Shown piece after piece: positions 1 through 64,000 of a stretch of 64,000 nucleotides of DNA. The position numbers were made by a program, and so were the translations under genes. Numbering within the stretch: position 1 is the first letter of the stretch; each line of letters opens with the position of its first letter. Under the pieces are notes generated by a model. It was given only the letters and a program-made list of their open reading frames with translations, did not search any database and was not told the origin of the DNA. The DNA comes from Nocardioides deserti (GTDB lineage: Bacteria > Actinomycetota > Actinomycetes > Propionibacteriales > Nocardioidaceae), in assembly GCF_014266025.1 (NCBI RefSeq), contig NZ_JACMYC010000003.1:372001-436000 (forward strand), in the 5' to 3' direction.

Positions 1-806
1 GCCTTGGTGCCGGTCACCTGCACGCGCGTGCGCTGGTAGGCCAGGTGGGCGGCGAGGGCGCCCTCGGCGATGCCGATGACGGCGCTGGTGATCCCCATCG
101 GGAACGCCGTGGTGAACGGGATGTGGTAGGTCGGGCTGGTCAGCCCGGCGTTCCGCGGGTGCGAGCCGTCGAGGAAGCCCATGAAGTCCATGACCCGGTT
201 GGCGGGGATGAACGCGTCGCGGACGACGATGTCCTTCGACCCGGTCCCCCGCAGCCCGACGACGTCCCAGCTGTCCTCGACGATCTCGTAGTCCGACCGC
301 GGCAGGATCACGTGGTAGTTGCGCGGCGGCATCACCCGGTTGCCGTCGGCGTCGCCGAGGAACGCGCCGAGGAAGATCCAGTCGCAGTGGTCGGTGCCGG
401 AGGAGAACTGCCAGCGGCCGTTGAAGACGTAGCCGCCGTCGACGGGACGCAGGATCCCCATCGGGGCGTACGGCGAGGCGATCCAGGTGTCCTGGTCCTC
501 GCCCCACACGGCCTGCTGCACCTCGGGGTCACACATCGCCATCTCCCAGGGGTGGACCCCGACGATGCCGGCCACCCAGCCGGTGGAGCCGTCGATCGAC
601 GCGATCCGCATGACGGTCTCGGCGAAGTCGCGCGGGTGCGCCTCCATGCCGCCGTACGTCGCGGGCTGCAGCATCCGCATGACGCCGGTGTCGCGCAGCA
701 GCTTCGCCGCCGCGTCGTCGAGCCGGCCGAGCTTCTCGTTGGTCTCGGCGAGCGCGGCGATCTCCTCGGCGCGCTCCTCGACGGCGTCGAGCACGGGGTG
801 GGGCAC
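1..806 (-). CDS. hsaA: HsaA-like flavin-dependent monooxygenase, oxygenase subunit (3' part cut by window edge)
   Basis: The gene reads leftward off the window edge, so 268 N-terminal codons are visible of about 390 usual for the family. The GTG at 806 is chosen because a perfect AGGAGG lies at 811-816. The fold is acyl-CoA-dehydrogenase-like. The block GSTGWVAGIVGVHPW (residues 73-87), a SSGTDHCDW segment and VVGLRGTGS match HsaA, which hydroxylates the phenolic ring of 3-HSA with FMNH2 from HsaB during steroid A/B-ring degradation. It follows the HsaD-like gene by 43 bp in one operon, which supports the assignment. HsaB and HsaC are not in the window. A related group D flavin monooxygenase acting on another phenol cannot be excluded. 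Confidence 0.85.
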   Translation of the reverse strand, partial: MPHPVLDAVEERAEEIAALAETNEKLGRLDDAAAKLLRDTGVMRMLQPATYGGMEAHPRDFAETVMRIASIDGSTGWVAGIVGVHPWEMAMCDPEVQQAVWGEDQDTWIASPYAPMGILRPVDGGYVFNGRWQFSSGTDHCDWIFLGAFLGDADGNRVMPPRNYHVILPRSDYEIVEDSWDVVGLRGTGSKDIVVRDAFIPANRVMDFMGFLDGSHPRNAGLTSPTYHIPFTTAFPMGITSAVIGIAEGALAAHLAYQRTRVQVTGTK

Positions 807-849
807 GGTTCCTCCTGGAGGCGGTGGGAGAGGCGGGTTGGCCGCGGGT

Positions 850-1719
850 TCAGTCGGCGCGGGCGAGGAACGCGAGCACGACGGCCTCCCAGGCCGCCTG
901 CTGCTCGATCATCGCCCAGTGGCCGCAGTTGGGCAGGACGTGCAGCTCGGCGTCGGGGATGGTCCGCATCGGCACCAGCGCCATGTCGAGCGGGCTGACC
1001 CGGTCGTCGCGGCCCCACGTGAGCAGGGTGCGCGCGCGGACGCGGTGCAGCATCGCCCAGTACGGCGGCTCCGGGGACCGCTCGGCCGCGCGGGTCATGC
1101 CCTCGAGCGCGGCCCGGCTGTACATCCGGCGTGCTGCCTCGAGGGTGCTCGGCTCGGTCGCCTGGGCCCAGCGCTCCTCGACCATCTGCTCGGTGACGAT
1201 CGAGCGGTCGAAGACCATCGAGTGCAGCCACGCGACGAGCCGTTCGCGGCTGGGCGACTCGGTGAACTCCATGAGCAGGTTGAGCCCCTCCCCGGGGGCC
1301 GGGCTGAAGATGTTGCGACCGATCCCGCCGACGGTGACCAGGCGGCGTACGCGCTCGGGCTCGGCGACGGCGAATCGGGTGCCGACCAGACCGCCCATCG
1401 AGTTGCCGACGACGTCGACCTGCTCGAGGCCGAGCCCGTCGAGGAACCGGCCCACCGCGGGCAGCGCGGCGGCCATCGGGTGCTGGTCGGTGGGGTCGCT
1501 GACGCCGAAGCCGGGCAGCTCGAGGACCAGGCAGCGGAAGTGCGGGGCGAAGGTCGGGAGATTCTCGCCGAAGTTGCGCCAGCCGGTCACGCCCGGGCCG
1601 GAGCCGTGGAGCATCAGCAGCGGTCGCGCGGCCGGGTCGCCGGCCTCGTGGTAGCGCAGCACCCCCTGGTCGGTCGGCAGCTCCCGCACGTCGGCACTGC
1701 TCACCTCGGCGATGATCAC
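850..1719 (-). CDS. hsaD: HsaD-like meta-cleavage product hydrolase
   Basis: This is a 289-residue alpha/beta hydrolase of the C-C bond hydrolase (MhpC/BphD/HsaD) group. The oxyanion segment HGSGPG is at residues 38-43, the nucleophile is Ser107 in GNSMGG, the acid is Asp239 in GRDDRVSP and the base is His267 in NCGHW. The full triad and length agree with HsaD, which cleaves 4,9-DSHA in steroid ring degradation. The GTG at 1719 overlaps the stop of the upstream IclR gene (GTGA), so translation is probably coupled. It is followed by the HsaA-like gene. Substrate is inferred from neighbours; another aromatic ring-fission product is possible. Confidence 0.85.
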   Translation of the reverse strand: MIIAEVSSADVRELPTDQGVLRYHEAGDPAARPLLMLHGSGPGVTGWRNFGENLPTFAPHFRCLVLELPGFGVSDPTDQHPMAAALPAVGRFLDGLGLEQVDVVGNSMGGLVGTRFAVAEPERVRRLVTVGGIGRNIFSPAPGEGLNLLMEFTESPSRERLVAWLHSMVFDRSIVTEQMVEERWAQATEPSTLEAARRMYSRAALEGMTRAAERSPEPPYWAMLHRVRARTLLTWGRDDRVSPLDMALVPMRTIPDAELHVLPNCGHWAMIEQQAAWEAVVLAFLARAD

Positions 1720-2531
1720 GCGGTCACGGTCCGCAACCGGCGGGAGCCGCGCCCGGGCTGGAAGTCGGGGAAGAGCTCGGCGCCCACGCGGCGCGCGGCG
1801 TCGAGGACGAGCGGCGCGACCCGCTCGAGCGGCGTCGAGGCGTCGCCGACGAGCGAGATCGCGGCGACCGGACCCTCGGGTCCGCGGATGCAGGCCGCGA
1901 CGCAGGCGACCTCGTCGAAGCACTCGCCGCGCTCGAAGGCCAGCCCGTGGCGGGCGCGGACCCGGGTGAGCTCGTGGTGGAGGGCCTCCACCTGCGCCAC
2001 CGTGCGGCCGGTCATCGCCCGCATGTCGGCGCCCACCCGCTCGTCGACGTCCTCGGCCGGCAGGTAGGCCAGCATCGCGCGGCCCAGGGCGGTGCAGTGC
2101 GCCGGCGCGTAGCCGCCGACCCGCGAGGGCACGGCCGTCGCGATGCGCGCACCGATCTTGTCCAGGTAGCGCACCCGACCCTCGTCGAGCACCGCGAGGT
2201 GGACGGTCAGGCCGGTCCGGATCATCAGCGAGTGCAGGTGGGTGGCGGCCGCCGCGCGCAGCTCGGAGGTGTCGTCCGTGGCGCCGCCGAGCTGGAGTGC
2301 GCGCTGACCGAGGCTGTAGCCGGCGGCGGAGTGCTCGAGCCACTGCAGCTTCAGCAGCTGGTCGAGGATCCGGTGCGCGGTCGACCGCGGCAGGTGGGTG
2401 ATCCGGGCGACGTCCTCCAGCGTCAGCCGCGCCGTCCGGCACGGGAACGCGTCGAGGATCAGCGTCATCCGCTCGACCATCGAGGGCGGCAGCTCTCGGC
2501 GCTCGGGGGCTTCGGCGCGGGCGATCGACAT
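1716..2531 (-). CDS. IclR-family transcriptional regulator
   Basis: The 271-residue product has an N-terminal winged helix (about residues 18-80, with LEDVARITHLPRSTAHRIL as recognition region) and a C-terminal IclR effector domain (about 90-260). A GGAGAG ribosome site precedes the ATG at 2531. It is the first gene of the leftward hsaD-hsaA operon and diverges from kshA, so it probably controls one or both directions in response to a steroid catabolite. The classical regulators of actinobacterial steroid genes, KstR and KstR2, are TetR proteins; an IclR at this position is a different arrangement. The effector is unknown. Confidence 0.88.
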   Translation of the reverse strand: MSIARAEAPERRELPPSMVERMTLILDAFPCRTARLTLEDVARITHLPRSTAHRILDQLLKLQWLEHSAAGYSLGQRALQLGGATDDTSELRAAAATHLHSLMIRTGLTVHLAVLDEGRVRYLDKIGARIATAVPSRVGGYAPAHCTALGRAMLAYLPAEDVDERVGADMRAMTGRTVAQVEALHHELTRVRARHGLAFERGECFDEVACVAACIRGPEGPVAAISLVGDASTPLERVAPLVLDAARRVGAELFPDFQPGRGSRRLRTVTA

Positions 2532-2765
2532 GGCTCTCCTCGGGGTAGACCTGGGCAGAACTGAAATTCATTCTAGGTACAGCGACGGGCGTCACAGTAG
2601 TCCTCCCAGCGCCCGACGGAAGCCCAGAACCAGAATTCGTTCTAGTTTTTGCCGAACGGATTCCGCCCTTCCGGTCAGTGGGACCGGCGACCCACGCCGG
2701 AGCCGCCGCCGACCCACACTCGACCGACCGTCACCACACCCGCCGAAGCACCAGCTGGAGGACAG
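2532..2765. promoter_or_regulatory. Divergent promoter region with two operator-like elements
   Basis: The 234 bp between the IclR gene and kshA is visibly more AT-rich than its surroundings. It holds two related elements, GAAATTCATTCTAGG at 2563-2577 and CAGAATTCGTTCTAG at 2631-2645. On the minus strand both read TAGAAYGAATTY; the second contains the inverted repeat AGAA-N4-TTCT. One lies about 30 bp upstream of the IclR gene and the other about 120 bp upstream of kshA. They could bind the IclR protein or a KstR-like TetR regulator; the spacing differs from the usual KstR palindrome. Confidence 0.5.
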
Positions 2766-3932
2766 ATGAGCGCCGCCCCGGACGAGGTCCGCCACATCGA
2801 GGCGGAGGCCGCACCGACGCGGTACGCGCGGGGCTGGCACTGCCTCGGCCTCGAGCGCGACTTCCGCGACGGCGAGCCGCACGGCATCGAGGCCTTCGGC
2901 GGCAAGCTCGTCGTCTTCGCCGACCGCGCCGGCGACATCAAGGTGCTCGACTCCTACTGCCGCCACATGGGCGGCGACCTGTCCCAGGGCCAGGTCAAGG
3001 GCGACGAGGTCGCCTGCCCCTTCCACGACTGGCGCTGGGGCGGCGACGGCCGCTGCAAGCAGATCCCGTACGCCCGTCGCGTGCCCCTGCGCGCCCGCAC
3101 CCAGGCCTGGCCGACGCTGGTGCAGGACGGGATGCTCTTCGTCTGGAACGACCCCGAGGGCAACCCGCCGCCGGCCGACGTGACGATCCCCCGCATCGAG
3201 GCCTACGACGACCCCGAGTTCACCGACTGGGTCTGGTACACCACGACCATCCAGGGTGCGAACTGCCGCGAGATCGTCGACAACGTCGTGGACATGGCGC
3301 ACTTCTTCTACGTGCACTACTCGTTCCCGACGTACTTCAAGAACGTCTTCGAGGGCCACACCGCCACGCAGTTCATGAACGGCGAGAGCCGCGAGGACAT
3401 CCTGCCCCCGCCGAAGGAGGGCCGCCCGCCGGCCGTCAAGGCGCAGACGTCGGTGGCCAGCTACCACGGGCCCTCGTTCATGATCGACGACCTCGTCTAC
3501 CACTACGACGACTTCGACGTCCCGGCCGTGCTCATCAACTGCCACTACCCGGTCGACGCCGACACCTTCGTCCTGCAGTACGGCGTCACGGTCAAGAAGC
3601 TGCCCGGTCTCGACGACGCGGCGGCGACGAAGATGGCCGAGAAGATGGGCAACTTCATCCGGCTCGGCTTCGAGCAGGACGTCGCCATCTGGAAGTCCAA
3701 GGCCCGCATCGACAACCCGCTGCTGTGCGAGGAGGACGGGCCGGTCTACCAGCTGCGCCGCTGGTACGAGCAGTTCTACGTCGACGTCGCGGACGTGACG
3801 CCGGAGATGACCGAGCGGTTCGAGTTCGAGATCGACACGACCCGCCCGAACGAGGCGTGGCGCCGCGAGGTGGAGGAGAACCTCGCCCGCCGGGACGTGA
3901 CCAGCGACGCCACCAGCGGGCAGCCGGCCTGA
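2766..3932 (+). CDS. kshA: 3-ketosteroid-9-alpha-hydroxylase oxygenase (KshA)
   Basis: This 388-residue Rieske non-heme iron oxygenase would open the steroid B ring by 9-alpha-hydroxylation with the reductase KshB. The Rieske [2Fe-2S] ligands are Cys65, His67, Cys84 and His87 (YCRHMGGD and CPFHDW). The catalytic iron region reads DNVVDMAHFFYVHY, as in known KshA proteins. The ATG at 2766 follows CTGGAGGAC; an in-frame ATG at 2649 would add an unrelated basic leader and is rejected. It begins a chain of overlapping genes (stop/start TGATG at 3930-3934). Family assignment is strong; exact substrate (androstane, bile acid or acyl side-chain steroid) is not fixed by sequence. Confidence 0.93.
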   Translation: MSAAPDEVRHIEAEAAPTRYARGWHCLGLERDFRDGEPHGIEAFGGKLVVFADRAGDIKVLDSYCRHMGGDLSQGQVKGDEVACPFHDWRWGGDGRCKQIPYARRVPLRARTQAWPTLVQDGMLFVWNDPEGNPPPADVTIPRIEAYDDPEFTDWVWYTTTIQGANCREIVDNVVDMAHFFYVHYSFPTYFKNVFEGHTATQFMNGESREDILPPPKEGRPPAVKAQTSVASYHGPSFMIDDLVYHYDDFDVPAVLINCHYPVDADTFVLQYGVTVKKLPGLDDAAATKMAEKMGNFIRLGFEQDVAIWKSKARIDNPLLCEEDGPVYQLRRWYEQFYVDVADVTPEMTERFEFEIDTTRPNEAWRREVEENLARRDVTSDATSGQPA

Positions 3933-4282
3933 TGTCGGTCCGCCCGGACAACCGGCTCGCCGACGGGCCGATGACGCCCGTGTCCTGCACGACGTGCGGG
4001 GCCCGGGTCGAGGCGCGCAAGAGCAGCTGGGAGCAGACCACCGTCCAGTGGCACGCCGACGCCGTCGAGCGCTGCCTCGAGCGGCGGGCGAGCAGCCCGC
4101 GCTCGGGGCCCAACGGCGCGGCGTTCGCCGGCTGCGAGGCGCTGCGGGCCAGCATCCGGGAGGCGGCCGTCCGCGGCGACCTCACCGTGCAGGACGGCGC
4201 GCCGCTGCCCACCAACCCCGAGCACCCGCACCCCGCCAGCCCCCATCCTGACGGCCCCGACCACGAGGTGATCCACGCATGA
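3932..4282 (+). CDS. Small conserved-type CxxC protein downstream of kshA
   Basis: I do not recognise a named family. The 116-residue product has a CTTCG motif (CxxC) near residue 20, a central stretch with two further cysteines (ERCLERR and AGCEAL), and a disordered Pro/His/Asp-rich C-terminus. It overlaps kshA by one base and the next SDR gene by four, so it is made with them. The cysteine pattern could hold zinc or an Fe-S cluster, or make it a small redox partner or assembly factor for the oxygenase; this is inference only. Position directly after kshA is the main clue to its role. Confidence 0.7.
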   Translation: MSVRPDNRLADGPMTPVSCTTCGARVEARKSSWEQTTVQWHADAVERCLERRASSPRSGPNGAAFAGCEALRASIREAAVRGDLTVQDGAPLPTNPEHPHPASPHPDGPDHEVIHA

Positions 4283-5082
4283 TCGACGTCGACCGCCACG
4301 GCCCCTGGGCCGTCATCGCCGGCGGCTCGGAGGGCGTCGGTGCGTCCTTCGCCACCCAGCTCGCCGAGGCGGGGCTGAACCTGGTGCTGCTCGCCCGCAA
4401 GCCCGGCCCGCTGGAGGAGACCGCCGAGGCGGCCCGCGCGCTCGGCGCCGAGGTCCGCACCCTGGCCGTCGACCTCACCGACGGCGACGCGATGGAGCGG
4501 ATCGCGGCGGTCACCGACGACCTCGAGGTCGGCCTGCTGGTCTACAACGCCGGCGCCAACACCTACGGCCACGAGTTCGTGACCGGCGACCTCGAGCGGT
4601 TCCAGCAGGTCATCGACCTCAACATCACCGCCCAGCTCGCGCTGGTGCGCCACTTCGGCGAGCCGATGAAGCAGCGCCGCCGCGGCGGTCTGCTGCTCGT
4701 CGGCTCGCTGGCCGGCTTCATGGGCTCCGCCCAGATCTCGGTGTACGCCGCGGTGAAGGCCTTCTGCCGCGTCTTCGCCGAGGGCCTCTGGCTGGAGATG
4801 CGGGAGCACGACGTCGACGTGCTCGAGTTCGTCCTCGGCGTCACCCGCACCCCCGCGATGGCCCGCGCCGGCCTGGCGATGGACATCCCCGGCCTGCACG
4901 TCTCCGAGCCCGACGACGTGGCCCGCCAGGCGCTGGCCTCGCTCGGCGACGGCCCGGTGCAGGTGGCGGAGGGCAACGAGAAGGCCGTCGAGGTCCGCAG
5001 CCGCACCGACCGCGCGCGGCTCGTGCTCGGCGCGCACGAGGCCTCCAAGCGGATGCTCCCGCCGGCCTCGAAGCCCGCGTGA
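4279..5082 (+). CDS. Short-chain dehydrogenase/reductase
   Basis: The 267-residue classical SDR has the NAD(P) loop GGSEGVG (residues 15-21), NAG at 90-92 and a catalytic Ser143, Tyr156 and Lys160 (SVYAAVK). It starts at an ATG overlapping the stop of the CxxC gene (ATGA). Its place in a kshA-hsaE operon suggests oxidation or reduction of a steroid hydroxyl or keto group, but position and stereochemistry cannot be read from sequence. Confidence 0.88.
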   Translation: MIDVDRHGPWAVIAGGSEGVGASFATQLAEAGLNLVLLARKPGPLEETAEAARALGAEVRTLAVDLTDGDAMERIAAVTDDLEVGLLVYNAGANTYGHEFVTGDLERFQQVIDLNITAQLALVRHFGEPMKQRRRGGLLLVGSLAGFMGSAQISVYAAVKAFCRVFAEGLWLEMREHDVDVLEFVLGVTRTPAMARAGLAMDIPGLHVSEPDDVARQALASLGDGPVQVAEGNEKAVEVRSRTDRARLVLGAHEASKRMLPPASKPA

Positions 5083-5942
5083 GCCTCCGGATCGGCCTGG
5101 TCAGCCCCGTCGTCACCGCCAACCCCGGCGCCCACCAGCCCTGGGAGGCCGAGGCCGGCATCGAGGGGCTGGCCCGCATCGCGACCGTCGCGGACGGGCT
5201 CGGCTTCGACCACCTCACCTGCAGCGAGCACGTCGCGGTGCCGAGGGCCGTCGCGGCCGAGCGCGGCGCGACGTACTGGGACCCGCTCGCCACCCTCGGC
5301 TACCTCGCCGCCCGCACCGAGCGGATCCGGCTGGCCACCCAGGTGCTGGTGCTCGGCTACCACCACCCGCTGGAGATCGCGAAGCGCTACGGCACCCTCG
5401 ACGTCGTCAGCGGCGGCCGGGTCGTGCTGGGTCTCGGCGTCGGGTCGCTGGAGGAGGAGTTCGCGCTGCTCGGCGCGACCTTCGAGGGTCGCGGCGCGAT
5501 CGCGGACGACGCGCTCGCCGCGCTGCGCGCCTCCCTGGGCCGGCGCACGCCCAGCTACGCCGGCACCCACTACTCCTTCGACGACGTCGTCGTCGAGCCG
5601 CACGCCGTCCAGGACCGGGTGCCGCTGTGGATCGGCGGGCGTACGCCGCGCTCGCTGCGCCGAGCACTGGCCCTGGGCGACGGCTGGGTGCCGTTCGGGC
5701 TGGGACTGTCGGCCCTCACCGAGATGCTGGCGAACGCCGAGCTCCCGGAGGGCTTCGAGGTCGTCCTCTCCCCCGGTCGCCCGGTCGACGTGCTCGGCGA
5801 CCGCGACGCCACGGCCACGCGCCTGCGGCGGGTGCTCGACGCGGGCGCCACGATGATCAGCACCGCGGTCCACGCGACCTCGGCGGACCACTACTGCGAG
5901 CAGCTGGCGGCGCTGGCCGCCGTCGGCGAGGAGATCGGATGA
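5079..5942 (+). CDS. LLM-class F420/flavin-dependent oxidoreductase
   Basis: The 287-residue luciferase-like (TIM-barrel) protein shows the family blocks GFDHLTCSEHV, RIRLATQVLVLGYHHP and a GRVVLGLGVGS segment. The last part resembles F420-dependent LLM enzymes of actinobacteria. The GTG at 5079 overlaps the SDR stop, so it is coupled. In steroid and sterol loci such proteins are frequent but mostly uncharacterised; it may reduce or oxygenate a ring or side-chain intermediate. Confidence 0.85.
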   Translation: MSLRIGLVSPVVTANPGAHQPWEAEAGIEGLARIATVADGLGFDHLTCSEHVAVPRAVAAERGATYWDPLATLGYLAARTERIRLATQVLVLGYHHPLEIAKRYGTLDVVSGGRVVLGLGVGSLEEEFALLGATFEGRGAIADDALAALRASLGRRTPSYAGTHYSFDDVVVEPHAVQDRVPLWIGGRTPRSLRRALALGDGWVPFGLGLSALTEMLANAELPEGFEVVLSPGRPVDVLGDRDATATRLRRVLDAGATMISTAVHATSADHYCEQLAALAAVGEEIG

Positions 5943-6442
5943 GCACCGACGCGGACACGACGACCGACCGGCTCGCGGCGCTCGAGCGTCGCCTGCAGGC
6001 GCTCGAGGACGAGCGGGAGATCACCCACCTGGTGGCCGGGTACGGCCCGCTCGTCGACGCCGGCGCGGCGGAGGACGTCGCCGCGCTCTGGACCGAGGAC
6101 GGGGTGTACGACGTCGACGAGGCCTTCCTCGACGGCGGTGACGCGATCCGTGCGATGGTGACCTCGTCGGGCCACCAGAAGTGGATCGAGCGCGGCTGCG
6201 CCCACGTCCTCGGGCCCGCGCGCGTGACCGTCGACGGCGACGAGGCCGTCGCGGTGTGCCACTCGCTCATGGTCGTCCACGGCGAGCAGGGCTTCCGCGT
6301 CCGCCGGGCCACCGCCAACCACTTCCAGCTGCGGCGTACGCCGGCGGGCTGGCGCGTCACGACCCGCACCAGTCGCGTCCTCGACGGCCGTCCGGAGTCC
6401 CCGGCGCTCCTCGGGGCCGGTGCCCGCGGCGAGCGCCCGTGA
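5939..6442 (+). CDS. NTF2/SnoaL-like protein (possible dehydratase or isomerase)
   Basis: The 167-residue protein has the alpha+beta cone fold signature of the SnoaL-like family: an N-terminal helix EREITHLVAGYGPLVDAG, then DVAALWTEDGVYDV and a C-terminal HFQLRRTPAGWRVTTRT strand set. Related folds include ketosteroid isomerase, scytalone dehydratase and the bile-acid 7-alpha-dehydratase BaiE. The start ATG at 5939 overlaps the preceding stop. In this context a steroid isomerase or dehydratase is plausible, but no catalytic residue can be assigned with certainty. Confidence 0.8.
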   Translation: MSTDADTTTDRLAALERRLQALEDEREITHLVAGYGPLVDAGAAEDVAALWTEDGVYDVDEAFLDGGDAIRAMVTSSGHQKWIERGCAHVLGPARVTVDGDEAVAVCHSLMVVHGEQGFRVRRATANHFQLRRTPAGWRVTTRTSRVLDGRPESPALLGAGARGERP

Positions 6443-7224
6443 GCGGCCGGCGGCAGGGACGGCTCGCGGGGCGGGTCGCGGTGGTGACCGGTGCCGGCGA
6501 CGGCATCGGCGCGGCGGTGGCCCGGGCGTACGTGGCCGAGGGCGCCCGCGTCGTGGTCGCCGAGCTGTCGGAGCAGCACGGCCGGGCCGTCGCGGCAGAG
6601 GTCGACGGTCTCTACGTGCGCACCGACGTCAGCGACAAGGCCCAGGTCCACGCGATGGTCGACGCCGCCGTCAGCACCTACGGCTCCATCGACGTGCTGG
6701 TCAACAACGCCTGGGGCCACATCCCCTACAGCCGTGTCGAGGACAAGACCGACGACACGGTCGACCGGGCCTTCGCGGTCGGCTTCCGCGGCCCGCTCTG
6801 GGCGATGCAGGCGGCGTTCCCGCACATGAAGAGCCGCGGCTGGGGTCGCGTCGTGAACATGTGCAGCCTCAACGGCGTCAACGCGCACATCGGCAGCATG
6901 GAGTACAACACCGCCAAGGAGGCGCTGCGCACCCTCACGCGCACCGCGGCCCGCGAGTGGGCGCCCACCGGCGTCGTCGTCAACGCGATGTGCCCCGGCG
7001 CGAAGAGCTCCGCCTTCCGCCGGGCGATGGCCGAGCACCCCGAGCTCGAGGCCGCCGCCGACGCCGGCAACCCGATGGGCCGGATCGGCGACCCGCTGGC
7101 CGACATCGCACCGGTCGCGGTCTTCCTCGCCGGCGATGACTGCCGCTACCTGACCGGCAACACGCTGTTCGTGGACGGTGGGGCGCACATCAACGGGGTC
7201 GCGTGGCAGCCTGACCTGCCGTGA
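6439..7224 (+). CDS. Short-chain dehydrogenase/reductase
   Basis: The 261-residue classical SDR has TGAGDGIG at 17-24, Ser143, Tyr156 and Lys160 (YNTAK) and a C-terminal LTGNTLFVDGG block typical of the FabG-like group. The GTG at 6439 overlaps the stop of the NTF2-like gene (GTGA). It is the second SDR of the operon, so two different hydroxyl/keto conversions are probably encoded. NNAWG replaces the more usual NNAG. Confidence 0.88.
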   Translation: MSGRRQGRLAGRVAVVTGAGDGIGAAVARAYVAEGARVVVAELSEQHGRAVAAEVDGLYVRTDVSDKAQVHAMVDAAVSTYGSIDVLVNNAWGHIPYSRVEDKTDDTVDRAFAVGFRGPLWAMQAAFPHMKSRGWGRVVNMCSLNGVNAHIGSMEYNTAKEALRTLTRTAAREWAPTGVVVNAMCPGAKSSAFRRAMAEHPELEAAADAGNPMGRIGDPLADIAPVAVFLAGDDCRYLTGNTLFVDGGAHINGVAWQPDLP

Positions 7225-8834
7225 CCGAGCCGGCGCCCGACCTGACGTTCGCCCGCCTCGTCGCCGACCGCGCCGAGGACGACGCGACGGCGCTGTGGTT
7301 CGAGGAGTGCTCCTGGACCTGGCGCGAGGTCGTCGACGAGGCGCGCGTCCGCGCCGGCGTGCTCGACGAGCTCCGGGTCGACGGCCCCTGGCACGTCGGC
7401 CTGGCGATGGAGAACACCGCCGAGCACCTCTTCTGGTGGTGCGCCGCCGCGCTCGCCGGCGCGACGGTCGTCGGGATCAACCCCACCCGACGCGGGCCCG
7501 AGCTCGAGCGCGACGTCACCTTCACCCGCTGCCAGGCGCTCGTCGTCGACGACAGTCGCCGCCCGCTCATCGACGGGCTCGCCACCGGCGTCCCGCCGGA
7601 GCGCACCCTGCACGTCGACGACCCCGCCCTCGCCGGCCGGCTCGCCGCAGCGGCGCCGTTGGACCTCGCGCGGGCCGACGGCGTCGCGGCCGGCACGGCG
7701 TACTCCCTCGTCTTCACCTCTGGCACCACCTCGGCCCCGAAGGCGGTCATCTGCACCCAGGGCCGGCTCGCGCGGATCGCGGCGCAGCAGGCCGAGCGAC
7801 GTGCCCTGACGGGCGACGACGTGTTCTACGTCGTGATGCCGATGTTCCACTCCAACGCGATCATGGCCGGCATCGCGCCGGCGGTGCGCACGGGCGGGAC
7901 GGTCGTGCTGCGACGGCGGTTCTCGGCATCGGGCTGGCTGCCGGACGTGCGGCGGCACGGCGTGACGTTCTTCAACTACGTCGGCAAGCCGCTGCACTAC
8001 GTCCTGGCCACGCCCGAGCGGCCCGACGACGCGGACAACCCGCTGCGGATCGCCTTCGGCAACGAGGCCTCCGAGCGCGACATCGCGGAGTTCTCCCGCC
8101 GCTTCGGCTGCCAGGTCGTCGACTCGTTCGGGTCGAGCGAGGGCGAGATCCGGGTGATGCGCACCCCCGACACCCCGCCCGGCTCGCTCGGCCGCGCGCC
8201 CGAGGGGACTGTCGTGGTCGACCCCGAGACGCTCGAGGAGTGCCCGCCGGCACGGTTCGACGACGCCGGGGTGCTGCTCAACGCCGACGAGGCGGTCGGC
8301 GAGATCGTCAACAAGACCGGCGCCGCGCTGTTCGAGGGCTACTGGGACAACCCCGAGGCCAACGCCCGACGGCTGCGGCACGGGTGGGTCTGGTCCGGTG
8401 ACCTGGCCTACCGCGACGCCGACGGCTTCTTCTACTTCGCCGGACGCTCCGGCGACTGGCTCCGCGTTGACGGCGAGAACGTCGCGACCGCGCCCGTCGA
8501 GCGGCTGCTGGCCCGCTTCCCGTCGTTCTCGAACGTCGCCGTGCTGGCCGTGCCCGACGAGGCGGTGGGCGACGCCATCCTGGCGGTGGCCGAGCTCGAG
8601 CCGGGGGCGGTGTTCGACGCCGACGCCTTCGCCGACTTCCTGGCCGCGCAGCCCGACCTCGGCACCACGTGGGTGCCGCGCTACCTCCGCCTGGTCGACG
8701 CGCTTCCCCGCACCGCCACGAGCAAGGTCGTCAAGCGCAGGATCGACACCGGCCTCGACGGCGTGCTGGTCCGCGAGGGGCGGTCCTACCGCTACGGCGT
8801 ACCGACCAGCGAGACCGGCCGTTTGCGTTCCTGA
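7221..8834 (+). CDS. Acyl-CoA synthetase (AMP-forming, FadD-type)
   Basis: The 537-residue adenylate-forming ligase has the AMP-binding loop FTSGTTSAPKA (165-175), a FGSSEGEIR region, SGDLAYRDADG and a C-terminal TSKVVKRRID lysine region. It resembles the FadD17-like enzymes of actinobacterial sterol loci that activate steroid side chains or ring remnants as CoA thioesters. Its GTG overlaps the SDR stop. Substrate is inferred from context. Confidence 0.87.
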   Translation: MTEPAPDLTFARLVADRAEDDATALWFEECSWTWREVVDEARVRAGVLDELRVDGPWHVGLAMENTAEHLFWWCAAALAGATVVGINPTRRGPELERDVTFTRCQALVVDDSRRPLIDGLATGVPPERTLHVDDPALAGRLAAAAPLDLARADGVAAGTAYSLVFTSGTTSAPKAVICTQGRLARIAAQQAERRALTGDDVFYVVMPMFHSNAIMAGIAPAVRTGGTVVLRRRFSASGWLPDVRRHGVTFFNYVGKPLHYVLATPERPDDADNPLRIAFGNEASERDIAEFSRRFGCQVVDSFGSSEGEIRVMRTPDTPPGSLGRAPEGTVVVDPETLEECPPARFDDAGVLLNADEAVGEIVNKTGAALFEGYWDNPEANARRLRHGWVWSGDLAYRDADGFFYFAGRSGDWLRVDGENVATAPVERLLARFPSFSNVAVLAVPDEAVGDAILAVAELEPGAVFDADAFADFLAAQPDLGTTWVPRYLRLVDALPRTATSKVVKRRIDTGLDGVLVREGRSYRYGVPTSETGRLRS

Positions 8835-8857
8835 CGCCGGACGACACGCTGGTCCCC

Positions 8858-9685
8858 GTGAGCGACCCCTACTCCCCTGACAACGTCGGCCGCACGGACG
8901 TCCCCGAGACCGCGATCCGCGAGGCGGCCGACCGCCTGGTAGAGGCGACCCGCGAGGTCCGCCCGTGCGCGCCGGTCCGCGACCTGATCGGCTCGAACGA
9001 CCTCGCCGCGGCATACGCCGTCCAGTCCCACCTCGTCGCCGCCCGCCGCGCCGCGGGCGCCACCGTCGTCGGGCGCAAGATCGGGGCGACCTCGCTCGCG
9101 GTGCAGCAGCAGCTCGGCGTCGACCAGCCGGACTTCGGCTGGCTCTTCGACGACATGGACCTCTCCGGCGCCGACGAGGTGCCGATGTCGCGGCTGCTCC
9201 AGCCCAAGGCGGAGGCGGAGGTCGCGTTCGTGCTCGGCGCCGACCTCGACGAGGGTCCCCTCGGCGCCGCGCAGGTGCGCGGCGCCGTCGACCACGCCGT
9301 CGCCGCGCTCGAGATCGTCGACAGCAGGATCGCCGGCTGGGACATCTCCTTCGGCGACACCGTCGCCGACAACGCCTCCAGCGGCCTCTACGTCCTCGGC
9401 ACCGAGCGCCGCACCCTCGACGAGGTCGAGCCGGTCGACGTCACCATGCGGATGACCATCGACGGCGAGGAGGTCTCCACCGGCACCGGCGCCGCCTGCC
9501 TCGGCGACCCGCTCAACGCGCTGGCCTGGCTCGCCCGCGCCGCCCGGGCGTACGGGGAGCCGCTCCGCGCCGGCCAGGTCGTCCTCTCCGGCGCCCTCGG
9601 CCCGATGCGGGACGTGCACCCCGGCGCCACCGTCGTCGCCGAGATCTCCGGCCTCGGCTCGGTCACCGCGCGGTTCTCCGGCTAG
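8858..9685 (+). CDS. hsaE: 2-hydroxypenta-2,4-dienoate hydratase (HsaE-like)
   Basis: The 275-residue protein belongs to the fumarylacetoacetase-like hydratase group (MhpD/HsaE). Recognised blocks are VVGRKIGATSLAVQQQLGV, LQPKAEAEVAFVLG and ALEIVDSRI, which carry the acidic metal ligands. It would hydrate the 2-hydroxyhexa-2,4-dienoate released by HsaD. The GTG at 8858 lies 23 bp after the ligase gene and has only a weak ribosome site. The last 4 bp overlap the convergent jetC stop, with no room for a terminator. Confidence 0.88.
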   Translation: MSDPYSPDNVGRTDVPETAIREAADRLVEATREVRPCAPVRDLIGSNDLAAAYAVQSHLVAARRAAGATVVGRKIGATSLAVQQQLGVDQPDFGWLFDDMDLSGADEVPMSRLLQPKAEAEVAFVLGADLDEGPLGAAQVRGAVDHAVAALEIVDSRIAGWDISFGDTVADNASSGLYVLGTERRTLDEVEPVDVTMRMTIDGEEVSTGTGAACLGDPLNALAWLARAARAYGEPLRAGQVVLSGALGPMRDVHPGATVVAEISGLGSVTARFSG

Positions 9686-12600
9686 GCGCCCGCGTCCCGG
9701 ATCGGCGTGATCCAGGCCTGGTGGGTGGCGCTGTTCTTGGTGATCGCGAGCAGCTCGTCCATGTGCGGCTCGAGGCCGGTGACCTTGTCGAGCGGGACGC
9801 CGACGACCAGCTGGAAGCCGAGACCCCGCCACGCCTGGACGGCGCGACCGGCGAACTCCGAGTCGGCCTTGACGAACCCCTCGTCGAGGAAGACCGGCGC
9901 GAAGCGAGGCCGTGACCGCAGCTCGTCGCCGAGCCGGAACCGCAGCGCCGAGCCGACGATGAACGCCACGAGCTCCTGGGTCTCGCCCCCGCTCTTCTCG
10001 CCGAGGGTGCGGTACGTCGCCCTCAGCTCCCCGGTGAGGTGGTCGTAGCGCTCGGCGCTGACCTCGACGTGACGGCGTACGTCGAGCAGCCGGTCGCGGT
10101 CGGAGGTGACGACACCGTCCGCGCCGGGAGCGGCCGGGCGCAGCTGGGTCATGAACCGGCTCAGCCGGGTGAACCGCTCCTCCAGGGCCGCCTCGTCCAG
10201 GTCGCCGCTCGTGCCGGCGGCGAGCTCGCGGAGGTCCCTCATGAAGACCTGCACGTGCGCGGGCGAGAGCCGTCGCAGCCGGATCCGCAACCGGTCGCGG
10301 GTCGCGCCGAACTCCAGCCGCCGCAGGATCGCGTTGATCGGCTCGAGCCGGTCCTCGATCTCCTCGATCGACGCGGCCATCGCGCCAACGAGCGGCACCA
10401 GGTCCTGCCCGCTCCACTCGGTCAGCCGACGCCGCCACTCCGAGCGCCGCTCGGCCAGCCCGGTGCCGCGGACCTCCTCGAGGATCGCGGCGTAGTCGGC
10501 GTACGACGCGGCGGTGGTGCCGAGGTTCGGCGACTCCCAGCGCGCCTGGTAGAGCCGGAAGATCGCGGCCAGCTCCTCGGCGACCCGGCGGGTCTCGGCC
10601 TCGGCGTCCGCGACGGCGGCGCGCAGGCCCTCGGCGAGCCGGTGCGAGGACTCGGGGAAGCGGGCGAGGTCCTCCGGGTCGGCCGGTGCGGCAGCGGCGG
10701 CGAGCTCCTCGGCGAGCGCTGCGTCCTGCTCCGGCGTCAGGACCACGTCGCCGGCGGCCTCGACAGCCTCGAGCCGGTCCTTGACCGCGTCCTCGTCGTC
10801 GACGAGCGCGCCGTGCGCCTCGGTCAGTGACCGGGCCTGCTGCTCCAGCGCGAACCGCTCCCGCCGCGTCGCCTCCAGCCGCTCCGCGAGCTCCTCGACC
10901 TGCGCCTGGAGCACCTGCAGCTTGTCGTCGGCGCCCAGCACGTCCTGCCGGCGCTGCTCGAGCTCGGCGGAGCGCCGCTCGCTGGCGGAGACGTCGAGGT
11001 CGTCGAAGCGCGCGCCCGCGACGGCGTCGTACGCCGTGCGGCGCTGCTCGAGGACGGCCGCGCGGTGGTCGAGGGTCGCCACCTCGGCGTCGAGCGCCAG
11101 CAGCTGCTCCTCGACCGAGGCCAGCTCGGCGTCGATCTCGGCGATCGCGTCGGCGTTGGAGAAGCCGATGATGCTGCGGGCGTCGTTGCGGCCGTGCGTG
11201 CCGCGGCGGCCGTTGCGGGTCTGGCCGGTCGCCGTGACGCGGAGGCCGTCGCCGGCGAGCCCGGCGGCGTCCTCGACGCACAGCGCGTTGCGCGAGGGGT
11301 GGGCGACGTGCGCCTGCACCCACCCGGAGAACCGGGAGTCCTGGTGCAGCAGCTTGCCCGCGACCCGCTCGGGGTCGGCCGGCCCGAGGTCGGGCAGGTC
11401 GAGCTCGACGCCCTCGAAGGTCAGCCGGCCGCGCAGCCGCAGCCCGTCGATCGCGGCCGAGAAGTGCTCCAGCCGGTCGAGTGGCACGAGCATCAACCGC
11501 GCGCTGCCGCCGAGCACGGTCTCCACCGCGGTGCGCCAGCGGGACTCCTCGGGTGCGACGTCGACCAGCTCGGCGACGTAGGGCAGCTCGTCGGGCGACA
11601 GCCCGCTGGCGCGCGCCACCTCGGCACGCATCTCGTGCATGCCGGCCGGGACACGGCCGGCGCGGCTCTCCAGCGAGGCGCGCTCGCGGCGCAGCTCGCC
11701 CTGCCGCTGCTGCAGCGGGTAGCGCCGGTCGCGGGTGCCGTCGCGGTCGCGCTTGATGGTCTCCAGCGCCGAGCGGCACCCGGAGAGCCACTGCCGCGCG
11801 TGCTGCTGAAGCACGGCGAACGCCTCCGCCGACATCAGCGCGCCGTCGAGGTCCAGCTCGGCGGTGTCGTCGCCCTCGGCAGCGGTGGCCGCGACGAGCG
11901 GGAGCAGCCGCTCCTGGAGGGCAGTGCGCCGCGCGAGGCGGTCCTCGCGGACGACCTCCTCCTGCTGGAGCGCGAGCCCCAGCGACTGCACGGTCGAGCC
12001 GCCGGCGGCGCGGTGCTGCTCCTTGGCGGCCTCCAGGTCACCGAGCAGGGTCTGCTCGGCCGAGATCGCCGAGGCGAGCGCGTCGGCGGTGGTGGCGCGG
12101 GCGTCGCGGTTGTCCGCGACGGCCGCCTCGATCAGCCGCAGGTGCGTGCGCAGCAGCCACAGCCGCAGCGGGGTGTCGCCGGGCAGCGTGACGCCGTACG
12201 CGTCCAGGGCCGCGAGCCGCTCGGCCGCGGCGGTCCCGCGCTCGTGCAGCCCGGTGATCGGCTCGAGCAGCGCGAGCTTCTCCTCCTCGGTGCGCATCGC
12301 CGCGTAGGCCCGCTCGAGGTCGTCGAAGTGCTCGACGGCGCGGTCGGCGGCGGCGTACGTCGAGGGCCGCTCGAGCACCATCTCCTTGTAGAGCTCGTCG
12401 ACGCTGCGGACCTGGTTGCCGGCCTGGATCCGCGCCAGCAGGCGCAGCGCCTTGGCGCCGTCGCCGTTCGCGCCGATGCCGAGCCGGGCGTGCAGGACCG
12501 CGGCGAACTCGGCGTAGGTGCGGTGCACCCGGATGCCCGGGAACAGCTTCTTGAGCGTGGTCGCGTGGAACCGCTCGCCGACCGCCACCTCGAGCGTCCC

Positions 12601-13155
12601 GAGCGGAAGCGCGCCCTCGTGGGTCGCGAGCTGCATCTGCACATCGGCCGAACGGGTGGCGCGGCGCGGGACGTAGTAGGTGCGCAGCGCGGTGAAGCGC
12701 CCGCCCTGGTCGTTGACGAACGTCATCGCCACCGCACCCCACGTGTCGACGCCCTGCCCGCGCAGCAGCCGCTCGACCGGCTTGCCGGTGCGGGGGTCGT
12801 CGACGACGTCGACGGCGCCGCGGAGGTACGACAGCAGGTTGCGCTGCCCGACGCCCCGCGCCCGGCCGGCGACCGCGTCGTTGGACGCACCGTTGAACTT
12901 GGTGTCCGACGGCATCATCAGCGCGGTGTAGGCGTCGAGCACGGTGCTCTTCCCGACGCCGGACGCGCCGGAGATCATCGTCGCGTCGCCCCGCAACGGG
13001 ATCGTCGTCAGGCCGCCGAAGCCGCCCCAGTTGACCAGCTGCATGAGCGCCGCGCGCCACTGCATGCCGTCGTCGGACGGCGTCTCCACGACCTTCCGGT
13101 CGAAGAGCCCCTCGGAGCGGTCGTCCTCGAGCTGCTCGATCTCGTCGACGCTCAT
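9682..13155 (-). CDS. jetC: JetC/MksF-type SMC-like ATPase
   Basis: This 1157-residue protein is the motor subunit of a Jet/Mks/Ept condensin-like complex. Walker A is GASGVGKST at 63-71, a long Arg/Glu/Ala-rich coiled coil fills about residues 270-1000 with a hinge-like break near 500-650, the ABC signature is KSGGE and Walker B is FAPVFLDEGF near the C-terminus. All ATPase motifs look intact. It starts inside the end of jetB (ATGA at 13152-13155). In Wadjet systems JetC extrudes DNA loops with JetA/JetB and JetD cuts small circular DNA. Here the next gene downstream is hsaE on the other strand, and no jetD is present. Confidence 0.9.
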   Translation of the reverse strand: MSVDEIEQLEDDRSEGLFDRKVVETPSDDGMQWRAALMQLVNWGGFGGLTTIPLRGDATMISGASGVGKSTVLDAYTALMMPSDTKFNGASNDAVAGRARGVGQRNLLSYLRGAVDVVDDPRTGKPVERLLRGQGVDTWGAVAMTFVNDQGGRFTALRTYYVPRRATRSADVQMQLATHEGALPLGTLEVAVGERFHATTLKKLFPGIRVHRTYAEFAAVLHARLGIGANGDGAKALRLLARIQAGNQVRSVDELYKEMVLERPSTYAAADRAVEHFDDLERAYAAMRTEEEKLALLEPITGLHERGTAAAERLAALDAYGVTLPGDTPLRLWLLRTHLRLIEAAVADNRDARATTADALASAISAEQTLLGDLEAAKEQHRAAGGSTVQSLGLALQQEEVVREDRLARRTALQERLLPLVAATAAEGDDTAELDLDGALMSAEAFAVLQQHARQWLSGCRSALETIKRDRDGTRDRRYPLQQRQGELRRERASLESRAGRVPAGMHEMRAEVARASGLSPDELPYVAELVDVAPEESRWRTAVETVLGGSARLMLVPLDRLEHFSAAIDGLRLRGRLTFEGVELDLPDLGPADPERVAGKLLHQDSRFSGWVQAHVAHPSRNALCVEDAAGLAGDGLRVTATGQTRNGRRGTHGRNDARSIIGFSNADAIAEIDAELASVEEQLLALDAEVATLDHRAAVLEQRRTAYDAVAGARFDDLDVSASERRSAELEQRRQDVLGADDKLQVLQAQVEELAERLEATRRERFALEQQARSLTEAHGALVDDEDAVKDRLEAVEAAGDVVLTPEQDAALAEELAAAAAPADPEDLARFPESSHRLAEGLRAAVADAEAETRRVAEELAAIFRLYQARWESPNLGTTAASYADYAAILEEVRGTGLAERRSEWRRRLTEWSGQDLVPLVGAMAASIEEIEDRLEPINAILRRLEFGATRDRLRIRLRRLSPAHVQVFMRDLRELAAGTSGDLDEAALEERFTRLSRFMTQLRPAAPGADGVVTSDRDRLLDVRRHVEVSAERYDHLTGELRATYRTLGEKSGGETQELVAFIVGSALRFRLGDELRSRPRFAPVFLDEGFVKADSEFAGRAVQAWRGLGFQLVVGVPLDKVTGLEPHMDELLAITKNSATHQAWITPIRDAGA

Positions 13156-13874
13156 GCCTGGTCCTCCGGCTCCTCGAACAGCGCCTCGCCCGTCCCGGCG
13201 TCGAGCGGCTCGTCGGTCTCGTCGCCCTCGTCGGCGGCCTGCGGCTCGGCGTTGGCGCGGCGCAGCGACTCCAGCAGCTCGTGCAGCAGCTCGAGCGGCA
13301 GCAGCGGCTCGACGGCCTCGCTCACCTCGAACCGGTCCTCGTGCTCGCCGGTGATCAGCAGGCCAGCCTTGACCAGGCCGGTGACGGCGTTGCGGGCGCG
13401 CTTCTCGTCGCCGGACTCATCGGTGGCGTGCGGCGGACGGAAGCCGGCGACGTGCTCGAGCAGGTCCTCGCGGTCGACGAAGACCCGCGTCTCCCCCGCG
13501 GCCGCGCCGGCGCGCAGGCGGTCGCGGAGGTGCACGAGGAGGATCGTCTCCTCGCGCGACCACGCTGCGTCGTACAACAGCGTCGGGAAGCGGCTGCCGG
13601 TCTCGGACACGGCCTGGCGCTTCCAGGCGACCTCGCGGTCGCGGTCGATCGCGAGGTCGAGGAAGAGGTCGTTGAGCCGCGAGCGCAGCACCCGCTCGTG
13701 CTCGACCAGCACCTGCCAGTCGCGCGGGTGGGTGCGCGCGCTGACGAACCGCTGCTTGACCAGGGTCACCAGCGCCTGGCGCTGCGCCTGCTCGAGCCCG
13801 CCCTCGTCGCCCTCCCAGAGCGAGACCGAGACCGGGACCGGCTCGTCGGTGACCGTGTCGAGGTCGAGGCTCAT
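13152..13874 (-). CDS. jetB: JetB (DUF4194, MksE-like)
   Basis: The 240-residue protein sits between DUF3375 and SMC-like genes, the fixed place of DUF4194/JetB, the KITE-type winged-helix subunit. Recognisable parts are an N-terminal EQAQRQALVTLVKQRFVSA helix, the RLNDLFLDLAIDRDREVAWK region and a ETILLVHLRDRL segment. An acidic C-terminal tail of about 30 residues is probably disordered. It overlaps jetA by 4 bp and jetC by 4 bp. As the kleisin partner it would link JetA to the JetC heads. Confidence 0.88.
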   Translation of the reverse strand: MSLDLDTVTDEPVPVSVSLWEGDEGGLEQAQRQALVTLVKQRFVSARTHPRDWQVLVEHERVLRSRLNDLFLDLAIDRDREVAWKRQAVSETGSRFPTLLYDAAWSREETILLVHLRDRLRAGAAAGETRVFVDREDLLEHVAGFRPPHATDESGDEKRARNAVTGLVKAGLLITGEHEDRFEVSEAVEPLLPLELLHELLESLRRANAEPQAADEGDETDEPLDAGTGEALFEEPEDQA

Positions 13875-15391
13875 GGGCGGGTCTCGCTTCCGGTGCTGGC
13901 GTCGGTGCTGGCGTCGGTGGGTCGGTCGGGGTCGGGCAGCGGCGTGCGCGGCACGGCGAAGGTGCGGCCGCTGCCGTCGGGCCGGACGGCGGCGAAGTCC
14001 TCGGTGACGTCGTCCTCGCCGGTCCAGCCCCGGTCGGCGGCGAGGTGCAGCAGGCCGAACACCTCGACCGGGCGGCGCAGGTCGGCGTCGAGGCCGTCGA
14101 AGAGCTCGCCGAGCGTCGCGGGCGGGAGCAACGAGGACAGCGCGGCGTCCACCCGGTCGCGCAGCTCGACCAGCCGCGGCCCGCCCTGGGCGACCAGCTC
14201 GGAGAGCGACAGCGGCGGTGCGTCGTCGGGGTCGGCGACCTCGATCCGGTCGGGCAGCACGTCGTCGGCGGGGTCGTGGAACCGCTCGCGGAGGTGGCCG
14301 ACGTCGGCGCGCGCGGGGAGGAGGGGTACGCCGTGCGTCGCGCGCGGTCCGGTGGTCGCCATCCAGGTCATCAGCTCCGACTCGACCTGCCGCAGCACCT
14401 GCTCCAGCTCCCGGTCGCGGGCGGCGTCGCGGGAGACGATGTAGTCCTTGAGCGTGGCGGTGACCCGCGAGCGCTGCACCAGGACCCGGTCGAGCCCGTC
14501 GCGCACCAGCCGCACGGTCCCCCGCAGCTCGGCCCGCTCGGCGTCGCTGACCAGCCCGTCGGAGAGCGGGTGCTCCAGCAGCGCGGTGAGGTCCTCGCGC
14601 AGCTGGGTGACCAGGCCGTCGTCGCGCAGCAGCGCGAACGCGCCCTCGAAGGCGCGCCCCTCCTGGGTGGCCGTCATCAGCGCGTCCGCGCGGGCGAGGT
14701 AGTCGTCGATGACCTGCCCGGCGGGTCGGTCCTCGGCGCGGAACGCCGCGAGGATCTCGCCGCGGATCGTCGCGAACCGCTCCTCCACCCGCGCGAAGTC
14801 GCTGGGCAGCGCGGAGACCAGCGAGAGCAGCTCGGTGAACCCCTCGAGCATGTAGTCCTCGGTCGCGCCCTCGAGGTCGCCGCCATCGACGAGTCGGTCG
14901 CGCTCGGCCTGGAGCCGGGCGATCTCGGCGTTGAGGATGCCGACCCGCGCCGAGCGGTCGGGGTTGGCCTCGGCGTTGAAGCGCCGGACCGTGCCGAGGA
15001 TCGTCGCGATCCGGTGCTCACTGAGCGTGGCGCGGTCGCGGGCGAGGTTCTTGACCAGCTCGAGCGCCTGCTGCGCGTGCGAGGTCAGCGTGTAGACCTC
15101 GCGACCGTCGTCGTCGAGCGAGCGCACCAGCCACTGCCCGCGCATCCAGCGCTGGCAGACCTCGCGGCCGCTGCCGGCCGGCAGGTCGGTCTCGCCGGCC
15201 GCGCGGGCCTGGGCCAGGTGCTCCTCGACCTGCGTGTGCAGCCGGGCGGTCGGGATCGGCACGTTGTTGCGGCCGAACGCCGCGCGGAAGATCGTGATGA
15301 CCACCGGCGCCTGCCGCTGGTGCAGCAGCGTCAGGGTCGGCTGCGCGAAGGCGCGCCGGACCCCCGCGAGCTCGCTCGCGATCCCGCTCAT
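13871..15391 (-). CDS. jetA: JetA (DUF3375, MksB-like kleisin)
   Basis: The 506-residue protein is a DUF3375 member: LTLLHQRQAPVVITIFRAAF near the N-terminus, a LTSHAQQALELVKNLA winged-helix piece (about 100-125), and a helical middle. Length agrees with JetA. The C-terminus carries a short DAST tandem repeat (12-bp DNA repeat near 13895-13915). It is the first gene of the leftward operon; its promoter must lie in the 81 bp upstream. Function by family: the kleisin-like subunit of the SMC complex, as in Wadjet and EptABC/MksBEF. Confidence 0.9.
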   Translation of the reverse strand: MSGIASELAGVRRAFAQPTLTLLHQRQAPVVITIFRAAFGRNNVPIPTARLHTQVEEHLAQARAAGETDLPAGSGREVCQRWMRGQWLVRSLDDDGREVYTLTSHAQQALELVKNLARDRATLSEHRIATILGTVRRFNAEANPDRSARVGILNAEIARLQAERDRLVDGGDLEGATEDYMLEGFTELLSLVSALPSDFARVEERFATIRGEILAAFRAEDRPAGQVIDDYLARADALMTATQEGRAFEGAFALLRDDGLVTQLREDLTALLEHPLSDGLVSDAERAELRGTVRLVRDGLDRVLVQRSRVTATLKDYIVSRDAARDRELEQVLRQVESELMTWMATTGPRATHGVPLLPARADVGHLRERFHDPADDVLPDRIEVADPDDAPPLSLSELVAQGGPRLVELRDRVDAALSSLLPPATLGELFDGLDADLRRPVEVFGLLHLAADRGWTGEDDVTEDFAAVRPDGSGRTFAVPRTPLPDPDRPTDASTDASTGSETRP

Positions 15392-15472
15392 CCGACCCCC
15401 TCGACGCCCCAGCAGCCGCCGATCATCCCAGGGCGGGGCGCGGCGGCCGAAATGCGGGTCGGCCGGACGAGG

Positions 15473-16447
15473 TCAGCGCAGGAGCGCGGCCACCTCGGCG
15501 TCGGAGGCCGCGAGCGCGTCCCGGTCGTGGGTCGAGCCGCTGACCAGCAGCTCGTCGGCGCCGGTGCGCGCCACGAGCTCGTCGAACCGGCGGCGTACCG
15601 TCTGCGGGTCGCCGGCCACGACGGCGTCCAGACCGCGCTCGACGCGGGTGGTGTCCTGGGCGTCCCAGTCCTGCGCGCGGATGTCGGCGACCGGCTCGAG
15701 CGGGCCGAAGACGCCGGTGCGCCGCGAGCGGACCATCGCCCACACCTCCGGCAGCGCGAGCTCGCGCGCCTCGGCGTCGGTGTCGGCGACGAGCACGTCG
15801 AGGGAGACGGTCAGGTGGGGCGTGCTGCCGCGGTGCGGCACGAACGAACGGCGGTACGCCGCCAGCCGCTCGCCGGCGTCGGGCTCGGCCAGCACCGGCC
15901 CGCCGACCACCACCGGCAGCCCGAGCCGCGCGGCGACCTCGAGCCCGCGGCCGGTCGCGAGCACCGAGACCGGGACGGGCCCGACCCCGGCGGGGCGCGC
16001 GGTGACCGCGCCGGTGTCGTCGAGGTAGCTGCGCAGCTCCGCGACGTCCTCGGCGAACGTGTCCGGCTCCTCCGTACCGCGGCGCAGCGCCTTCCGCACC
16101 GGCGCGGTGAACCCGACCGAGCGGCCGACGCCGAGGTCGACGCGGCCGGGGTGCAGCGCGGCGAGCATCCGGAACTGCTCTGCCACCACGAACGGCTGGT
16201 GGTTGGGCAGCATCACCCCGCCCGACCCGATCCGGATCGTCGAGGTGGCCGCGCCGACCGCCGCGAGCAGCACCGCCGGCGCCCCGGACGCCACCCCCGG
16301 CACGCCGTGGTGCTCGGCGCCCCAGAACCGCCCGTAGCCGAGCCGCTCCGCCGCCACCGCCCGCTCGACCGAGTGGCCCAACGCGTCGCCCTCGGTCACG
16401 TCCGGGCCGGTGCGCGTGCGCGAGCGGTCGAGCAGCGAGAACCTCAT
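15473..16447 (-). CDS. LLM-class flavin-dependent oxidoreductase (bacterial luciferase-like)
   Basis: The 324-residue protein has the MsnO8/alkanal monooxygenase-like pattern: WGAEHHGVPG, a TSTIRIGSGGVMLPNHQP block, a GRVDLGVGRSVGF block and a C-terminal GDPQTVRRRFDELVARTGADEL. It is one of two LLM proteins in the window; this one is FMN-type rather than clearly F420-type. It lies between jetA (81 bp) and an ABC-F gene on the same strand, without obvious functional links to either. Confidence 0.85.
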   Translation of the reverse strand: MRFSLLDRSRTRTGPDVTEGDALGHSVERAVAAERLGYGRFWGAEHHGVPGVASGAPAVLLAAVGAATSTIRIGSGGVMLPNHQPFVVAEQFRMLAALHPGRVDLGVGRSVGFTAPVRKALRRGTEEPDTFAEDVAELRSYLDDTGAVTARPAGVGPVPVSVLATGRGLEVAARLGLPVVVGGPVLAEPDAGERLAAYRRSFVPHRGSTPHLTVSLDVLVADTDAEARELALPEVWAMVRSRRTGVFGPLEPVADIRAQDWDAQDTTRVERGLDAVVAGDPQTVRRRFDELVARTGADELLVSGSTHDRDALAASDAEVAALLR

Positions 16448-16485
16448 GCCCGGTCCAACGCTCCCGGCGGGGTGAGGCTTCCCTG

Positions 16486-18129
16486 TCAGGCTCCCCGGAC
16501 CAGCACCTGCCCCGCGGCGACCTCCCAGCGCTGGTCGAGTCGGACGTTCGCCAGCAGGCGCCGGTCGTGGGAGACGAGCAGCAGCGCGCCGTCGTACGAC
16601 TCCAGCGCCTGCTCGAGCTGCTCGATCGCGGGCAGGTCGAGGTGGTTGGTGGGCTCGTCGAGGACCAGCAGGTTGACGCCGCGGGCCTGGAGCAGCGCCA
16701 TCGCCGCACGGGTGCGCTCGCCCGGGGAGAGCCGGCCGACGAGGCTCCCGACCTGGTCGGCCTTGAGCCCGAACTTCGCCAGCAGCGTGCGCACCTCCGC
16801 CTGCGTCAGCTCCGGCACGACGGCCTCGAACGCCGCACCCAGCGGTCGCTCCTCGTCCAGGCCGGTGCGGGCCTGGTCGATGACGCCGACCGCGACCGAG
16901 GCCCCGAGCGAGGCCGACCCGCTGTCGGGCGCGGTGCGGCCGAGCAGCAGGTCCAGCAGGGTCGTCTTGCCCGCGCCGTTCGGGCCGGTGATGCCGATCC
17001 GCTCCCCGGCGTCGACCTGGAGCGAGACCGGACCGAGCCGGAAGTCGCCGAGCTCGCGGGTCGCCTCGTTGAGCACCGCCACGACCGAGCTGGAGCGGGG
17101 TGCGGCGGCGATGTCGAACTGGAGCACCCACTCCTTGCGCGGCTCCTCGACCTCCTCCAGCCGGGCGATCCGCGACTCCATCTGGCGCACCTTCTGCGCC
17201 TGCTTCTCCGAGGACTCGGTGGCAGCCTTGCGGCGGATCTTGTCGTTGTCGGGGCTCTTGCGCATCGCGTTCCGGACGCCCTGGGAGCTCCACTCGCGCT
17301 GCGTGCGCGCCCGGCTGACCAGGTCGGCCTTCGTGTCGGCGTACTGCTCGTAGGCCTCGCGCGCGTGCCGCCGCTGCACCGCCCGCTCCTCCAGGAACGC
17401 GTCGTAGCCGCCGTCGTAGACCGTCACCTGGTGCTGCGCGAGGTCGAGCTCGACGATCCGCGTGACGCAGCGGGCGAGGAACTCCCGGTCGTGGGAGACC
17501 AGCACGACCCCGGCCCGCAGCCCCTGCACGAAGGACTCCAACCGGGCCAGCCCGTCGAGGTCCAGGTCGTTGGTGGGCTCGTCGAGCAGCACGACGTCGA
17601 ACCGGCTGAGCAGCAGCGCGGCCAGCGCCACCCGGGCCGCCTGGCCGCCGGAGAGCGAGGTCATCAGCGCGTCCGGGCCCACCTCGGGCGCGAGGTCGGC
17701 GAGGACCGGGCCGAGCCGGTCGTCGAGGTCGGCGGCACCGCTCGCCATCCAGTGGTCGAACGCCACGGCGTACGCGTCGTCCGCGCCCGGCTCGCCGCTC
17801 CCGAGCGACGCGGCCGTCTCCTCCATGGCCGCGGTTGCGGCGGCGGCGCCGGTGCGGCGGGCGACGTACGCCGCCACCGTCTCGCCCGGCACCCGCTCGT
17901 GCTCCTGCGGCAGCCAGCCGACGAACGCGTCGCTCGGCGCCGTGCTCACCGTCCCGCCCATCGGCGCGTCCGCCCCGGCCAGCAGGCGCAGCAGCGTCGA
18001 CTTGCCGGCGCCGTTCGCCCCCACGACGCCGACCACGTCCCCGGGCGCGACGGTCAGGTCGAGCCCCTCGAACAGCACGCGGTGCCCGTGCCCGCCGGTC
18101 AGGTCCTTGGCGACGAGGGTGGCGCTCAC
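16486..18129 (-). CDS. ABC-F family ATPase (ribosome-associated)
   Basis: The 547-residue protein has two ABC ATPase domains and no membrane segment. Domain 1 has GVVGANGAGKST, LSGGQAARVALA and DEPTNDLDL; domain 2 has GITGPNGAGKTTLL, LSPGERTRAAMAL and DEPTNHLDL. The linker between them (about 240-330) is long and Arg/Lys-rich with SRARTQREW, like the P-site tRNA interaction motif. ABC-F proteins act on stalled ribosomes as translation factors or antibiotic-protection proteins; which applies here is not clear. Confidence 0.9.
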   Translation of the reverse strand: MSATLVAKDLTGGHGHRVLFEGLDLTVAPGDVVGVVGANGAGKSTLLRLLAGADAPMGGTVSTAPSDAFVGWLPQEHERVPGETVAAYVARRTGAAAATAAMEETAASLGSGEPGADDAYAVAFDHWMASGAADLDDRLGPVLADLAPEVGPDALMTSLSGGQAARVALAALLLSRFDVVLLDEPTNDLDLDGLARLESFVQGLRAGVVLVSHDREFLARCVTRIVELDLAQHQVTVYDGGYDAFLEERAVQRRHAREAYEQYADTKADLVSRARTQREWSSQGVRNAMRKSPDNDKIRRKAATESSEKQAQKVRQMESRIARLEEVEEPRKEWVLQFDIAAAPRSSSVVAVLNEATRELGDFRLGPVSLQVDAGERIGITGPNGAGKTTLLDLLLGRTAPDSGSASLGASVAVGVIDQARTGLDEERPLGAAFEAVVPELTQAEVRTLLAKFGLKADQVGSLVGRLSPGERTRAAMALLQARGVNLLVLDEPTNHLDLPAIEQLEQALESYDGALLLVSHDRRLLANVRLDQRWEVAAGQVLVRGA

Positions 18130-18161
18130 CGGAGGAGCGTAGGCCGTGGCACGCTCGACCC

Positions 18162-18905
18162 GTGACCGGCCAGGAGCAGGCCCCCGCCTCGTTCGTCGAC
18201 GCCGACCTGCGCGGCGCCCGCTTCGTCCGCGCCGACCTCTCCGGGGCGGTCCTGCGAGGCGTGGACGTGCAGGGCATGGACGTCGACGCGCCGTGGCTCT
18301 CGGAGGACGGCGGCTCGCTGCTCGTCAACGGCGTCGACGTCGCGCCGCTCGTCGAGGCCGAGCTGGACCGGCGCTTCCCCGGACGCTCCGAGCGCCGCGC
18401 CACGACGCCCGAGGGGCTCCGCTCGGCGTGGGACGCGGTCGAGCGGACCTGGACCGCCACCGTCGCGCGGGCCGAGGCACTGCCGCGCGGGAGCGTCGAC
18501 GTGGAGGTCGACGGCGAGTGGTCCTTCGCGCAGACGCTGCGCCACCTGGTCATGGCCACCGACACCTGGCTCGGCCGCGGGGTGCTCGGGCTGTCGCTGC
18601 AGGAGGCGACCCACCCGCTGGGCGTGCCGAACGCGGAGTACGCCACCGACGGCCACGACACCTCTGTCTTCGCCACCCGCACGCCCTCCTGGGGCGAGGT
18701 GCTGCGGGCGCGGGCCGAGCGGGTCGCGATGGTCCGTGACTTCCTCGCCGACCTCACCCCCGAGCGGCTCAACGTGCCGTGCCGCCACCCCTGGGACCCC
18801 GCCACCACCGTGTCGACGCTGCACTGCCTGCACGTCGTCCTCCACGAGGAGTGGGAGCACCACCGGTACGCCGTCCGCGACCTCGCCACGCTCCAGCCGG
18901 ACTAG
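18162..18905 (+). CDS. Pentapeptide-repeat plus DinB-like protein
   Basis: The GTG at 18162 starts a 247-residue protein. Residues 10-45 form a short pentapeptide run (FVDADLRGARFVRADLSGAV). From about 95 there is a four-helix DinB-like domain with WSFAQTLRHLVMATDTWL and HEEWEHHRYAVRDL, containing candidate metal-binding histidines. DinB-superfamily members include mycothiol-dependent transferases. It diverges from the ABC-F gene, 32 bp apart. Substrate and role unknown. Confidence 0.8.
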   Translation: MTGQEQAPASFVDADLRGARFVRADLSGAVLRGVDVQGMDVDAPWLSEDGGSLLVNGVDVAPLVEAELDRRFPGRSERRATTPEGLRSAWDAVERTWTATVARAEALPRGSVDVEVDGEWSFAQTLRHLVMATDTWLGRGVLGLSLQEATHPLGVPNAEYATDGHDTSVFATRTPSWGEVLRARAERVAMVRDFLADLTPERLNVPCRHPWDPATTVSTLHCLHVVLHEEWEHHRYAVRDLATLQPD

Positions 18906-18981
18906 TCGAGGCGCACCTCACGCCCCCTCGTCTCGTTGTCCTGCCGTCAGGAACCGCCGTCCGCAGCCATCATGGAGCGAC

Positions 18982-19950
18982 ATGGACGACCGAGCACCAG
19001 CCGAGCGCCCGCGGCCCGAGCCGCGGGTCGAACGCGCGCGCCCAGCCGACCGCGGGCTCGTCGCCCGCCTGCTCGAGGCGGTCGTCGCCGAGGACCCCTC
19101 GGTCGCGCCCGAGGTCGCCTCCGGGTCGTTGCGCGCCGCCCAGTGGCTGCAGCGGACCCCCACCGACTGGCAGGGCGTCGCGGTCCTCGACGCGGACGGC
19201 GTGCGGTCGGTCGTCGGGTACGTCGCCATCTCCGCCGCCTCCGGCCCCGGGCGGCTGCTCGTCCACCCGGCGTACCGGCGGACCGACCTCGAGGCACGGC
19301 TCCTCGCCTCGGCCCGCGTCGCACTGGCCGAGGCCCCCGCTCCCGCGCCCGTCGTGGTCGAGGCGGAGACCGAGCCGGAGCTGGTGCGCGTGGGGCCCGC
19401 ACCGACCACCTGGCGCCAGCGGGTGACGGAGCCCGTCGGCGCCGTCGCGATCGTCGCGGCCGGCCTCGTCGCCGTGCTCGCCGTCCAGGTCGGCACCGGG
19501 CCGCTCGCCGACGTCGTGCCGTTCCTCGGCCGCGACCGCGACGCCTCCTCCGGCTCCCAGGTCCGGGCCGACCGTGACCCGACGCCCTCCCCCGCCTCGC
19601 CCTCCGCCGAGCCCACGGCTGCCGTCCCGGTGCCCGGCGTCGTGCTCACGCCGGCGCCCACCACTGTTGCTCCCGCTCCTGGCACCGCCGGCCCCGGTTC
19701 CGGACCGACTCCCGCCCCGACCGGGCCTGTCGCGCCGTCGCCGACCCCCGCGCCCACCGATCCGCCGCGCCAGGCCCCCGGCCCCACCTCCGGCCTGCTC
19801 GACCCCGTGGTCGACGAGGTGGTCGAGGTCCTCGACGGCGCCACCGGCAACGCCGCCACCCCCGTCACCGGCGCCGTCCGCGACGTCCTCGACCTCACCA
19901 CCGACGTCCTCGACGACGTCCTCGGCCTCCTCGTCCCACCCCGCCCCTGA
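18982..19950 (+). CDS. GNAT-like domain fused to a membrane anchor and Pro/Thr-rich tail
   Basis: The 322-residue product has three parts. Residues 14-115 look like an acetyltransferase-type fold (VERARPADRGLVARLLEAVV, then LLVHPAYRRTDLEARLLASAR as acetyl-CoA-site-like strand/helix). A single membrane segment lies at about 150-170 (AVAIVAAGLVAVLAVQV). The outer part is a Pro/Ala/Thr-rich spacer (about 200-270) ending in an amphipathic LLDPVVDEVVEVLDG...VLDDVLGLL region. I do not recognise the whole protein. Typical for an anchored wall-spanning protein; function unknown. Confidence 0.75.
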   Translation: MDDRAPAERPRPEPRVERARPADRGLVARLLEAVVAEDPSVAPEVASGSLRAAQWLQRTPTDWQGVAVLDADGVRSVVGYVAISAASGPGRLLVHPAYRRTDLEARLLASARVALAEAPAPAPVVVEAETEPELVRVGPAPTTWRQRVTEPVGAVAIVAAGLVAVLAVQVGTGPLADVVPFLGRDRDASSGSQVRADRDPTPSPASPSAEPTAAVPVPGVVLTPAPTTVAPAPGTAGPGSGPTPAPTGPVAPSPTPAPTDPPRQAPGPTSGLLDPVVDEVVEVLDGATGNAATPVTGAVRDVLDLTTDVLDDVLGLLVPPRP

Positions 19951-19955
19951 CCCAG

Positions 19956-19973
19956 GCGCTGGTCGAGCAGCGC
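19956..19973. terminator. Small hairpin after the GNAT-like gene
   Basis: GCGCTG-GTCGAG-CAGCGC is a 6-bp stem with a 6-base loop, starting 5 bp after the stop codon at 19950. There is no T-run. The same layout with compensating stem changes (CCGCTG-ATCGAG-CAGCGG) occurs at 40708-40725, also just after a gene. It may be a weak terminator or a copy of an interspersed repeat. Confidence 0.4.
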
Positions 19974-20034
19974 GGCCCGGCACCGGTTGATCTTGAGTGC
20001 GCGCTGGCGCGCGACGCTCCTGAGTCGCGTCAAG

Positions 20035-20500
20035 TGGTGACGGCTGACAGCTCAACCGGGCCTTGGCCGGTGGCTTGAATCAGAGCGACACCGGCGAGCA
20101 TCGCGAACGCTGCGTCGGAGTGAATGCGTGCGGGGTGGGTCCAACGCCGAGCTGGTCGAGCAGGTCGGGACGCCCGATTCTCGGGATCACGGCAATCGCC
20201 TGTCGCGGCCGCGGCCTCCTCGTTCAGGGTCTGGATCCAGCGGGCAGCGCGGCGATCGTGGGCACAGTCCCGGGTCGTGAGCGGAGCGTGCACAGAGCTC
20301 GGCGGCATCCTCGATGACCTTGCCGGCGCTCAGCCCACGAAACGCGGCCCGTAGCGGTTCGGGACAGCGATGAGCAGGCTGTGGACCTGTCCGGGTCGTT
20401 GGCGGCCTCGACGGCTGAGCGGCGCACGACGAGCAGCACCGCGAGTGCTTGGCGCGGAGGTACGGCAGGACTGCGAGGGGAGGCGGCTGGTGCGTGTGCA
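20035..20500 (-). pseudogene. Relic of an IS110-family transposase, broken over several frames
   Basis: The stretch 19951-20584 has no intact gene. Reading leftward on the minus strand, pieces of an IS110-type transposase appear in the right order but in different frames: LLVVRRSAVEAAND near 20395-20445, PEPLRAAFRGLSAGKVIED near 20305-20363, AARWIQTLNEEAAAATG at 20198-20248, RPDLLDQLGVGP near 20148-20185 and SDAAFAMLAGVALIQATG near 20065-20120. The last two match the IS110 pattern LLxxxGVGP...SEAAFAALxGVAPIxASSG. At least three frameshifts show it is long dead. No ends or target duplication were identified. Confidence 0.65.
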
Positions 20501-20576
20501 CGCGTTCGGTCAGGCTCCTGAGCAAGCCCCACGACTGTGGATCGACCCTTCCAATCGACGCCTCACCAGAGTACAA

Positions 20577-20592
20577 TCGAATACATGTTCGA
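20577..20592. promoter_or_regulatory. LexA/SOS box overlapping the start codon of the 13E12 HNH gene
   Basis: TCGAATACATGTTCGA is a 16-bp near-palindrome that fits the mycobacterial/actinobacterial SOS box TCGAAC-N4-GTTCGA with one mismatch. The ATG at 20585 lies inside it, so LexA bound here would block both transcription start and translation region. The box contains the first codons (ATG TTC GA). Confidence 0.75.
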
Positions 20593-21925
20593 GTGGAGTA
20601 GAAAACCCGGGACGCGAGTTCTTCGCGCGCCGGACATCACCGCCTACCGCGAGCAGCTCACCGCCGCCCTCGAGACCGGCTCCGGACTCGACGACGCCGA
20701 ACGGGTCGACGCGATCACCGCGCTCGAGGACCTGGTCCGGGTCGCGACCGCAGCCCAAGCCGCGTTGGCGCGTGAGCTCGACGCCTCCCAACGCGCCGCC
20801 CAGGCCGCGGCAGGCGTGCCGGTCGAGGTCCGCGGCCGCGGGGTCGCCGGCCAGGTCGGGCTCGCCCGCAAGGAGTCCCACCACCGAGGCCAGCGCCACC
20901 TGGCCCTGGCGAAGGTCGTGCCGGCCGAGATGCCACACCTGTGGGCCGCGTGGCGCCAGGGCAAGGTCACCGAGCACGGCGCCACCCACGCCGCCCGCGA
21001 GACCGCCTGCCTGGAGGTCGAGGACCGCCTCGAGATCGACCGCCTCCTCGCCGCCGACCCCGACACCCTCGACACGATGTCCGCCCGCGACATCGCGTCG
21101 TTCTGCCGCAACCACGCCGCCCGCCTCGACCCCACCGCCGCCGTCAAGCGCCGTCGCAGGGCCGAGGAGGACCGCTGCGTGACCATCCGGCCGGCGCCGG
21201 ACACGATGGTCTACCTCACCGCCCTGCTCCCGGTGAAGGACGGCGTCGCCTGCTACGCCGCACTGTCGAAGACAGCCGGCACCGCCCGCGCCGAGGGCGA
21301 GGCCCGCACCAAGGGGCAGGTCATGGCCGACACCCTCGTCGACCACGTCCTCGCCGGCCACCACGCCACCACCGGGGCCCGCGTCGATCTCGGGCTGGTG
21401 ATGACCGACCGGTCCGTGTTCGGTCACGCCGAGGACCCCGCCCTCATCGACGGGTACGGCTCGATCCCCGCCGAGCTCGGCCGCGAGCTCCTCACCGACA
21501 GCCTCGCCGCCGGCGAGGAGCTGTGGCTGCGGCGGCTCTACGCCAGCCCTACCACCGGCGAGCTGGTCGCCATGGACTCCCGAGCCCGCACCTACCCCGC
21601 CGGGCTCGCGAAGTTCATCCGGCTCCGTGACCAGGTCTGCCGCACCCCCTGGTGCGACGCCCCCATCCGCCACACCGACCACGCCGAAGCCGTGGCAGAC
21701 GGCGGCCAGACCACCGCCGAGAACGGCCAAGGCCTCTGCGAAGCCTGCAACCTCGCCAAACAAGCACCCGGCTGGCACGCCCGACCATCACCCGACGACC
21801 CCGGCACCATCGAGACCACCACCCCCACCGGCCACCAACACCGCACCCGACCACCCGCCCTCGTCACCATCCACGAGGTTGACGCACCACCCCTCCACAT
21901 CGACTACTACGTCCTCGCGACCTGA
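20585..21925 (+). CDS. 13E12-repeat (DUF222) HNH endonuclease family protein
   Basis: The 446-residue protein has the helical DUF222 domain (about 20-330: DDAERVDAITALEDLVRVATAAQAALARE..., GHHATTGARVDLGLVMT) and a C-terminal HNH zinc-finger nuclease region with CRTPWCDAPIRHTDH and NGQGLCEACNLAKQAPGW (about 365-415). The His and Cys residues of the HNH are intact. The ATG at 20585 is inside an SOS box. 13E12 genes are among the LexA-regulated genes of M. tuberculosis, so damage induction is expected. Biological target unknown; such genes are repeated and mobile in actinobacteria, and an IS110 relic lies just upstream. Confidence 0.9.
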   Translation: MFEWSRKPGTRVLRAPDITAYREQLTAALETGSGLDDAERVDAITALEDLVRVATAAQAALARELDASQRAAQAAAGVPVEVRGRGVAGQVGLARKESHHRGQRHLALAKVVPAEMPHLWAAWRQGKVTEHGATHAARETACLEVEDRLEIDRLLAADPDTLDTMSARDIASFCRNHAARLDPTAAVKRRRRAEEDRCVTIRPAPDTMVYLTALLPVKDGVACYAALSKTAGTARAEGEARTKGQVMADTLVDHVLAGHHATTGARVDLGLVMTDRSVFGHAEDPALIDGYGSIPAELGRELLTDSLAAGEELWLRRLYASPTTGELVAMDSRARTYPAGLAKFIRLRDQVCRTPWCDAPIRHTDHAEAVADGGQTTAENGQGLCEACNLAKQAPGWHARPSPDDPGTIETTTPTGHQHRTRPPALVTIHEVDAPPLHIDYYVLAT

Positions 21926-21975
21926 CGACAGCACGACGAACGAACCAACGGGCGCCCGGATGCATCGGACCCGGC

Positions 21976-22944
21976 ATGCGCACCCTGACGCTTCTGTCCC
22001 GAGCCACCGCGGCCGCGGCCCTCGCGACCGTCCTGCCCGCCGCGACGGTGTACTCGATCTCACCACCGCCCGAGCAGCAGCAGAGCCGAGTGACCCGCGC
22101 CGTCAGCCTGGTCGGCACCGACCTCCGCCTCCTGGGCGGGAAGGTCGTCCCCCTGCCGAGCGAGGCGGGGCGCCACCCCGTCCTCCTCGGCACCAGCCGG
22201 CGCGGGTGGGTCGTCGCGTCGGGCGGCTCGTTCCGCCTGGTGCGTCCCGACGGGACGGTCCGCAGGGTCGCGGGGCGCAACGGGGCCGACCTCTTCGTCA
22301 CCGAGGCGCTCTCCGACGACGGCCGGCGGGTGGTGACGGCCAGCATCGACCAAGGCGACTCGTTCCACATCCGCGTGGTCGGCCTCGACAGGAAGGTCAC
22401 GCTCCGCACGTCCTTCGACCGCTTCTACGTCGACGTGATGGACGCCGACGACGGGCAGGTGTACGTCGGCGGGCGGGCCGGCCTGTGGGCGCTGGCCGAG
22501 CGGACCGACCGACGCATCCGCCTGCTGCGGCGGCCGACCGCCCTCGTCGACCTCGAGCACGACACGGTCTTCGTCGGCACCCGCGGGCGGCCTGGCCGGG
22601 TCGGGCCCACGAGCCTGGCCGACCCGGGCAGCCCGCGCTGGCGAGCCCGCTCGGTGCCGGTCGCGATCTCCCCCGACGGCACCCACGTCGTCCACGACGA
22701 CGGCACGGTCCGCGCGATGGCCGACGGCCGGGTCGTACGCCGCGTGCCGACCCCCGGCCGCGGGCGGGCGTTCCACTTCCTCGGCTGGGCCTCGGCCGGG
22801 CGCGTGCTTGTGGAGACGCGGTCCGGCGGGCGCACCACCTTGCGGTCCTGCCCCCTCCGCCGCGGCACGTGCCGGGCGGTCGGCTCGACGAAGGGACTCG
22901 TGTCGGTGCCGACCAGCCACGGCGGGCCGTACCGGATGCCGTGA
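21976..22944 (+). CDS. Secreted beta-propeller-like protein, unknown function
   Basis: The 322-residue product begins with a short signal-like segment (LLSRATAAAALATVLPAATVYS) and then repeats a pattern of short beta strands such as GWVVASGGSFRLVRPDG, DDGQVYVGGRAGLWAL and VAISPDGTHVVHDDG. This fits a WD40/TolB-like propeller with degenerate blades. No catalytic motif is visible. The ATG at 21976 follows the HNH gene by 50 bp on the same strand. Confidence 0.72.
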   Translation: MRTLTLLSRATAAAALATVLPAATVYSISPPPEQQQSRVTRAVSLVGTDLRLLGGKVVPLPSEAGRHPVLLGTSRRGWVVASGGSFRLVRPDGTVRRVAGRNGADLFVTEALSDDGRRVVTASIDQGDSFHIRVVGLDRKVTLRTSFDRFYVDVMDADDGQVYVGGRAGLWALAERTDRRIRLLRRPTALVDLEHDTVFVGTRGRPGRVGPTSLADPGSPRWRARSVPVAISPDGTHVVHDDGTVRAMADGRVVRRVPTPGRGRAFHFLGWASAGRVLVETRSGGRTTLRSCPLRRGTCRAVGSTKGLVSVPTSHGGPYRMP

Positions 22945-23018
22945 GTCCCGCGGGTAACCGCCGCTCCGGTCGTCCGTTGAGCCGGTGACCGCCGTCACCG
23001 AGACCCGAGGACCCCCAC

Positions 23019-24929
23019 GTGAGCCACCTGGCCCTCCGCCGCACCATCCTGGCCGCCGGCCTCCTGGCGGCGACCGCCTTGGTCGCACCCGCCGGCCCCG
23101 CGACAGCCGCTGACCCGACGACCGCTCCGGCGACCGCGCCGACGGAGCGCGCGGTCACGCTGCCGGACGGCTGGAAGGCCCGCCCGGCGACGTACCCCGG
23201 CACGGCGAAGGAGGCCGACCTCGCGATCCCGATGTCCGACGGCACGGTGCTCCGCGGCGACCTCGAGCTCCCCGCCCGCGAGGACGGGACGGCGGCGCGG
23301 GGCCGGTTCCCGGTGGTCGTGACGATCACCGCCTACAACAAGAGCGTCATGGGTTCCTCGCTCGGCGAGGACGAGCCGGGCTACCTCGTGCGGCGCGGCT
23401 ACGCGTTGCTGACCGTCGACGCGCGCGGCACCGGCAGCTCGGAGGGCACCTGGGACGCGTTCGGGAAGCGCGAGCAGCTCGACGGCAAGGAGGTCGTCGA
23501 GTGGGCGGCGTCGCGGGCCCGGCCGTGGAGCAACGGCAAGGTGGGGATGCGCGGCCCGTCGTACATGGGCATCAACCAGCTCTTCACCGCGGCGCTGAGG
23601 CCGAAGGGCCTCGAGGCGATCTTCCCGCAGGTGCCGGCCGGTGACGTCTACCGCGACGTCGTCGCCTCCGGCGGCCAGGTCGACGTCGGGTTCATCCCGC
23701 TGTGGATGGGGCTCGTGACCACCACCGGCGTCATCCCGCCCGCGGTCACGGCCACCGACCCGGCGTCCGGCGTGGAGGCGCTGCTCTCCCACGTCTTCGG
23801 CGCCGCGACCTTCACCGCGCCGCTGCTGCTCGACGCCGTCCTCGGCGGCGACGCGGCGCACGACGGCCCGTTCTACCGGACCCGCTCGCCGCTGGAGGTC
23901 GTCGACGACGTCGACGTGCCGACGTTCCTCGTCGGCGGCCAGCAGGACCTCTTCCAGCGCGGCACCCCGCTGCTGTTCGAGGCGCTGCAGAGGCGCGGGG
24001 TCCCCACGAAGCTGGTCGTCGGCCCCTGGAACCACCTCGAGGGCTCGATGGGCACCGACATCGACCAGGTCGGCCACGGGACGCTGTCGCAGCTCCAGCT
24101 GCGCTGGTTCGACCGCTGGCTCAGGGACGCACGGAAGAGCCGCCTCGGGGCGATCGCGCCGGTCAACGTCTACGAGAACGGCTCGGGCGCCTGGCGCACC
24201 CAGCGGACGTGGATCGACCGGGACGCGACCGCCCGCAGCTACCGGCTCTCCGGCGGCGCGACCACCGCGGTGCGGCCGGGCGTGCTGACCACGGGTACGG
24301 CGAAGCCGGGCACCGCCGTCGTCCCGCCGGTGCCGGTCTCCGGTCTCTGCACCCGCTCGGCCAGCCAGTGGACCGCCGGCATCCCTGCCGTGCTCGCCGC
24401 CGACCTGCCGTGCTTCCAGGACAACGCGCTCAACGACCGCAGCGGCATCGTCTACGAGACCGCGCCGGTGCGGAAGCCGGTGCGGTTCGCCGGCCCGGTC
24501 AACGCGCGGCTCTTCGCCTCCACCCCGACCGGCGGCGGGATGCTGTCGGTCTCGATCTCCGACGTCGCCCCGTCCGGGAAGGTCACCCGGCTCAGCGGCG
24601 GCTGGCAGCTCATCGCCCAGCGCGCCCTGGACAGGAAGCGCACGCGCTACCTCGACGGTGAGGTCCTGCAGCCCTACCACCCGTTCACGCGCGCCTCCCG
24701 CTCACCGGCGCCCGGCAAGGTCGTGCCGGTGGACGTCGAGGTCTTCCCGACCGCCGCGAAGATCCGCAAGGGCCACCGGCTCCGCATCGCCGTCCAGGCC
24801 TTCGACGTCCCGCACCTGCTGCCGGCGCTGCCCGACCTGCCGGGCAGCCTCAGCCCGATCACGCTGCACACCTCGGCGAAGCACCCCTCCCGGCTGACCA
24901 TCCCCTTCTTCCCCCGTGGGGGACGGTGA
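23019..24929 (+). CDS. Secreted CocE/NonD-family hydrolase (X-Pro dipeptidyl-peptidase type)
   Basis: The 636-residue protein has a signal peptide (residues 1-31, ending GPATAA). The alpha/beta hydrolase domain carries the nucleophile Ser181 in GMRGPSYMG, an acidic residue in LVGGQQDLFQRG and His in GPWNHLEG. A C-terminal jelly-roll domain (about 440-630) is characteristic of the S15/CocE group. It would cleave esters or Xaa-Pro peptides outside the membrane. The GTG at 23019 is the only start that keeps the signal peptide. It converges with the SprT-like gene, 6 bp apart. Confidence 0.88.
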   Translation: MSHLALRRTILAAGLLAATALVAPAGPATAADPTTAPATAPTERAVTLPDGWKARPATYPGTAKEADLAIPMSDGTVLRGDLELPAREDGTAARGRFPVVVTITAYNKSVMGSSLGEDEPGYLVRRGYALLTVDARGTGSSEGTWDAFGKREQLDGKEVVEWAASRARPWSNGKVGMRGPSYMGINQLFTAALRPKGLEAIFPQVPAGDVYRDVVASGGQVDVGFIPLWMGLVTTTGVIPPAVTATDPASGVEALLSHVFGAATFTAPLLLDAVLGGDAAHDGPFYRTRSPLEVVDDVDVPTFLVGGQQDLFQRGTPLLFEALQRRGVPTKLVVGPWNHLEGSMGTDIDQVGHGTLSQLQLRWFDRWLRDARKSRLGAIAPVNVYENGSGAWRTQRTWIDRDATARSYRLSGGATTAVRPGVLTTGTAKPGTAVVPPVPVSGLCTRSASQWTAGIPAVLAADLPCFQDNALNDRSGIVYETAPVRKPVRFAGPVNARLFASTPTGGGMLSVSISDVAPSGKVTRLSGGWQLIAQRALDRKRTRYLDGEVLQPYHPFTRASRSPAPGKVVPVDVEVFPTAAKIRKGHRLRIAVQAFDVPHLLPALPDLPGSLSPITLHTSAKHPSRLTIPFFPRGGR

Positions 24930-24935
24930 GCGCGG

Positions 24936-25625
24936 CTACCGGTCCACCACCTCCAGCAGGCCGAACGGTACGGTCAGCACCCGGTCGCGCACCCGGACGT
25001 GGAACCGGGTCCGCCCCCGCTTGAGCACGGTCCCGACCACGCCCTCGTAGCGACCACCCGCCACGATCCGCGCCCGCTGACCCACCCGCGGCGCCGGCCC
25101 GGCGCCGGCCCGGACCGGTTCGGGTCCGGCAAGGATGCGGCGCAGCGCGGCGTCGTACGCCTCGCCCATGGCTACGACGGCGCCCCGGTGCGTCCACGAG
25201 ATCAGGTGCTCCCGGCTGAAGGTCCGCGAGCAGCGGGTGCACGAGCCCGGCCGCGCCGGCCGTCGGTGCCGGGTGACGCGGTGGCCGGCCGGGCAGGTGC
25301 CGACCCAGTCCCCCTCGATGCTCGGCGCGTCGGGGTCGGAGCAGCGCCGCCCGGAGCAGCCGATCCGCAGCGCGGTGGCCCGCCACACCGCGTCGTGCCC
25401 GTGCCGCGGGCCGACGAGCGCGTGCGCGACCTCGTGGAGCACCGTGTCGCGCACCTCTGCCTCGTCGTGCAGGACCGTCAGCGGCGCGCTGAGCCCGATC
25501 TGGCGCTGGTGCGGCCGGCAGATCCCGGCGCGCCGCTTGGCCCGGTCGAACACCACCGTCCAGTCGCGCAGGCCGTGCTCGTCCAGCAGCCTCCGCGCCA
25601 TCCGCCCCGCCTCGTCCAGGTCCAC
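24936..25625 (-). CDS. SprT-like zinc metalloprotease domain protein
   Basis: The 229-residue product has the HExxH zinc-protease motif HEVAH at 64-68 in the context DTVLHEVAHALVGPRHGHD, a zinc-ribbon-like region with four cysteines (RIGCSGRRCSD, GTCPAGH, SCTRCSR), and a C-terminal small beta domain (GRYEGVVGTVLKRGRTRF). Family members from related bacteria start at VDLDEA, so the GTG at 25625 is preferred; another in-frame GTG at 25664 has a fair GGAG ribosome site and would add 13 residues. SprT-like proteases of higher organisms act on DNA-protein crosslinks; in bacteria the role is unproven. Confidence 0.82.
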   Translation of the reverse strand: MDLDEAGRMARRLLDEHGLRDWTVVFDRAKRRAGICRPHQRQIGLSAPLTVLHDEAEVRDTVLHEVAHALVGPRHGHDAVWRATALRIGCSGRRCSDPDAPSIEGDWVGTCPAGHRVTRHRRPARPGSCTRCSRTFSREHLISWTHRGAVVAMGEAYDAALRRILAGPEPVRAGAGPAPRVGQRARIVAGGRYEGVVGTVLKRGRTRFHVRVRDRVLTVPFGLLEVVDR

Positions 25626-25698
25626 GGCGGAGACCCTAGGCCGCTCCGCCGACAGTCCGACCACGCCGCTCCACAGCGCCGCGGACTACGCTCCGCCC

Positions 25699-26727
25699 GT
25701 GCCGATCACTCCTCCGGACCCTGCCCTCGAGACCGCCGCCCGCGAGCGGCTCGCCGGCCTCGCGACGCCCGCCGGCGCGCTGGGGAGGCTCGGTGACCTG
25801 GGCGTGCGCCTGAGCGCGATGCTCGGCTCCGTGCCGCCGCCGGCGCTGACCGACGTGCGCCTCGTCGTGCTGGCCGGCGACCACGGCGTGGCCGCCCACG
25901 GCGTCTCGGCCTACCCGGCCGCGGTGACGCCGGCGATGGTCCGCTCGCTCCTCGCGGGCAGCGCCGGCGTCTCCGCGCTGGCCCGCGCCCACGACGTGCA
26001 CGTGCGCGTGCTCGACCTCGGTGTCGACGACGACCTCGACGGCGTCCCGGCCGAGGTCAGCGCGCACAAGGTGCGCCGCGGCAGCGGCGCGATCCACCTC
26101 GAGGACGCCCTCACCGCCGAGGAGGTACGCCGTGCGCTCGAGGTCGGGCGCACCGTCGCGGCCGAGGAGGTCGCCGCGGGCGCCCAGGTGCTCATCAGCG
26201 GCGACCTCGGCATCGGGAACACCACCCCGGCCGCCGCGCTCGTCGCTGCAGCGCTCGGCCTGCCCGCCGAGGAGGTCGTCGGCCGCGGCACCGGTGTCGA
26301 CGACGCCGGCCTGGCCCGCAAGACCGAGGTGGTGGCCCAGGCGCTGCGCCGCGTCGGCGACCGCACCGCCGACCCGCTCGAGACCCTGGCGGCGCTCGCC
26401 AGCGCCGACCTCGCCGCGACCACCGGCTTCGTGCTGGCCGCCGCGCGGGCCGGCGTGCCGGTCGTCCTCGACGGGCTGATGTCGGTCGCCTGCGCGCTGA
26501 CCGCCGTCCGGATCGACCCGGGCGTGGCCGACTGGCTCGTCGCCGGCCACCGCTCGACCGAGCCCGCGCAGTCCCTGGCCCTGGAGAAGCTCGGGCTCGA
26601 GCCGCTGCTCGACCTCGACCTGCGCCTCGGCGAGGGCAGCGGCGCCGTGGCCGCCGTCCCCCTGCTCCGCAGCGCGGTGGGCCTGCTGCGCGACGTCGCG
26701 CTGCTGAGCGACCTGCTGCCCGGCTGA
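25699..26727 (+). CDS. cobT: Nicotinate-nucleotide-dimethylbenzimidazole phosphoribosyltransferase
   Basis: CobT makes alpha-ribazole phosphate for the lower loop of cobalamin. The 342-residue length and motifs VVLAGDHGVAAHGVSAYP, GDLGIGNTTPAAA, GRGTGVDDAGLARK and LGEGSGAV (with the catalytic glutamate) are all present. The GTG at 25699 is chosen because the family starts just before this region. cobS follows after one base, and cobU is convergent. No B12 riboswitch was recognised upstream. Confidence 0.93.
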   Translation: MPITPPDPALETAARERLAGLATPAGALGRLGDLGVRLSAMLGSVPPPALTDVRLVVLAGDHGVAAHGVSAYPAAVTPAMVRSLLAGSAGVSALARAHDVHVRVLDLGVDDDLDGVPAEVSAHKVRRGSGAIHLEDALTAEEVRRALEVGRTVAAEEVAAGAQVLISGDLGIGNTTPAAALVAAALGLPAEEVVGRGTGVDDAGLARKTEVVAQALRRVGDRTADPLETLAALASADLAATTGFVLAAARAGVPVVLDGLMSVACALTAVRIDPGVADWLVAGHRSTEPAQSLALEKLGLEPLLDLDLRLGEGSGAVAAVPLLRSAVGLLRDVALLSDLLPG

Positions 26728-26728
26728 G

Positions 26729-27478
26729 GTGGGCCCGCTCCTCGACGCCTGGCGGCTCGCGGTCGGCACGTTGACCGCGGTCCCCGTCTCCCCGCCGCGC
26801 ACGGTCGACGGCCGCACCGCCGGGCGAGCCATGCTGCTCGCCCCGCTGGCCGCCGTGCCGCTCGGCGCACTCGTCGCGGCGACCGGCCTGGTCGGCCGCG
26901 AGCTGGGCCTGACCGCGCTGCTGACCGCGGTCCTCGCGGTCGCGGCGCTCGTCGCCGGCAGCCGCGCCTTCCACCTCGACGGCCTGGCCGACACCGCCGA
27001 CGGCCTGACCTCCTCCTACGACCGCCGCCGGTCGCTCGAGGTGATGCGGTCCGGCACGTCCGGACCGGCCGGGGTCGCCGCGGTCGTCCTCGTGCTCGGC
27101 ACCCAGGTCGCCGCGCTGGCCGCCGTGCTCCGCACCGACCGCGGCTGGGCGGTCGCCGGCGTGCTGGTCTGCCTGTCCCGCTGCGCGCTCGCCCTCGGCT
27201 GCACCCGCGGTGTCCCGGGCGCCCGCGCCGACGGGCTCGGGTCGACCTACGTCGGCTCGGTCCGCCCGCTCGCCACCCTCGCGCTCCAGCTCGCCGCCGC
27301 GGCCCTGGCGTACGCCGTCGCCGGCCCGGCCGGGGTCGTCGCGGTCCTCGCCGCCACCGCGGTCGTCGTGCTGCTGCTCCGCAGGGCGGTCATGCGCCTC
27401 GGCGGCGTCACCGGCGACATCCTCGGCGCGTCCGTCGAGCTGGCCCTCGCCACCCTGCTCGTCGTCGCCTCCGCGTGA
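26729..27478 (+). CDS. cobS: Adenosylcobinamide-GDP ribazoletransferase (cobalamin synthase)
   Basis: The 249-residue integral membrane protein joins adenosylcobinamide-GDP to alpha-ribazole. It shows the conserved acidic motif FHLDGLADTADGL (about 86-98), SYDRRRSLEVMRSGTSGPAG and several hydrophobic segments rich in Ala, Val and Leu. The GTG start follows the cobT stop by one base, which indicates coupling. The C-terminus retains the usual GGVTGDILGA block. Confidence 0.93.
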   Translation: MGPLLDAWRLAVGTLTAVPVSPPRTVDGRTAGRAMLLAPLAAVPLGALVAATGLVGRELGLTALLTAVLAVAALVAGSRAFHLDGLADTADGLTSSYDRRRSLEVMRSGTSGPAGVAAVVLVLGTQVAALAAVLRTDRGWAVAGVLVCLSRCALALGCTRGVPGARADGLGSTYVGSVRPLATLALQLAAAALAYAVAGPAGVVAVLAATAVVVLLLRRAVMRLGGVTGDILGASVELALATLLVVASA

Positions 27479-27493
27479 GGGACGCAGCCGGAC

Positions 27494-28048
27494 TCAGAGC
27501 GGGTCGGGCAGCACCAGCACCCGCCCGGCGACGACCAGGTGCACCTCGTCGCACGCCGCGCCGAGCCGCTGGTTGACCGTGCCGAGCAGGTCGCGGAAGA
27601 GCCGCCCCGACCGGTGCGCCGGCACGACGCCGAGCCCCACCTCGTTGGTCACCAGCACCACGGGCCCACGAGCGACACCCAGCGCGGCCACCACCGGCTC
27701 GACCGCACCGAGCACCAGACCGTGCACTTCATCGGCCGGCGCGTCCCAGAGCCCGGCCTCGTCGACCAGCGCGGTCAGCCAGGTCCCGACGCAGTCCACG
27801 AGGACAGCCCCGGAACCACCCGAGAGGGCCGCCGCCAGGTCGGCGGTCTCGACCGTCGTCCACGACGCCGGCCGGCGCGCCCGGTGCGCGGCGACCCGCG
27901 CGGCCCAGTCGGCGTCGTCGGCCGACGGCGACGGCCCGGGGGCGACGTACGCGACCGCCGGCTCGTCGGCCAGCAGCCGCTCGGCGTGTGTCGACTTCCC
28001 CGACCGCACGCCACCGGTCACCAACACCCTGGAGGCCTCCACAGGCAC
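27494..28048 (-). CDS. cobU: Bifunctional adenosylcobinamide kinase/guanylyltransferase
   Basis: The 184-residue protein has the P-loop VTGGVRSGKSTHAE near the N-terminus, the WTTVE region, a GAVLVDCVGTWLTAL block and a VTNEVGLGVVPAH motif, all typical of CobU/CobP. It phosphorylates adenosylcobinamide and transfers GMP. The GTG at 28048 starts just before the P-loop. It converges with cobS (15 bp apart), so the three lower-loop genes are split over two transcripts. Confidence 0.92.
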   Translation of the reverse strand: MPVEASRVLVTGGVRSGKSTHAERLLADEPAVAYVAPGPSPSADDADWAARVAAHRARRPASWTTVETADLAAALSGGSGAVLVDCVGTWLTALVDEAGLWDAPADEVHGLVLGAVEPVVAALGVARGPVVLVTNEVGLGVVPAHRSGRLFRDLLGTVNQRLGAACDEVHLVVAGRVLVLPDPL

Positions 28049-28088
28049 GGAGCCTAGCCAGCCGATGATCGGGCCTCCGACCTCTTGC

Positions 28089-28100
28089 TAGGACGTCCAA
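28089..28100. promoter_or_regulatory. Palindromic operator candidate upstream of the valine-catabolic operon
   Basis: TAGGACGTCCAA at 28089-28100 contains the perfect 8-bp palindrome GGACGTCC and is extended by near-symmetrical flanks. It lies 21-33 bp upstream of the acyl-CoA dehydrogenase start, where a repressor would overlap the transcription start. It could be the site of a TetR-type regulator not present in the window. Confidence 0.5.
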
Positions 28101-28121
28101 CCAAATGGCAGAGTGCCGTGC

Positions 28122-29285
28122 ATGAGCACCTCGCCGAGCACACCAGGGCTGGACGCCGAGGAGCGTCGCGCGATCGTCGAGGCGGTCCGCGACTTCACCG
28201 AGGCCCGGATCGCGCCGAAGGCCGTCGAGTGGGACCAGGCCCACCACTTCCCGGTCGACGTGCTGGCCGAGGCCGGCGGGCTCGGCCTGGGCGCGATCTA
28301 CGCGAAGGAGGACGTCGGCGGCTCCGGCCTCGGCCGCAGCGAGGCCGTGCTGATCTTCGAGCAGCTCTCCCGCGGCGACGTCGCGGTGGCGGCGTACATC
28401 TCCATCCACAACATGGCCGTCTGGATGATCGACACGTTCGGCACCGACGAGCAGCGTGCCCGCTGGGTCCCGCACCTGGCCGGCATGGAGAACCTCGCGA
28501 GCTACTGCCTCACCGAGCCCGACGCCGGCTCCGACGCCGGCAACCTGCGCACCACCGCGCGCCGCGAGGGCGACGAGTGGGTGCTGTCCGGCACCAAGCA
28601 GTTCATCTCCGGCGCGGGCGCCTCGAGCGTGTACGTCGTCATGGCCCGCACCGGCGGCGCCGGCCCGAAGGGCATCAGCGCGTTCATCGTGCCGGCGGAG
28701 TCCGAGGGGCTCTCCTTCGGGCCTGCGGAGCAGAAGATGGGGTGGCACGCCCAGCCCACCCGCCAGGTCGTCATGGACGGCGTCCGCGTCCCCGCCGAGA
28801 ACCTCCTCGGCGAGGAGGGCCAGGGCTTCACCATCGCGATGCGCGGCCTCAACGGCGGCCGGCTCAACATCGCCGCGTGCTCGCTCGGCGGCGCCCAGTG
28901 GGCCGTCGACCGCGCGGCCGAGCACCTGCGCACCCGGCAGGCCTTCGGCGGCCCGTTGACCGACCAGCAGGGCCTGGTCTTCGCGCTCGCCGACGCGCAC
29001 ATCGAGCTCCAGGCCGCGCGCACGATGCTGCACGACGCCGCCGCCCGCCTCGACGCCGGCGACCCGGACGCCGCGGTCGTGGTGGCGGGTGCCAAGCGCT
29101 TCGTCACCGACGCCGGCTGGAAGGCCGCCAACACCGCCCTGCAGCTGCACGGCGGCTACGGCTACCTTGCCGAGTACGGCATCGAGAAGGTCGTCCGCGA
29201 CCTCCGCGTCCACCAGATCCTCGAAGGGACCAACGAGATCATGCGAGTCATCGTGGGCCGCGCGCTCACCCAGGGAGCGGCATGA
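28122..29285 (+). CDS. Acyl-CoA dehydrogenase (isobutyryl-CoA dehydrogenase-like)
   Basis: The 387-residue flavoenzyme has the FAD/substrate blocks CLTEPDAGSDAGNLRTTA, FISGAGASSVYVVMARTG, the RQAFGGPLTDQQ segment and the C-terminal HQILEGTNEIMRVIVGR. The following genes encode 3-hydroxyisobutyryl-CoA hydrolase and 3-hydroxyisobutyrate dehydrogenase, which makes oxidation of isobutyryl-CoA from valine the best assignment. The ATG at 28122 is preferred over a GTG at 28113. It overlaps the next gene by 4 bp (ATGA). Confidence 0.9.
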   Translation: MSTSPSTPGLDAEERRAIVEAVRDFTEARIAPKAVEWDQAHHFPVDVLAEAGGLGLGAIYAKEDVGGSGLGRSEAVLIFEQLSRGDVAVAAYISIHNMAVWMIDTFGTDEQRARWVPHLAGMENLASYCLTEPDAGSDAGNLRTTARREGDEWVLSGTKQFISGAGASSVYVVMARTGGAGPKGISAFIVPAESEGLSFGPAEQKMGWHAQPTRQVVMDGVRVPAENLLGEEGQGFTIAMRGLNGGRLNIAACSLGGAQWAVDRAAEHLRTRQAFGGPLTDQQGLVFALADAHIELQAARTMLHDAAARLDAGDPDAAVVVAGAKRFVTDAGWKAANTALQLHGGYGYLAEYGIEKVVRDLRVHQILEGTNEIMRVIVGRALTQGAA

Positions 29286-30361
29286 CCGACGAGCAGGCGG
29301 GCGCGCAGGAGCCCGAGGTCGTCGTCTCCGCCACCGGCCGGCTCGGCCGGCTCGAGCTCAACCGGCCGCGCGCGATCAACGCGCTCAACCACACCATGGT
29401 CGGGCTGCTCCGGGACGCCCTCGACGCCTGGCGCGACGACGACGCGGTCCGCACCGTGCTGCTCACCGGGCGCGGTGAGCGCGGCCTGTGCGCCGGCGGC
29501 GACATCGTGTCGATCTGGAAGGACGCGAAGGCCGGCACCCACGAGTCCGCGCGCTTCTGGTCCGACGAGTACGTCCTGAACCACGCGATCAACACCTACC
29601 CCAAGCCGTACGTCGCCGTGATGGACGGCATCGTCCTCGGCGGCGGCATCGGGGTCTCGGCGCACGCCAGCCACCGCGTCGTCACCGAGCGCTCCTCTCT
29701 CGGCATGCCCGAGACCGGCATCGGCTTCGTGCCCGACGTCGGCGGCACCTGGCTGCTCTCCCACGCCCCCGGCGAGCTCGGCACCCACCTCGGCCTGACC
29801 GCCGGCTCGGTCGGCCCCGGCGACGCGATCGCCCTCGGCCTGGCCGACCACTACGTCCCCTCCGACCGCCTCGACGAGCTGGCCCGCCGGCTCGCCGACG
29901 AGGACCCGGACGCCGTGCTGGCCGACCTCGCCGAGGCCGCCCCGGAGGCCCCGCTGCTCGCCCAGCGCGACTGGATCGACGAGTGCTACGCCGGCGACGA
30001 CGCGGCCGCGGTCCTGGCGCGGCTGCGCGAGCACCGCTCCCCCGAGGCGCACCGGGCCGCGGAGACGCTGGCCAAGCGCTCGCCGTTCGCCGTCACCGCC
30101 ACCCTGCGCGCCCTGCGCGAGGCCGCCGGCCTGGCCGACCTCGGCGAGGCGCTCGCGATGGAGCTGCGGCTGACCGTCCGCTTCCTCGACGTGCCCGACT
30201 TCGTCGAGGGCGTCCGCGCCCAGGTCATCGACAAGGACCGCAACCCGCAGTGGCAGCCGGCCTCGCTCGACGAGGTCGACCCCGCCACCGTCGCCGCCCT
30301 CTTCGAGCCGCTGCCCACTGGCGAGCTCGAGCTCACCACCACCTCCGGAGGACCCGCATGA
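29282..30361 (+). CDS. 3-hydroxyisobutyryl-CoA hydrolase (enoyl-CoA hydratase family)
   Basis: The 359-residue crotonase-fold protein is longer than ordinary enoyl-CoA hydratases (about 260) and matches the HIBCH group: GRGERGLCAGGDIVSIW, MDGIVLGGGIGVSAHASHR, MPETGIGFVPDVGGTW and a long helical C-terminus ending with VRAQVIDKDRNPQWQP. It would release free 3-hydroxyisobutyrate in valine breakdown. It overlaps both neighbours by 4 bp. Confidence 0.92.
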   Translation: MTDEQAGAQEPEVVVSATGRLGRLELNRPRAINALNHTMVGLLRDALDAWRDDDAVRTVLLTGRGERGLCAGGDIVSIWKDAKAGTHESARFWSDEYVLNHAINTYPKPYVAVMDGIVLGGGIGVSAHASHRVVTERSSLGMPETGIGFVPDVGGTWLLSHAPGELGTHLGLTAGSVGPGDAIALGLADHYVPSDRLDELARRLADEDPDAVLADLAEAAPEAPLLAQRDWIDECYAGDDAAAVLARLREHRSPEAHRAAETLAKRSPFAVTATLRALREAAGLADLGEALAMELRLTVRFLDVPDFVEGVRAQVIDKDRNPQWQPASLDEVDPATVAALFEPLPTGELELTTTSGGPA

Positions 30362-31266
30362 GCACCACCTCGGACCAGGTCGCCTTCATCGGCCTGGGCA
30401 ACATGGGCGGCCCGATGGCCGCCAACCTCGTCAAGGCCGGCCGCACCGTCACCGGCTTCGACGTGGGCCAGGAGGCCTGCGACAAGGCCCGTGAGGCCGG
30501 CGTCGACGTCAAGGGCTCGGCCGCCGAGGCCGTCCAGGGCGCCGGCACCGTCATCACGATGCTCCCCAACGGCGCCCTCCTGCTGTCGGTGTACGACGAG
30601 GTGCTGGGCGCCGCCGCGCCGGGCACGCTCTTCGTCGACTGCTCGACCGTCGCCGTCTCCGACGCCCGCCAGGCCGCCGACCTCGCCGTCGCCGCGGGCC
30701 ACCGCGCCGCGGACGCCCCGGTCTCCGGCGGCGTCGGTGGTGCCGAGGCCGGCACGCTCACGTTCATGCTCGGCTGTGACGAGGCGCTCGTCGAGCAGGC
30801 CACCGCGCTGCTGGACCCGATGGCCGGCCGCGTCGTCCACTGCGGCGCCTCGGGCGCCGGCCAGGCCGCGAAGATCTGCAACAACATGGTGCTCGGCGCC
30901 TCGATGATCGCGATCTCCGAGGCGTTCGTGCTCGGCGAGAAGCTCGGCCTGACCCACCAGGCGTTCTTCGACGTCGCCTCCACCGCCTCGGGCCAGTGCT
31001 GGGCGCTGACCACCAACTGCCCGGTCCCCGGCCCGGTGCCGACCAGCCCGGCCAACCGCGACTGGAAACCCGGCTTCGCCGGCGCGCTCATGGCCAAGGA
31101 CCTCGGCCTGGCCCGCCGTGCGGTCGAGGAGTCCGGCACCGACGCCGCCGTCGGCTCGCTCGCCGAGGAGCTCTACCGTCGCTTCGCCGACGAGGGCGGC
31201 GCCGGCCTCGACTTCTCCGCCATCGTCAACACCATCCGGGAGCGCTCGGCCGCCACGGCCGAGTGA
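30358..31266 (+). CDS. mmsB: 3-hydroxyisobutyrate dehydrogenase
   Basis: The 302-residue beta-hydroxyacid dehydrogenase has the NAD-binding motif FIGLGNMGGPMAANL (residues 10-24), the substrate motif DAPVSGGVGGAEAGTL, and the catalytic lysine in GAGQAAKICNNM. Asn and Lys of the C-terminal KDLGLA block are present. It oxidises 3-hydroxyisobutyrate to methylmalonate semialdehyde. ATGA overlap with the hydrolase gene places it in the same transcript. Confidence 0.95.
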   Translation: MSTTSDQVAFIGLGNMGGPMAANLVKAGRTVTGFDVGQEACDKAREAGVDVKGSAAEAVQGAGTVITMLPNGALLLSVYDEVLGAAAPGTLFVDCSTVAVSDARQAADLAVAAGHRAADAPVSGGVGGAEAGTLTFMLGCDEALVEQATALLDPMAGRVVHCGASGAGQAAKICNNMVLGASMIAISEAFVLGEKLGLTHQAFFDVASTASGQCWALTTNCPVPGPVPTSPANRDWKPGFAGALMAKDLGLARRAVEESGTDAAVGSLAEELYRRFADEGGAGLDFSAIVNTIRERSAATAE

Positions 31267-31317
31267 CCCGACCAGACCCGACCAGACCCGCAGTCGAACC
31301 CGCACCAGAGGAGCCCC

Positions 31318-32097
31318 ATGTCGTCGTCGTACGAGACCATCCAGGTGACCCGCGAGGGCCGCGTCGGGACGATCACCCTCGACCGCCCGAAGGCGCTCAA
31401 CGCGCTCAACGCGCAGCTGATGACCGAGGTCGTCGCGGCCGCCGAGGAGCTCGACGCCGACCGTGGCATCGGCGCGATCGTCGTCACCGGCTCCGAGCGG
31501 GCCTTCGCGGCCGGCGCGGACATCAAGGAGATGGCCGAGCAGTCGTACGCCGACATGGCGCTCGGCGACTGGTTCTCCGCCTGGGACCGCTTCGCGACGC
31601 TCCGCACGCCGGTCGTCGCCGGCGTCTCCGGGCACGCGCTGGGCGGCGGCTGCGAGCTGGCGATGATGTGCGACATCATCATTGCCGCGGAGTCGGCCCG
31701 CTTCGGCCAGCCGGAGATCAACCTCGGAGTCTTCCCCGGCATCGGTGGCACCCAGCGGCTGACCCGCGCGGTCGGCAAGGCCGTCGCGATGGACCTCATC
31801 CTCACCGGCCGCACGATGACCGCCCAGGAGGCGCTCGCCGTCGGCCTGGTCTCCCGCGTCGTGCCGACCGGGGAGCTGCTCGCGCAGGTCGCCGAGGTCG
31901 CGGCCACCATCGCCGAGAAGTCCCTCCCGGTCCTCTACGCCACCAAGGAGGCCGTCAACCGCGCCTTCGAGACCACGCTCGCCGAGGGCGTGAAGTTCGA
32001 GCGCCGCACCTTCCACGCGGCGTTCGCGCTCGAGGACCGCACCGAGGGCATGGGCGCATTCGTGGAGAAGCGGAAGGCCGAGTTCAAGCACCGCTGA
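31318..32097 (+). CDS. Enoyl-CoA hydratase
   Basis: The 259-residue crotonase matches EchA8-like short-chain enoyl-CoA hydratases: [46 protein letters not shown] with the first catalytic Glu, and [18 protein letters not shown] with the second. An AGGAG ribosome site precedes the ATG at 31318. It is 51 bp after mmsB and would hydrate methacrylyl-CoA or related enoyl-CoAs. The end overlaps the convergent hydrolase gene by 14 bp. Confidence 0.93.
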
Positions 32098-32788
32098 CGT
32101 CGGCGCGGAGGTACGCCGCCACCGCGGCGGCGACCTGCGGCCCGTGCGTCAGCGGCACCATGTGGGCGCCGACCGGCAGCGTCTCCACCCGGGACCCTGC
32201 CGGCCCGGCCGCCGCGACCCGCTCCGCCCAGTCGACCGGGCAGATCCGGTCGTGCCGCCCGCGCAGCACGAGCACCGGGCAGCGCACCCGCGCGAGCGTC
32301 GCCACGACGTCGTCGCGCCGGGCGGTGTCCATCGTGCGGGCGATGTGCAGCAGCCCGGTGCGCGGGTAGCTCCACAGCAGGAACGGCACCTGTCCGGGCC
32401 GCTCGAAGCGGGCGGTCCGCAACCACCGCTCGGCGAGGGCCGGCCAGCTCCGCGCCCGGGGGTCGGTGCTGGGTCCGACCAGCACCAGCCCGGCCACCCG
32501 CTCGGGCGCGGCGGCCGCCGCGTGCGCGACGACCTGAGCGCCGGCGGAGTGCCCCAGCAGCACGACCCGGCCGTCCTCCGGCCGCAGCCGCTCGACGAGC
32601 CGGCGGCCGAGCGCAGCCGGGTCGAGCCGGTCACCGCGGCTCGGACGCTCGCCGTACCCCGGCAGCAGGACGGTGCGCGTGCGCCGGCCCGGCAGCGCGG
32701 CGTATGTCGTCTCCCACGCGGTCGGGCGCAGGCCGAGCCCCGGCACAGCGACCAGTGTCGGACCCGCCTCAGGGAGCAAAGTCACCAC
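32084..32788 (-). CDS. Alpha/beta hydrolase
   Basis: The 234-residue hydrolase has an HG-equivalent [11 protein letters not shown] near the N-terminus, nucleophile motif GHSAGAQ (Ser about 79), an acid in [10 protein letters not shown] and a terminal His in GAHMVPLTH. The GTG at 32788 overlaps the end of the MarR gene by 20 bp, suggesting that both are co-transcribed leftward. Substrate unknown; context offers little help. Confidence 0.82.
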
Positions 32789-33281
32789 GCCCCGCGCGGA
32801 ACCGTCCCAGGACGTCCACCAGCACGGCCACGTCGTCCGACGACAGCCCGATCGCCTCGAACACCTCGGCGTTGAGGACCGCTGTCGCCTCCTCGACCAG
32901 CCGCGAGCCGGACGCGGTCAGCACCAGGACCGCCGACCGGCCGTCGTCGGGGTTGGCCACCCGCTCGACGTGCCCGTCCTCCGCGAGCCGGGCCGCGAGG
33001 CTGGTCAGCGATGTCGGGTGCACCTGGAGGCGCTGCCCGGCGCGGCGCATCGTCATCCGCTGCTCGGAGGCGAACGACAGCAGCCGCAGCAGCTCGAACC
33101 GCGCGAACGTCAGCCCGAAGGGCCGCAGCAGCCCGTCGATCTGGGTCAGCAGCAGCTGCTGGGCGCGCATCACCGAGGTGACCGCGGCCATCCCGGGGGC
33201 GGCGTCCTCCCACCCGTGGGCGATCCACTGGCGGCGCGCCTCGGCGATCGGGTCGCGACCGGGCGTGGGTGGGCTGCTCAT
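32769..33281 (-). CDS. MarR-family transcriptional regulator
   Basis: The 170-residue regulator has a winged-helix core (about 40-130) with LTFARFELLRLLSFASEQRMTMRRAGQRLQ... and the wing DGHVERVANPDDGRSAVLVLT. It lies 10 bp downstream of the SDR gene and overlaps the hydrolase gene, so the three form a leftward operon. Ligand unknown. No cysteine is placed at the OhrR redox position. Confidence 0.88.
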   Translation of the reverse strand: MSSPPTPGRDPIAEARRQWIAHGWEDAAPGMAAVTSVMRAQQLLLTQIDGLLRPFGLTFARFELLRLLSFASEQRMTMRRAGQRLQVHPTSLTSLAARLAEDGHVERVANPDDGRSAVLVLTASGSRLVEEATAVLNAEVFEAIGLSSDDVAVLVDVLGRFRAGRGDFAP

Positions 33282-33291
33282 CGCCCGGAGC

Positions 33292-34068
33292 CTAGAACAG
33301 GTCGGCAGCCCGCGTAGTCACCTCGGCGCCCCCGTCGACGTAGAGCACCTGCCCCGTGACGTGGGTGTTGTCCGCCGACACCAGGAACGCCAGCACCTTC
33401 GCCACCGCCTCGGGCGGCGCGTAGCCGTTCAGCGGCATCGGCACCGCGGCGTCCATCAGCTCGCGCATCACCGGGTCCTCGAAGAGGCCGGTGGTCATCT
33501 GGGTCAGCACCACGCCCGGGGCGACGACGTTCAGCGCGATGCCGGCGTCCGCCCACCCGGGCGAGACCGACGTACGCCGCGCCCACTCCGCGATCGCAGC
33601 CTTGGTCGCCGGGTAGATCGAGTGCGGCCGGCCGCCATCGGTCAGCTCGCTCGCACGGGCGACGCCCGTCGCCTCGTCCCCGTCGAGGCAGGCGCGCCGG
33701 ACCCGGTCGTCGTTGCCCATCGTCCCCGAGATCGACCCGATCACCGCGACCCGAGGGGCGTCGGAGGCGGCGAGCAGCGGCTGCAGCGCCTCGACCACGT
33801 CGACGGTCCCGAAGTAGTTGATGCGCACCATCAGCGGGCTCGGCTGGGCCACCCCGGCGCAGGTGACCAGCGCGTCGATGCGGTCACCCGCCAGCTCGCG
33901 CACCCCCACGACCGCGGCGGCCCGTCCCTCCGGGGTCGACAGGTCGGCGACGACCTCGGCGTCGCGCAGGTCGACGCCGATGACCTCCTCGCCGCGGACC
34001 CTGAGCTGCTCGGCGAGGGCATGGCCGATGCCTGCGGCGCTGCCGGTGATGACGGTACGACGGGGCAC
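33292..34068 (-). CDS. SDR, 3-alpha-hydroxysteroid dehydrogenase-like
   Basis: The 258-residue SDR has TGSAAGIG near the N-terminus, a short region where DLRDAEVVADLS replaces the usual long helix, CAGV, and YPATKAAIAEWARR with the catalytic Tyr and Lys. The ISGTMGND and AGIALNVVAPG blocks resemble the 3-alpha-HSD/carbonyl reductase subgroup. The GTG start follows GGAGGCGCC. With the steroid genes at the left it may act on steroid alcohols, but it is 25 kb away and could use another alcohol. Confidence 0.83.
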   Translation of the reverse strand: MPRRTVITGSAAGIGHALAEQLRVRGEEVIGVDLRDAEVVADLSTPEGRAAAVVGVRELAGDRIDALVTCAGVAQPSPLMVRINYFGTVDVVEALQPLLAASDAPRVAVIGSISGTMGNDDRVRRACLDGDEATGVARASELTDGGRPHSIYPATKAAIAEWARRTSVSPGWADAGIALNVVAPGVVLTQMTTGLFEDPVMRELMDAAVPMPLNGYAPPEAVAKVLAFLVSADNTHVTGQVLYVDGGAEVTTRAADLF

Positions 34069-34205
34069 GGCGCCTCCTGGTCTCGTGGGACGCGGCGGAC
34101 GCTAGCAGCGCGGTGACGCGGGCGTGCCCGCTCCGCCGACCCAGCGGGACCTGGGTCCCTCGAGGTGGTTGGACCCACCCCTTCGGGTCTATTGCCAGGT
34201 CGGTG

Positions 34206-34229
34206 GTTTCACCCCGGCGGACCCGGGTA
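34206..34229 (+). promoter_or_regulatory. SigF-type promoter upstream of the sigma factor gene
   Basis: GTTT at 34206-34209 and GGGTA at 34225-34229 are separated by 15 bp, the arrangement of SigF/SigB-type promoters in actinobacteria. The -10 element ends 10 bp before the ATG at 34240, so the transcript would have only a few leader bases. This suggests the sigma factor activates its own gene. An inverted repeat GGGTCC-N12-GGACCC lies just upstream (about 34153-34176). Confidence 0.6.
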
Positions 34230-34239
34230 GGGAGGGGTC

Positions 34240-35049
34240 ATGACGACGAGTGCTGTGCCCCTAGGACGCCGACCGAAGGACCTCCGTCGCAAGGCCGAGA
34301 CCGCCCGTCTGTTCGCGGAGGCGGCCGCCACCGACAACGAGATCGAGCGCGAGCGCCTCCACGAGGAGATCGTCCTCCTCAACATCGAGGTCGCCCGCAC
34401 CCTCGCGTCCCGGTTCCGCAACCGCGGCGTCCCGCTCGAGGACCTCGAGCAGGTCGCCCTCCTCACCCTCGTGCGGATCGTCCCGAAGTTCGACGCCAGC
34501 AAGGACCGCGACTTCCTCGCGTACGCCGTGCCGTCGATCCGCGGTGACCTCAAGCGCTACTTCCGCGACTTCGGCTGGATGGTCCGTCCGCCGCGCCGCG
34601 TCCAGGAGATCCAGTCCGAGGTCGTCGCCGCGCACCAGCGCGCCCGCGAGTCCGGCGAGCCGGCCTCGGCGGAGAAGATCGCCGAGCAGCTCGACCTGAA
34701 GCCCTCCGAGGTGCAGGCCGCGCTCATGGCCGACGGCTGCTTCCAGCCGCTCTCCCTCGACGTGCCGGTCTCGCCCGACCACGGCCGTGGCTCGCTGGGC
34801 GACACCCTCAGCGACGACGACCCGGGCGGTGAGCGCGCGGCCGAGGCGCGGGCGATGCTGACCCCGCTCATGCGCGAGCTCAGCGAGCGCGACCGCCGCA
34901 TCCTCCACCTGCGCTTCGCCGAGGACTGCACCCAGCAGGAGATCGCCGACCAGCTCGGCGTCACCCAGATGCAGGTCTCGCGCCTGCTCAGCCGGATCCT
35001 CGGCACGTTGCGCGAGGGCATCGGCGACCTGGAGCCCACCGGGGTCTGA
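34240..35049 (+). CDS. sigF: SigF/SigB-family RNA polymerase sigma factor
   Basis: The 269-residue stress-type group 3 sigma factor has region 2 (LASRFRNRGVPLEDLEQVALLTLVRIVPKFD...), SIRGDLKRYFRD, region 3 (VAAHQRARESGEPASAEKIAEQL) and region 4 with the helix-turn-helix CTQQEIADQLGVTQMQVSRLLSRIL. It is preceded by a SigF-like promoter and followed by a strong terminator. Usually an anti-sigma kinase gene (RsbW/UsfX) sits directly upstream; here it is absent, and only a STAS antagonist is convergent downstream. Confidence 0.92.
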   Translation: MTTSAVPLGRRPKDLRRKAETARLFAEAAATDNEIERERLHEEIVLLNIEVARTLASRFRNRGVPLEDLEQVALLTLVRIVPKFDASKDRDFLAYAVPSIRGDLKRYFRDFGWMVRPPRRVQEIQSEVVAAHQRARESGEPASAEKIAEQLDLKPSEVQAALMADGCFQPLSLDVPVSPDHGRGSLGDTLSDDDPGGERAAEARAMLTPLMRELSERDRRILHLRFAEDCTQQEIADQLGVTQMQVSRLLSRILGTLREGIGDLEPTGV

Positions 35050-35071
35050 CTCCCCGGCCCACACACGCACG

Positions 35072-35105
35072 ACGGCCCGTCACTCCTCCGGGAGTGACGG
35101 GCCGT
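35072..35105. terminator. Bidirectional intrinsic terminator between sigF and the STAS gene
   Basis: A perfect 15-bp inverted repeat, ACGGCCCGTCACTCC (35072-35086) with loop TCCG and its complement at 35091-35105, lies between two convergent genes. The stem is very GC-rich, and there is no clear T-run. It lies 23 bp after the sigma factor stop and 41 bp after the antagonist stop. Confidence 0.85.
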
Positions 35106-35145
35106 GCTGTGTCGTGCGCTGTGTCTGGAAGACGGGTCCGAGCGG

Positions 35146-35565
35146 CTAGGCCGACTCGAGCGTCATGGTCCGGAAGCGACCGGCGGTGCCGGTCAGCTCC
35201 ACCACCCGGGCGACCGCCGCGCTGAGGGCCGCCACGCTGAAGGTCCCGCCGGAGGCGGCCACCTCCTGCTGGCAGGCGAGCAGCGCGGAGAGTCCCGTGC
35301 AGTCGATGAAGGTCACTCCCTCGAGGTCGATCACGACGGACCTGCAGCCGTCCGCGGAGCGGCGCGCGACGGCACCTCGCAGGCCGGACACCGAGAGGAC
35401 GTCCAGCTCGCCCGTGACGACGACGTGCAGCTGAGGCGGATCAGCCACGGTGTTGAGTGAGAAGTACAAGTGACCGACAATCCGGGCCGAGAGGTCCTGG
35501 GAGGTGGCACCGGAAGCTCCGGGCACGTCTTCGACGCTACGCCGCGTCGGTGTCCACGTCACCAT
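35146..35565 (-). CDS. STAS-domain anti-sigma factor antagonist
   Basis: The STAS domain (LHVVVTGELDVLSVSGLRGA..., then VVIDLEGVTFIDCTGLSALL) fills the C-terminal 95 residues. In SpoIIAA/RsbV the regulatory phosphoserine is the second residue of D-S-S-G-L; here the segment is D-C-T-G-L, so a threonine takes the place. The ATG at 35565 gives 139 residues with a 35-residue N-terminal extension; a GTG at 35448 gives a typical 100-residue antagonist but also lacks a ribosome site. It is convergent with sigF and probably acts on that sigma factor's missing anti-sigma kinase. Confidence 0.78.
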   Translation of the reverse strand: MVTWTPTRRSVEDVPGASGATSQDLSARIVGHLYFSLNTVADPPQLHVVVTGELDVLSVSGLRGAVARRSADGCRSVVIDLEGVTFIDCTGLSALLACQQEVAASGGTFSVAALSAAVARVVELTGTAGRFRTMTLESA

Positions 35566-35831
35566 CCCGAGGCGAACAATCGGTGCGTCACCCCCCGGGG
35601 TGAGGCGGGCCGCACCGCCCGTGCTGGTCGGTTTGCGGCCCGCCCGGATCGGGCAGAGAGCCCTCGGCAGCCCGCGTCCCGGGGGCGGGTTGCCACTCGG
35701 GATCGCGTCCGGACGCTGAAATGCCAGGACGCGACCTCTGGGGGGCATCGGTCGCGACCTGGCACCCGCATCGTGGCACAGCCGGGATCCTCCGCGGCAG
35801 TTGGTCGAGACCACCGGCGTGTCGGCTCAGG

Positions 35832-36299
35832 TCAGAGGCTGATCCGTCGGTTGCTACCCGCGTCGCACTCGATCGTGCTGCTCCAGGTCGTCGTCCATGT
35901 CCTGAACGAAGCCGTGACGGTGACGACGTAAGCCGTGCTCCCGACGTCGACGGGCTGACTGATCGACGTGCCACCGCGCTTCCCCGGCAGCTGCGCTGTG
36001 CTGGATCCGTCGGACGCCAAGGTCACCGCATAGGTGGTACCGGGCAGCTGCGCGCCGTCGGTGATGCCGTCGATGGACACGCTGGCGCCCTCGCGGAACA
36101 GGTTGAAGATGCTGTACTCGCACTTGAGGGAACCGGTGACGTCGGAGATGGGTGGCATCCGCGCCACCGTGACCGCCGTACCGCCGGGCTTCACCTGTCC
36201 GTTGAAGACCGCCTGGGCGACCTGCGGGACGGCCAGGAAGCACAGCACCGCGAGCGCGAGCGACACGGCTCGACGCCACGTGTCGGTGCTGCGGGACAT
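35832..36299 (-). CDS. Small exported protein, possible SipW-type substrate
   Basis: The 155-residue product starts at ATG 36299 with an Arg pair and a hydrophobic signal segment (RRAVSLALAVLCFLAVPQVAQA). The start of the mature part, VFNGQVKPGGTAVTV, recalls proteins processed by SipW-like signal peptidases. The rest is beta-strand-rich and Thr/Ser/Gly-rich with one cysteine near residue 78 and one near the end, which could pair. I do not recognise a family. A SipW-like signal peptidase gene is 1.2 kb away. Confidence 0.72.
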   Translation of the reverse strand: MSRSTDTWRRAVSLALAVLCFLAVPQVAQAVFNGQVKPGGTAVTVARMPPISDVTGSLKCEYSIFNLFREGASVSIDGITDGAQLPGTTYAVTLASDGSSTAQLPGKRGGTSISQPVDVGSTAYVVTVTASFRTWTTTWSSTIECDAGSNRRISL

Positions 36300-36430
36300 G
36301 GGTGCTCTCCTGTGCTGCGGGGGTGTCGTGCGGGGTGTTCTCGGGGTATGGACAGGAGTCTGCCGACACGGGTTCAAGGGGCCCGAGGCGGAACCTCAAG
36401 GAACATGCAAGGTCTGGCACACTCGGCGCC

Positions 36431-37168
36431 GTGGACGGATCGGGTTCGGGTCAGGAGCGCACGGCACTGGTCGTCGAGGACGACGAGGACATCCGCGCAC
36501 TCATCGAGTTCACGCTGCAGACCCAGGGCTTCGACGTCACGGCCGTCGACTCGGGCCTGGCCGGCGTCGAGGCGGTGCACTCCCTCGACCCCGACCTGAT
36601 CACCCTGGACCTCGGCCTGCCGGGCATCGACGGGATCGAGACCTGCCGGCGGATCCGCGAGACGAGCGACGCCTACATCGTCATGATCACCGCCCGTGAC
36701 GACGAGATCGACCGGCTGATCGGCCTCGAGACCGGCGCGGACGACTTCCTCTCCAAGCCGTTCAGCGTCCGTGAGCTCAAGGCCCGGGTCAACGCCCTGT
36801 TCCGGCGCCCGCGCCGCGGTCCGGCGCTGTCGGTGGTGCCGACCAGCTCCGGCGAGCCCGAGCACGAGGTGCTCGAGCACGGCCCGTTGAGGGTCGACGT
36901 CGACGGTCGGCGTGCATTCCGGGGCGAGGAGGAGCTCTCGCTCACCCGGACCGAGTTCGACCTGCTCACCGAGCTGATGCGCACGCCGGCGCGGGTCTGG
37001 ACCCGCGAGGCACTGCTCCGCTCGGTGTGGGGCACCGACTGGGCGACCGACACCCACCTGGTCGAGGTCCACGTCGGCAACCTGCGCCGCAAGCTCGGCG
37101 AGTCCCGCGAGGGACCCAAGTTCGTGCGGACCGTGCGGGGCGTCGGCTACCGCATGGAGTCGCTGTAG
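36431..37168 (+). CDS. OmpR/PhoB-family response regulator
   Basis: The 245-residue regulator has a receiver domain with acidic pocket VVEDDED (15-20), phosphoacceptor Asp60 (ITLDLGLPGIDG), Thr87 and Lys109, and a C-terminal winged helix (about 150-243) with RTEFDLLTELMRTPARVWTREALL and RTVRGVGYRME. The GTG at 36431 is chosen because the family begins just before TALVVEDD. No sensor kinase gene is adjacent; instead an Hpt-like gene without histidine converges 16 bp downstream. Confidence 0.9.
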   Translation: MDGSGSGQERTALVVEDDEDIRALIEFTLQTQGFDVTAVDSGLAGVEAVHSLDPDLITLDLGLPGIDGIETCRRIRETSDAYIVMITARDDEIDRLIGLETGADDFLSKPFSVRELKARVNALFRRPRRGPALSVVPTSSGEPEHEVLEHGPLRVDVDGRRAFRGEEELSLTRTEFDLLTELMRTPARVWTREALLRSVWGTDWATDTHLVEVHVGNLRRKLGESREGPKFVRTVRGVGYRMESL

Positions 37169-37184
37169 CCCCGGAGCGCCCGGC

Positions 37185-37550
37185 TCAGCCGGCCCGGTAC
37201 GCCGCGAGGTAGTCGGCCAGCGCCGTCTCGGCGCGGTCGGCGGCATCGGCGAGCGCGGCCGCCTGCTGGCGGGCGGCGACCACGTCGCGGCACCGCACGT
37301 GCTGCTCGACGGCGAGCGCCAGGTGGGCCAGCTCGTGGGTCCCGACGGTGCTCGAGGAGACCTTGAGGCTGAGCACCGAGTCCATCGCGGCGACCAGGTC
37401 GCCGTCGAGGAGCGCGTCGAGGATTCGACGCACCCGGCTCTCGAGCATCGAGCAGTAGCGCCGGGCGAAGGAGATCGCGAACTCGCAGTCCTGGATGTCC
37501 GAGCCGAGGCGCGTGAGCGCCTCGCGGTCGAGGACGAGGGTGGCGCTCAT
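37185..37550 (-). CDS. Hpt-like helical protein lacking the phosphohistidine
   Basis: The 121-residue all-helical product aligns with Hpt phosphotransfer domains: a FARRYCSMLESRVRRILDALLDGDLVAAMDSV helix pair then VLSLKVSSSTVGTHELAHLA (59-78). The typical Hpt motif is xHxLKGSSxxxGA; the LK, SS and G positions are kept, but Leu60 stands at the histidine position. It overlaps the signal peptidase gene by 4 bp and converges with the response regulator gene. It may bind a receiver domain without phosphotransfer. Confidence 0.7.
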   Translation of the reverse strand: MSATLVLDREALTRLGSDIQDCEFAISFARRYCSMLESRVRRILDALLDGDLVAAMDSVLSLKVSSSTVGTHELAHLALAVEQHVRCRDVVAARQQAAALADAADRAETALADYLAAYRAG

Positions 37551-38275
37551 GCCTGCTCCGCCGCGGTCTCGTCGTCCTCGTCGGTGTCCTCGTCCTCGTC
37601 GGTGTCCTCGTCCTCGTCGGAGGACCAGATCAGGGACATGCCGAGCAGGATGGCGCCGCCGAGCGCGACCCAGAGGACCCCGTCCTGCACGATCGGCGAG
37701 CGGAGCGTGCGGATGACGGTGCCGAGGCTCGGGACGACGGCCTGCATCTCCCAGACGGTGTCGCCCTCGAGGGTGGCGACCCACGGGTCGACGTTCTCGT
37801 TGTTGTCGCCCTTGGTCCGGATGGCGATGGTGCCGTCCTCGTTGTCGATGACCTCGACGACGCGGTGGGTCTCGACGCGGTGGTCCTCGACGGGGATGTG
37901 GTAGCTGATGACGTCACTGACGGCGACCTCGGAGGCCGGCTCGGGGGTGGTCACGACGACGTCGCCGGGCATGATGCCGGGCTCCATGCTGCCGGTGAGC
38001 ATGGTGGAGGTGCGGTAACCCAGCAGGTGCGGGCCGACCGCGAGGAAGCAGAACGCCAGCGCGCCTACGAGCAGCACCACGGTGGTGACCATGCTGATCA
38101 GCCGGCGGGCCCAGCGACGGCCGGAGCGCTCGCCATGGGGCTGCTCCTGCGGCGCCTGCGGATCGGACGCCTCGGCGGCGAGCTGCACGAGGACCGGCCG
38201 ACGGGCGATGACGCGCTGCGGCTGCTCGGCGCGGTGGCGACCGACGGTGACGGCCTGCGGTGCGACGGTGCTCAC
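37547..38275 (-). CDS. SipW/ER-type signal peptidase I
   Basis: The 242-residue protein has an N-terminal cytosolic part, a membrane segment (60-80), the nucleophile Ser96 in MLTGSMEPGIMPGD, the His137 in THRVVEV, and TKGDNNE, which is the archaeal/ER/SipW pattern with His instead of the usual bacterial Lys. A second membrane segment lies near residue 205. The GTG at 38275 follows GAGGAG with 7-base spacing and is preferred over an upstream ATG at 38350. The C-terminal tail is a run of Asp/Glu/Thr repeats encoded by an 18-bp tandem repeat. Confidence 0.9.
   Translation of the reverse strand: MSTVAPQAVTVGRHRAEQPQRVIARRPVLVQLAAEASDPQAPQEQPHGERSGRRWARRLISMVTTVVLLVGALAFCFLAVGPHLLGYRTSTMLTGSMEPGIMPGDVVVTTPEPASEVAVSDVISYHIPVEDHRVETHRVVEVIDNEDGTIAIRTKGDNNENVDPWVATLEGDTVWEMQAVVPSLGTVIRTLRSPIVQDGVLWVALGGAILLGMSLIWSSDEDEDTDEDEDTDEDDETAAEQA
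37574..37620. repeat. 18-bp tandem repeat in the signal peptidase gene
   Basis: The unit GTCCTCGTCGGTGTCCTC occurs 2.6 times without a mismatch (37574-37591, 37592-37609, partial to 37620). On the minus strand it encodes Glu-Asp-Thr-Asp-Glu-Asp, so copy changes keep the frame and alter the length of the acidic tail. Confidence 0.9.
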
Positions 38276-38401
38276 GACCGAACTCCTCGGGACTGGTGGG
38301 GCCGGACTGGTGGAGTCCTGATGACGAGAACTCTGCCGCTCGCAGATCAAGGGCCCCGCTGGTGCAACCCCGAGATCTCCTCAAGGCCTGCTCAACCCCG
38401 C

Positions 38402-39871
38402 TCAGGCCTGTGCCGGCCGGTCGAACCACCCGGCCAGGGCGGGCACCCGGCGCAGCACGAGCTGGTCGACCAGCAGTGCCAGCAGCAGCGAGATCCCGAA
38501 GAACGGCAGCAGCAGCCCGAGCACCACGATGCCGACCGTCAGGGCCGGCGTGGAGCGCAGCGGCATCCGCCCCCGCGGCGCACCGATCGACGCCTTGCCA
38601 CGTGGCCGCCGACGCCACCACATCAGCGGCCCGGAGACGCACGAGACGACCACCCCGACGCACATCAGCGCCGCGCCCCAGAACGACCACAGCCCGAGGC
38701 TGCGCCCCTCGTGCAGCCCGATGCCCTGGGCGACCACCTTCGCCAGCGCCGGGTAGTCGTCGTACCCGTAGGTGGAGACGACCTGCCCGCCGTACCGGTC
38801 CACGTGCACCGTCCGCTCGTCCGACGGCGCGTCGAACGCGTAGCCGATGACCGAGAAGACCCCGTCGTCGGTGCTCGGCAGCGCAATCGTGAACGGCCGG
38901 CGCAGACCCTCGCGCTCGGCGACGACGACCGCGGTGTCGACGTTCGCGACGCTGACCTCGCCGGCCGCGTCCGGCTCGGGCACCTCCGACCGCGGCACCT
39001 CGGACTTGTGCTGCGCCCAGGGCGCGTCCTGCACGTGGCTGTGCGGGAGCGACTCGTCCAGCGTCGAGACCGGGTCGGAGAAGCCGCCGTGGTCGGTGCT
39101 CCACATCGAGGAGCCCCGGGCGGTGGCGAGCTCCTGGACCTTCGCGCCCCAGAAGCCGGTCCAGGGCAGCCCGGAGACGAGCAGCGTGAGCAGGCCGACG
39201 CCGACGACGGCGCCGACGACGCCGTGCCGGGCACGGAGCCTCGCCCCCGGTCGGCCCGACCGCGCCAGCCGTCGTCGCGCCTTGCGGCCGCGGAAGAACA
39301 GGTAGTAGCCGGTGATCGCCATGACGATCGCCCAGCAGGCGCCGAGCTCCATGACTGCATCGCCGACCCGGCCGGACATCAGGTCGGCGTGCAGCCGCAC
39401 CGCCGTGCCGGAGAGGGTCGTGTCGGGGTTCATCGACCCGAGCACCTCGACCGCGAACGGGTCGACGAACACGTCGCGGCCCTCGCCGTCGGCCAGGACG
39501 ACGGAGAAGACCGTGCTCCGGCCCTCCTCGCGCGGCTCGGCCAGCGAGACGACCGTGGCGTCGGGGTAGGCCGACTGGACGGCGGCGAGCTGCGCGGAGT
39601 ACGGCTGCGCGATCTGCTGGGTGGCCGTCGGCTCCGCCTTCATCAGATCGGGGTGGAGCAGCGGCTCGAGCTGGAAGCGGAAGAGGTAGATCAACCCGGT
39701 CACCGCGAGCACCAGCAGCACCGGCACGACGACGAAGGAGGCGAAGAAGTGCCAGCGCCACACGGCGCGGAAGAGGCCGCCGCCGGACGGCTTGCCGGCG
39801 CGGTCGTGCCGGCGCCGTGGCGGGCCGGGGTCGGGATCGGGAGCGCGCTCGGGCACGCGGAGGTCGGTCAT
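38402..39871 (-). CDS. PepSY-domain integral membrane protein
   Basis: The 489-residue protein is a PepSY-associated membrane protein (PiuB/iron-regulated type). The first membrane segment is WRWHFFASFVVVPVLLVLAVTGLIYLF, a PepSY-like domain follows (AQLAAVQSAYPDATVVSL), then ITGYYLFFRGRKAR, a second PepSY region (about 330-400) with HVDRYGGQVV, and final membrane segments with GPLMWWRRRPRGK. GAGGAGAG precedes the ATG at 39871. Such proteins are linked to siderophore or metal reduction/transport; role here uncertain. Confidence 0.85.
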   Translation of the reverse strand: MTDLRVPERAPDPDPGPPRRRHDRAGKPSGGGLFRAVWRWHFFASFVVVPVLLVLAVTGLIYLFRFQLEPLLHPDLMKAEPTATQQIAQPYSAQLAAVQSAYPDATVVSLAEPREEGRSTVFSVVLADGEGRDVFVDPFAVEVLGSMNPDTTLSGTAVRLHADLMSGRVGDAVMELGACWAIVMAITGYYLFFRGRKARRRLARSGRPGARLRARHGVVGAVVGVGLLTLLVSGLPWTGFWGAKVQELATARGSSMWSTDHGGFSDPVSTLDESLPHSHVQDAPWAQHKSEVPRSEVPEPDAAGEVSVANVDTAVVVAEREGLRRPFTIALPSTDDGVFSVIGYAFDAPSDERTVHVDRYGGQVVSTYGYDDYPALAKVVAQGIGLHEGRSLGLWSFWGAALMCVGVVVSCVSGPLMWWRRRPRGKASIGAPRGRMPLRSTPALTVGIVVLGLLLPFFGISLLLALLVDQLVLRRVPALAGWFDRPAQA

Positions 39872-39984
39872 GCGGTCTCTCCTCGAGACGGCGTGCGGCT
39901 GCACCGGACCGGACGGGCCGGGCAGGCGCCACGCACGCAGGGGTCGACGGACCGCCTCGGGTGGCGGTCCGCTGCGGACGGGAG

Positions 39985-40668
39985 TCAGGCCGCGAGGAGA
40001 GGCGGCCCACGGCGTACGACGCAGCGCGCGAGGAGGAAGGTCGTGCGAGGGGCCGGTTCGTCGGACCGCACCGTGGCGGTGGCGACGGCCGGCACGCGGA
40101 CCGCGCGGAGCACGGCGAGCGCGAGCAGGAACGGCCGGAGGAAGGCGGTCGAGGCGAGTGCGACGAGCGTCCACAGGGACCGTTCCCCCACCGCCAGCCA
40201 CAGCCCGACGAGGACCGCGGCCACGAGGTGGACCGCCATCATCGGCGCGTGGGCGGTGACGTCGGAGACCAGGTGCCCGACCGGGAGCGCGGGGGCGACC
40301 GCGTGACCGGTGCCCTCGTAGGCCTCCTGGAGCGAGCCGACGCGACGGCCGTCGACGACGGGCAGCGCGGCTCCGGTCGCGTGCGCCAGTGGCCCGCGCC
40401 CTGCGGGTGCGTCACCGACGTGGCCACCCGTCGCGGTCAGCACGGCGTGCACGCCGGCCTGGCCCAGCACGAGCATGACCACCACGCGCAGCGACGAGGC
40501 GGGGCGGGCGAGCAGCGCAGCCGAGACGACCGCCCCGACGACCACCAGCAGCACCAGCACGCCCGGCCCGGGCAGCAGCCCCTCGGCCGTGACGTGGCCC
40601 GCCGCGCCGAGGAAGACGGCCAGGAGCGTCACGACGACGGCGCGTGCCCACAGCACGACCGGGTCCAT
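39985..40668 (-). CDS. Membrane protein of unknown function upstream of the PepSY gene
   Basis: The 227-residue product has about five hydrophobic segments (for example VVVTLLAVFLGAAGH, VLVLLVVVGAVVSAALL, HLVAAVLVGLWLAVG). His residues cluster around GHVTAEG, GHVGDAP, HLVSDVTAHAPMMAVH. The ATG at 40668 follows GGAGCG; another ATG at 40692 is possible. Same strand as the PepSY gene, 113 bp apart. A metal-related role is suggested only by the histidines and the neighbour. Confidence 0.7.
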   Translation of the reverse strand: MDPVVLWARAVVVTLLAVFLGAAGHVTAEGLLPGPGVLVLLVVVGAVVSAALLARPASSLRVVVMLVLGQAGVHAVLTATGGHVGDAPAGRGPLAHATGAALPVVDGRRVGSLQEAYEGTGHAVAPALPVGHLVSDVTAHAPMMAVHLVAAVLVGLWLAVGERSLWTLVALASTAFLRPFLLALAVLRAVRVPAVATATVRSDEPAPRTTFLLARCVVRRGPPLLAA

Positions 40669-40707
40669 CCGACGCTCCACGCCCGCGATCATCCCACGCC
40701 CGGCCAG

Positions 40708-40725
40708 CCGCTGATCGAGCAGCGG
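40708..40725. terminator. Small hairpin after the PEP-mutase family gene
   Basis: CCGCTG-ATCGAG-CAGCGG forms a 6-bp stem with a 6-base loop, 11 bp beyond the stop of the leftward gene ending at 40736. It is the counterpart of the hairpin at 19956-19973. No T-run follows. Confidence 0.4.
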
Positions 40726-40735
40726 AGGGCGCGGC

Positions 40736-41524
40736 TCAGTTCAGCCGGCGGGTGTCCTCGGGGGCGGTGCCGCCGCGGTGGACGTCCTCGACCATCTTCT
40801 GGAGCGCGGTGAGGGCGACGTTCTGCGGGACCGGGCCGAAGCTCACCCGGGCGACGCCGAGCTCCTGCAGGCGCGCGAGGGGCGGGTGGCCGGGCAGGCC
40901 GATGAGCGTGAGCTTCTGCGGCCCGAGGACGTCGACGAGGTGGGCGACCTCGTCCTCGTCGAGGAAGCCGGGCACGAAGACCACCGGGGCACCGGCGTCG
41001 AGGAAGGCGCGGCAGCGCTCGGTCGCGTCGGCGAGCACCTCGCCGCGGTCCCGGTCCCCGGCCTTGAGGAACACGTCGGTGCGGGCGTTGAGCACGAAGT
41101 CGATGCCGGCCTGGTCGACGACGCGCACCACGTTTTCGACCTGCCGGGCGGCCTCGGCGAGCGGCTTGAGCTGGTCCTCGAGGTTCGCGCCCACAACGCC
41201 GAGGTCGATGGCCCGGCGGATGGTGGCGGGTGCGTCGCCGTACCCGCCCTCGAGGTCGGCAGTGACCGGCAGATCCGTCGCGCGCACGATCCGGCCGACC
41301 ATGTCGAGCATCTCGTCGAGCGGGATCTGCTCGCCGTCCGCGTGGCCGAGGGTGGCGGCGATGGAGTGGCTCGCGGTGGCGAGCGCCTTGGTGCCGGGGA
41401 CGCCGGAGACGACCTTGGCGCTGACGGCGTCCCACACGTTGACGACGGTGAGCAGCTCGCGGTCCTGGTGCAGGCGGAAAAGCTCGCTCGCCTTGGCGGC
41501 GGTGGCGCTGGCGTGGTCGGTCAT
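40736..41524 (-). CDS. Isocitrate lyase/PEP mutase superfamily protein
   Basis: The 262-residue TIM-barrel protein has the family pattern: LLTVVNVWDAVSAKVV, TADLEGGYGDAPATI (metal-binding acidic residues), VGANLEDQ, VLNARTDVFL and RVSFGPVPQNVAL. It lacks the isocitrate lyase KKCGH loop, so it is more like carboxyvinyl-carboxyphosphonate mutase/oxaloacetate-hydrolase-type proteins. Substrate unknown. The gene follows glnE by 9 bp on the same strand. Confidence 0.85.
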   Translation of the reverse strand: MTDHASATAAKASELFRLHQDRELLTVVNVWDAVSAKVVSGVPGTKALATASHSIAATLGHADGEQIPLDEMLDMVGRIVRATDLPVTADLEGGYGDAPATIRRAIDLGVVGANLEDQLKPLAEAARQVENVVRVVDQAGIDFVLNARTDVFLKAGDRDRGEVLADATERCRAFLDAGAPVVFVPGFLDEDEVAHLVDVLGPQKLTLIGLPGHPPLARLQELGVARVSFGPVPQNVALTALQKMVEDVHRGGTAPEDTRRLN

Positions 41525-41533
41525 GGCTGCTCG

Positions 41534-44509
41534 TTACCCCCAGAAGACGCGGTCCACGACCGCGGTGGCCAGTCGGGTGTGCCGCAGGTGGTCGTTGACC
41601 ATCGCGTCGGTCTCGCCGGACGGGTAGCCCAGGATGCTGGCCACCGCCGCCCGCTCGCGCGCGTCGCGCGGCATCTGGTCCGAGGGTGTCCCCCGCACCA
41701 GCGTGACCGCGTTGCGCACCCGGCTGACGTGCCGCCAGGTCTGCTGCAGGACGTCGGCGTCACCGGCGTCGATCAGCCCGGCGTCCCGGGCGGCGTCGAG
41801 CGCAGCCATCGTCCGGGTGGTGCGCAGCCCCTCGACCTCGTGCGCGTGCCGCATCTGCAGCAGCTGCACGGTCCACTCGACGTCGGCGAGCCCACCGCGG
41901 CCGAGCTTGAGGTGCATCTGCGGGTCGGCACCCCGCGGCAGCCGCTCGCGGTCCACGCGCGCCTTGATGCGGCGTACCTCGAGCACGTCGTCCTCGGTGA
42001 TCCCGCCCTCGGGGAAGCGCAGCGGGTCGACCATCTCCTCGAAGCGCCGGCGCAGCTCGGGGTCGCCGACCACCGCGTCGGCGCGCAGCAGCGCCTGGGC
42101 CTCCCAGACCATCGACCACTTGGCGTAGTACGCCGCGTAGGAGTCGAGCGTGCGCACGAGCGGCCCCTGCTTGCCCTCGGGCCGCAGGTCGGCGTCGACG
42201 GCCAGCGGCGGGTCACCGCCGGGGAGACCGAGGAGGCGGCGCAGCTCGTTCGCGACCGCCTGGGCGTACGACGACGCCCGCTGCGGGTCGGCGCCCGGCA
42301 CGGGGTCGTGCACGAACAGCACGTCGGCGTCGGAGCCGTAGGACAGCTCGAACCCGCCGTACCGTCCCATCGCGACGATCGCCAGCCGGGTCGGCGCCTC
42401 GTCGAGCCCGCGCTGCTCGCGGACCGCCCGGCCTACGACGTCGAGGGTGGCCTCGAGCGTGGCGTCGGTCAGCCGGCTGAGCGCTGCGCCCACGGTGTCG
42501 ACCGGCGTGAGCCCGACGAGGTCACCGGCGGCGATGCGGAAGAGCTCGCGGCGGCGGACGGCCCGGACCACGCGCACCGCCTTCTCGGGGTCCTGCTGGC
42601 GGCGGGCGGCCGCGCACATCTCCTCGACGAGCGCCTCGCCGCCGAGAGGCGTGAGGTCCTCGCCGAGCAGCCGGACACCCTGCGGCTCCCGCTCGAGCAG
42701 GCTGGTGGCGTAACGCGAGCGGGACAGCACCTGCGCGAGCCGCTCGGCGACCTGGCCCTCGTCGCGCAGCGTCTTGAGGTACCACGGGCTGTCCCCGAGA
42801 GCCTCGCTGATCCGCCGGAAGCCGAAGAGCCCGCCGTCGGGGTCGGGCCCGTCGGCGAACCACTGGAGCATGACCGGCAGGAGCGCCCGCTGGATGTTCG
42901 CGCTGCGGGAGACGCCGGTCGTCAGCGCCTCGAGGTGGCGCAGGGCGGCCTTCGCGTCCAGGTAGCCGAGCGCCGCGAGCCGCACCCCCGCCGCCTCGGT
43001 CGAGAGCCGCACGCCGGGGCCGGAGATCGCCGCGACCGCCTCCAGCAGCGGGCGGTAGAAGATCTTCTCGTGCAACCGCCGCACCTCGCGGCGGTGGTGC
43101 TGCCACTCCTTGTCGAGGGCGGCCGCGGAGTCGCGCAGGTAGCCGACGCTGCGCCCGAGCCGGCGCATGGCCTCCTCGTCGTCGGGCACGACGTGGGTGC
43201 GCCGAAGCTGGAAGAGCTGGATGCGGTGCTCGAGCGTGCGCAGGAACGCGTAGGCCTCGTGCAGCGCCTCGCCGTCCTCGCGGCCGATGTACCCGCCACG
43301 GGTCAGGTCGGCCAGCGCGCTGAGCGTGGCCGTCGCGCGGATCGACTCGTCGCCGCGGCCGTGGACGAGCTGGAGCAGCTGCACGGCGAACTCCACGTCG
43401 CGCAGCCCACCCGAGCCGAGCTTGAGCTGCCGCTCGGCCTCGCGGGCGGGGATGTGCTCGACGACCCGGCGCCGCATCGCCCGGGTGTCGGGGACGAAGC
43501 CCTCGCGCTCGGCCGCGCTCCACACCAGCGGCGCGACCATGGCGGTGTACGCCTTGCCGAGCTCCTGGTCGCCGGCGACCGGGCGTGCCTTGAGCAGCGC
43601 CTGGAACTCCCAGGTCTTCGCCCACCGCTCGTAGTAGCCCTGGTGGCTGGCGAGCGTCCGTGTGAGCGGGCCGGCCTTGCCCTCCGGGCGCAGGGCGGCG
43701 TCGACGGGCCAGATCGTGCCCTCGCCGGTCTGGTCGGAGCAGACCTGCATGAGGTTCCCGGCCAGCTGGGTGGCGGCACGGAGCGCGGCGTGGTCGTCCG
43801 CTCCCTCGGCCGGCTCGTGGACGAAGACGACGTCGACGTCCGAGACGTAGTTCAGCTCGTGGCCGCCGCACTTGCCCAGGGCGATGACGGCCAGGCGGGT
43901 GAGCGCCGCCTGATCCCCCACACGCTGCCGCGCGACGGCCAGCGCCGCCTCGAGGGTGCCCGCCGCGAGGTCGCTGAGCTCGGCGGCGGTGTCGTCGACG
44001 CCGAGGGCGTGGGCGAGGTCGCGGGCGGCCAGGCGCAGCAGCCACCGGCGGTACTCCACCCGCAGCGCGTCCAGCGCCTCCGCGTCCGGGAGGGTGGCGA
44101 CCGGGTCCGGCGCGTCGGGGTCGGCGCCGACGCTGGTCAGCAGCGCCGCCCGCAAGGCGTACGCCGCCGGGCGGGTCGAGCCGAGCGTCGGGTCGGTGAG
44201 CTCGCGCCAGTGGGCCGGGTGCCGGACGAGGTGGTCGCCGAGGGCGGCCGACGCGCCGAGGACGCACAGCACGCGCATGGCGGTGCCCTCGTCGTCGGCG
44301 AGCGCCCCGAGCATCGCGCCCGGGTCGTCGAGCGCCTCGGCGAGCCGCACGAGCGTGGCGAGCGCGAGGTCGGGGTCGGCGGTGCGCGCGAGCAGGTGGA
44401 GCAGCTCCTCGGCCGTCGGGCCGAGCGTGCGCAGGTGCTCCGCGGCGGCCTCGCCGTCGAGGAACCCCAGCCGGAGCAGGGCCCCCTTCGAGGTCGCCGC
44501 GCGGTTCAC
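41534..44509 (-). CDS. glnE: Bifunctional glutamine synthetase adenylyltransferase/adenylyl-removing enzyme
   Basis: The 991-residue protein has two nucleotidyltransferase halves, each followed by a helical GlnD-PII uridylyltransferase-type domain. The N-terminal half shows GKCGGHELNYVSDVDVVFVH and the C-terminal half GRYGGFELSYGSDADVLFVH, each with the GS/D-x-D metal site, and two DAALRPEGKAGPL / DADLRPEGKQGPL blocks. Length is normal. It is overlapped at its start by the amidotransferase gene and belongs to the leftward glnA2 operon. Confidence 0.96.
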   Translation of the reverse strand: MNRAATSKGALLRLGFLDGEAAAEHLRTLGPTAEELLHLLARTADPDLALATLVRLAEALDDPGAMLGALADDEGTAMRVLCVLGASAALGDHLVRHPAHWRELTDPTLGSTRPAAYALRAALLTSVGADPDAPDPVATLPDAEALDALRVEYRRWLLRLAARDLAHALGVDDTAAELSDLAAGTLEAALAVARQRVGDQAALTRLAVIALGKCGGHELNYVSDVDVVFVHEPAEGADDHAALRAATQLAGNLMQVCSDQTGEGTIWPVDAALRPEGKAGPLTRTLASHQGYYERWAKTWEFQALLKARPVAGDQELGKAYTAMVAPLVWSAAEREGFVPDTRAMRRRVVEHIPAREAERQLKLGSGGLRDVEFAVQLLQLVHGRGDESIRATATLSALADLTRGGYIGREDGEALHEAYAFLRTLEHRIQLFQLRRTHVVPDDEEAMRRLGRSVGYLRDSAAALDKEWQHHRREVRRLHEKIFYRPLLEAVAAISGPGVRLSTEAAGVRLAALGYLDAKAALRHLEALTTGVSRSANIQRALLPVMLQWFADGPDPDGGLFGFRRISEALGDSPWYLKTLRDEGQVAERLAQVLSRSRYATSLLEREPQGVRLLGEDLTPLGGEALVEEMCAAARRQQDPEKAVRVVRAVRRRELFRIAAGDLVGLTPVDTVGAALSRLTDATLEATLDVVGRAVREQRGLDEAPTRLAIVAMGRYGGFELSYGSDADVLFVHDPVPGADPQRASSYAQAVANELRRLLGLPGGDPPLAVDADLRPEGKQGPLVRTLDSYAAYYAKWSMVWEAQALLRADAVVGDPELRRRFEEMVDPLRFPEGGITEDDVLEVRRIKARVDRERLPRGADPQMHLKLGRGGLADVEWTVQLLQMRHAHEVEGLRTTRTMAALDAARDAGLIDAGDADVLQQTWRHVSRVRNAVTLVRGTPSDQMPRDARERAAVASILGYPSGETDAMVNDHLRHTRLATAVVDRVFWG

Positions 44510-45240
44510 CGGCGGTCCTGCCGGGCCAGCTCGGCGAAGCGCTCGGCGACAGGCCGCCAGGCCGCCTCGAGCTCGGGCCGGGCCACCTCGATGTCGGCGA
44601 GCAGCCGGGCCTGGTCGATGCCGCGGGCCTCGTGCGACCCGCGGTCGTCCTCCGCCCAGGGGCGCAGCACGTCGGCAGTCACCTCGGGGTGCAGCTGGAC
44701 GCCCCAGGCCGCAGGCGCGAACCGCGCCGCCTGCACCTGTCCGTCGGCGGTGCGGGCCAGCACGACGGCGTCGTCGGGGACGCTCGTGACGACGTCGTTG
44801 TTCCAGTGCACGCCGCGCCGGGCGCCGGTCGTGAGCCCGCCGACCAGCGGGTCGTCGACGGCCGCGTCGGTCCAGCCGACCTCGAGCAGGCCGAGCTGCT
44901 GCCCGTCCGGGTTGACCCCGACCGTCCCGCCGAGCGCGGTGGCGACGAGCTGGTGGCCCAGGCAGATGCCGAGGGTGGGCACCCCCGCGGCGACCGCCTG
45001 ACGGACCAGGTCCATCGTCGGCGCGAGCCAGGCGTGGCGCTCGGCGTCGCGGACCCCCATCGGCCCGCCGAGCACCAGCAGCGCGTCGTGCTGGGCCGCG
45101 TCGAGCGTCGCGGGCACCTGGTCGCCGGCGTAGGGCCGCAGCACGTCGAGCGTGCAGCCGGCCTCGGCCAGCCAGTCGCCGACGAGCGCCGGCGGGCAGT
45201 CGCGGTCGTGCTCGACCACCAGCACGCGCGGGCCGGTCAC
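44506..45240 (-). CDS. Class I glutamine amidotransferase
   Basis: The 244-residue GATase1 protein has the nucleophile Cys in GICLGHQLVA (about 95), and the His-Glu pair in LHPEV. DALLVLGGPMGV is the oxyanion strand. It resembles GuaA-like stand-alone amidotransferases. The GTG at 45240 overlaps the upstream membrane gene stop and its own stop overlaps the glnE start, so it is locked in the glutamine operon. It may act in glutamine or gamma-glutamyl turnover. Confidence 0.88.
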   Translation of the reverse strand: MTGPRVLVVEHDRDCPPALVGDWLAEAGCTLDVLRPYAGDQVPATLDAAQHDALLVLGGPMGVRDAERHAWLAPTMDLVRQAVAAGVPTLGICLGHQLVATALGGTVGVNPDGQQLGLLEVGWTDAAVDDPLVGGLTTGARRGVHWNNDVVTSVPDDAVVLARTADGQVQAARFAPAAWGVQLHPEVTADVLRPWAEDDRGSHEARGIDQARLLADIEVARPELEAAWRPVAERFAELARQDRR

Positions 45241-45662
45241 CGGCGGTAGCCCTTCGGCACGCCCGGCTTGGTGTCGAGCGAGGGGTCGTCGGCGATCAGC
45301 GCGAGGAACAGCACGCTGAGCCCCACGACGATCGTCACGAACCCGATCTGGCCCAGCAGCACCGAGGCCGGCAGCAGCGCCACGCCGACGACGACGCACC
45401 AGCGCTTGGCCTCGGCCGTCCGCGAGGGCAGCGCCCGGAGCGCGAAGCCGGTGACCCCGAGGACGACGACCGCCGCCACGGTGAGCGACACGGCGTACGT
45501 CAGCGCACCGCTGTCGTCGGGCAGCACGCTCACGAGGATCCACACCGCGAACGCCGCCACGACGGCGCCGATGCCCAGCGCGACGTACAGCGCCATCCGC
45601 AGGCGGCGCTCGCGGTCCTGGCTGTAGACGACCGCGTCGTCGGCGGCCCCGTTGCGTGCCAC
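45237..45662 (-). CDS. Small membrane protein in the glnA2-glnE operon
   Basis: The 141-residue product has an N-terminal cytosolic DRERRLR segment and four membrane helices (MALYVALGIGAVVAAFAVWIL, YAVSLTVAAVVVLGVTGFAL, CVVVGVALLPASVLLG, FVTIVVGLSVLFLALIA). The GTG at 45662 lies 2 bp after the glnA2 stop. Its conserved-looking C-terminus reads DTKPGVPKGYR. Family name unknown to me. Confidence 0.78.
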   Translation of the reverse strand: MARNGAADDAVVYSQDRERRLRMALYVALGIGAVVAAFAVWILVSVLPDDSGALTYAVSLTVAAVVVLGVTGFALRALPSRTAEAKRWCVVVGVALLPASVLLGQIGFVTIVVGLSVLFLALIADDPSLDTKPGVPKGYRR

Positions 45663-45664
45663 GG

Positions 45665-47002
45665 TCAGATGACCGGCAGCATCCGGTCCCGCTCGAAGGC
45701 GGAGACCTGGCCGCGGTACTCGTCCCACTCCGCGCGCTTGTTGCGGAGGAAGAAGTCGAAGACCTGCTCGCCGAGGGTCTCGGCCAGCAGCTCGGAGCTC
45801 TCGGCGATCGTGATCGCCTCGTTCAGGTTCTTCGGCAGCGGCTCGATGCCCAGCGCGGTGCGCTCGCGCTCGGTCAGCGACCACACGTCGTCCTCGGCCT
45901 CGCGCGGCAGCTCGTACTCGCCCTCGATCCCCTTCATGCCCGCGGCCAGCACGGCGGCGAAGGCGAGGTAGGGGTTGCAGGCGGCGTCGATCGTGCGCAG
46001 CTCGACGCGGGTCGACTGCCCCTTGTTCGGCTTGTACATCGGCACGCGCACCATGGCGGAGCGGTTGTTGTGGCCCCAGCAGATGTAGGAGGGCGCCTCA
46101 CCGCCGAACATCATCCGCTTGTAGCTGTTGACCCACTGGTTGGTGACCACGCTGATCTCCCGCGCGTGGTGCAGGACGCCGGCGATGAACTGCCGGCCGG
46201 TGCGGGAGAGCTGGTACTGCGCGCCCGCCTCGTAGAAGGCGTTCTGGTCGCCCTCGAAGAGGGACACGTGCGTGTGCATGCCCGACCCGGGGTGGGTGGT
46301 GAACGGCTTGGGCATGAACGAGGCCCAGATGTCCTGCCCGAGCGCGACCTCCCGGATCACCGTCCGGAACGTCATGATGTTGTCGGCGGTCGTCAGCGCG
46401 TCGGCGTACCGCAGGTCGATCTCCTGCTGGCCCGGGCCGCCCTCGTGGTGGCTGAACTCCACCGAGATGCCCATCGACTCCAGCATCGTGATCGCCTCGC
46501 GGCGGAAGTCCGCGCCCTTGGACTGCGCGGTGTGGTCGAAGTAGCCGCTCCGGTCGACCGGCACCGGCTCCTCGCCCGCCTCGGGGGCGTTCTTGAACAG
46601 GTAGAACTCGATCTCGGGGTGGGTGTAGAAGGTGAACCCGCGATCGGCCGCCTTGCTCAGCGTTCGCTTGAGCACGTGGCGGGGATCGGCGTACGACGGC
46701 GAGCCGTCGGGCATCTCGATGTCGCAGAACATCCGCGCGGTCGAGGGGCCCTCGCCGCGCCACGGGAGGATCTGGAACGTCGACGGGTCCGGCTTGGCCA
46801 GCATGTCGGCCTCGTAGACCCGGGCGAAACCCTCGATCGCCGACCCGTCGAAGCCGATGCCCTCGTCGAACGCCCCCTCCAGCTCGGCCGGGGCCACCGC
46901 CACGGACTTGAGGAAGCCCAGGACGTCGGTGAACCAGAGCCGGACGAACCGGACGTCACGCTCCTCGAGACTGCGGAGAACGAAGTCTTCCTGCTTGCCC
47001 AT
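45665..47002 (-). CDS. glnA: Type I glutamine synthetase, GlnA2-like
   Basis: The 445-residue enzyme has the GSI domains: N-terminal RFVRLWFTDVLG, the DGSAIEGF latch-like region, PEIEFYLF, the ammonium/ATP block SGMHTHVSLF, and NRSAMVRVP. At the place of the adenylylated tyrosine it reads DDVWSLTERER, so Tyr is replaced by Trp and GlnE is not expected to modify it. This and the glnE neighbour match mycobacterial glnA2. The ATG at 47002 starts with MGKQEDFVLRSLEER. Confidence 0.95.
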   Translation of the reverse strand: MGKQEDFVLRSLEERDVRFVRLWFTDVLGFLKSVAVAPAELEGAFDEGIGFDGSAIEGFARVYEADMLAKPDPSTFQILPWRGEGPSTARMFCDIEMPDGSPSYADPRHVLKRTLSKAADRGFTFYTHPEIEFYLFKNAPEAGEEPVPVDRSGYFDHTAQSKGADFRREAITMLESMGISVEFSHHEGGPGQQEIDLRYADALTTADNIMTFRTVIREVALGQDIWASFMPKPFTTHPGSGMHTHVSLFEGDQNAFYEAGAQYQLSRTGRQFIAGVLHHAREISVVTNQWVNSYKRMMFGGEAPSYICWGHNNRSAMVRVPMYKPNKGQSTRVELRTIDAACNPYLAFAAVLAAGMKGIEGEYELPREAEDDVWSLTERERTALGIEPLPKNLNEAITIAESSELLAETLGEQVFDFFLRNKRAEWDEYRGQVSAFERDRMLPVI

Positions 47003-47056
47003 GGCGTCAGCCTAGGGCCGGGCCCCCTCGGCCCGCCCGCCGCCACCCCGCCCGGG

Positions 47057-47680
47057 TCAGTCGTGGCAGATGTCGGCGTCCTGGGTGCCCAGCACGCCGC
47101 CGTACGCACGACGCATCGGCTCGTGCCAGTCCTGGGTGACGCGGGTGAAGGCGAGGGCGCCGGGCACCTTCTTCTTCACCCCGTCGACCATGACCTTGCG
47201 GACGACCACCTTCGTGCGTGCCTCGTCGCTGCGGGTGCCGGCCCAGCACGAGCTCGCGACGCCCGCCTTGCGCGCCTGCTTGAAGCTCACCCGGTCGCCG
47301 ACGGCCTGGCCGCGGTAGCGCTGCACGACCGTCGTGACGTAGCCGGTGTGGCCCTCCCACGGCGCCCGGATCGTCATCGACATGCCCCAGGTGCGCCGGG
47401 GGCTCACCATGAAGCGGACCTCGCCGTCCTCGACCTGCTTGACCTTCGACTGCCACACGACCGGCTGCTCCGCCCCCTCCGGGAGGCGGACGTTGGCCAG
47501 CTGGACGGTGCAGCCCTCGCAGTCGGGGACCTCGTAGACCAGCGTGGTCAGGTCGGTGCTGCCGGGGCTGCTGCTCGGGCTCGTGCTCGCGGGGGCGGCG
47601 ACGGACGTGCCCGCCACGACCGTCCCCGAGAACGCCACGGACGCTGCGGCGATCGCCGCCGCGGTGCGGAACGTCATCAT
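47057..47680 (-). CDS. Secreted protein of unknown function
   Basis: The 207-residue product has a signal peptide (MMTFRTAAAIAAASVAFSGTVVAGTSVAAPA), a Ser/Thr/Pro spacer, and a beta-rich domain with three or more cysteines (VPDCEGCTVQ, ASSCWAGT, DICHD at the end) likely to form disulfides. Two adjacent ATG codons (47680 and 47677) are both possible. It follows glnA2's divergent side by 54 bp on the same strand, with its own promoter region. Confidence 0.75.
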   Translation of the reverse strand: MMTFRTAAAIAAASVAFSGTVVAGTSVAAPASTSPSSSPGSTDLTTLVYEVPDCEGCTVQLANVRLPEGAEQPVVWQSKVKQVEDGEVRFMVSPRRTWGMSMTIRAPWEGHTGYVTTVVQRYRGQAVGDRVSFKQARKAGVASSCWAGTRSDEARTKVVVRKVMVDGVKKKVPGALAFTRVTQDWHEPMRRAYGGVLGTQDADICHD

Positions 47681-47782
47681 CTTCTGCTCTCTGCTCGGTG
47701 CCGGGACTCCGTGCCCCGGTCTGCGAGGAGGTGACGCCCGAGCGGACCGTCCGGTTGCACGCGAGCTCCGAGGAAAATGCCG

Positions 47783-47815
47783 CGAGCGGCCGCCGGGGTT
47801 GCCGGCGACCGCTCG
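47783..47815 (-). terminator. Terminator after nadE
   Basis: CGAGCGGCCGCCGG (47783-47796) pairs with CCGGCGACCGCTCG (47802-47815) with one mismatch and a 5-base loop. On the minus strand the stem is followed by GGCATTTTCC. It lies 44 bp after the nadE stop and ends transcription before the secreted-protein gene. Confidence 0.75.
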
Positions 47816-47858
47816 GGGGTCGGGGTCCGCGAGTCCCCTGAGGGACACCGCCCCTCGA

Positions 47859-49895
47859 TCACTCCTCCGGCACGTGCGCCTCGATCTCGGCCAGCCACGC
47901 GGCGGCCGACGCGTCCGACGGCATCCGCCAGTCACCGCGCGGCGACATGGTCCCGCCGGCGGAGACCTTCGGGCCGTTCGGCAGCGCCGAGCGCTTGAAC
48001 TGGCTGGCGAAGAACCGCTTCACGAAGAGCACCAGCCAGCGGCGGATCTCCGCGAGGTCGTACTCCGCGCGCCGGTGCTCGGGGAAGTTCGGCGGCCACT
48101 CGCCGGCCTCCTTGTCGCGCCAGGCGTGCCACGCCATGAACGCGATCTTCGAGGGCGGCATGCCGTAGCGCAGCACGTGGAAGAGCGTGAAGTCCTGCAG
48201 GGCGTAGGGACCGACGCTGTCCTCGGTGCGCTGGGGCAGCTTGTCCTCGCGAGTGGGGATCAGCTCGGGGGTGATCTCCTGCTCGAGGATCTCCTGGAGC
48301 ACCTCGTTGGTGTCCGCCTCGAACTGCTCGCTGCTGATCACCCACCGGATCAGGTGCTGCACCAGCGTCTTTGGCACCCCGGAGTTCACGGTGTAGTGCG
48401 ACATCTGGTCGCCGACGCCGTACGTGCACCAGCCCAGGGCCAGCTCGGAGAGGTCCCCGGTGCCGAGGACGATGCCGCCGCGGTGGTTCGCCAGCCGGAA
48501 GAGGTAGTCGGTGCGCAGGCCGGCCTGGACGTTCTCGAAGGTGATGTCGAAGACCTCCTCCCCCTCCGCGTAGGGGTGGCCGAGGTCCGCCAGCATCTGC
48601 GCGGCCGCCGGGGTGATGTCGATCTCCTCGAAGGTCACGCCCAGCGACTGCGAGAGCCGGGTGGCGTACGACTTCGTGGTGTCCCCGGTCGCGAACCCCG
48701 GCAGCGTGAAGGCGTGGATGTCGCTCCGCGGCCGGCCGAGCCGGTCCATCGCCCGCGCCGCGACGATCAGCGCGTGGGTGGAGTCGAGGCCGCCCGAGAC
48801 GCCGATGACGACCTTCGGCTGACCGATCGACTCCAGGCGCCGCTCGAGGCCGGAGACCTGGATGTTGTAGGCCTCGTAGCAGTCCTGCGCGAGCCGCTCG
48901 GCGTCGTCGGGCACGAACGGATAGCGGTCGACCTTGCGCCGCAGCCCGATGTCGCCGGTCGGCGGGTCGAGCTCGAGCTCGATCGTGCGGAAGTCGGCGT
49001 ACGACGCGTGCGAACGCCGGTTGTCGTCGAATGTCCCCGTGCGCAGCCGCTCGAGGCGGTTGCGGTCCAGGTCGGTGTCGACGACCGTCCGGCGCGGGCC
49101 GTCGGGGAACCGCTCGGTCTCCCCCAGCAGCTCGCCGTGTTCGTAGACCATCGTCTGGCCGTCCCACGACAGGTCGGTCGTCGACTCGCCCTGCCCGGCG
49201 GCCGCATAGACGTACGTCGCCAGGCAGCGCGACGAGGCCGACCGCGCGAGCAGCTTGCGGTCCTCGGCCCGGCCCACGGTGATCGGGCTGCCCGACAGGT
49301 TGGCCAGCACCGTCGCGCCGGCCAGCGCGGCCTCGGCGCTGGGCGGGATCGGCACCCACATGTCCTCGCACACCTCGACGTGGAGGACGAGCCCGCGCAC
49401 GTCGGTCGCGGCGAAGAGCAGGTCGTTGCCGAGCGGCACCTCCTGGCCGGCCACGACGGTCGTGCCACCGAGGTCGTCACCGGGGGCGAACCAGCGGCGC
49501 TCGTAGAACTCGCGGTAGTTCGGCAGGTAGGACTTCGGCGCGACGCCGAGCACCCGGCCGCGGTGGACGACGACCGCGGTGTTGAGCACGCGGTTGCCGT
49601 GCGCGAGCGGGGCGCCCACGACGATGATCGGCAGCAGGTCCTCGGAGGCGGCGACGATCTCGGCGAGCGCGTCCTCCACGGCGTCGAGCAGCACGTCTTG
49701 GAGGAAGAGGTCCTCCGCGGAGTAGCCGCTCAGGCACAGCTCGGGGAAGACCGCGACCGCGACGCCCTCCTCCGAGCACTCCCGTGCCTGTTCGAGGACG
49801 GTCCGGGCGTTGGCCGCCGGGTCCCCCAGCGCGATCGGCATCGTGCAGGCCGCGACGCGCGCGAACCCGTGGGCGTAGGCGGAGTAGAAGTCCAC
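47859..49895 (-). CDS. nadE: Glutamine-dependent NAD+ synthetase
   Basis: The 678-residue enzyme has an N-terminal nitrilase-type glutaminase (about 1-280: [15 protein letters not shown] with catalytic Glu, [15 protein letters not shown] with the Lys/Tyr region, [10 protein letters not shown] with the Cys) and a C-terminal ATP-pyrophosphatase synthetase ([13 protein letters not shown]-loop, [16 protein letters not shown]). The GTG at 49895 is chosen because the family begins DFYSAYxHGF; an ATG at 49928 would add 11 residues. It diverges from the VOC gene. Confidence 0.94.
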
Positions 49896-49999
49896 AGTGG
49901 CGAGTTTCCCAGGTCGGCGGCTCGGCATGCCTCGGCCACCGGCGATGAGTCCCGCGACGTCGGCGGGTCGGAGGTGTCACCCCGACCCGAGGAGACGCC

Positions 50000-50497
50000 A
50001 TGACCGTCCACCCGACCAGCATCAGCCCGTGCCTGTGGTTCGACGACCAGCTGGAGGAGGCGGCGGCGTTCTACGTGTCGATCTTCCCGGGCTCGTCGAT
50101 GGGCCACCTCAGCCGCTACACCGAGGCCGGTCCCGGCGAGCCGGGGGCGGTGATGGCGGGTGAGTTCGTGCTCGACGGCATCACCTTCCGCGGGATCAAC
50201 GGCGGGCCGCAGTTCCCGTTCACCGAGGCGGTGTCCTTCGAGATCTCGTGCCGCGACCAGGCCGAGGTCGACCGGTACTGGCACGCGCTCCTCGCCGACG
50301 GTGGCGAGGAGTCGATGTGCGGGTGGCTCAAGGACCGGTTCGGGCTGTCGTGGCAGGTCGTGCCGACCCGGCTCTACGAGCTGGTGTCCGACCCCGACCC
50401 CGCTCGCGCCCAGGCCGCCGTGCAGGCGATGCTCGGCATGCGGCGCATCGTCGTCGCCGACCTCGAGGCGGCGGTCGACGCGGCAGTCCCGGCGTGA
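50000..50497 (+). CDS. VOC-family protein (PhnB/3-demethylubiquinone methyltransferase-like)
   Basis: The 165-residue protein has the start pattern ISPCLWFDDQLEEAAAFYVSIFPGSS, then FRGINGGPQFPFTEAVSFEISCRDQAEVDRYW and GWLKDRFGLSWQVVP. These are typical of PhnB-like glyoxalase-fold proteins. GAGGAGAC precedes the ATG at 50000. Substrate unknown. Confidence 0.88.
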   Translation: MTVHPTSISPCLWFDDQLEEAAAFYVSIFPGSSMGHLSRYTEAGPGEPGAVMAGEFVLDGITFRGINGGPQFPFTEAVSFEISCRDQAEVDRYWHALLADGGEESMCGWLKDRFGLSWQVVPTRLYELVSDPDPARAQAAVQAMLGMRRIVVADLEAAVDAAVPA

Positions 50498-50574
50498 CCA
50501 GCGGCACAGGCGCTCGCGGGGTACCCCGGCACTAGCCTGGAAGCGGTCCGTGGACCTCACCAGGAGGCCGCGAG

Positions 50575-51453
50575 ATGACACCCCGAGGGAGCCCTGCCAT
50601 GAGCGAGGAGACCGCGCCGTACGGCACCGGACCGGCGAAGCCGGCCGGGAGCGCACCGGTCAAGCGCGTCCGCACCCACCACCTGCGCGAGATGAAGGAG
50701 CGCGGCGAGCGGTTCACGATGCTCACCGCCTACGAGCAGTACGCCGCGCAGACCTTCGACGAGGCCGGCATCGACGTCCTCCTGGTCGGTGACAGCGCCT
50801 CGAACAACGTGTTCGGCAACGAGACGTCGCTGCCGGTGACCGTCGACGAGCTGATCCCGCTCGCGCGCGCCGTGACCCGCTCGGCACGCCGCGCGCTGGT
50901 CGTCGCGGACCTCCCGTTCGGCAGCTACCAGGCCTCGCCCGAGCAGGCCTACCTCACCGCCGTCCGGTTCATGAAGGAGGCCGGCGCCCACGCGGTCAAG
51001 CTCGAGGGCGGCGTCGAGATGGCACCCCAGGTGCGCAAGCTCGTCGAGGGCGGCATCCCGGTCATGGCGCACATCGGCTTCACCCCGCAGAGCGAGCACA
51101 CCCTCGGTGGCTACCGCGTCCAGGGGCGCGGCGAGGCCGCGAAGCGCGTGCTCGAGGAGGCCCGCGCGATGGAGGACGCCGGCGCGTTCGCCGTCGTCAT
51201 GGAGATGGTGCCCGGCGACGTCGCCGCCGAGGTGACGGCGTCGCTCGCGATCCCGACCATCGGCATCGGCGCAGGTGCGGACTGCGACGGCCAGGTGCTG
51301 GTCTGGCAGGACGCCTTCGGCCTCCGGACCGCCAAGATGCCGCGCTTCGTCAAGCAGTACGCCGACCTGCACGGCGTCCTGCTCGCCGCCGCCCAGGAGT
51401 ACGCCGCGGACGTCAAGGCCGGCACGTTCCCCGGGCCCGAGCACACCTTCTGA
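50575..51453 (+). CDS. panB: 3-methyl-2-oxobutanoate hydroxymethyltransferase
   Basis: The 292-residue enzyme of pantothenate synthesis shows [76 protein letters not shown] and [23 protein letters not shown] perfect AGGAGG at 50562-50567, 7 bp before the ATG at 50575, decides the start; an in-frame ATG at 50599 is a weaker alternative. No panC or panD is adjacent. Confidence 0.95.
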
Positions 51454-51492
51454 GCCTTCTCACCCGGTCGACCGGCGGCTAGCGTCGCCCCC

Positions 51493-52656
51493 ATGCGCGC
51501 GCTCTCGGTCGGCCTGCTGTCCTCGTTGGTCCTCACGCTCCCGCCGGCCACGGCCGGGGCTCTCGTCGCGGACGGGCCCTCGGTCGCGCCTGCGGCACCC
51601 GCCGGGAAGGCGGCGCCGGGGCTGCGGGTGCGGACGGTGGTCGCAGGGCTCGACAAGCCGTGGGACGTCAAGCCGATCTCGGGCGGACGGATGCTGGTCA
51701 CCGAGCGCGACCGCGCCCGGGTGCTGGTCGTCAAGGGCGGGAAGGCCCGACCGCTGGACTTCCCGAGCGGGTCGGTGTGGGTCTCCGGCGAGACCGGCCT
51801 GATGTCGCTGGAGGTCGACCCGCGGTTCAAGCAGACCAAGCGGTTCTACACCTGCCAGGGCGGGTTCGCGGGCGGCGGTCGCCGCGACGTGCGGGTCATG
51901 GCGTGGAGGCTGAAGGGCGGCGCGGCCAAGCCGGTGCGGAAGCTGCTCGGCGGCCTCCCGACCTCGAGCGGTCGGCACGGTGGCTGCCGGCTGCTCATCG
52001 CCCGCAACGGCGCGCTGCTCGTCGGCACGGGCGACGCGGCCGTCGGCACGAACCCGCGCAACCTGACGTCCCTCGGTGGCAAGGTGCTGCGGCTGGACCG
52101 CCGCACCGGCAAGCCGTGGCCGGCCAACCCGTTCGCGAAGGCCGGCAACCGCAACAAGCGCTACGTCCTCACCTACGGCCACCGCAACGTCCAGGGCCTC
52201 GCCCAGCGCGCCGACGGCTCGATCTGGTCGGTGGAGCACGGCAGCTTCCGCGACGACGAGGTCAACAAGCTCGTGCGCGGCGGCGACTACGGCTGGCACC
52301 CCGTCCCCGGCTACAACGAGCAGGTCCCGATGACCGACCAGTCGCTGCCCGGCAAGCAGCGCGGCGCCCGTTGGCGCTCGGGCACCCCGACCATCGCCAC
52401 CTCCGGCGCGGCGTGGGTGCGCGGCAAGCGCTGGGGCGCGTACGCCGGCATGCTCGCCGTCGGCGTGCAGAAGGGCGAGCGCGTGCTGTTCCTGCGCTTC
52501 GACGCGAAGGGCCGGTTGAAGGGCTCCCGGACCCCCGCGGCGCTGCGCCAGCACGGCCGGATCCGCTCGGTCGTCAACGCCCCGAACGGCGACCTCCTCG
52601 TCACCACCGACAACGGCTCCGGGCGCGATCGGCTGCTGCGCGTCAGCCCGCGCTGA
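51493..52656 (+). CDS. Secreted PQQ-dependent sugar dehydrogenase-type beta-propeller
   Basis: The 387-residue protein has a signal peptide (residues 1-24, LLSSLVLTLPPATAGA) and the glucose/sorbosone dehydrogenase propeller: VVAGLDKPWDVKPI, GETGLMSLEVDPRF, TGDAAVGTNPRN, YGHRNVQGLA and EHGSFRDDEVNKL. These match the Asd/Gdh-type soluble PQQ enzymes; the His-Arg-Asn motif is kept. No PQQ synthesis genes lie in the window. It would oxidise sugars outside the cell. Confidence 0.88.
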   Translation: MRALSVGLLSSLVLTLPPATAGALVADGPSVAPAAPAGKAAPGLRVRTVVAGLDKPWDVKPISGGRMLVTERDRARVLVVKGGKARPLDFPSGSVWVSGETGLMSLEVDPRFKQTKRFYTCQGGFAGGGRRDVRVMAWRLKGGAAKPVRKLLGGLPTSSGRHGGCRLLIARNGALLVGTGDAAVGTNPRNLTSLGGKVLRLDRRTGKPWPANPFAKAGNRNKRYVLTYGHRNVQGLAQRADGSIWSVEHGSFRDDEVNKLVRGGDYGWHPVPGYNEQVPMTDQSLPGKQRGARWRSGTPTIATSGAAWVRGKRWGAYAGMLAVGVQKGERVLFLRFDAKGRLKGSRTPAALRQHGRIRSVVNAPNGDLLVTTDNGSGRDRLLRVSPR

Positions 52657-53821
52657 CCCGGCCGGCGAGCCCCTCGAGGAGCGGGACCACGTCGGCGACC
52701 GACGGCAGCGCGGCCATCTCGTCGGCGACGGCGCGCGCGCCGGCGGCGTACTGCTCCTCGTGCAGCACCGCCGCGAGCGCCGCCGGCAGCGCGCCGGCGG
52801 CGCCGACGCCACCGGCGACCGCGACGCCGGCGCCGCACGCGGCGACGTGCTCGGCGTTGAGGAACTGGTCGGAGGCGAAGAGCGGCAGCACGACCTGCGG
52901 CACCCCGGCCGCGAGCGTCGCCATGGTCGTGCCGAACCCGCCGTGGCCGACCACGGCCGCGGCGTGCTGGAGGGCCTCTGCCTGCGGCCACCACCGCTGG
53001 ACGCACGCGTTGCCCGGCACGCGCAGGGCGGCGGGGTCGAGGCCGTTGCCCGTCGTCATCAGCACGCGCACCGGCTCGTCGGCGAGCGCCTCGAGGACGG
53101 CGGCGTAGATCGCGGCGAGCATGGGGATCCCGGCCGCCACCGACCCGAAGGACACGTAGACCAGCGGGTGGTCCGGGTCGCCCCACCGCTCGGGCAGCAC
53201 GCCCATCGGGGCCGGCGGCGTCTCGCGGTAGCGGTGCAGCGGCCCGCTCGTCAGGCGCGCCCCGCAGGCGTCGTCGAGCGTGGCGGGGACGCTCGTGAAC
53301 GTCGTCGCCCCGCGCACCGCCGCGCAGCAGGTGCCGGGCGGGAGGCCGACGAGCCCGTCGAGCTCGCCCAGCGGCTCGGTGAGGTACGCCGCCACCCGGC
53401 CCATCAGCGCGGACACGTTCACCGCCACCACCGCCTGCGGGATGCCGGCCGCGAGCGCCGCGGCGAGCGAGCCGAGCTCGACCGGCTCGCGCAGGACCAG
53501 GTCGGGCCGCCACATCTCGACGACCTCGGTGACCCCCGGCAGCGCGGCCCGGGCGTCGAGCCGGCCGAACACCTCGCTCACCACCAGCCGGTTCGCCTCC
53601 TCGGTGCTGAGCGTCGGCAGGCGCCCCATCACCGCGCCCAGCTGCTCGGGCGGCACGTCGTCGAACGGCAGGTGCAGCAGGCCGCTGCGCGCCACCTCCG
53701 GCGCGAACGAACCGGGAGCGGCCACGGCGACCCGGTGGCCCGCGTCCACGCAGGCGCGCGCCACGGGGACGAGCGGGCCGAAGTGGCCGGAGCCGGCAGT
53801 GCTGGCGACGAGCACGCGCAT
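52643..53821 (-). CDS. UGT-type glycosyltransferase (nucleotide disphospho-sugar-binding)
   Basis: The 392-residue GT-B enzyme has N-terminal MRVLVASTAGSGHFGPLVPVARA, the linker and a C-terminal donor-binding domain with YVSFGSVAAG, VQRWWPQAEALQHAAAVVGHGGFGTTMATLAAGVP. It belongs to the GT1 macrolide/antibiotic glycosyltransferase-like family. Acceptor unknown. Its 3' end overlaps the convergent sugar dehydrogenase by 14 bp. Confidence 0.88.
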   Translation of the reverse strand: MRVLVASTAGSGHFGPLVPVARACVDAGHRVAVAAPGSFAPEVARSGLLHLPFDDVPPEQLGAVMGRLPTLSTEEANRLVVSEVFGRLDARAALPGVTEVVEMWRPDLVLREPVELGSLAAALAAGIPQAVVAVNVSALMGRVAAYLTEPLGELDGLVGLPPGTCCAAVRGATTFTSVPATLDDACGARLTSGPLHRYRETPPAPMGVLPERWGDPDHPLVYVSFGSVAAGIPMLAAIYAAVLEALADEPVRVLMTTGNGLDPAALRVPGNACVQRWWPQAEALQHAAAVVGHGGFGTTMATLAAGVPQVVLPLFASDQFLNAEHVAACGAGVAVAGGVGAAGALPAALAAVLHEEQYAAGARAVADEMAALPSVADVVPLLEGLAGRVSAG

Positions 53822-53919
53822 GGCTCCAGCGTCGCAACGGACCTGTCCCGGCGAATCGCCCAGACTGGGGAGGCAGTCGTCGCGCCGGGTGGGACAGCGC
53901 CTGCAGGTGGGAGCGGGAG

Positions 53920-54216
53920 CTAGGCGGTCCAGCCGAGGAAGAACCCGCCGGCGTTGACGAGCACGAACCACAGCACGAGCACGCCCGCGCCCAGCCACGG
54001 CAACCGGTCGGGGTGCGGCGTCCACCAGGCGCAGGCGAGCACGAACGACGCGAGCCACACCAGCACCAGCAGGACGACGCCCCACCACGGCGCGAGCAGG
54101 CCGCTGGCGGCGTACGGGAAGAACGCGGTGGCCACCAGCCCCATGCCGATGAACGGGCGCGGCGAGATCGCGTTCGGGTTGTGCGGGCGGACCTTGCGGC
54201 GACGCGAGAGGTCCAA
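53920..54216 (-). CDS. Small membrane protein
   Basis: The 98-residue product begins with a basic cytosolic segment (MDLSRRRKVRPHNPNAISP), followed by three hydrophobic helices (FIGMGLVATAFFPYAASGLL, WWGVVLLVLVWLASFVLACAWW, WLGAGVLVLWFVLVNAGGFFLG). Family unknown to me. It follows the 77-residue gene by three bases and probably shares its transcript. Confidence 0.75.
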   Translation of the reverse strand: MDLSRRRKVRPHNPNAISPRPFIGMGLVATAFFPYAASGLLAPWWGVVLLVLVWLASFVLACAWWTPHPDRLPWLGAGVLVLWFVLVNAGGFFLGWTA

Positions 54217-54219
54217 GCC

Positions 54220-54453
54220 TCAGGCCCCGGACTCGGGCTCGGGGTCGGGCGCCGAGTCGGGGTCGTCGTCGTTCCAGTCCGGGTCGTTGTCCCAGGCCTC
54301 GTTGCGCTCCTCGGTCTTCTCCAGCGCCCGGGCCGCCTCGGCCTCGGACGGGTAGGGACCGAGCCGGTGCTTGCTCGGACAGAGGTTGTCCTGGGTCTCG
54401 ACGCGGTGGTGCTTGACGCAGAACCAGTACTCCTCGGGCTCGCTCACGCTCAT
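54220..54453 (-). CDS. Small acidic protein with SPOR-like pattern
   Basis: The 77-residue product has YWFCVKHHRVETQDNLCPSKHRLGPYPSEAEAARALEK, with a CVKHH...C arrangement that may bind zinc, and a very acidic tail (DPDWNDDDPDSAPDPEPES). The LGPYPSEAEAARAL segment recalls SPOR-type repeats. Between the membrane protein and TPR genes on the same strand. Function unknown. Confidence 0.72.
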   Translation of the reverse strand: MSVSEPEEYWFCVKHHRVETQDNLCPSKHRLGPYPSEAEAARALEKTEERNEAWDNDPDWNDDDPDSAPDPEPESGA

Positions 54454-54471
54454 GGCCGCAAGGTACCCGCG

Positions 54472-54924
54472 TCAGGTGAGGTCGTCGTACGACGTCTGGC
54501 CGGTCTCGGCGAGTCGCCGCTCCACCCGCAGCACCGCCACCTCGTGCTCGGGGTCACCGCTCATCGCTGCGGCCAACCGCAGGTGGGGCAACGCCTCCAC
54601 CAGCCGCGCCTGGCGCTCGAGCGCGCGACCCAGCGCGTGGCGCGCCCAGTCGTCGTCGGGGTTCTCGTCGACCAGCGCGGCCAGCTCCGCCTCGGCGCGG
54701 CCGAGCTGGGCGCGCAGCAGGTAGGCCCACGCCCGCAGCGACCGCAGCCCGGTGTTGCCCGGCTCCTGCTCCAGCGCCGGCTCGATCACCGCGAGCGCCT
54801 CGACGGGCGCGCGGCGGGCGAGCAGGTCGTGGGCGGTGCGGTACGCCGACTCGTGGCCGCGCTTGCCCGGGAAGATCAGCGGCGGCGCCTTCAGCTCCTC
54901 TGGCTCCTGGTTCGGCTCGTCCAT
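54472..54924 (-). CDS. Tetratricopeptide-repeat protein
   Basis: The 150-residue protein has two to three TPR-like helical pairs: AYRTAHDLLARRAPVEALAV, NTGLRSLRAWAYLLRAQLGR and DDWARHALGRALERQARLVEA. The ATG at 54924 is preferred. It diverges from rnpB, 53 bp apart, so the rnpB promoter lies between. It may be a scaffold for protein interactions; partners unknown. Confidence 0.8.
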   Translation of the reverse strand: MDEPNQEPEELKAPPLIFPGKRGHESAYRTAHDLLARRAPVEALAVIEPALEQEPGNTGLRSLRAWAYLLRAQLGRAEAELAALVDENPDDDWARHALGRALERQARLVEALPHLRLAAAMSGDPEHEVAVLRVERRLAETGQTSYDDLT

Positions 54925-54977
54925 GCAGCCCAACCTACGATGCGTGCGGCGGCGGTCGGGACTGTGCGATCCTTGCC

Positions 54978-55388
54978 GTGCGGATGGGCTGGCCGGGCGA
55001 CCGCGGCGCACCTCCGGGTGCGACGAGGAAGGTCCGGGCTCCACAGGGCAGGGTGGTGGGTAACACCCACCCGGGGTGACCCGCGGGACAGTGCCACAGA
55101 AAACAGACCGCCTCCCGGCTCCGGCCGGGCGGCAAGGGTGAAACGGTGGTGCAAGAGACCACCAGCGACCCGGGCGACCGGGTCGGCTCGGTAAACCCCA
55201 CCCGGAGCAAGGTCAAGAAGTCGTGGGTCCGCCCGCGATGCGTGCACGTTCGAGGGCTGCCCGCCCGAGTGCACGGGTAGACCGCTGGAGGGCGTCGGCA
55301 ACGGCGCTCGTAGATGGATGGTCGCCCCCCGACGCCCCGCGAGGGGCCCGGGGACAGAACCCGGCCTACAGGCCAGCCCGTCCGCACC
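54978..55388 (+). ncRNA. rnpB: RNase P RNA, class A
   Basis: The conserved core is present in order: GAGGAAGGTCCGGGCTCC near 55026, ACAGAAA near 55096, GGTGAAACGGTGGTGCAAGAG near 55138, and ACAGAACCCGGCCTACAGG near 55354. The ends pair as helix P1: GTGCGGATGGGCTGGCC at 54978-54994 with GGCCAGCCCGTCCGCAC at 55371-55387. This catalytic RNA matures tRNA 5' ends. A TGTGCGAT element at 54963-54970 is a candidate -10 region. Confidence 0.96.
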
Positions 55389-55417
55389 ACTCCCCGGTCG
55401 CCCGGTCGAGCAGCGCC

Positions 55418-55431
55418 CGAACACGTGTTCG
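55418..55431. promoter_or_regulatory. LexA/SOS box in front of a broken 13E12 gene
   Basis: CGAACACGTGTTCG is a perfect 14-bp palindrome, matching the actinobacterial SOS box CGAAC-N4-GTTCG. It includes a GTG codon at 55425, in the same register as the ATG inside the SOS box at 20577-20592, and both are followed by TTC GAG. Confidence 0.75.
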
Positions 55432-55581
55432 AGTCGAGTGAGGTCATGACGCTGGCCCACCTCGCGACACCCGAGACCCGCTGGACGATCGATGACGGCG
55501 GCGAGCCCTCCGACGTCGTCCCCGATCGACGCGGCGAACTGGGCGACGTGGGTGTCGACGAACAGCGCTCGGTGTCAGCGC
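55425..55581 (+). pseudogene. Truncated 5' end of a 13E12/DUF222 gene
   Basis: From the GTG at 55425 the reading frame gives VFESSEVMTLAHLATPETRW. It starts with M/V-F-E like the intact 13E12 protein at 20585 and is followed, after a frame change, by an IDAANWATWV piece. It ends where the convergent rhodanese gene begins. No HNH part is found. I interpret it as the remnant of an SOS-controlled 13E12 gene cut by an insertion. The assignment rests mainly on the SOS-box geometry. Confidence 0.45.
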
Positions 55582-56427
<846 letters not shown>

Positions 56428-56485
56428 GAGGTGCTCCTCGACGCTGCCCGGCATATTCGCCATAGACAGCACAAATAGTTGGGGT

Positions 56486-56506
56486 GCTAACGATTCACAC
56501 GCTAAC
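56486..56506. promoter_or_regulatory. Direct-repeat operator candidate between rhodanese and MarR genes
   Basis: GCTAAC occurs at 56486-56491 and 56501-56506, 15 bp apart, in an AT-richer stretch (about 56461-56530). A TAGACT at 56519-56524 could be the -10 element for a leaderless transcript beginning at the GTG at 56532. The site lies where the MarR product could control both directions. Confidence 0.45.
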
Positions 56507-56531
56507 CCATAGTGGGCGTAGACTCGCATCC

Positions 56532-57071
56532 GTGAGCAACGGTGAGGACGTCCTGGCGGCGGTGCCCGACTTCGATGCCGATCCGTTGGCGTTGGACCGG
56601 CAGGTCTGCTTCGCGCTCGCGGTCGCGTCGCGATCGGTGATCGGCGTGTACCGGCCTCTCCTGGAACCGCTGCAGCTCACGCACCCGCAGTACCTGGTCC
56701 TGCTGGCGTTGTGGGAGCGCTCGCCGCGGTCGGTCAAGGACCTCAGCACCTCGCTGCACCTGGACCCCGCGACGCTGTCACCGCTGCTCAAGCGGCTCGA
56801 AGCGCTCGGCTACCTGTCCCGCCGCCGCAGTGCCGAGGACGAGCGGGTCCTCGTTGTGGAGCTCACCGACACCGGCCGCGACCTGCGCTCGGAGGCCGAG
56901 AAGATTCCGCCGGCAGTCGTCGAACGGCTCGGCATCGACGTCCCGGAGCTCGTCGAGCTCCACGTCGCGCTGACACGCGTCATTGCCGCAGCCAGCCGGC
57001 TACCCGACGCCGACACCACACGCGGCGACGCCTCCTCCTCAGCGGGCGGCGGCGTGACCGATGCGGGCTGA
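56532..57071 (+). CDS. OhrR-like MarR-family redox regulator
   Basis: The 179-residue protein matches OhrR closely: LDRQVCFALAVASRSVIGVYRPLL with the reactive Cys26, LTHPQYLVLLALWE, DPATLSPLLKRLEALG and RRRSAEDERVLVVELT. The tyrosine that follows the cysteine in OhrR (Tyr19) is replaced by Ala30; the second (Tyr29) is kept as Tyr40. The C-terminal tail is a disordered Thr/Ser/Gly extension. It probably represses the divergent rhodanese gene and senses peroxide, hypochlorite or sulfane sulfur. Confidence 0.9.
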   Translation: MSNGEDVLAAVPDFDADPLALDRQVCFALAVASRSVIGVYRPLLEPLQLTHPQYLVLLALWERSPRSVKDLSTSLHLDPATLSPLLKRLEALGYLSRRRSAEDERVLVVELTDTGRDLRSEAEKIPPAVVERLGIDVPELVELHVALTRVIAAASRLPDADTTRGDASSSAGGGVTDAG

Positions 57072-57175
57072 ACCGCCGACATCGGCACTTCGAACGGCGA
57101 GTGGACCCCTAGCAAGGTCGGCCCGCCCACCCTGCAACCAGCCACGGAACCACGACCAGCGCCCGGAGCACACAC

Positions 57176-57556
57176 GTGAGCAACACCTCTGAACGGCCAA
57201 CCGAGGCACCTCGCCCGGACAAGCGCCGCCGGCACCTGATGGACCCCAACGGCCCCAAGCCGACGCACAATCCCTACCTCGAGGACGCCAGGATGATCCG
57301 CGTCCAGCAGTGGGTGATGTCCAGCCTCGCGGTCACGACCATCCTGCACCTGTCTGTGGGACTAATCCTGGCCGCGATGTTCCTGCCCAACCCCAGCCTT
57401 GCCTCCGAGATCGGGTTGACCATCATCGCCGGCGCCTTCGGTGCCATCGCCGTCGTCGCCGCGCTGGCCATCCACAAGAAGCCCCTCGCCTCGTGGTGGG
57501 TCGTGGCCGGATTCGTGGTCCCGACAGCGGTGGGCCTGTTCCTCGTCCTGCGCTGA
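57176..57556 (+). CDS. Small membrane protein
   Basis: The 126-residue product has a 45-residue polar N-terminus (PRPDKRRRHLMDPNGPKP) and three membrane segments (LAVTTILHLSVGLILAAMF, IGLTIIAGAFGAIAVVAALAI, WWVVAGFVVPTAVGLFLVL). The GTG start at 57176 has no strong ribosome site. It resembles small actinobacterial membrane proteins of unknown function. Transcribed with the OhrR gene direction. Confidence 0.75.
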   Translation: MSNTSERPTEAPRPDKRRRHLMDPNGPKPTHNPYLEDARMIRVQQWVMSSLAVTTILHLSVGLILAAMFLPNPSLASEIGLTIIAGAFGAIAVVAALAIHKKPLASWWVVAGFVVPTAVGLFLVLR

Positions 57557-57662
57557 GTAGCTGGCATATCCAGCCGGGGCGCCGGCGCACAGGCTGCACA
57601 GGCAAGTGACCCAAGCGGCTGACAGAAGCCGCAGTGCGCGGAGGCAAGATGAAGGAACTGAC

Positions 57663-58733
57663 ATGCCGAACGATCACGACCGCACGTCAGCTGCGGCGAT
57701 CCGCCTGTTCTTCGATCAGCGTGCGGCCGACTCCGCGGGCGGCGACCGCCACGGCTCCAGCGACCTCCTGCGCCACCTCGGGGCCCGCGGCCTGATCGAT
57801 GCTCCGACGCTCCGCGCGACCTTCGACCTGATTCGGGGCGTCGCCCGAGCCGACCTCGCCGCAGCGTTCAGCCTGTGGTCCCACGCCATGGTGCTCGAGT
57901 GCCTCCGCGCCGCCCCGACCGCGCTGCTGGCCGAGCACGCGACGCGGCTGCGCCAGCCGACCGCATGGGGCTCCACTGCGATGGCGCCGACGATCAAGTA
58001 CCTCGCCGGCCTCGGCGACCTGCCAGTCACCTATCGCCGCCATGACGTCACGCTCGTCCTCGACGGTCGCATCCCCTGGGCCTCGAACCTCTTCGACGAC
58101 AACGTCGTGCTCGTGCTCACCGCACGCTCCGCCGACCCAGCCGGCGGCGACCCGCTCGTGCTCGCCGTCGACGGCCGCGACCCCACCGTCCGCCTCGGCG
58201 CCCCGCTGCCCCTCCTGGCTCTCGAGAGCACCGCCTCCTCGACCGTCGAGCTCGACGGCACACGCATCCCCTCCGGTGCCGTCATCAGCGACGACCTGAC
58301 CGGCTACATGCGTGCCATGAAGCCCAGGCTGCTCCTGCTACAGACCGCCTACTGCCTCGGCCTCGCCGACGCGGCGATCACCGCAGGAGCCGAGGGCCTG
58401 CACCGCGCCGCACCCACCCATCTGACTGAGCACAGCACGCTCGCCGCTACTACGGCGACCCTGACCGAGACCGTTCGCACCGCGCTCGACGCACTCGACA
58501 ACAGCCGCAACCCGCCGATCTCTGACATCGTCCGAACCCGCCTTCACGCGGCCCAGGTCGCCGGCGCGGCCGTCGCCCTCGAGGTCCGCCTCGCCGGCGG
58601 GGCCGGGTTCCTCGCTACCAGCCCGACCGCACGTCGACACCGCGAGGCGGCCTTCCTGCCCATCCAGACGCCGACCGAGAGTCAGCTGTTCCTCGAACTC
58701 GGTCGAGAAGGGATCGGGACCGGTCGGCTGTAA
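57663..58733 (+). CDS. Acyl-CoA dehydrogenase-like flavoprotein
   Basis: The 356-residue protein has an acyl-CoA dehydrogenase-type helical fold (FDLIRGVARADLAAAFSLWSHAMVLE at the N-terminus, PTAWGSTAMAP as the flavin loop, LDGRIPWASNLFDD, and a C-terminal RREAAF...SQLFLELG). It lacks the usual catalytic-glutamate TNEIxR block, and resembles DszC/SfnB-type monooxygenases of organosulfur use. Next to a rhodanese gene, a sulfur-acquisition role is plausible but unproven. Confidence 0.75.
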   Translation: MPNDHDRTSAAAIRLFFDQRAADSAGGDRHGSSDLLRHLGARGLIDAPTLRATFDLIRGVARADLAAAFSLWSHAMVLECLRAAPTALLAEHATRLRQPTAWGSTAMAPTIKYLAGLGDLPVTYRRHDVTLVLDGRIPWASNLFDDNVVLVLTARSADPAGGDPLVLAVDGRDPTVRLGAPLPLLALESTASSTVELDGTRIPSGAVISDDLTGYMRAMKPRLLLLQTAYCLGLADAAITAGAEGLHRAAPTHLTEHSTLAATTATLTETVRTALDALDNSRNPPISDIVRTRLHAAQVAGAAVALEVRLAGGAGFLATSPTARRHREAAFLPIQTPTESQLFLELGREGIGTGRL

Positions 58734-58851
58734 CCGGCACTCGTGCCTGCTGGGCCGCCACCGACCACATCCCGGCTCGCGGATCGTCGGCAACCCCTGC
58801 ACGGACGCAATCGCGCGCTGTCACAGTCGCCGGGCGAACGATCAAGCTGGC

Positions 58852-59265
58852 TCATCCCATTCGAGGGTGTAGGAGTTGGGGTCTGAAGCCTCCGGTCTCC
58901 AGCAAGGATCTGGCGATGTAGGTGGTGAGGTTGCGGAAACCGAGGGCGCTGCCGCGGAGGTGCTCAAGCCTCCCGTTGAGCGCCTCGGTCGGGCCGTTGG
59001 ATGTGCCTGGGCGGTCGACGTAGGCGAGCACTTCCTCGGCTCGCTTCTTCAGTGTCCGGCCCAGCGTGATCAACTCGGCCAGCGTCTCGGCACACCGGCT
59101 GAGGTCCGTGATCACTTGTCCATCAGCTCCGCGACCGTGGCGCCGATCCTCGTGCCGGTTGGCGCCGATCATCCGTTGGTAGACGCCCCAGGTCGCCTCG
59201 ACCTCGACGTGGGCGTCGTCGACGAAGAGCGACTGCAGTCGGTCGCACTGCTTGTCGGTGAGCAC
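58852..59265 (-). pseudogene. 3'-terminal fragment of an ISL3-family transposase
   Basis: The reading frame ending at 58852 gives about 137 residues with ISL3 transposase features: VEATWGVYQRMI, LITLGRTLKKRAEEVLAYVDRPGTSNGPTEALNGRLEHLRG, and FRNLTTYIARSLLETGGFRPQ. The N-terminal zinc finger and first catalytic Asp are missing; beyond 59265 the reading continues in unrelated sequence. GGCTCATCCCAT at 58849-58860 is a likely terminal inverted repeat. Part of the middle (GADGQVITDLSRC) seems frame-shifted. Confidence 0.85.
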
Positions 59266-59325
59266 CGACGAGCGTGAGGCGGATCCGAACGGGAGGCGGG
59301 TGCGTGGCGTCCGTAGGCTCGCGCC

Positions 59326-59526
59326 ATGACCGAACGCCGACTCGTCCTGGTCCGCATCACCGCGCCGGAGATGCCCACCGCGGGCACTGCGACGGCCTTC
59401 GAGCTGCCGGACAGCGTGCTGACGATGCTCGACGAGGGGTGGCGGGTGGTCAACCACACGACCGGGTTCCCCGACCTGTCCGGCGACATGGTCGTCTCGC
59501 TCTACTGCGAGCGCACGGCGGCCTAG
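59326..59526 (+). CDS. Small protein of unknown function
   Basis: The 66-residue product MTERRLVLVRITAPEMP... has a simple beta-alpha pattern with LPDSVLTMLDEGWRVVNHTTGF. ATG 59326 follows a modest GCGCC region. No family recognised. It sits 60 bp after the ISL3 fragment and before the sigma factor gene. Confidence 0.6.
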   Translation: MTERRLVLVRITAPEMPTAGTATAFELPDSVLTMLDEGWRVVNHTTGFPDLSGDMVVSLYCERTAA

Positions 59527-59673
59527 CCGGGCAGCCCGGACCAGGGGACCTCGCGCCGCCGGAGCGTGGGTAGTGGTCGGATGCCACGGGGGCCCGGCGC
59601 ACCCGTGCACGCGAGCCGCAGGAAGTCCGAGCGGGACGGAACCCCGAGCAGCTCGGGCCGCGTCTACCCCGTG

Positions 59674-60186
59674 ATGGACGAGACGGAGTTCGCGGCGTAC
59701 GCCGACGAGGCGTGGCCGACGCTGGTGCGCGCGGCGGTGTTCCTGGGCTGCAGGCTGCCCGACGCGGAGGACGCGGCGCAGGCGACGCTCGTCAAGTGCT
59801 TCCGGTCGTGGACCAAGGTGACCGGCGCCGACAACCGGGAGGCCTACGTCTACCGGATGCTCGTCAACACCGTCCGCGACAGCCACCGCCGACCCTGGCG
59901 CCGCGAGCGTTCCCGCGCCGACGTGCCGGAGCACGACAGGCACCGGTCGCACGACCCGCACGCCGCCGTCGAGGTGACCGACGCCGTGCACCGCGCGCTG
60001 GGCGGGCTGAGCAAGGTCAACCGCGACGTGGTGGTGCTGCGCTACTTCGTCCAGCTCACCGAGGCCCAGACCGCCGCAGCACTCGATGTCGCCCCCGGCA
60101 CCGTCAAGAGCCGGCTCTCCCGCGCGCTCGCGCAGCTCGCCACCGACCACCACCTCGCCGACCTGACCGGGAGGACCTCCTCGTGA
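59674..60186 (+). CDS. SigE-family (ECF-like) RNA polymerase sigma factor
   Basis: The 170-residue ECF sigma factor has region 2 (FAAYADEAWPTLVRAAVFLGCRLPDAEDAAQATLVKCF...) and region 4 with LSKVNRDVVVLRYFVQLTEAQTAAALDVAPGTVKSRLSRAL. The ATG at 59674 follows a GTG codon; a longer in-frame start at 59566 would add an unlikely leader. Its stop overlaps the next gene (GTGA), a membrane beta-propeller protein, which takes the place of an anti-sigma factor. Confidence 0.88.
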   Translation: MDETEFAAYADEAWPTLVRAAVFLGCRLPDAEDAAQATLVKCFRSWTKVTGADNREAYVYRMLVNTVRDSHRRPWRRERSRADVPEHDRHRSHDPHAAVEVTDAVHRALGGLSKVNRDVVVLRYFVQLTEAQTAAALDVAPGTVKSRLSRALAQLATDHHLADLTGRTSS

Positions 60187-62177
60187 CCGATCTCGAGCGC
60201 CTCTGGGACGACGTCCCCGTCGGCCCCGCCCCCACCGACCGCATCCTCCGCGCCGCGCGCCCCGAGCAGCGGTCGTGGCGCCGCCCCCTGCTCCGCTCCA
60301 CTGGCACCGTGCTCGCCCTGGGCGCGCTCGCCGCCGCGTTCGTCGCCGGCACGTCGGTCACGGGCGGCCCCCGGGACCCGGGAGGTACGTCGGGTGCGGG
60401 CGGAGGCGGGGACGTCGCGGAGTTCTCCGGCGCGCTCGTCGCGGCCGGGTCGTGCGAGGCGCTGCTGGAGCACTACGCCGCGACCGGCCAGGAGCTGGTC
60501 GGCCCCTGGGGTTGGGAGGGTGCCTGGCCAACGGAGCTGGCAACGGAGTTCAACGGCGGCGCGATCCCGCGCGGCGGCTTCGACGCGGGCCGGATGGCTC
60601 TCGCCGATCGGACCGCCGCGAAGGTCACCCGAGCCACCAGCAGCGACACCGGCACCAACGTCCAGGAGGCCGGCGTGGACGAGCCGGACCTGGTCAAGAC
60701 CGACGGCGAGGTGCTCTACCGGTACGCCGACGGCCGGCTCACGTCGTACGACGTCACGGGCCCGGAGGTCGAGCGGATCGGCTCCGTGGCACTCACCGGC
60801 ACCGCTGACGCCGAGATCCTGCTCGCCGGGGACACCGTCGTCGTGGTCGGCGAGGACCGTGTGCAGACCGTCGACGTCACGGACCCGGCCGCGATGGAGC
60901 CCCGCACCCGCGTCGACCTCACGTCCCCGGTGGTGACCGCCCGCCAGCACGGCGACGACCTCCGCCTGGTGATCTCGACCGGGCTGCCGGAGCTCGACTT
61001 CGTCCAGCCGAACCGCCGCCGGGGCGTCACGTCCGCCGAGGCGCAGCGGCGCAACCGCGCCCTCGTCGCCGACACGACCATCGCCGACTGGCTGCCCCGC
61101 GCGTCGGTCGACCGCGGCCCCGAGGAGCAGCTCTCCGACTGCGCCGACGTCGCGATCCCCAGCACGAGCGCCCCGCTGGGCACCACGACGGTGCTCGGGT
61201 TCGCCGCTGACGACGTCGCCGCCTGGGACGTCACGGCGATCGCGGCCGACGCCTCCACCACCTACTCCTCGTCCGACCACCTCTACCTCGCCACGACGTC
61301 CGGCTGGGGCTGGGACGGCTGTGGCCCCGGCGCCTGGCGCGCCGTGTGCACGAGCCGCGTCGTCCCGACCGCCGACGACGGCACGACCCAGGTGTTCGAC
61401 CTCGAGCTCGACGGCACCGGAACGCGGTACGCTGGCGCCGGCCGCGTCGACGGGGCGGTCCGCGACCGCTGGGCGATGGACGAGGTCGACGGCGTGCTCC
61501 GCCTCGCCCTCTCCCCCACCTCCGAGACCGGGCGCGGCAACGCGGTGGTCACCCTGCGACGCAAGGGCGACGAGCTGCTCGAGGTCGGGCGGCTCGACGA
61601 CATCGCGCCGGGCGAGGACATCACCGCCGTCCGCTGGTTCGACGACCTGGCGGTCCTGGTGACCTTCCGGCAGGTCGATCCGCTGCACACCATCGACCTC
61701 TCCGACCCCGCCGCGCCGGCGATGCTCGGGGAGCTCAAGATCCCCGGCTTCAGCTCCTACCTCCACCCGCTCGGCGAGCGCCGGCTCCTCGGCGTCGGCG
61801 AGGGTCCCGTCCCCGCCCGTGGCGGCCGCACGTCCTGGGGCGCGCAGGCGGGCCTCTTCGACGTCACCGACCTCACCGACGTACGCCGCCTGGACACCGT
61901 CGACTACGCCCCCGGCTCGCGAGCCGGCGTCGCGACCGACCCGCGCCAGCTGGCGTGGCTGCCGGGGATCCGCACGGTGGTGACCGTCGTCGCGCACGGC
62001 CGCGCCGGCCATGTGTCGGTCCTCCGGCTGGCCGACGGGCGGATGAGCAACGAGCTGGTGCTCGCCGAGCGCGGCGACGACGTCGACGCGGTGCGGCTGG
62101 TGCCGCTGGCCGGGGACCGGGTGGTGCTGGTGACCGAGGACGACGCGTCGTACCTCGACGTCGGCCCGCCGACATGA
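60183..62177 (+). CDS. Membrane-anchored C-terminal beta-propeller protein
   Basis: The 664-residue product has a cytosolic N-terminus of about 35 residues (VTDLERLWDDVPVGPAPTDRI), one membrane segment (about 38-58, TVLALGALAAAFVAGTSV), and an extracytoplasmic beta-propeller of the COG4880 type with TNVQEAGVDEPDLVKTDGE and many WD-like blades. It is translationally coupled to the sigma factor. The short cytosolic part could bind the sigma factor, which would make it a sensor-type anti-sigma; this is inference. Confidence 0.85.
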   Translation: MTDLERLWDDVPVGPAPTDRILRAARPEQRSWRRPLLRSTGTVLALGALAAAFVAGTSVTGGPRDPGGTSGAGGGGDVAEFSGALVAAGSCEALLEHYAATGQELVGPWGWEGAWPTELATEFNGGAIPRGGFDAGRMALADRTAAKVTRATSSDTGTNVQEAGVDEPDLVKTDGEVLYRYADGRLTSYDVTGPEVERIGSVALTGTADAEILLAGDTVVVVGEDRVQTVDVTDPAAMEPRTRVDLTSPVVTARQHGDDLRLVISTGLPELDFVQPNRRRGVTSAEAQRRNRALVADTTIADWLPRASVDRGPEEQLSDCADVAIPSTSAPLGTTTVLGFAADDVAAWDVTAIAADASTTYSSSDHLYLATTSGWGWDGCGPGAWRAVCTSRVVPTADDGTTQVFDLELDGTGTRYAGAGRVDGAVRDRWAMDEVDGVLRLALSPTSETGRGNAVVTLRRKGDELLEVGRLDDIAPGEDITAVRWFDDLAVLVTFRQVDPLHTIDLSDPAAPAMLGELKIPGFSSYLHPLGERRLLGVGEGPVPARGGRTSWGAQAGLFDVTDLTDVRRLDTVDYAPGSRAGVATDPRQLAWLPGIRTVVTVVAHGRAGHVSVLRLADGRMSNELVLAERGDDVDAVRLVPLAGDRVVLVTEDDASYLDVGPPT

Positions 62178-62367
62178 CCCACTGGTCGACCACCGACTGA
62201 GACCACTCCGAGGGGTGGGTATCGGCCCGACCCAGGCGGTTAGTGGGTCGGCGCCGAACGACGCCAGCGAGGGTGAACGCTCACCCTGCTGCGGCGACGC
62301 CGGCGCGCGGGCACGGCTCGGGGGCTGGCATGGGGTCCCCGGGCCGTGTCCCTCGACGCCGGCCCGG

Positions 62368-64000
62368 TCAGCGCAGGTGGACCGCGACCAGCGCGACGTC
62401 GTCCTCGCGCCGCGGCGGGAGCATCCGGCGCAGCAGCTCGTCGCAGAACGTCTCCAGGTCGCGCTCCTCGCGCACCAGGGCGGCGAGCCGCTCGGCGAGC
62501 AGGGCGAGCCCGACGTCGATCGACTGGTCGCGCCGCTCGACGAGCCCGTCGGTGTAGAGCAGGACCGTCGAGCCGCGGCGCAGCGCTACCACCGACTCGG
62601 TCCGGTCGGTGTCCGGCTGCAGCCCCAGCAGGAGCCCCGCCTGGTCCTCGGCCAGGAAGTGCACCTGCCCGGTCTCGTCGATGACCACCGGCGGCGGGTG
62701 CCCGGCGTTGGACCAGCGCACCCGCGTGGTGGCGGCGTCGTCGCCCGGCTCGAAGCGCACGATCGCGGCGGTCGCCGTCGTCGCCAGGTCGAGCACCTCG
62801 ATCGCCTCGTCGACGCCGTGGAGGACGGCGGCCGGCCCGTCGCCGGTGTGCACGGCGATGCCGCGCAGCAGGCTGCGGATCTGTCCCATCGCCGCGGCCG
62901 CGTCGACGTCGTGGCCGACGACGTCACCGATGACGACCACGGTCGAGCCGTCGCGCTGGTGGAACGCGTCGTACCAGTCGCCGCCGACCTGCGCGGCCTG
63001 CGCCGCGGCCTCGTAGCGCACGACCAGCTCGAGCGTCTCCGACGGCGGCGGGTCGGTCATCATGCTGCGCTGCAGCGTGGCCGCGAGGTCCCGCTGCTCG
63101 GCGTAGAGGCGGGCGTTGTCGACGTGGACGCCGGCGCGCGCCGCGACCTCACCGACCAGCGCGAGGTCCTCCTCGTCGAACGTCGCCCGGCCGGCGTCGC
63201 GGAAGAGCGTGACCAGCCCGACCGTGCGGTCGCGGCCGTGCAGCGGGACGATCACCGCCGAGCCCGGACCGAGCCCCTGGACCAGCTCGCGCGCCGGACC
63301 GGGCACGAGGACGCGCTCGATGGCCTCCGTCGCGCCCGAGGAGATGAGCAGCGGGACCTCCGACGACAGCGCACGCGCCACGAACGAGGCGTCGGTCAGC
63401 GAGGAGACGCGGAGCTCGGCGTACCGGTCGAGGTCGGGACGGCGGGCGGGGTCGACGTGCCACCACCCGACGTCGCGCAGCCGCTCGCGCCAGTCCGTGC
63501 GCGCCGACTCGGAGACCAGGGTGACCACGCACCAGTCGGCGACCTCGGGCACCAGCACCTGCGCCAGCCGGCCGACCCCGACCTCGGGGTCCAGGGTGCC
63601 GGTGAGGGCCTCGGAGACCGCCGCCAGCATCGCGGTGCGCCTGCTGTCGCGGGCGAGCAGCACCTGGGCGGCGTGCCGGTCGGTGACGTCGTTGAAGTAG
63701 ACCGAGAGCCCGTCCGGCGTGGGCCAGGCGCGGACCTCGTACCAGGCGTCGAGCGGCGGCGGGTAGTAGGCGTCGAAGGTGACGGGCTCCCCGCTGGTGG
63801 CCGCGTCGCGGTAGTGCCGCTCGAAGTCGCTGCCCACCGCGGCCGGGAACAGCTCCCAGATCACGCCGCCGGCGAGCTGGCGGGTGACCCCGCCGAGGAG
63901 CTCGTGCGCAACCCGGTTGGCGTAGGTGAACCGCCACTCGCGGTCGAGGTGGAAGAACGCCGTCGGCATGGCCTCGAGCACCCGCTGCACCCGCGCCTCG
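62368..64000 (-). CDS. PAS-GAF-SpoIIE protein phosphatase (5' end beyond window)
   Basis: At least 544 codons are visible; the frame is still open at the right edge. It has a PAS domain (AFFHLDREWRFTYANRVAHELLGG, about 9-110), a GAF domain (about 125-310), and a PP2C-type SpoIIE domain with GGDWYDAF, GDVVGHDVDAAAAMGQIR, WSNAGHPPP and LLYTDGLVERR. Such phosphatases dephosphorylate STAS anti-sigma antagonists in partner-switching systems; the STAS protein at 35146 is a possible target. Confidence 0.93.
   Translation of the reverse strand, partial: EARVQRVLEAMPTAFFHLDREWRFTYANRVAHELLGGVTRQLAGGVIWELFPAAVGSDFERHYRDAATSGEPVTFDAYYPPPLDAWYEVRAWPTPDGLSVYFNDVTDRHAAQVLLARDSRRTAMLAAVSEALTGTLDPEVGVGRLAQVLVPEVADWCVVTLVSESARTDWRERLRDVGWWHVDPARRPDLDRYAELRVSSLTDASFVARALSSEVPLLISSGATEAIERVLVPGPARELVQGLGPGSAVIVPLHGRDRTVGLVTLFRDAGRATFDEEDLALVGEVAARAGVHVDNARLYAEQRDLAATLQRSMMTDPPPSETLELVVRYEAAAQAAQVGGDWYDAFHQRDGSTVVVIGDVVGHDVDAAAAMGQIRSLLRGIAVHTGDGPAAVLHGVDEAIEVLDLATTATAAIVRFEPGDDAATTRVRWSNAGHPPPVVIDETGQVHFLAEDQAGLLLGLQPDTDRTESVVALRRGSTVLLYTDGLVERRDQSIDVGLALLAERLAALVREERDLETFCDELLRRMLPPRREDDVALVAVHLR

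Follow-up and report, generated by a model that had tools for sequence, protein, structure and literature searches.

The window analysed here is a stretch of Nocardioides-type DNA of 64 kb, within which four genes are packed into 2.4 kb (Table 1): a small exported protein (EXP), an OmpR-type response regulator (RR), a pseudo-histidine-phosphotransfer protein (pHpt) and a signal peptidase of the SipW/ER type (SipW). A sequence-only reading had proposed these four genes, and all are present where it had placed them, with a coding status backed by codon-position GC.

Table 1. Genes and promoter elements of the module, in window coordinates.
Feature	Position	Strand	Description
EXP	35832..36299	-	Small exported protein, 155 aa
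EXP promoter core	36357..36378	-	CTTGA-N9-GNCAGANT
Repeat upstream of EXP	36397..36411	-	CTTG-N7-CTTG, a direct repeat phased at 11 bp, between EXP and RR
RR	36431..37168	+	OmpR/PhoB-type response regulator; presumed binder of the box
pHpt	37185..37550	-	Pseudo-histidine-phosphotransfer protein, 121 aa, Leu60 at the phospho-His position
SipW	37547..38275	-	SipW-type (ER-type, Ser96/His137) signal peptidase
SipW-pHpt operon promoter core	38330..38351	-	Signature as at EXP and the two TasA-like genes
Repeat upstream of SipW promoter core	38382..38396	-	Imperfect 11-bp repeat GTTG-N7-CTTG

The peptidase scored 59.9 bits against TIGR02228 (cut-off 51.85), being the sole match above the cut-off in the window's genome; it has two hydrophobic segments, and its Ser96 and His137 are invariant in 8/8 SipW sequences. 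This match, together with the 4-nt overlap between the SipW gene and the start of pHpt, bears out the proposed coupling of a SipW/ER-type peptidase to the pseudo-Hpt gene. Against NF046067, the model of the Bacillus SipW equivalog, the protein reached 66.9 bits where the cut-off is 190; judged by sequence, it is of the same type as Bacillus SipW and not the Bacillus equivalog.

The product of the overlapping gene was just below the Pfam Hpt cut-off (22.9 versus 24.6 bits), and its AlphaFold model (pLDDT 95.5) found Hpt domains as the nearest solved structures (Z 16.4-16.5). Compared with a canonical Hpt, HptB of Pseudomonas aeruginosa (7c1i), it has the same fold (Z 16.4, TM 0.81) and the Lys at H+3, which is kept in 95/99 pHpt rows, but it carries Leu in place of the phospho-His and mostly Thr, Val or Ile at H+4 (89/99 rows), where HptB has Gly. 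Leu occupies the phospho-His column in 99/99 rows, a biased count in that a pattern requiring LSLK yielded 78 of the 96 loci, and also in 18/18 loci found without that pattern; the four copies of one genome (G156) show L, L, V and I at this column. In contrast, the His is kept in 21/21 next-best Hpt matches covering the site. The label of pseudo-Hpt is, therefore, correct, with the fold given by the model. Hpt folds are receiver-binding folds and, since the fold has been kept while the phosphate-carrying residue is gone, pHpt can probably only bind. The same loss might suggest a functionless, decaying remnant of a hybrid kinase, a reading that we reject as hardly credible: the LSLK motif and its surroundings are strongly conserved across two families, the coding GC3 of pHpt is 0.98, 8/28 Nocardioidaceae pHpt genes have a promoter box of their own (described below), and G156 maintains its four copies.

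Relatives of pHpt were collected with a six-row alignment, which gave 83 relatives, the best 80 of which were kept; a single-sequence scan of named genomes found nothing, and an 18-row alignment was too diverse a query. From 19 regions, L042 (a match inside an opposite-strand gene) and L043 (a genuine Hpt, with AHTLK) were left out, and the duplicate loci L097 (equal to L029) and L111 (equal to L036) were removed. The genome searches scored the best 11 to 30 candidates per genome, so that misses are possible; one search, for instance, did not find the RR in G111 and G146, and another one did. Within this scope, the module recurs in relatives from Nocardioides and Arthrobacter. The sequence-only reading had made its proposal depend on conserved gene order; two families show the same set of genes, with much of the order kept, and because the set recurs the cluster is more than chance. 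SipW lies within 4 kb in 32/96 pHpt loci, and EXP is present in 27 of these 32 versus 0/64 loci lacking SipW. An RR is found within 2.5 kb in 49/96 loci, 32 of which are devoid of SipW; the 32/96 loci with neither SipW nor RR nearby indicate that pHpt has other uses too.

Within the family of the window (the window and L025-L041), an opposite-strand RR accompanies pHpt in 18/18 loci, directly adjoining it in 15 and separated by one gene in L035, L038 and L039. The RR of the window combines a PF00072 receiver with a PF00486 Trans_reg_C domain, and the phospho-Asp, the acidic residues and the Lys are intact in 44/44 RRs from pHpt loci. No histidine kinase is adjacent to the Nocardioidaceae modules, and a kinase homologue lies on contig C6, divided between two frames. 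Among Micrococcaceae loci holding RR and pHpt without SipW, 15/18 have a full-length relative of the L114/L118 histidine kinases, with the kinase domains confirmed for two. These loci bear on the notion that pHpt serves SipW as an adaptor or stabilising subunit and never contacts the RR, the latter being merely the transcription factor of the module. Such an adaptor would be in line with the 4-nt overlap, the fusions described below and the lack of an RR within 2.5 kb in 11/12 Micrococcaceae SipW-EXP loci (one of the 12 has it), but we regard it as unlikely in view of the 32 pHpt loci with an RR and no SipW, of the kinase relatives in 15/18 Micrococcaceae loci among them, and of the general propensity of Hpt folds to bind receivers.

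Beyond what had been read from the window, SipW and pHpt form one open frame in nine loci belonging to both families, and the fused or separate state has changed repeatedly on the SipW tree (built from the 29 rows above 150 bits, minus three in which the anchor motif was not found). TIGR02228 exceeds its cut-off in 94/149 family genomes. SipW of the type found here (P0004-type, E < 1e-50) occurs at 8 loci in 7/149 genomes, all eight clustered with pHpt: six adjacent or fused to it, L038 with one gene between and L035 with two. Both the nine single-frame loci and this 8/8 association argue against a soluble pHpt that inhibits the RR by competition and is linked to SipW by co-expression only, with no physical or functional coupling. 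A soluble inhibitor is possible, yet on the doubtful side: it would account for the 32 SipW-free loci with an RR inside 2.5 kb, and for the 8/14 Nocardioidaceae RR-pHpt loci without SipW in which pHpt stands behind its own box, and it has a precedent in the plant pseudo-Hpt AHP6, reported to inhibit a phosphorelay (PMC3572949).

EXP carries a single hydrophobic segment, at its N-terminus, and a signal sequence with AQA-VF. If cut after AQA, a putative site read from sequence, the protein would have Phe at P2', in keeping with the earlier remark that its mature start fits SipW substrates. The SipW substrate TasA is reported to have Phe at P2', and E. coli signal peptidase I is reported to be hindered by aromatic residues at this position (PMC10269814). 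Phe follows at P2' of the AxA motif in 26/27 EXP relatives, the exception being L106, whereas an aromatic residue was found in 1/47 other crude AxA candidates used as a control; two TasA-like rows passed this crude filter, neither aromatic at P2', and the site of these rows is not of the AxA type. These proportions, and the finding of EXP in 0/64 pHpt loci without SipW, make it quite unlikely that EXP is processed by ordinary signal peptidase I and that its P2' Phe is incidental. In favour of that reading, AxA is a normal site for that enzyme. In addition, the P2' rule comes from measurements on E. coli and not on actinobacteria (PMC10269814). The mature part of EXP is predicted to be a beta sandwich: the fold search gave a generic sandwich, with C2-like and other rows at Z 7.7-9.1 and FnIII-like rows. 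No Pfam or NCBIfam match was obtained for EXP at E up to 1, nor any relevant NCBIfam match in seven members of its family, and the Micrococcaceae members were recognised by weak HMM matches (17-51 bits). A TapA-like nature was considered and found unsupported by the fold searches, TapA and TasA being absent among the matches listed, which excludes nothing.

The search for further SipW-type substrates, suggested by the sequence-only reading, provided candidate proteins of the TasA/camelysin family. Their genes lie beside SipW in relatives, while the window's own genome has two of them, unlinked to the module, on other contigs. The scan with PF12389 (Peptidase_M73) covered eight TasA-like relatives, 7/8 of which matched at E up to 0.1 (the first at 34.3, cut-off 22.5), and the two home-genome copies were assigned through the alignment of these eight (E 3.5e-72 and 4.4e-71). 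The SipW-dependent signal peptide model TIGR04088 matched 5/8 at E up to 1, with a best E of 0.0015, and the first member scored 15.3, below the cut-off of 19.

The two unlinked genes share a promoter signature with the module. Exact matches of this core signature number four in the 4.2-Mb genome (a count without an exact-match control), at EXP, SipW-pHpt and the two TasA-like promoters; since the signature was drawn from those four, only its absence elsewhere is independent, and with one mismatch allowed there were 12 matches (8 inexact) versus 17 for the reversed control. A CTTG-N7-CTTG box is found at -130/-131 of both TasA-like genes, whose promoters are near copies of each other and, thus, not independent. 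The imperfect repeat upstream of SipW occurs in L113 too, but not in L025. Because the exact matches of the signature are confined to four promoters, the peptidase and its probable substrates appear, as far as promoter sequences can tell, to form one closed regulon. A narrower pattern, CTTGMNNNNWYCTTG, was discarded, as it gave two matches genome-wide versus three for the reversed control and missed both TasA-like promoters.

The box by itself is not significant in the window (1 found versus 0.22 expected), and its weight is that of position and conservation. Within 250 bases upstream in Nocardioidaceae, it precedes EXP in 15/15 cases (the discovery set), TasA-like genes in 13/20, pHpt in 8/28 and other genes in 0/355; in Micrococcaceae, the counts are 7/12 for TasA-like genes, 3/12 for EXP and 2/697 for other genes. 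Nearly all Micrococcaceae pHpt genes lack an own-strand box (present in 1/62 separate genes and 0/6 fused ones), which limits the support for feedback on pHpt to Nocardioidaceae. RR genes have an own-strand upstream box in 0/29 and 0/30 cases. Among other TIGR02228-type peptidases of the same bacterial family, which are likewise of the SipW/ER type, 30 loci, none of them at a pHpt locus, contained one box in 102 kb where 1.7 were expected; as they show no excess, the wiring of box and pHpt is particular to this SipW subtype. The spacing of the repeats fits OmpR-type proteins, and RR would be the binder. The boxes might instead be bound by another regulator, such as the SigB/F-like sigma factor encoded at 34240-35049, with the RR a mere neighbour; sigma and STAS genes adjoin the module in the window and in L025. 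We consider this rather improbable: a sigma gene stands beside the module in 2/18 loci only, boxes stand in front of pHpt at RR-pHpt loci lacking SipW as well, and repeats phased at 11 bp do not resemble a sigma site.

Sequence supports the four genes, the loss of the phospho-His in pHpt, the SipW-pHpt fusions, the co-occurrence and the common promoter signature. These elements could be integrated in a model, to which we give slightly better than even odds (roughly 0.55), of a module devoted to export that has a regulon of its own, driven by the RR and with the SipW-linked pHpt docking as feedback. In this model, SipW would trim the signal peptides of EXP and of the two TasA/camelysin-like proteins encoded elsewhere, which would probably build a surface or matrix structure. 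The promoters of SipW-pHpt, EXP and both TasA-like genes would respond to a single activating switch, most likely the RR. Made together with SipW, or fused to its cytosolic end, pHpt would, at the membrane, most likely dock on the receiver of the RR and restrain RR activation; by this negative feedback, the expression of the substrates would be tied to how much peptidase is present or how active it is. Weighing against the model are the lack of own-strand boxes before the RR genes, the rarity of a nearby RR at Micrococcaceae SipW-EXP loci, the pHpt loci that have neither partner and the absence of an adjacent kinase in the Nocardioidaceae modules. The signal-regulated release of a surface or matrix protein proposed from the window gains support from comparative data, its regulatory part being backed by the promoter signature of SipW-pHpt, EXP and both TasA-like genes. 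A further step, which we put forward tentatively as a possibility, is that SipW-pHpt may sense the secretion load: while precursor occupies SipW, the cytosolic pHpt would release (or hold) the RR, matching the synthesis of TasA-like and EXP subunits to the processing capacity.

Among the closest known systems is the tapA-sipW-tasA matrix operon of Bacillus subtilis, which likewise combines a SipW-type peptidase with TasA/camelysin-family substrates (putative here). The parts of the literature consulted name no Hpt-like partner for Bacillus, and here the TasA-like genes are unlinked, with a promoter signature common with SipW-pHpt, and EXP matches no Pfam or NCBIfam family. Like AHP6, pHpt is an Hpt protein without a phospho-His, but it is bacterial, lies near one OmpR-type RR and is joined to a membrane peptidase through fusion or coupling, inhibition being presumed in this case. 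No established mechanism for the regulation of matrix genes by SipW is known to us from a non-exhaustive search. Such a role has been reported for Bacillus SipW (PMC9486643, citing Terra 2012).

No paper describing this SipW-pHpt-RR-EXP system was found in the literature, and the data suggest an undescribed bacterial way of tying surface-protein secretion to gene control. In these environmental genera, SipW is joined directly to a domain of the receiver-binding type, the enzyme and its probable substrates stand under one promoter signature, a bacterial pseudo-Hpt family is under evident selection, and EXP represents a new probable surface protein family; together, they link protein export to two-component control in a concrete way that can be tested. 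Should the load-sensor reading be true, this would be, to our knowledge, the first known two-component circuit with a working signal peptidase as its input, and it would explain in molecular terms how a SipW can control matrix genes.

Four neighbouring genes, each supported as coding by codon-position GC, encode a small exported protein (EXP), an OmpR-type response regulator (RR), a pseudo-Hpt protein (pHpt) and a SipW/ER-type signal peptidase (SipW), whose gene extends four bases into the beginning of pHpt. In a tree of 26 SipW rows, those closest to the window's belong to Nocardioides sp. IC4_145 and N. abyssi, whose RRs show 97% identity. A SigB/F-like sigma factor gene (34240-35049, plus strand) and an STAS anti-sigma-antagonist gene (about 35146-35565, minus strand) adjoin the module, as they also do at locus L025.

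Genes of the module in the window
Gene	Position	Strand	Product
EXP	35832-36299	minus	exported protein, 155 aa
RR	36431-37168	plus	response regulator, OmpR/PhoB-type
pHpt	37185-37550	minus	Hpt-like protein, 121 aa
SipW	37547-38275	minus	signal peptidase, TIGR02228-type

The window's pHpt scores slightly under the cut-off of the Pfam Hpt model, which 16 of 18 members of the pHpt family match at E up to 1. Its AlphaFold model (18 rows) consists of five helices with a pLDDT of 95.5, and the solved structures nearest to it are Hpt domains (7c1i, TM 0.81; 3myf and 7c1i, Z 16.5 and 16.4, respectively). In a profile alignment, pHpt carries Leu in the column of the HptB phospho-His. This Leu is found in 18/18 strong pHpt matches among the 149 Nocardioidaceae genomes and in 99/99 rows counted, a biased figure, as 78 of 96 loci were found by a pattern requiring LSLK; the His is kept in all 21 weaker Hpt matches covering the site, some being near copies of each other. 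In genome G156, which holds four pHpt copies (L211, L227, L228 and L229), the former His is L, L, V and I, and Arthrobacter terricola likewise has several copies in one genome (L121, L139 and L159); these multiple copies are an expansion of a dead-Hpt family. That family is present in 17 of the 149 Nocardioidaceae genomes (18 loci at E < 1e-30) and, judging from the best 80 of 83 relatives in a scan of named genomes, in Nocardioides, Arthrobacter, Paenarthrobacter and Pseudarthrobacter. When 396 genomes of the phylum were sampled, with 11 candidates scored per genome, matches at E < 1e-15 came only from the window's genome and G156.

The neighbourhood of pHpt is conserved. In 18/18 Nocardioidaceae loci, RR lies on the opposite strand within 1.4 kb, centre to centre, directly adjoining pHpt in 15 and separated from it by one gene in L035, L038 and L039; RR orthologues (E < 1e-75) occur without pHpt in four genomes (G005, G007, G044 and G079). 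With duplicates removed there are 96 pHpt loci; RR lies within 2.5 kb of pHpt in 49 of them, and SipW within 4 kb in 32. EXP accompanies pHpt in 27 of the 32 loci with SipW versus 0 of the 64 without it (Fisher 4e-19, kinship ignored), a count that takes in loci shortened by contig ends and two weak EXP matches (L132 and L145, 20 and 17 bits). The five loci with SipW and without EXP are L028, L121, L130, L138 and L139, the SipW match being weak in L130 and L138. SipW of the window's own subtype (P0004 type; E < 1e-50, next match 4e-30) was found at eight loci in 7/149 genomes, all eight clustered with pHpt; TIGR02228 as a whole is above cut-off in 94/149. In Micrococcaceae, the second family holding pHpt, eight loci (L126, L143, L159, L161, L166, L170, L173 and L175) present the one-strand order TasA-like gene, SipW, pHpt, EXP. 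In each of three Paenarthrobacter/Arthrobacter loci of 16 kb (L126, L153 and L162), pHpt and a SipW-type gene are accompanied by two RRs and two related histidine kinases, as if the system had been partially duplicated. In L035, L038 and L104, SipW-pHpt is surrounded by three to four TasA-like genes, several with their own CTTG box (see below); L035 and L038 each include a nearly identical pair.

At nine loci, SipW and pHpt form a single open frame, two in Nocardioidaceae (L028 and L040) and seven in Micrococcaceae (L135, L139, L143, L166, L170, L173 and L175), which, on a Rosetta-stone reading, indicates that both proteins work together. The 26-row SipW tree needs five label changes for the fused or separate state, at least three of them forced by well-supported branches, and therefore more than one change of state took place. 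Computation gave two hydrophobic segments in the window's SipW and in both Nocardioidaceae fusions, where pHpt is placed after the second; given the topology of SipW, the pHpt of the fusions would be cytosolic.

Two classes of probable SipW substrates were recognized. An AxA-x-F motif is present in the signal sequence of 26 of 27 EXP relatives (the exception being L106), and in a crude control from the same loci an aromatic P2' was found in 1 of 47 other AxA-bearing exported candidates; under the same filter, it was found in 10/12 EXP and 0/2 TasA-like rows. According to PMC10269814, an aromatic P2' makes cleavage by E. coli signal peptidase I inefficient and is absent from all 143 verified substrates, and SipW cuts TasA, whose P2' residue is Phe. 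Mature EXP is predicted with moderate confidence to be a beta sandwich (pLDDT 79.8), and fold searches returned generic matches only. The second class is the TasA/camelysin family (PF12389 in 7/8 relatives), with two genes in the window's genome, on contigs C12 and C8; that genome has no second SipW above the TIGR02228 cut-off. EXP and the TasA-like proteins would both be cleaved by SipW.

A direct repeat, CTTG-N7-CTTG (the box), lies upstream of EXP in 15/15 Nocardioidaceae loci, which are the discovery set, with a third CTTG 18 bases further in 13 of them (missing in L041 and L122). Within 250 bases upstream of other Nocardioidaceae genes, the box was found at 13/20 TasA-like, 8/28 pHpt and 1/14 separate SipW genes (many second in their operon), and at 0/29 RR, 0/2 fused SipW-pHpt and 0/355 other genes. 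The Micrococcaceae figures were 7/12 for TasA-like genes, 3/12 for EXP, 1/62 for pHpt and 2/697 for others, with none at SipW (0/10), fused SipW-pHpt (0/6) or RR (0/30). Ten loci, mostly Paenarthrobacter (L110, L114, L115, L120, L125, L127, L129, L134, L141 and L142), show a near-invariant array of three CTTG units shortly before pHpt, on the opposite strand. Thirty TIGR02228 loci away from pHpt yielded one repeat in 102 kb (1.7 expected), at L051 in G047, a pHpt-holding genome, and neither of the two loci read among the four with RR but not pHpt has a box. In the window's genome, the two unlinked TasA-like genes each have the box, at -130 and -131, their upstream regions being near copies of each other. 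The box at the promoter of the SipW operon is an imperfect copy, and a longer core is common to this promoter and those two. In the whole 4.2-Mb genome, this core, CTTGA-N9-GNCAGANT, is matched exactly at four places: EXP, SipW-pHpt and both TasA-like genes (two in the window versus 0.01 expected); as the pattern was drawn from these four promoters, the independent result is that the genome holds no other exact match. With one mismatch allowed, there were 12 matches versus 17 for the reversed control. An identical one-mismatch match, CTTGATCTCGTGGCCGCAGAGT, occurs three times (L244, L247 and L251, on contigs C4, C15 and C39) and is therefore probably part of a repeated element. From these promoter sequences, the enzyme (SipW-pHpt), EXP and both TasA-like genes appear to form one regulon.

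OmpR/PhoB proteins are suited to helically phased direct repeats. The phosphorylation residues of RR are kept in 44/44 sequences from pHpt loci and its recognition helix is largely conserved, and RR is the presumed binder of the boxes. As for a candidate kinase, 15 of 18 Micrococcaceae RR-pHpt loci without SipW also encode a membrane histidine kinase relative of full length (two were scanned, giving PAS, HisKA and HATPase), and no histidine kinase was found beside the Nocardioidaceae modules. Three kinases of the window's genome are similar to the pHpt-linked ones over the catalytic part; a match that extends to the N-terminal part is seen in just one, located on contig C6, which ranks third by score and has no related RR alongside. 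The two halves of this gene (L232, 3700-5037), related to the Arthrobacter pHpt-linked kinases, are in different frames, reflecting either an assembly error or an inactive gene.

A dead Hpt could bind a receiver and would not be expected to transfer phosphate, and plant AHP6 offers a precedent for inhibition (PMC3572949). In Nocardioidaceae, pHpt stands behind its own box in 8 of 14 RR-pHpt loci without SipW, an arrangement that resembles feedback; this pattern was not seen on the pHpt strand in Micrococcaceae. In the open-licence literature, we found no description of a signal peptidase linked to an Hpt, and the papers that bring SipW together with Arthrobacter or Nocardioides did not, by title and abstract start, concern such a link; the component parts are of known kinds, and their wiring is apparently new, at least to us. 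The linkage of pHpt to SipW points to a coupling of this feedback to the peptidase, and we consider feedback inhibition at the membrane, for which we infer the binding, its direction and the cleavage, to be somewhat favoured, with a probability of 0.55 for the explanation as a whole.
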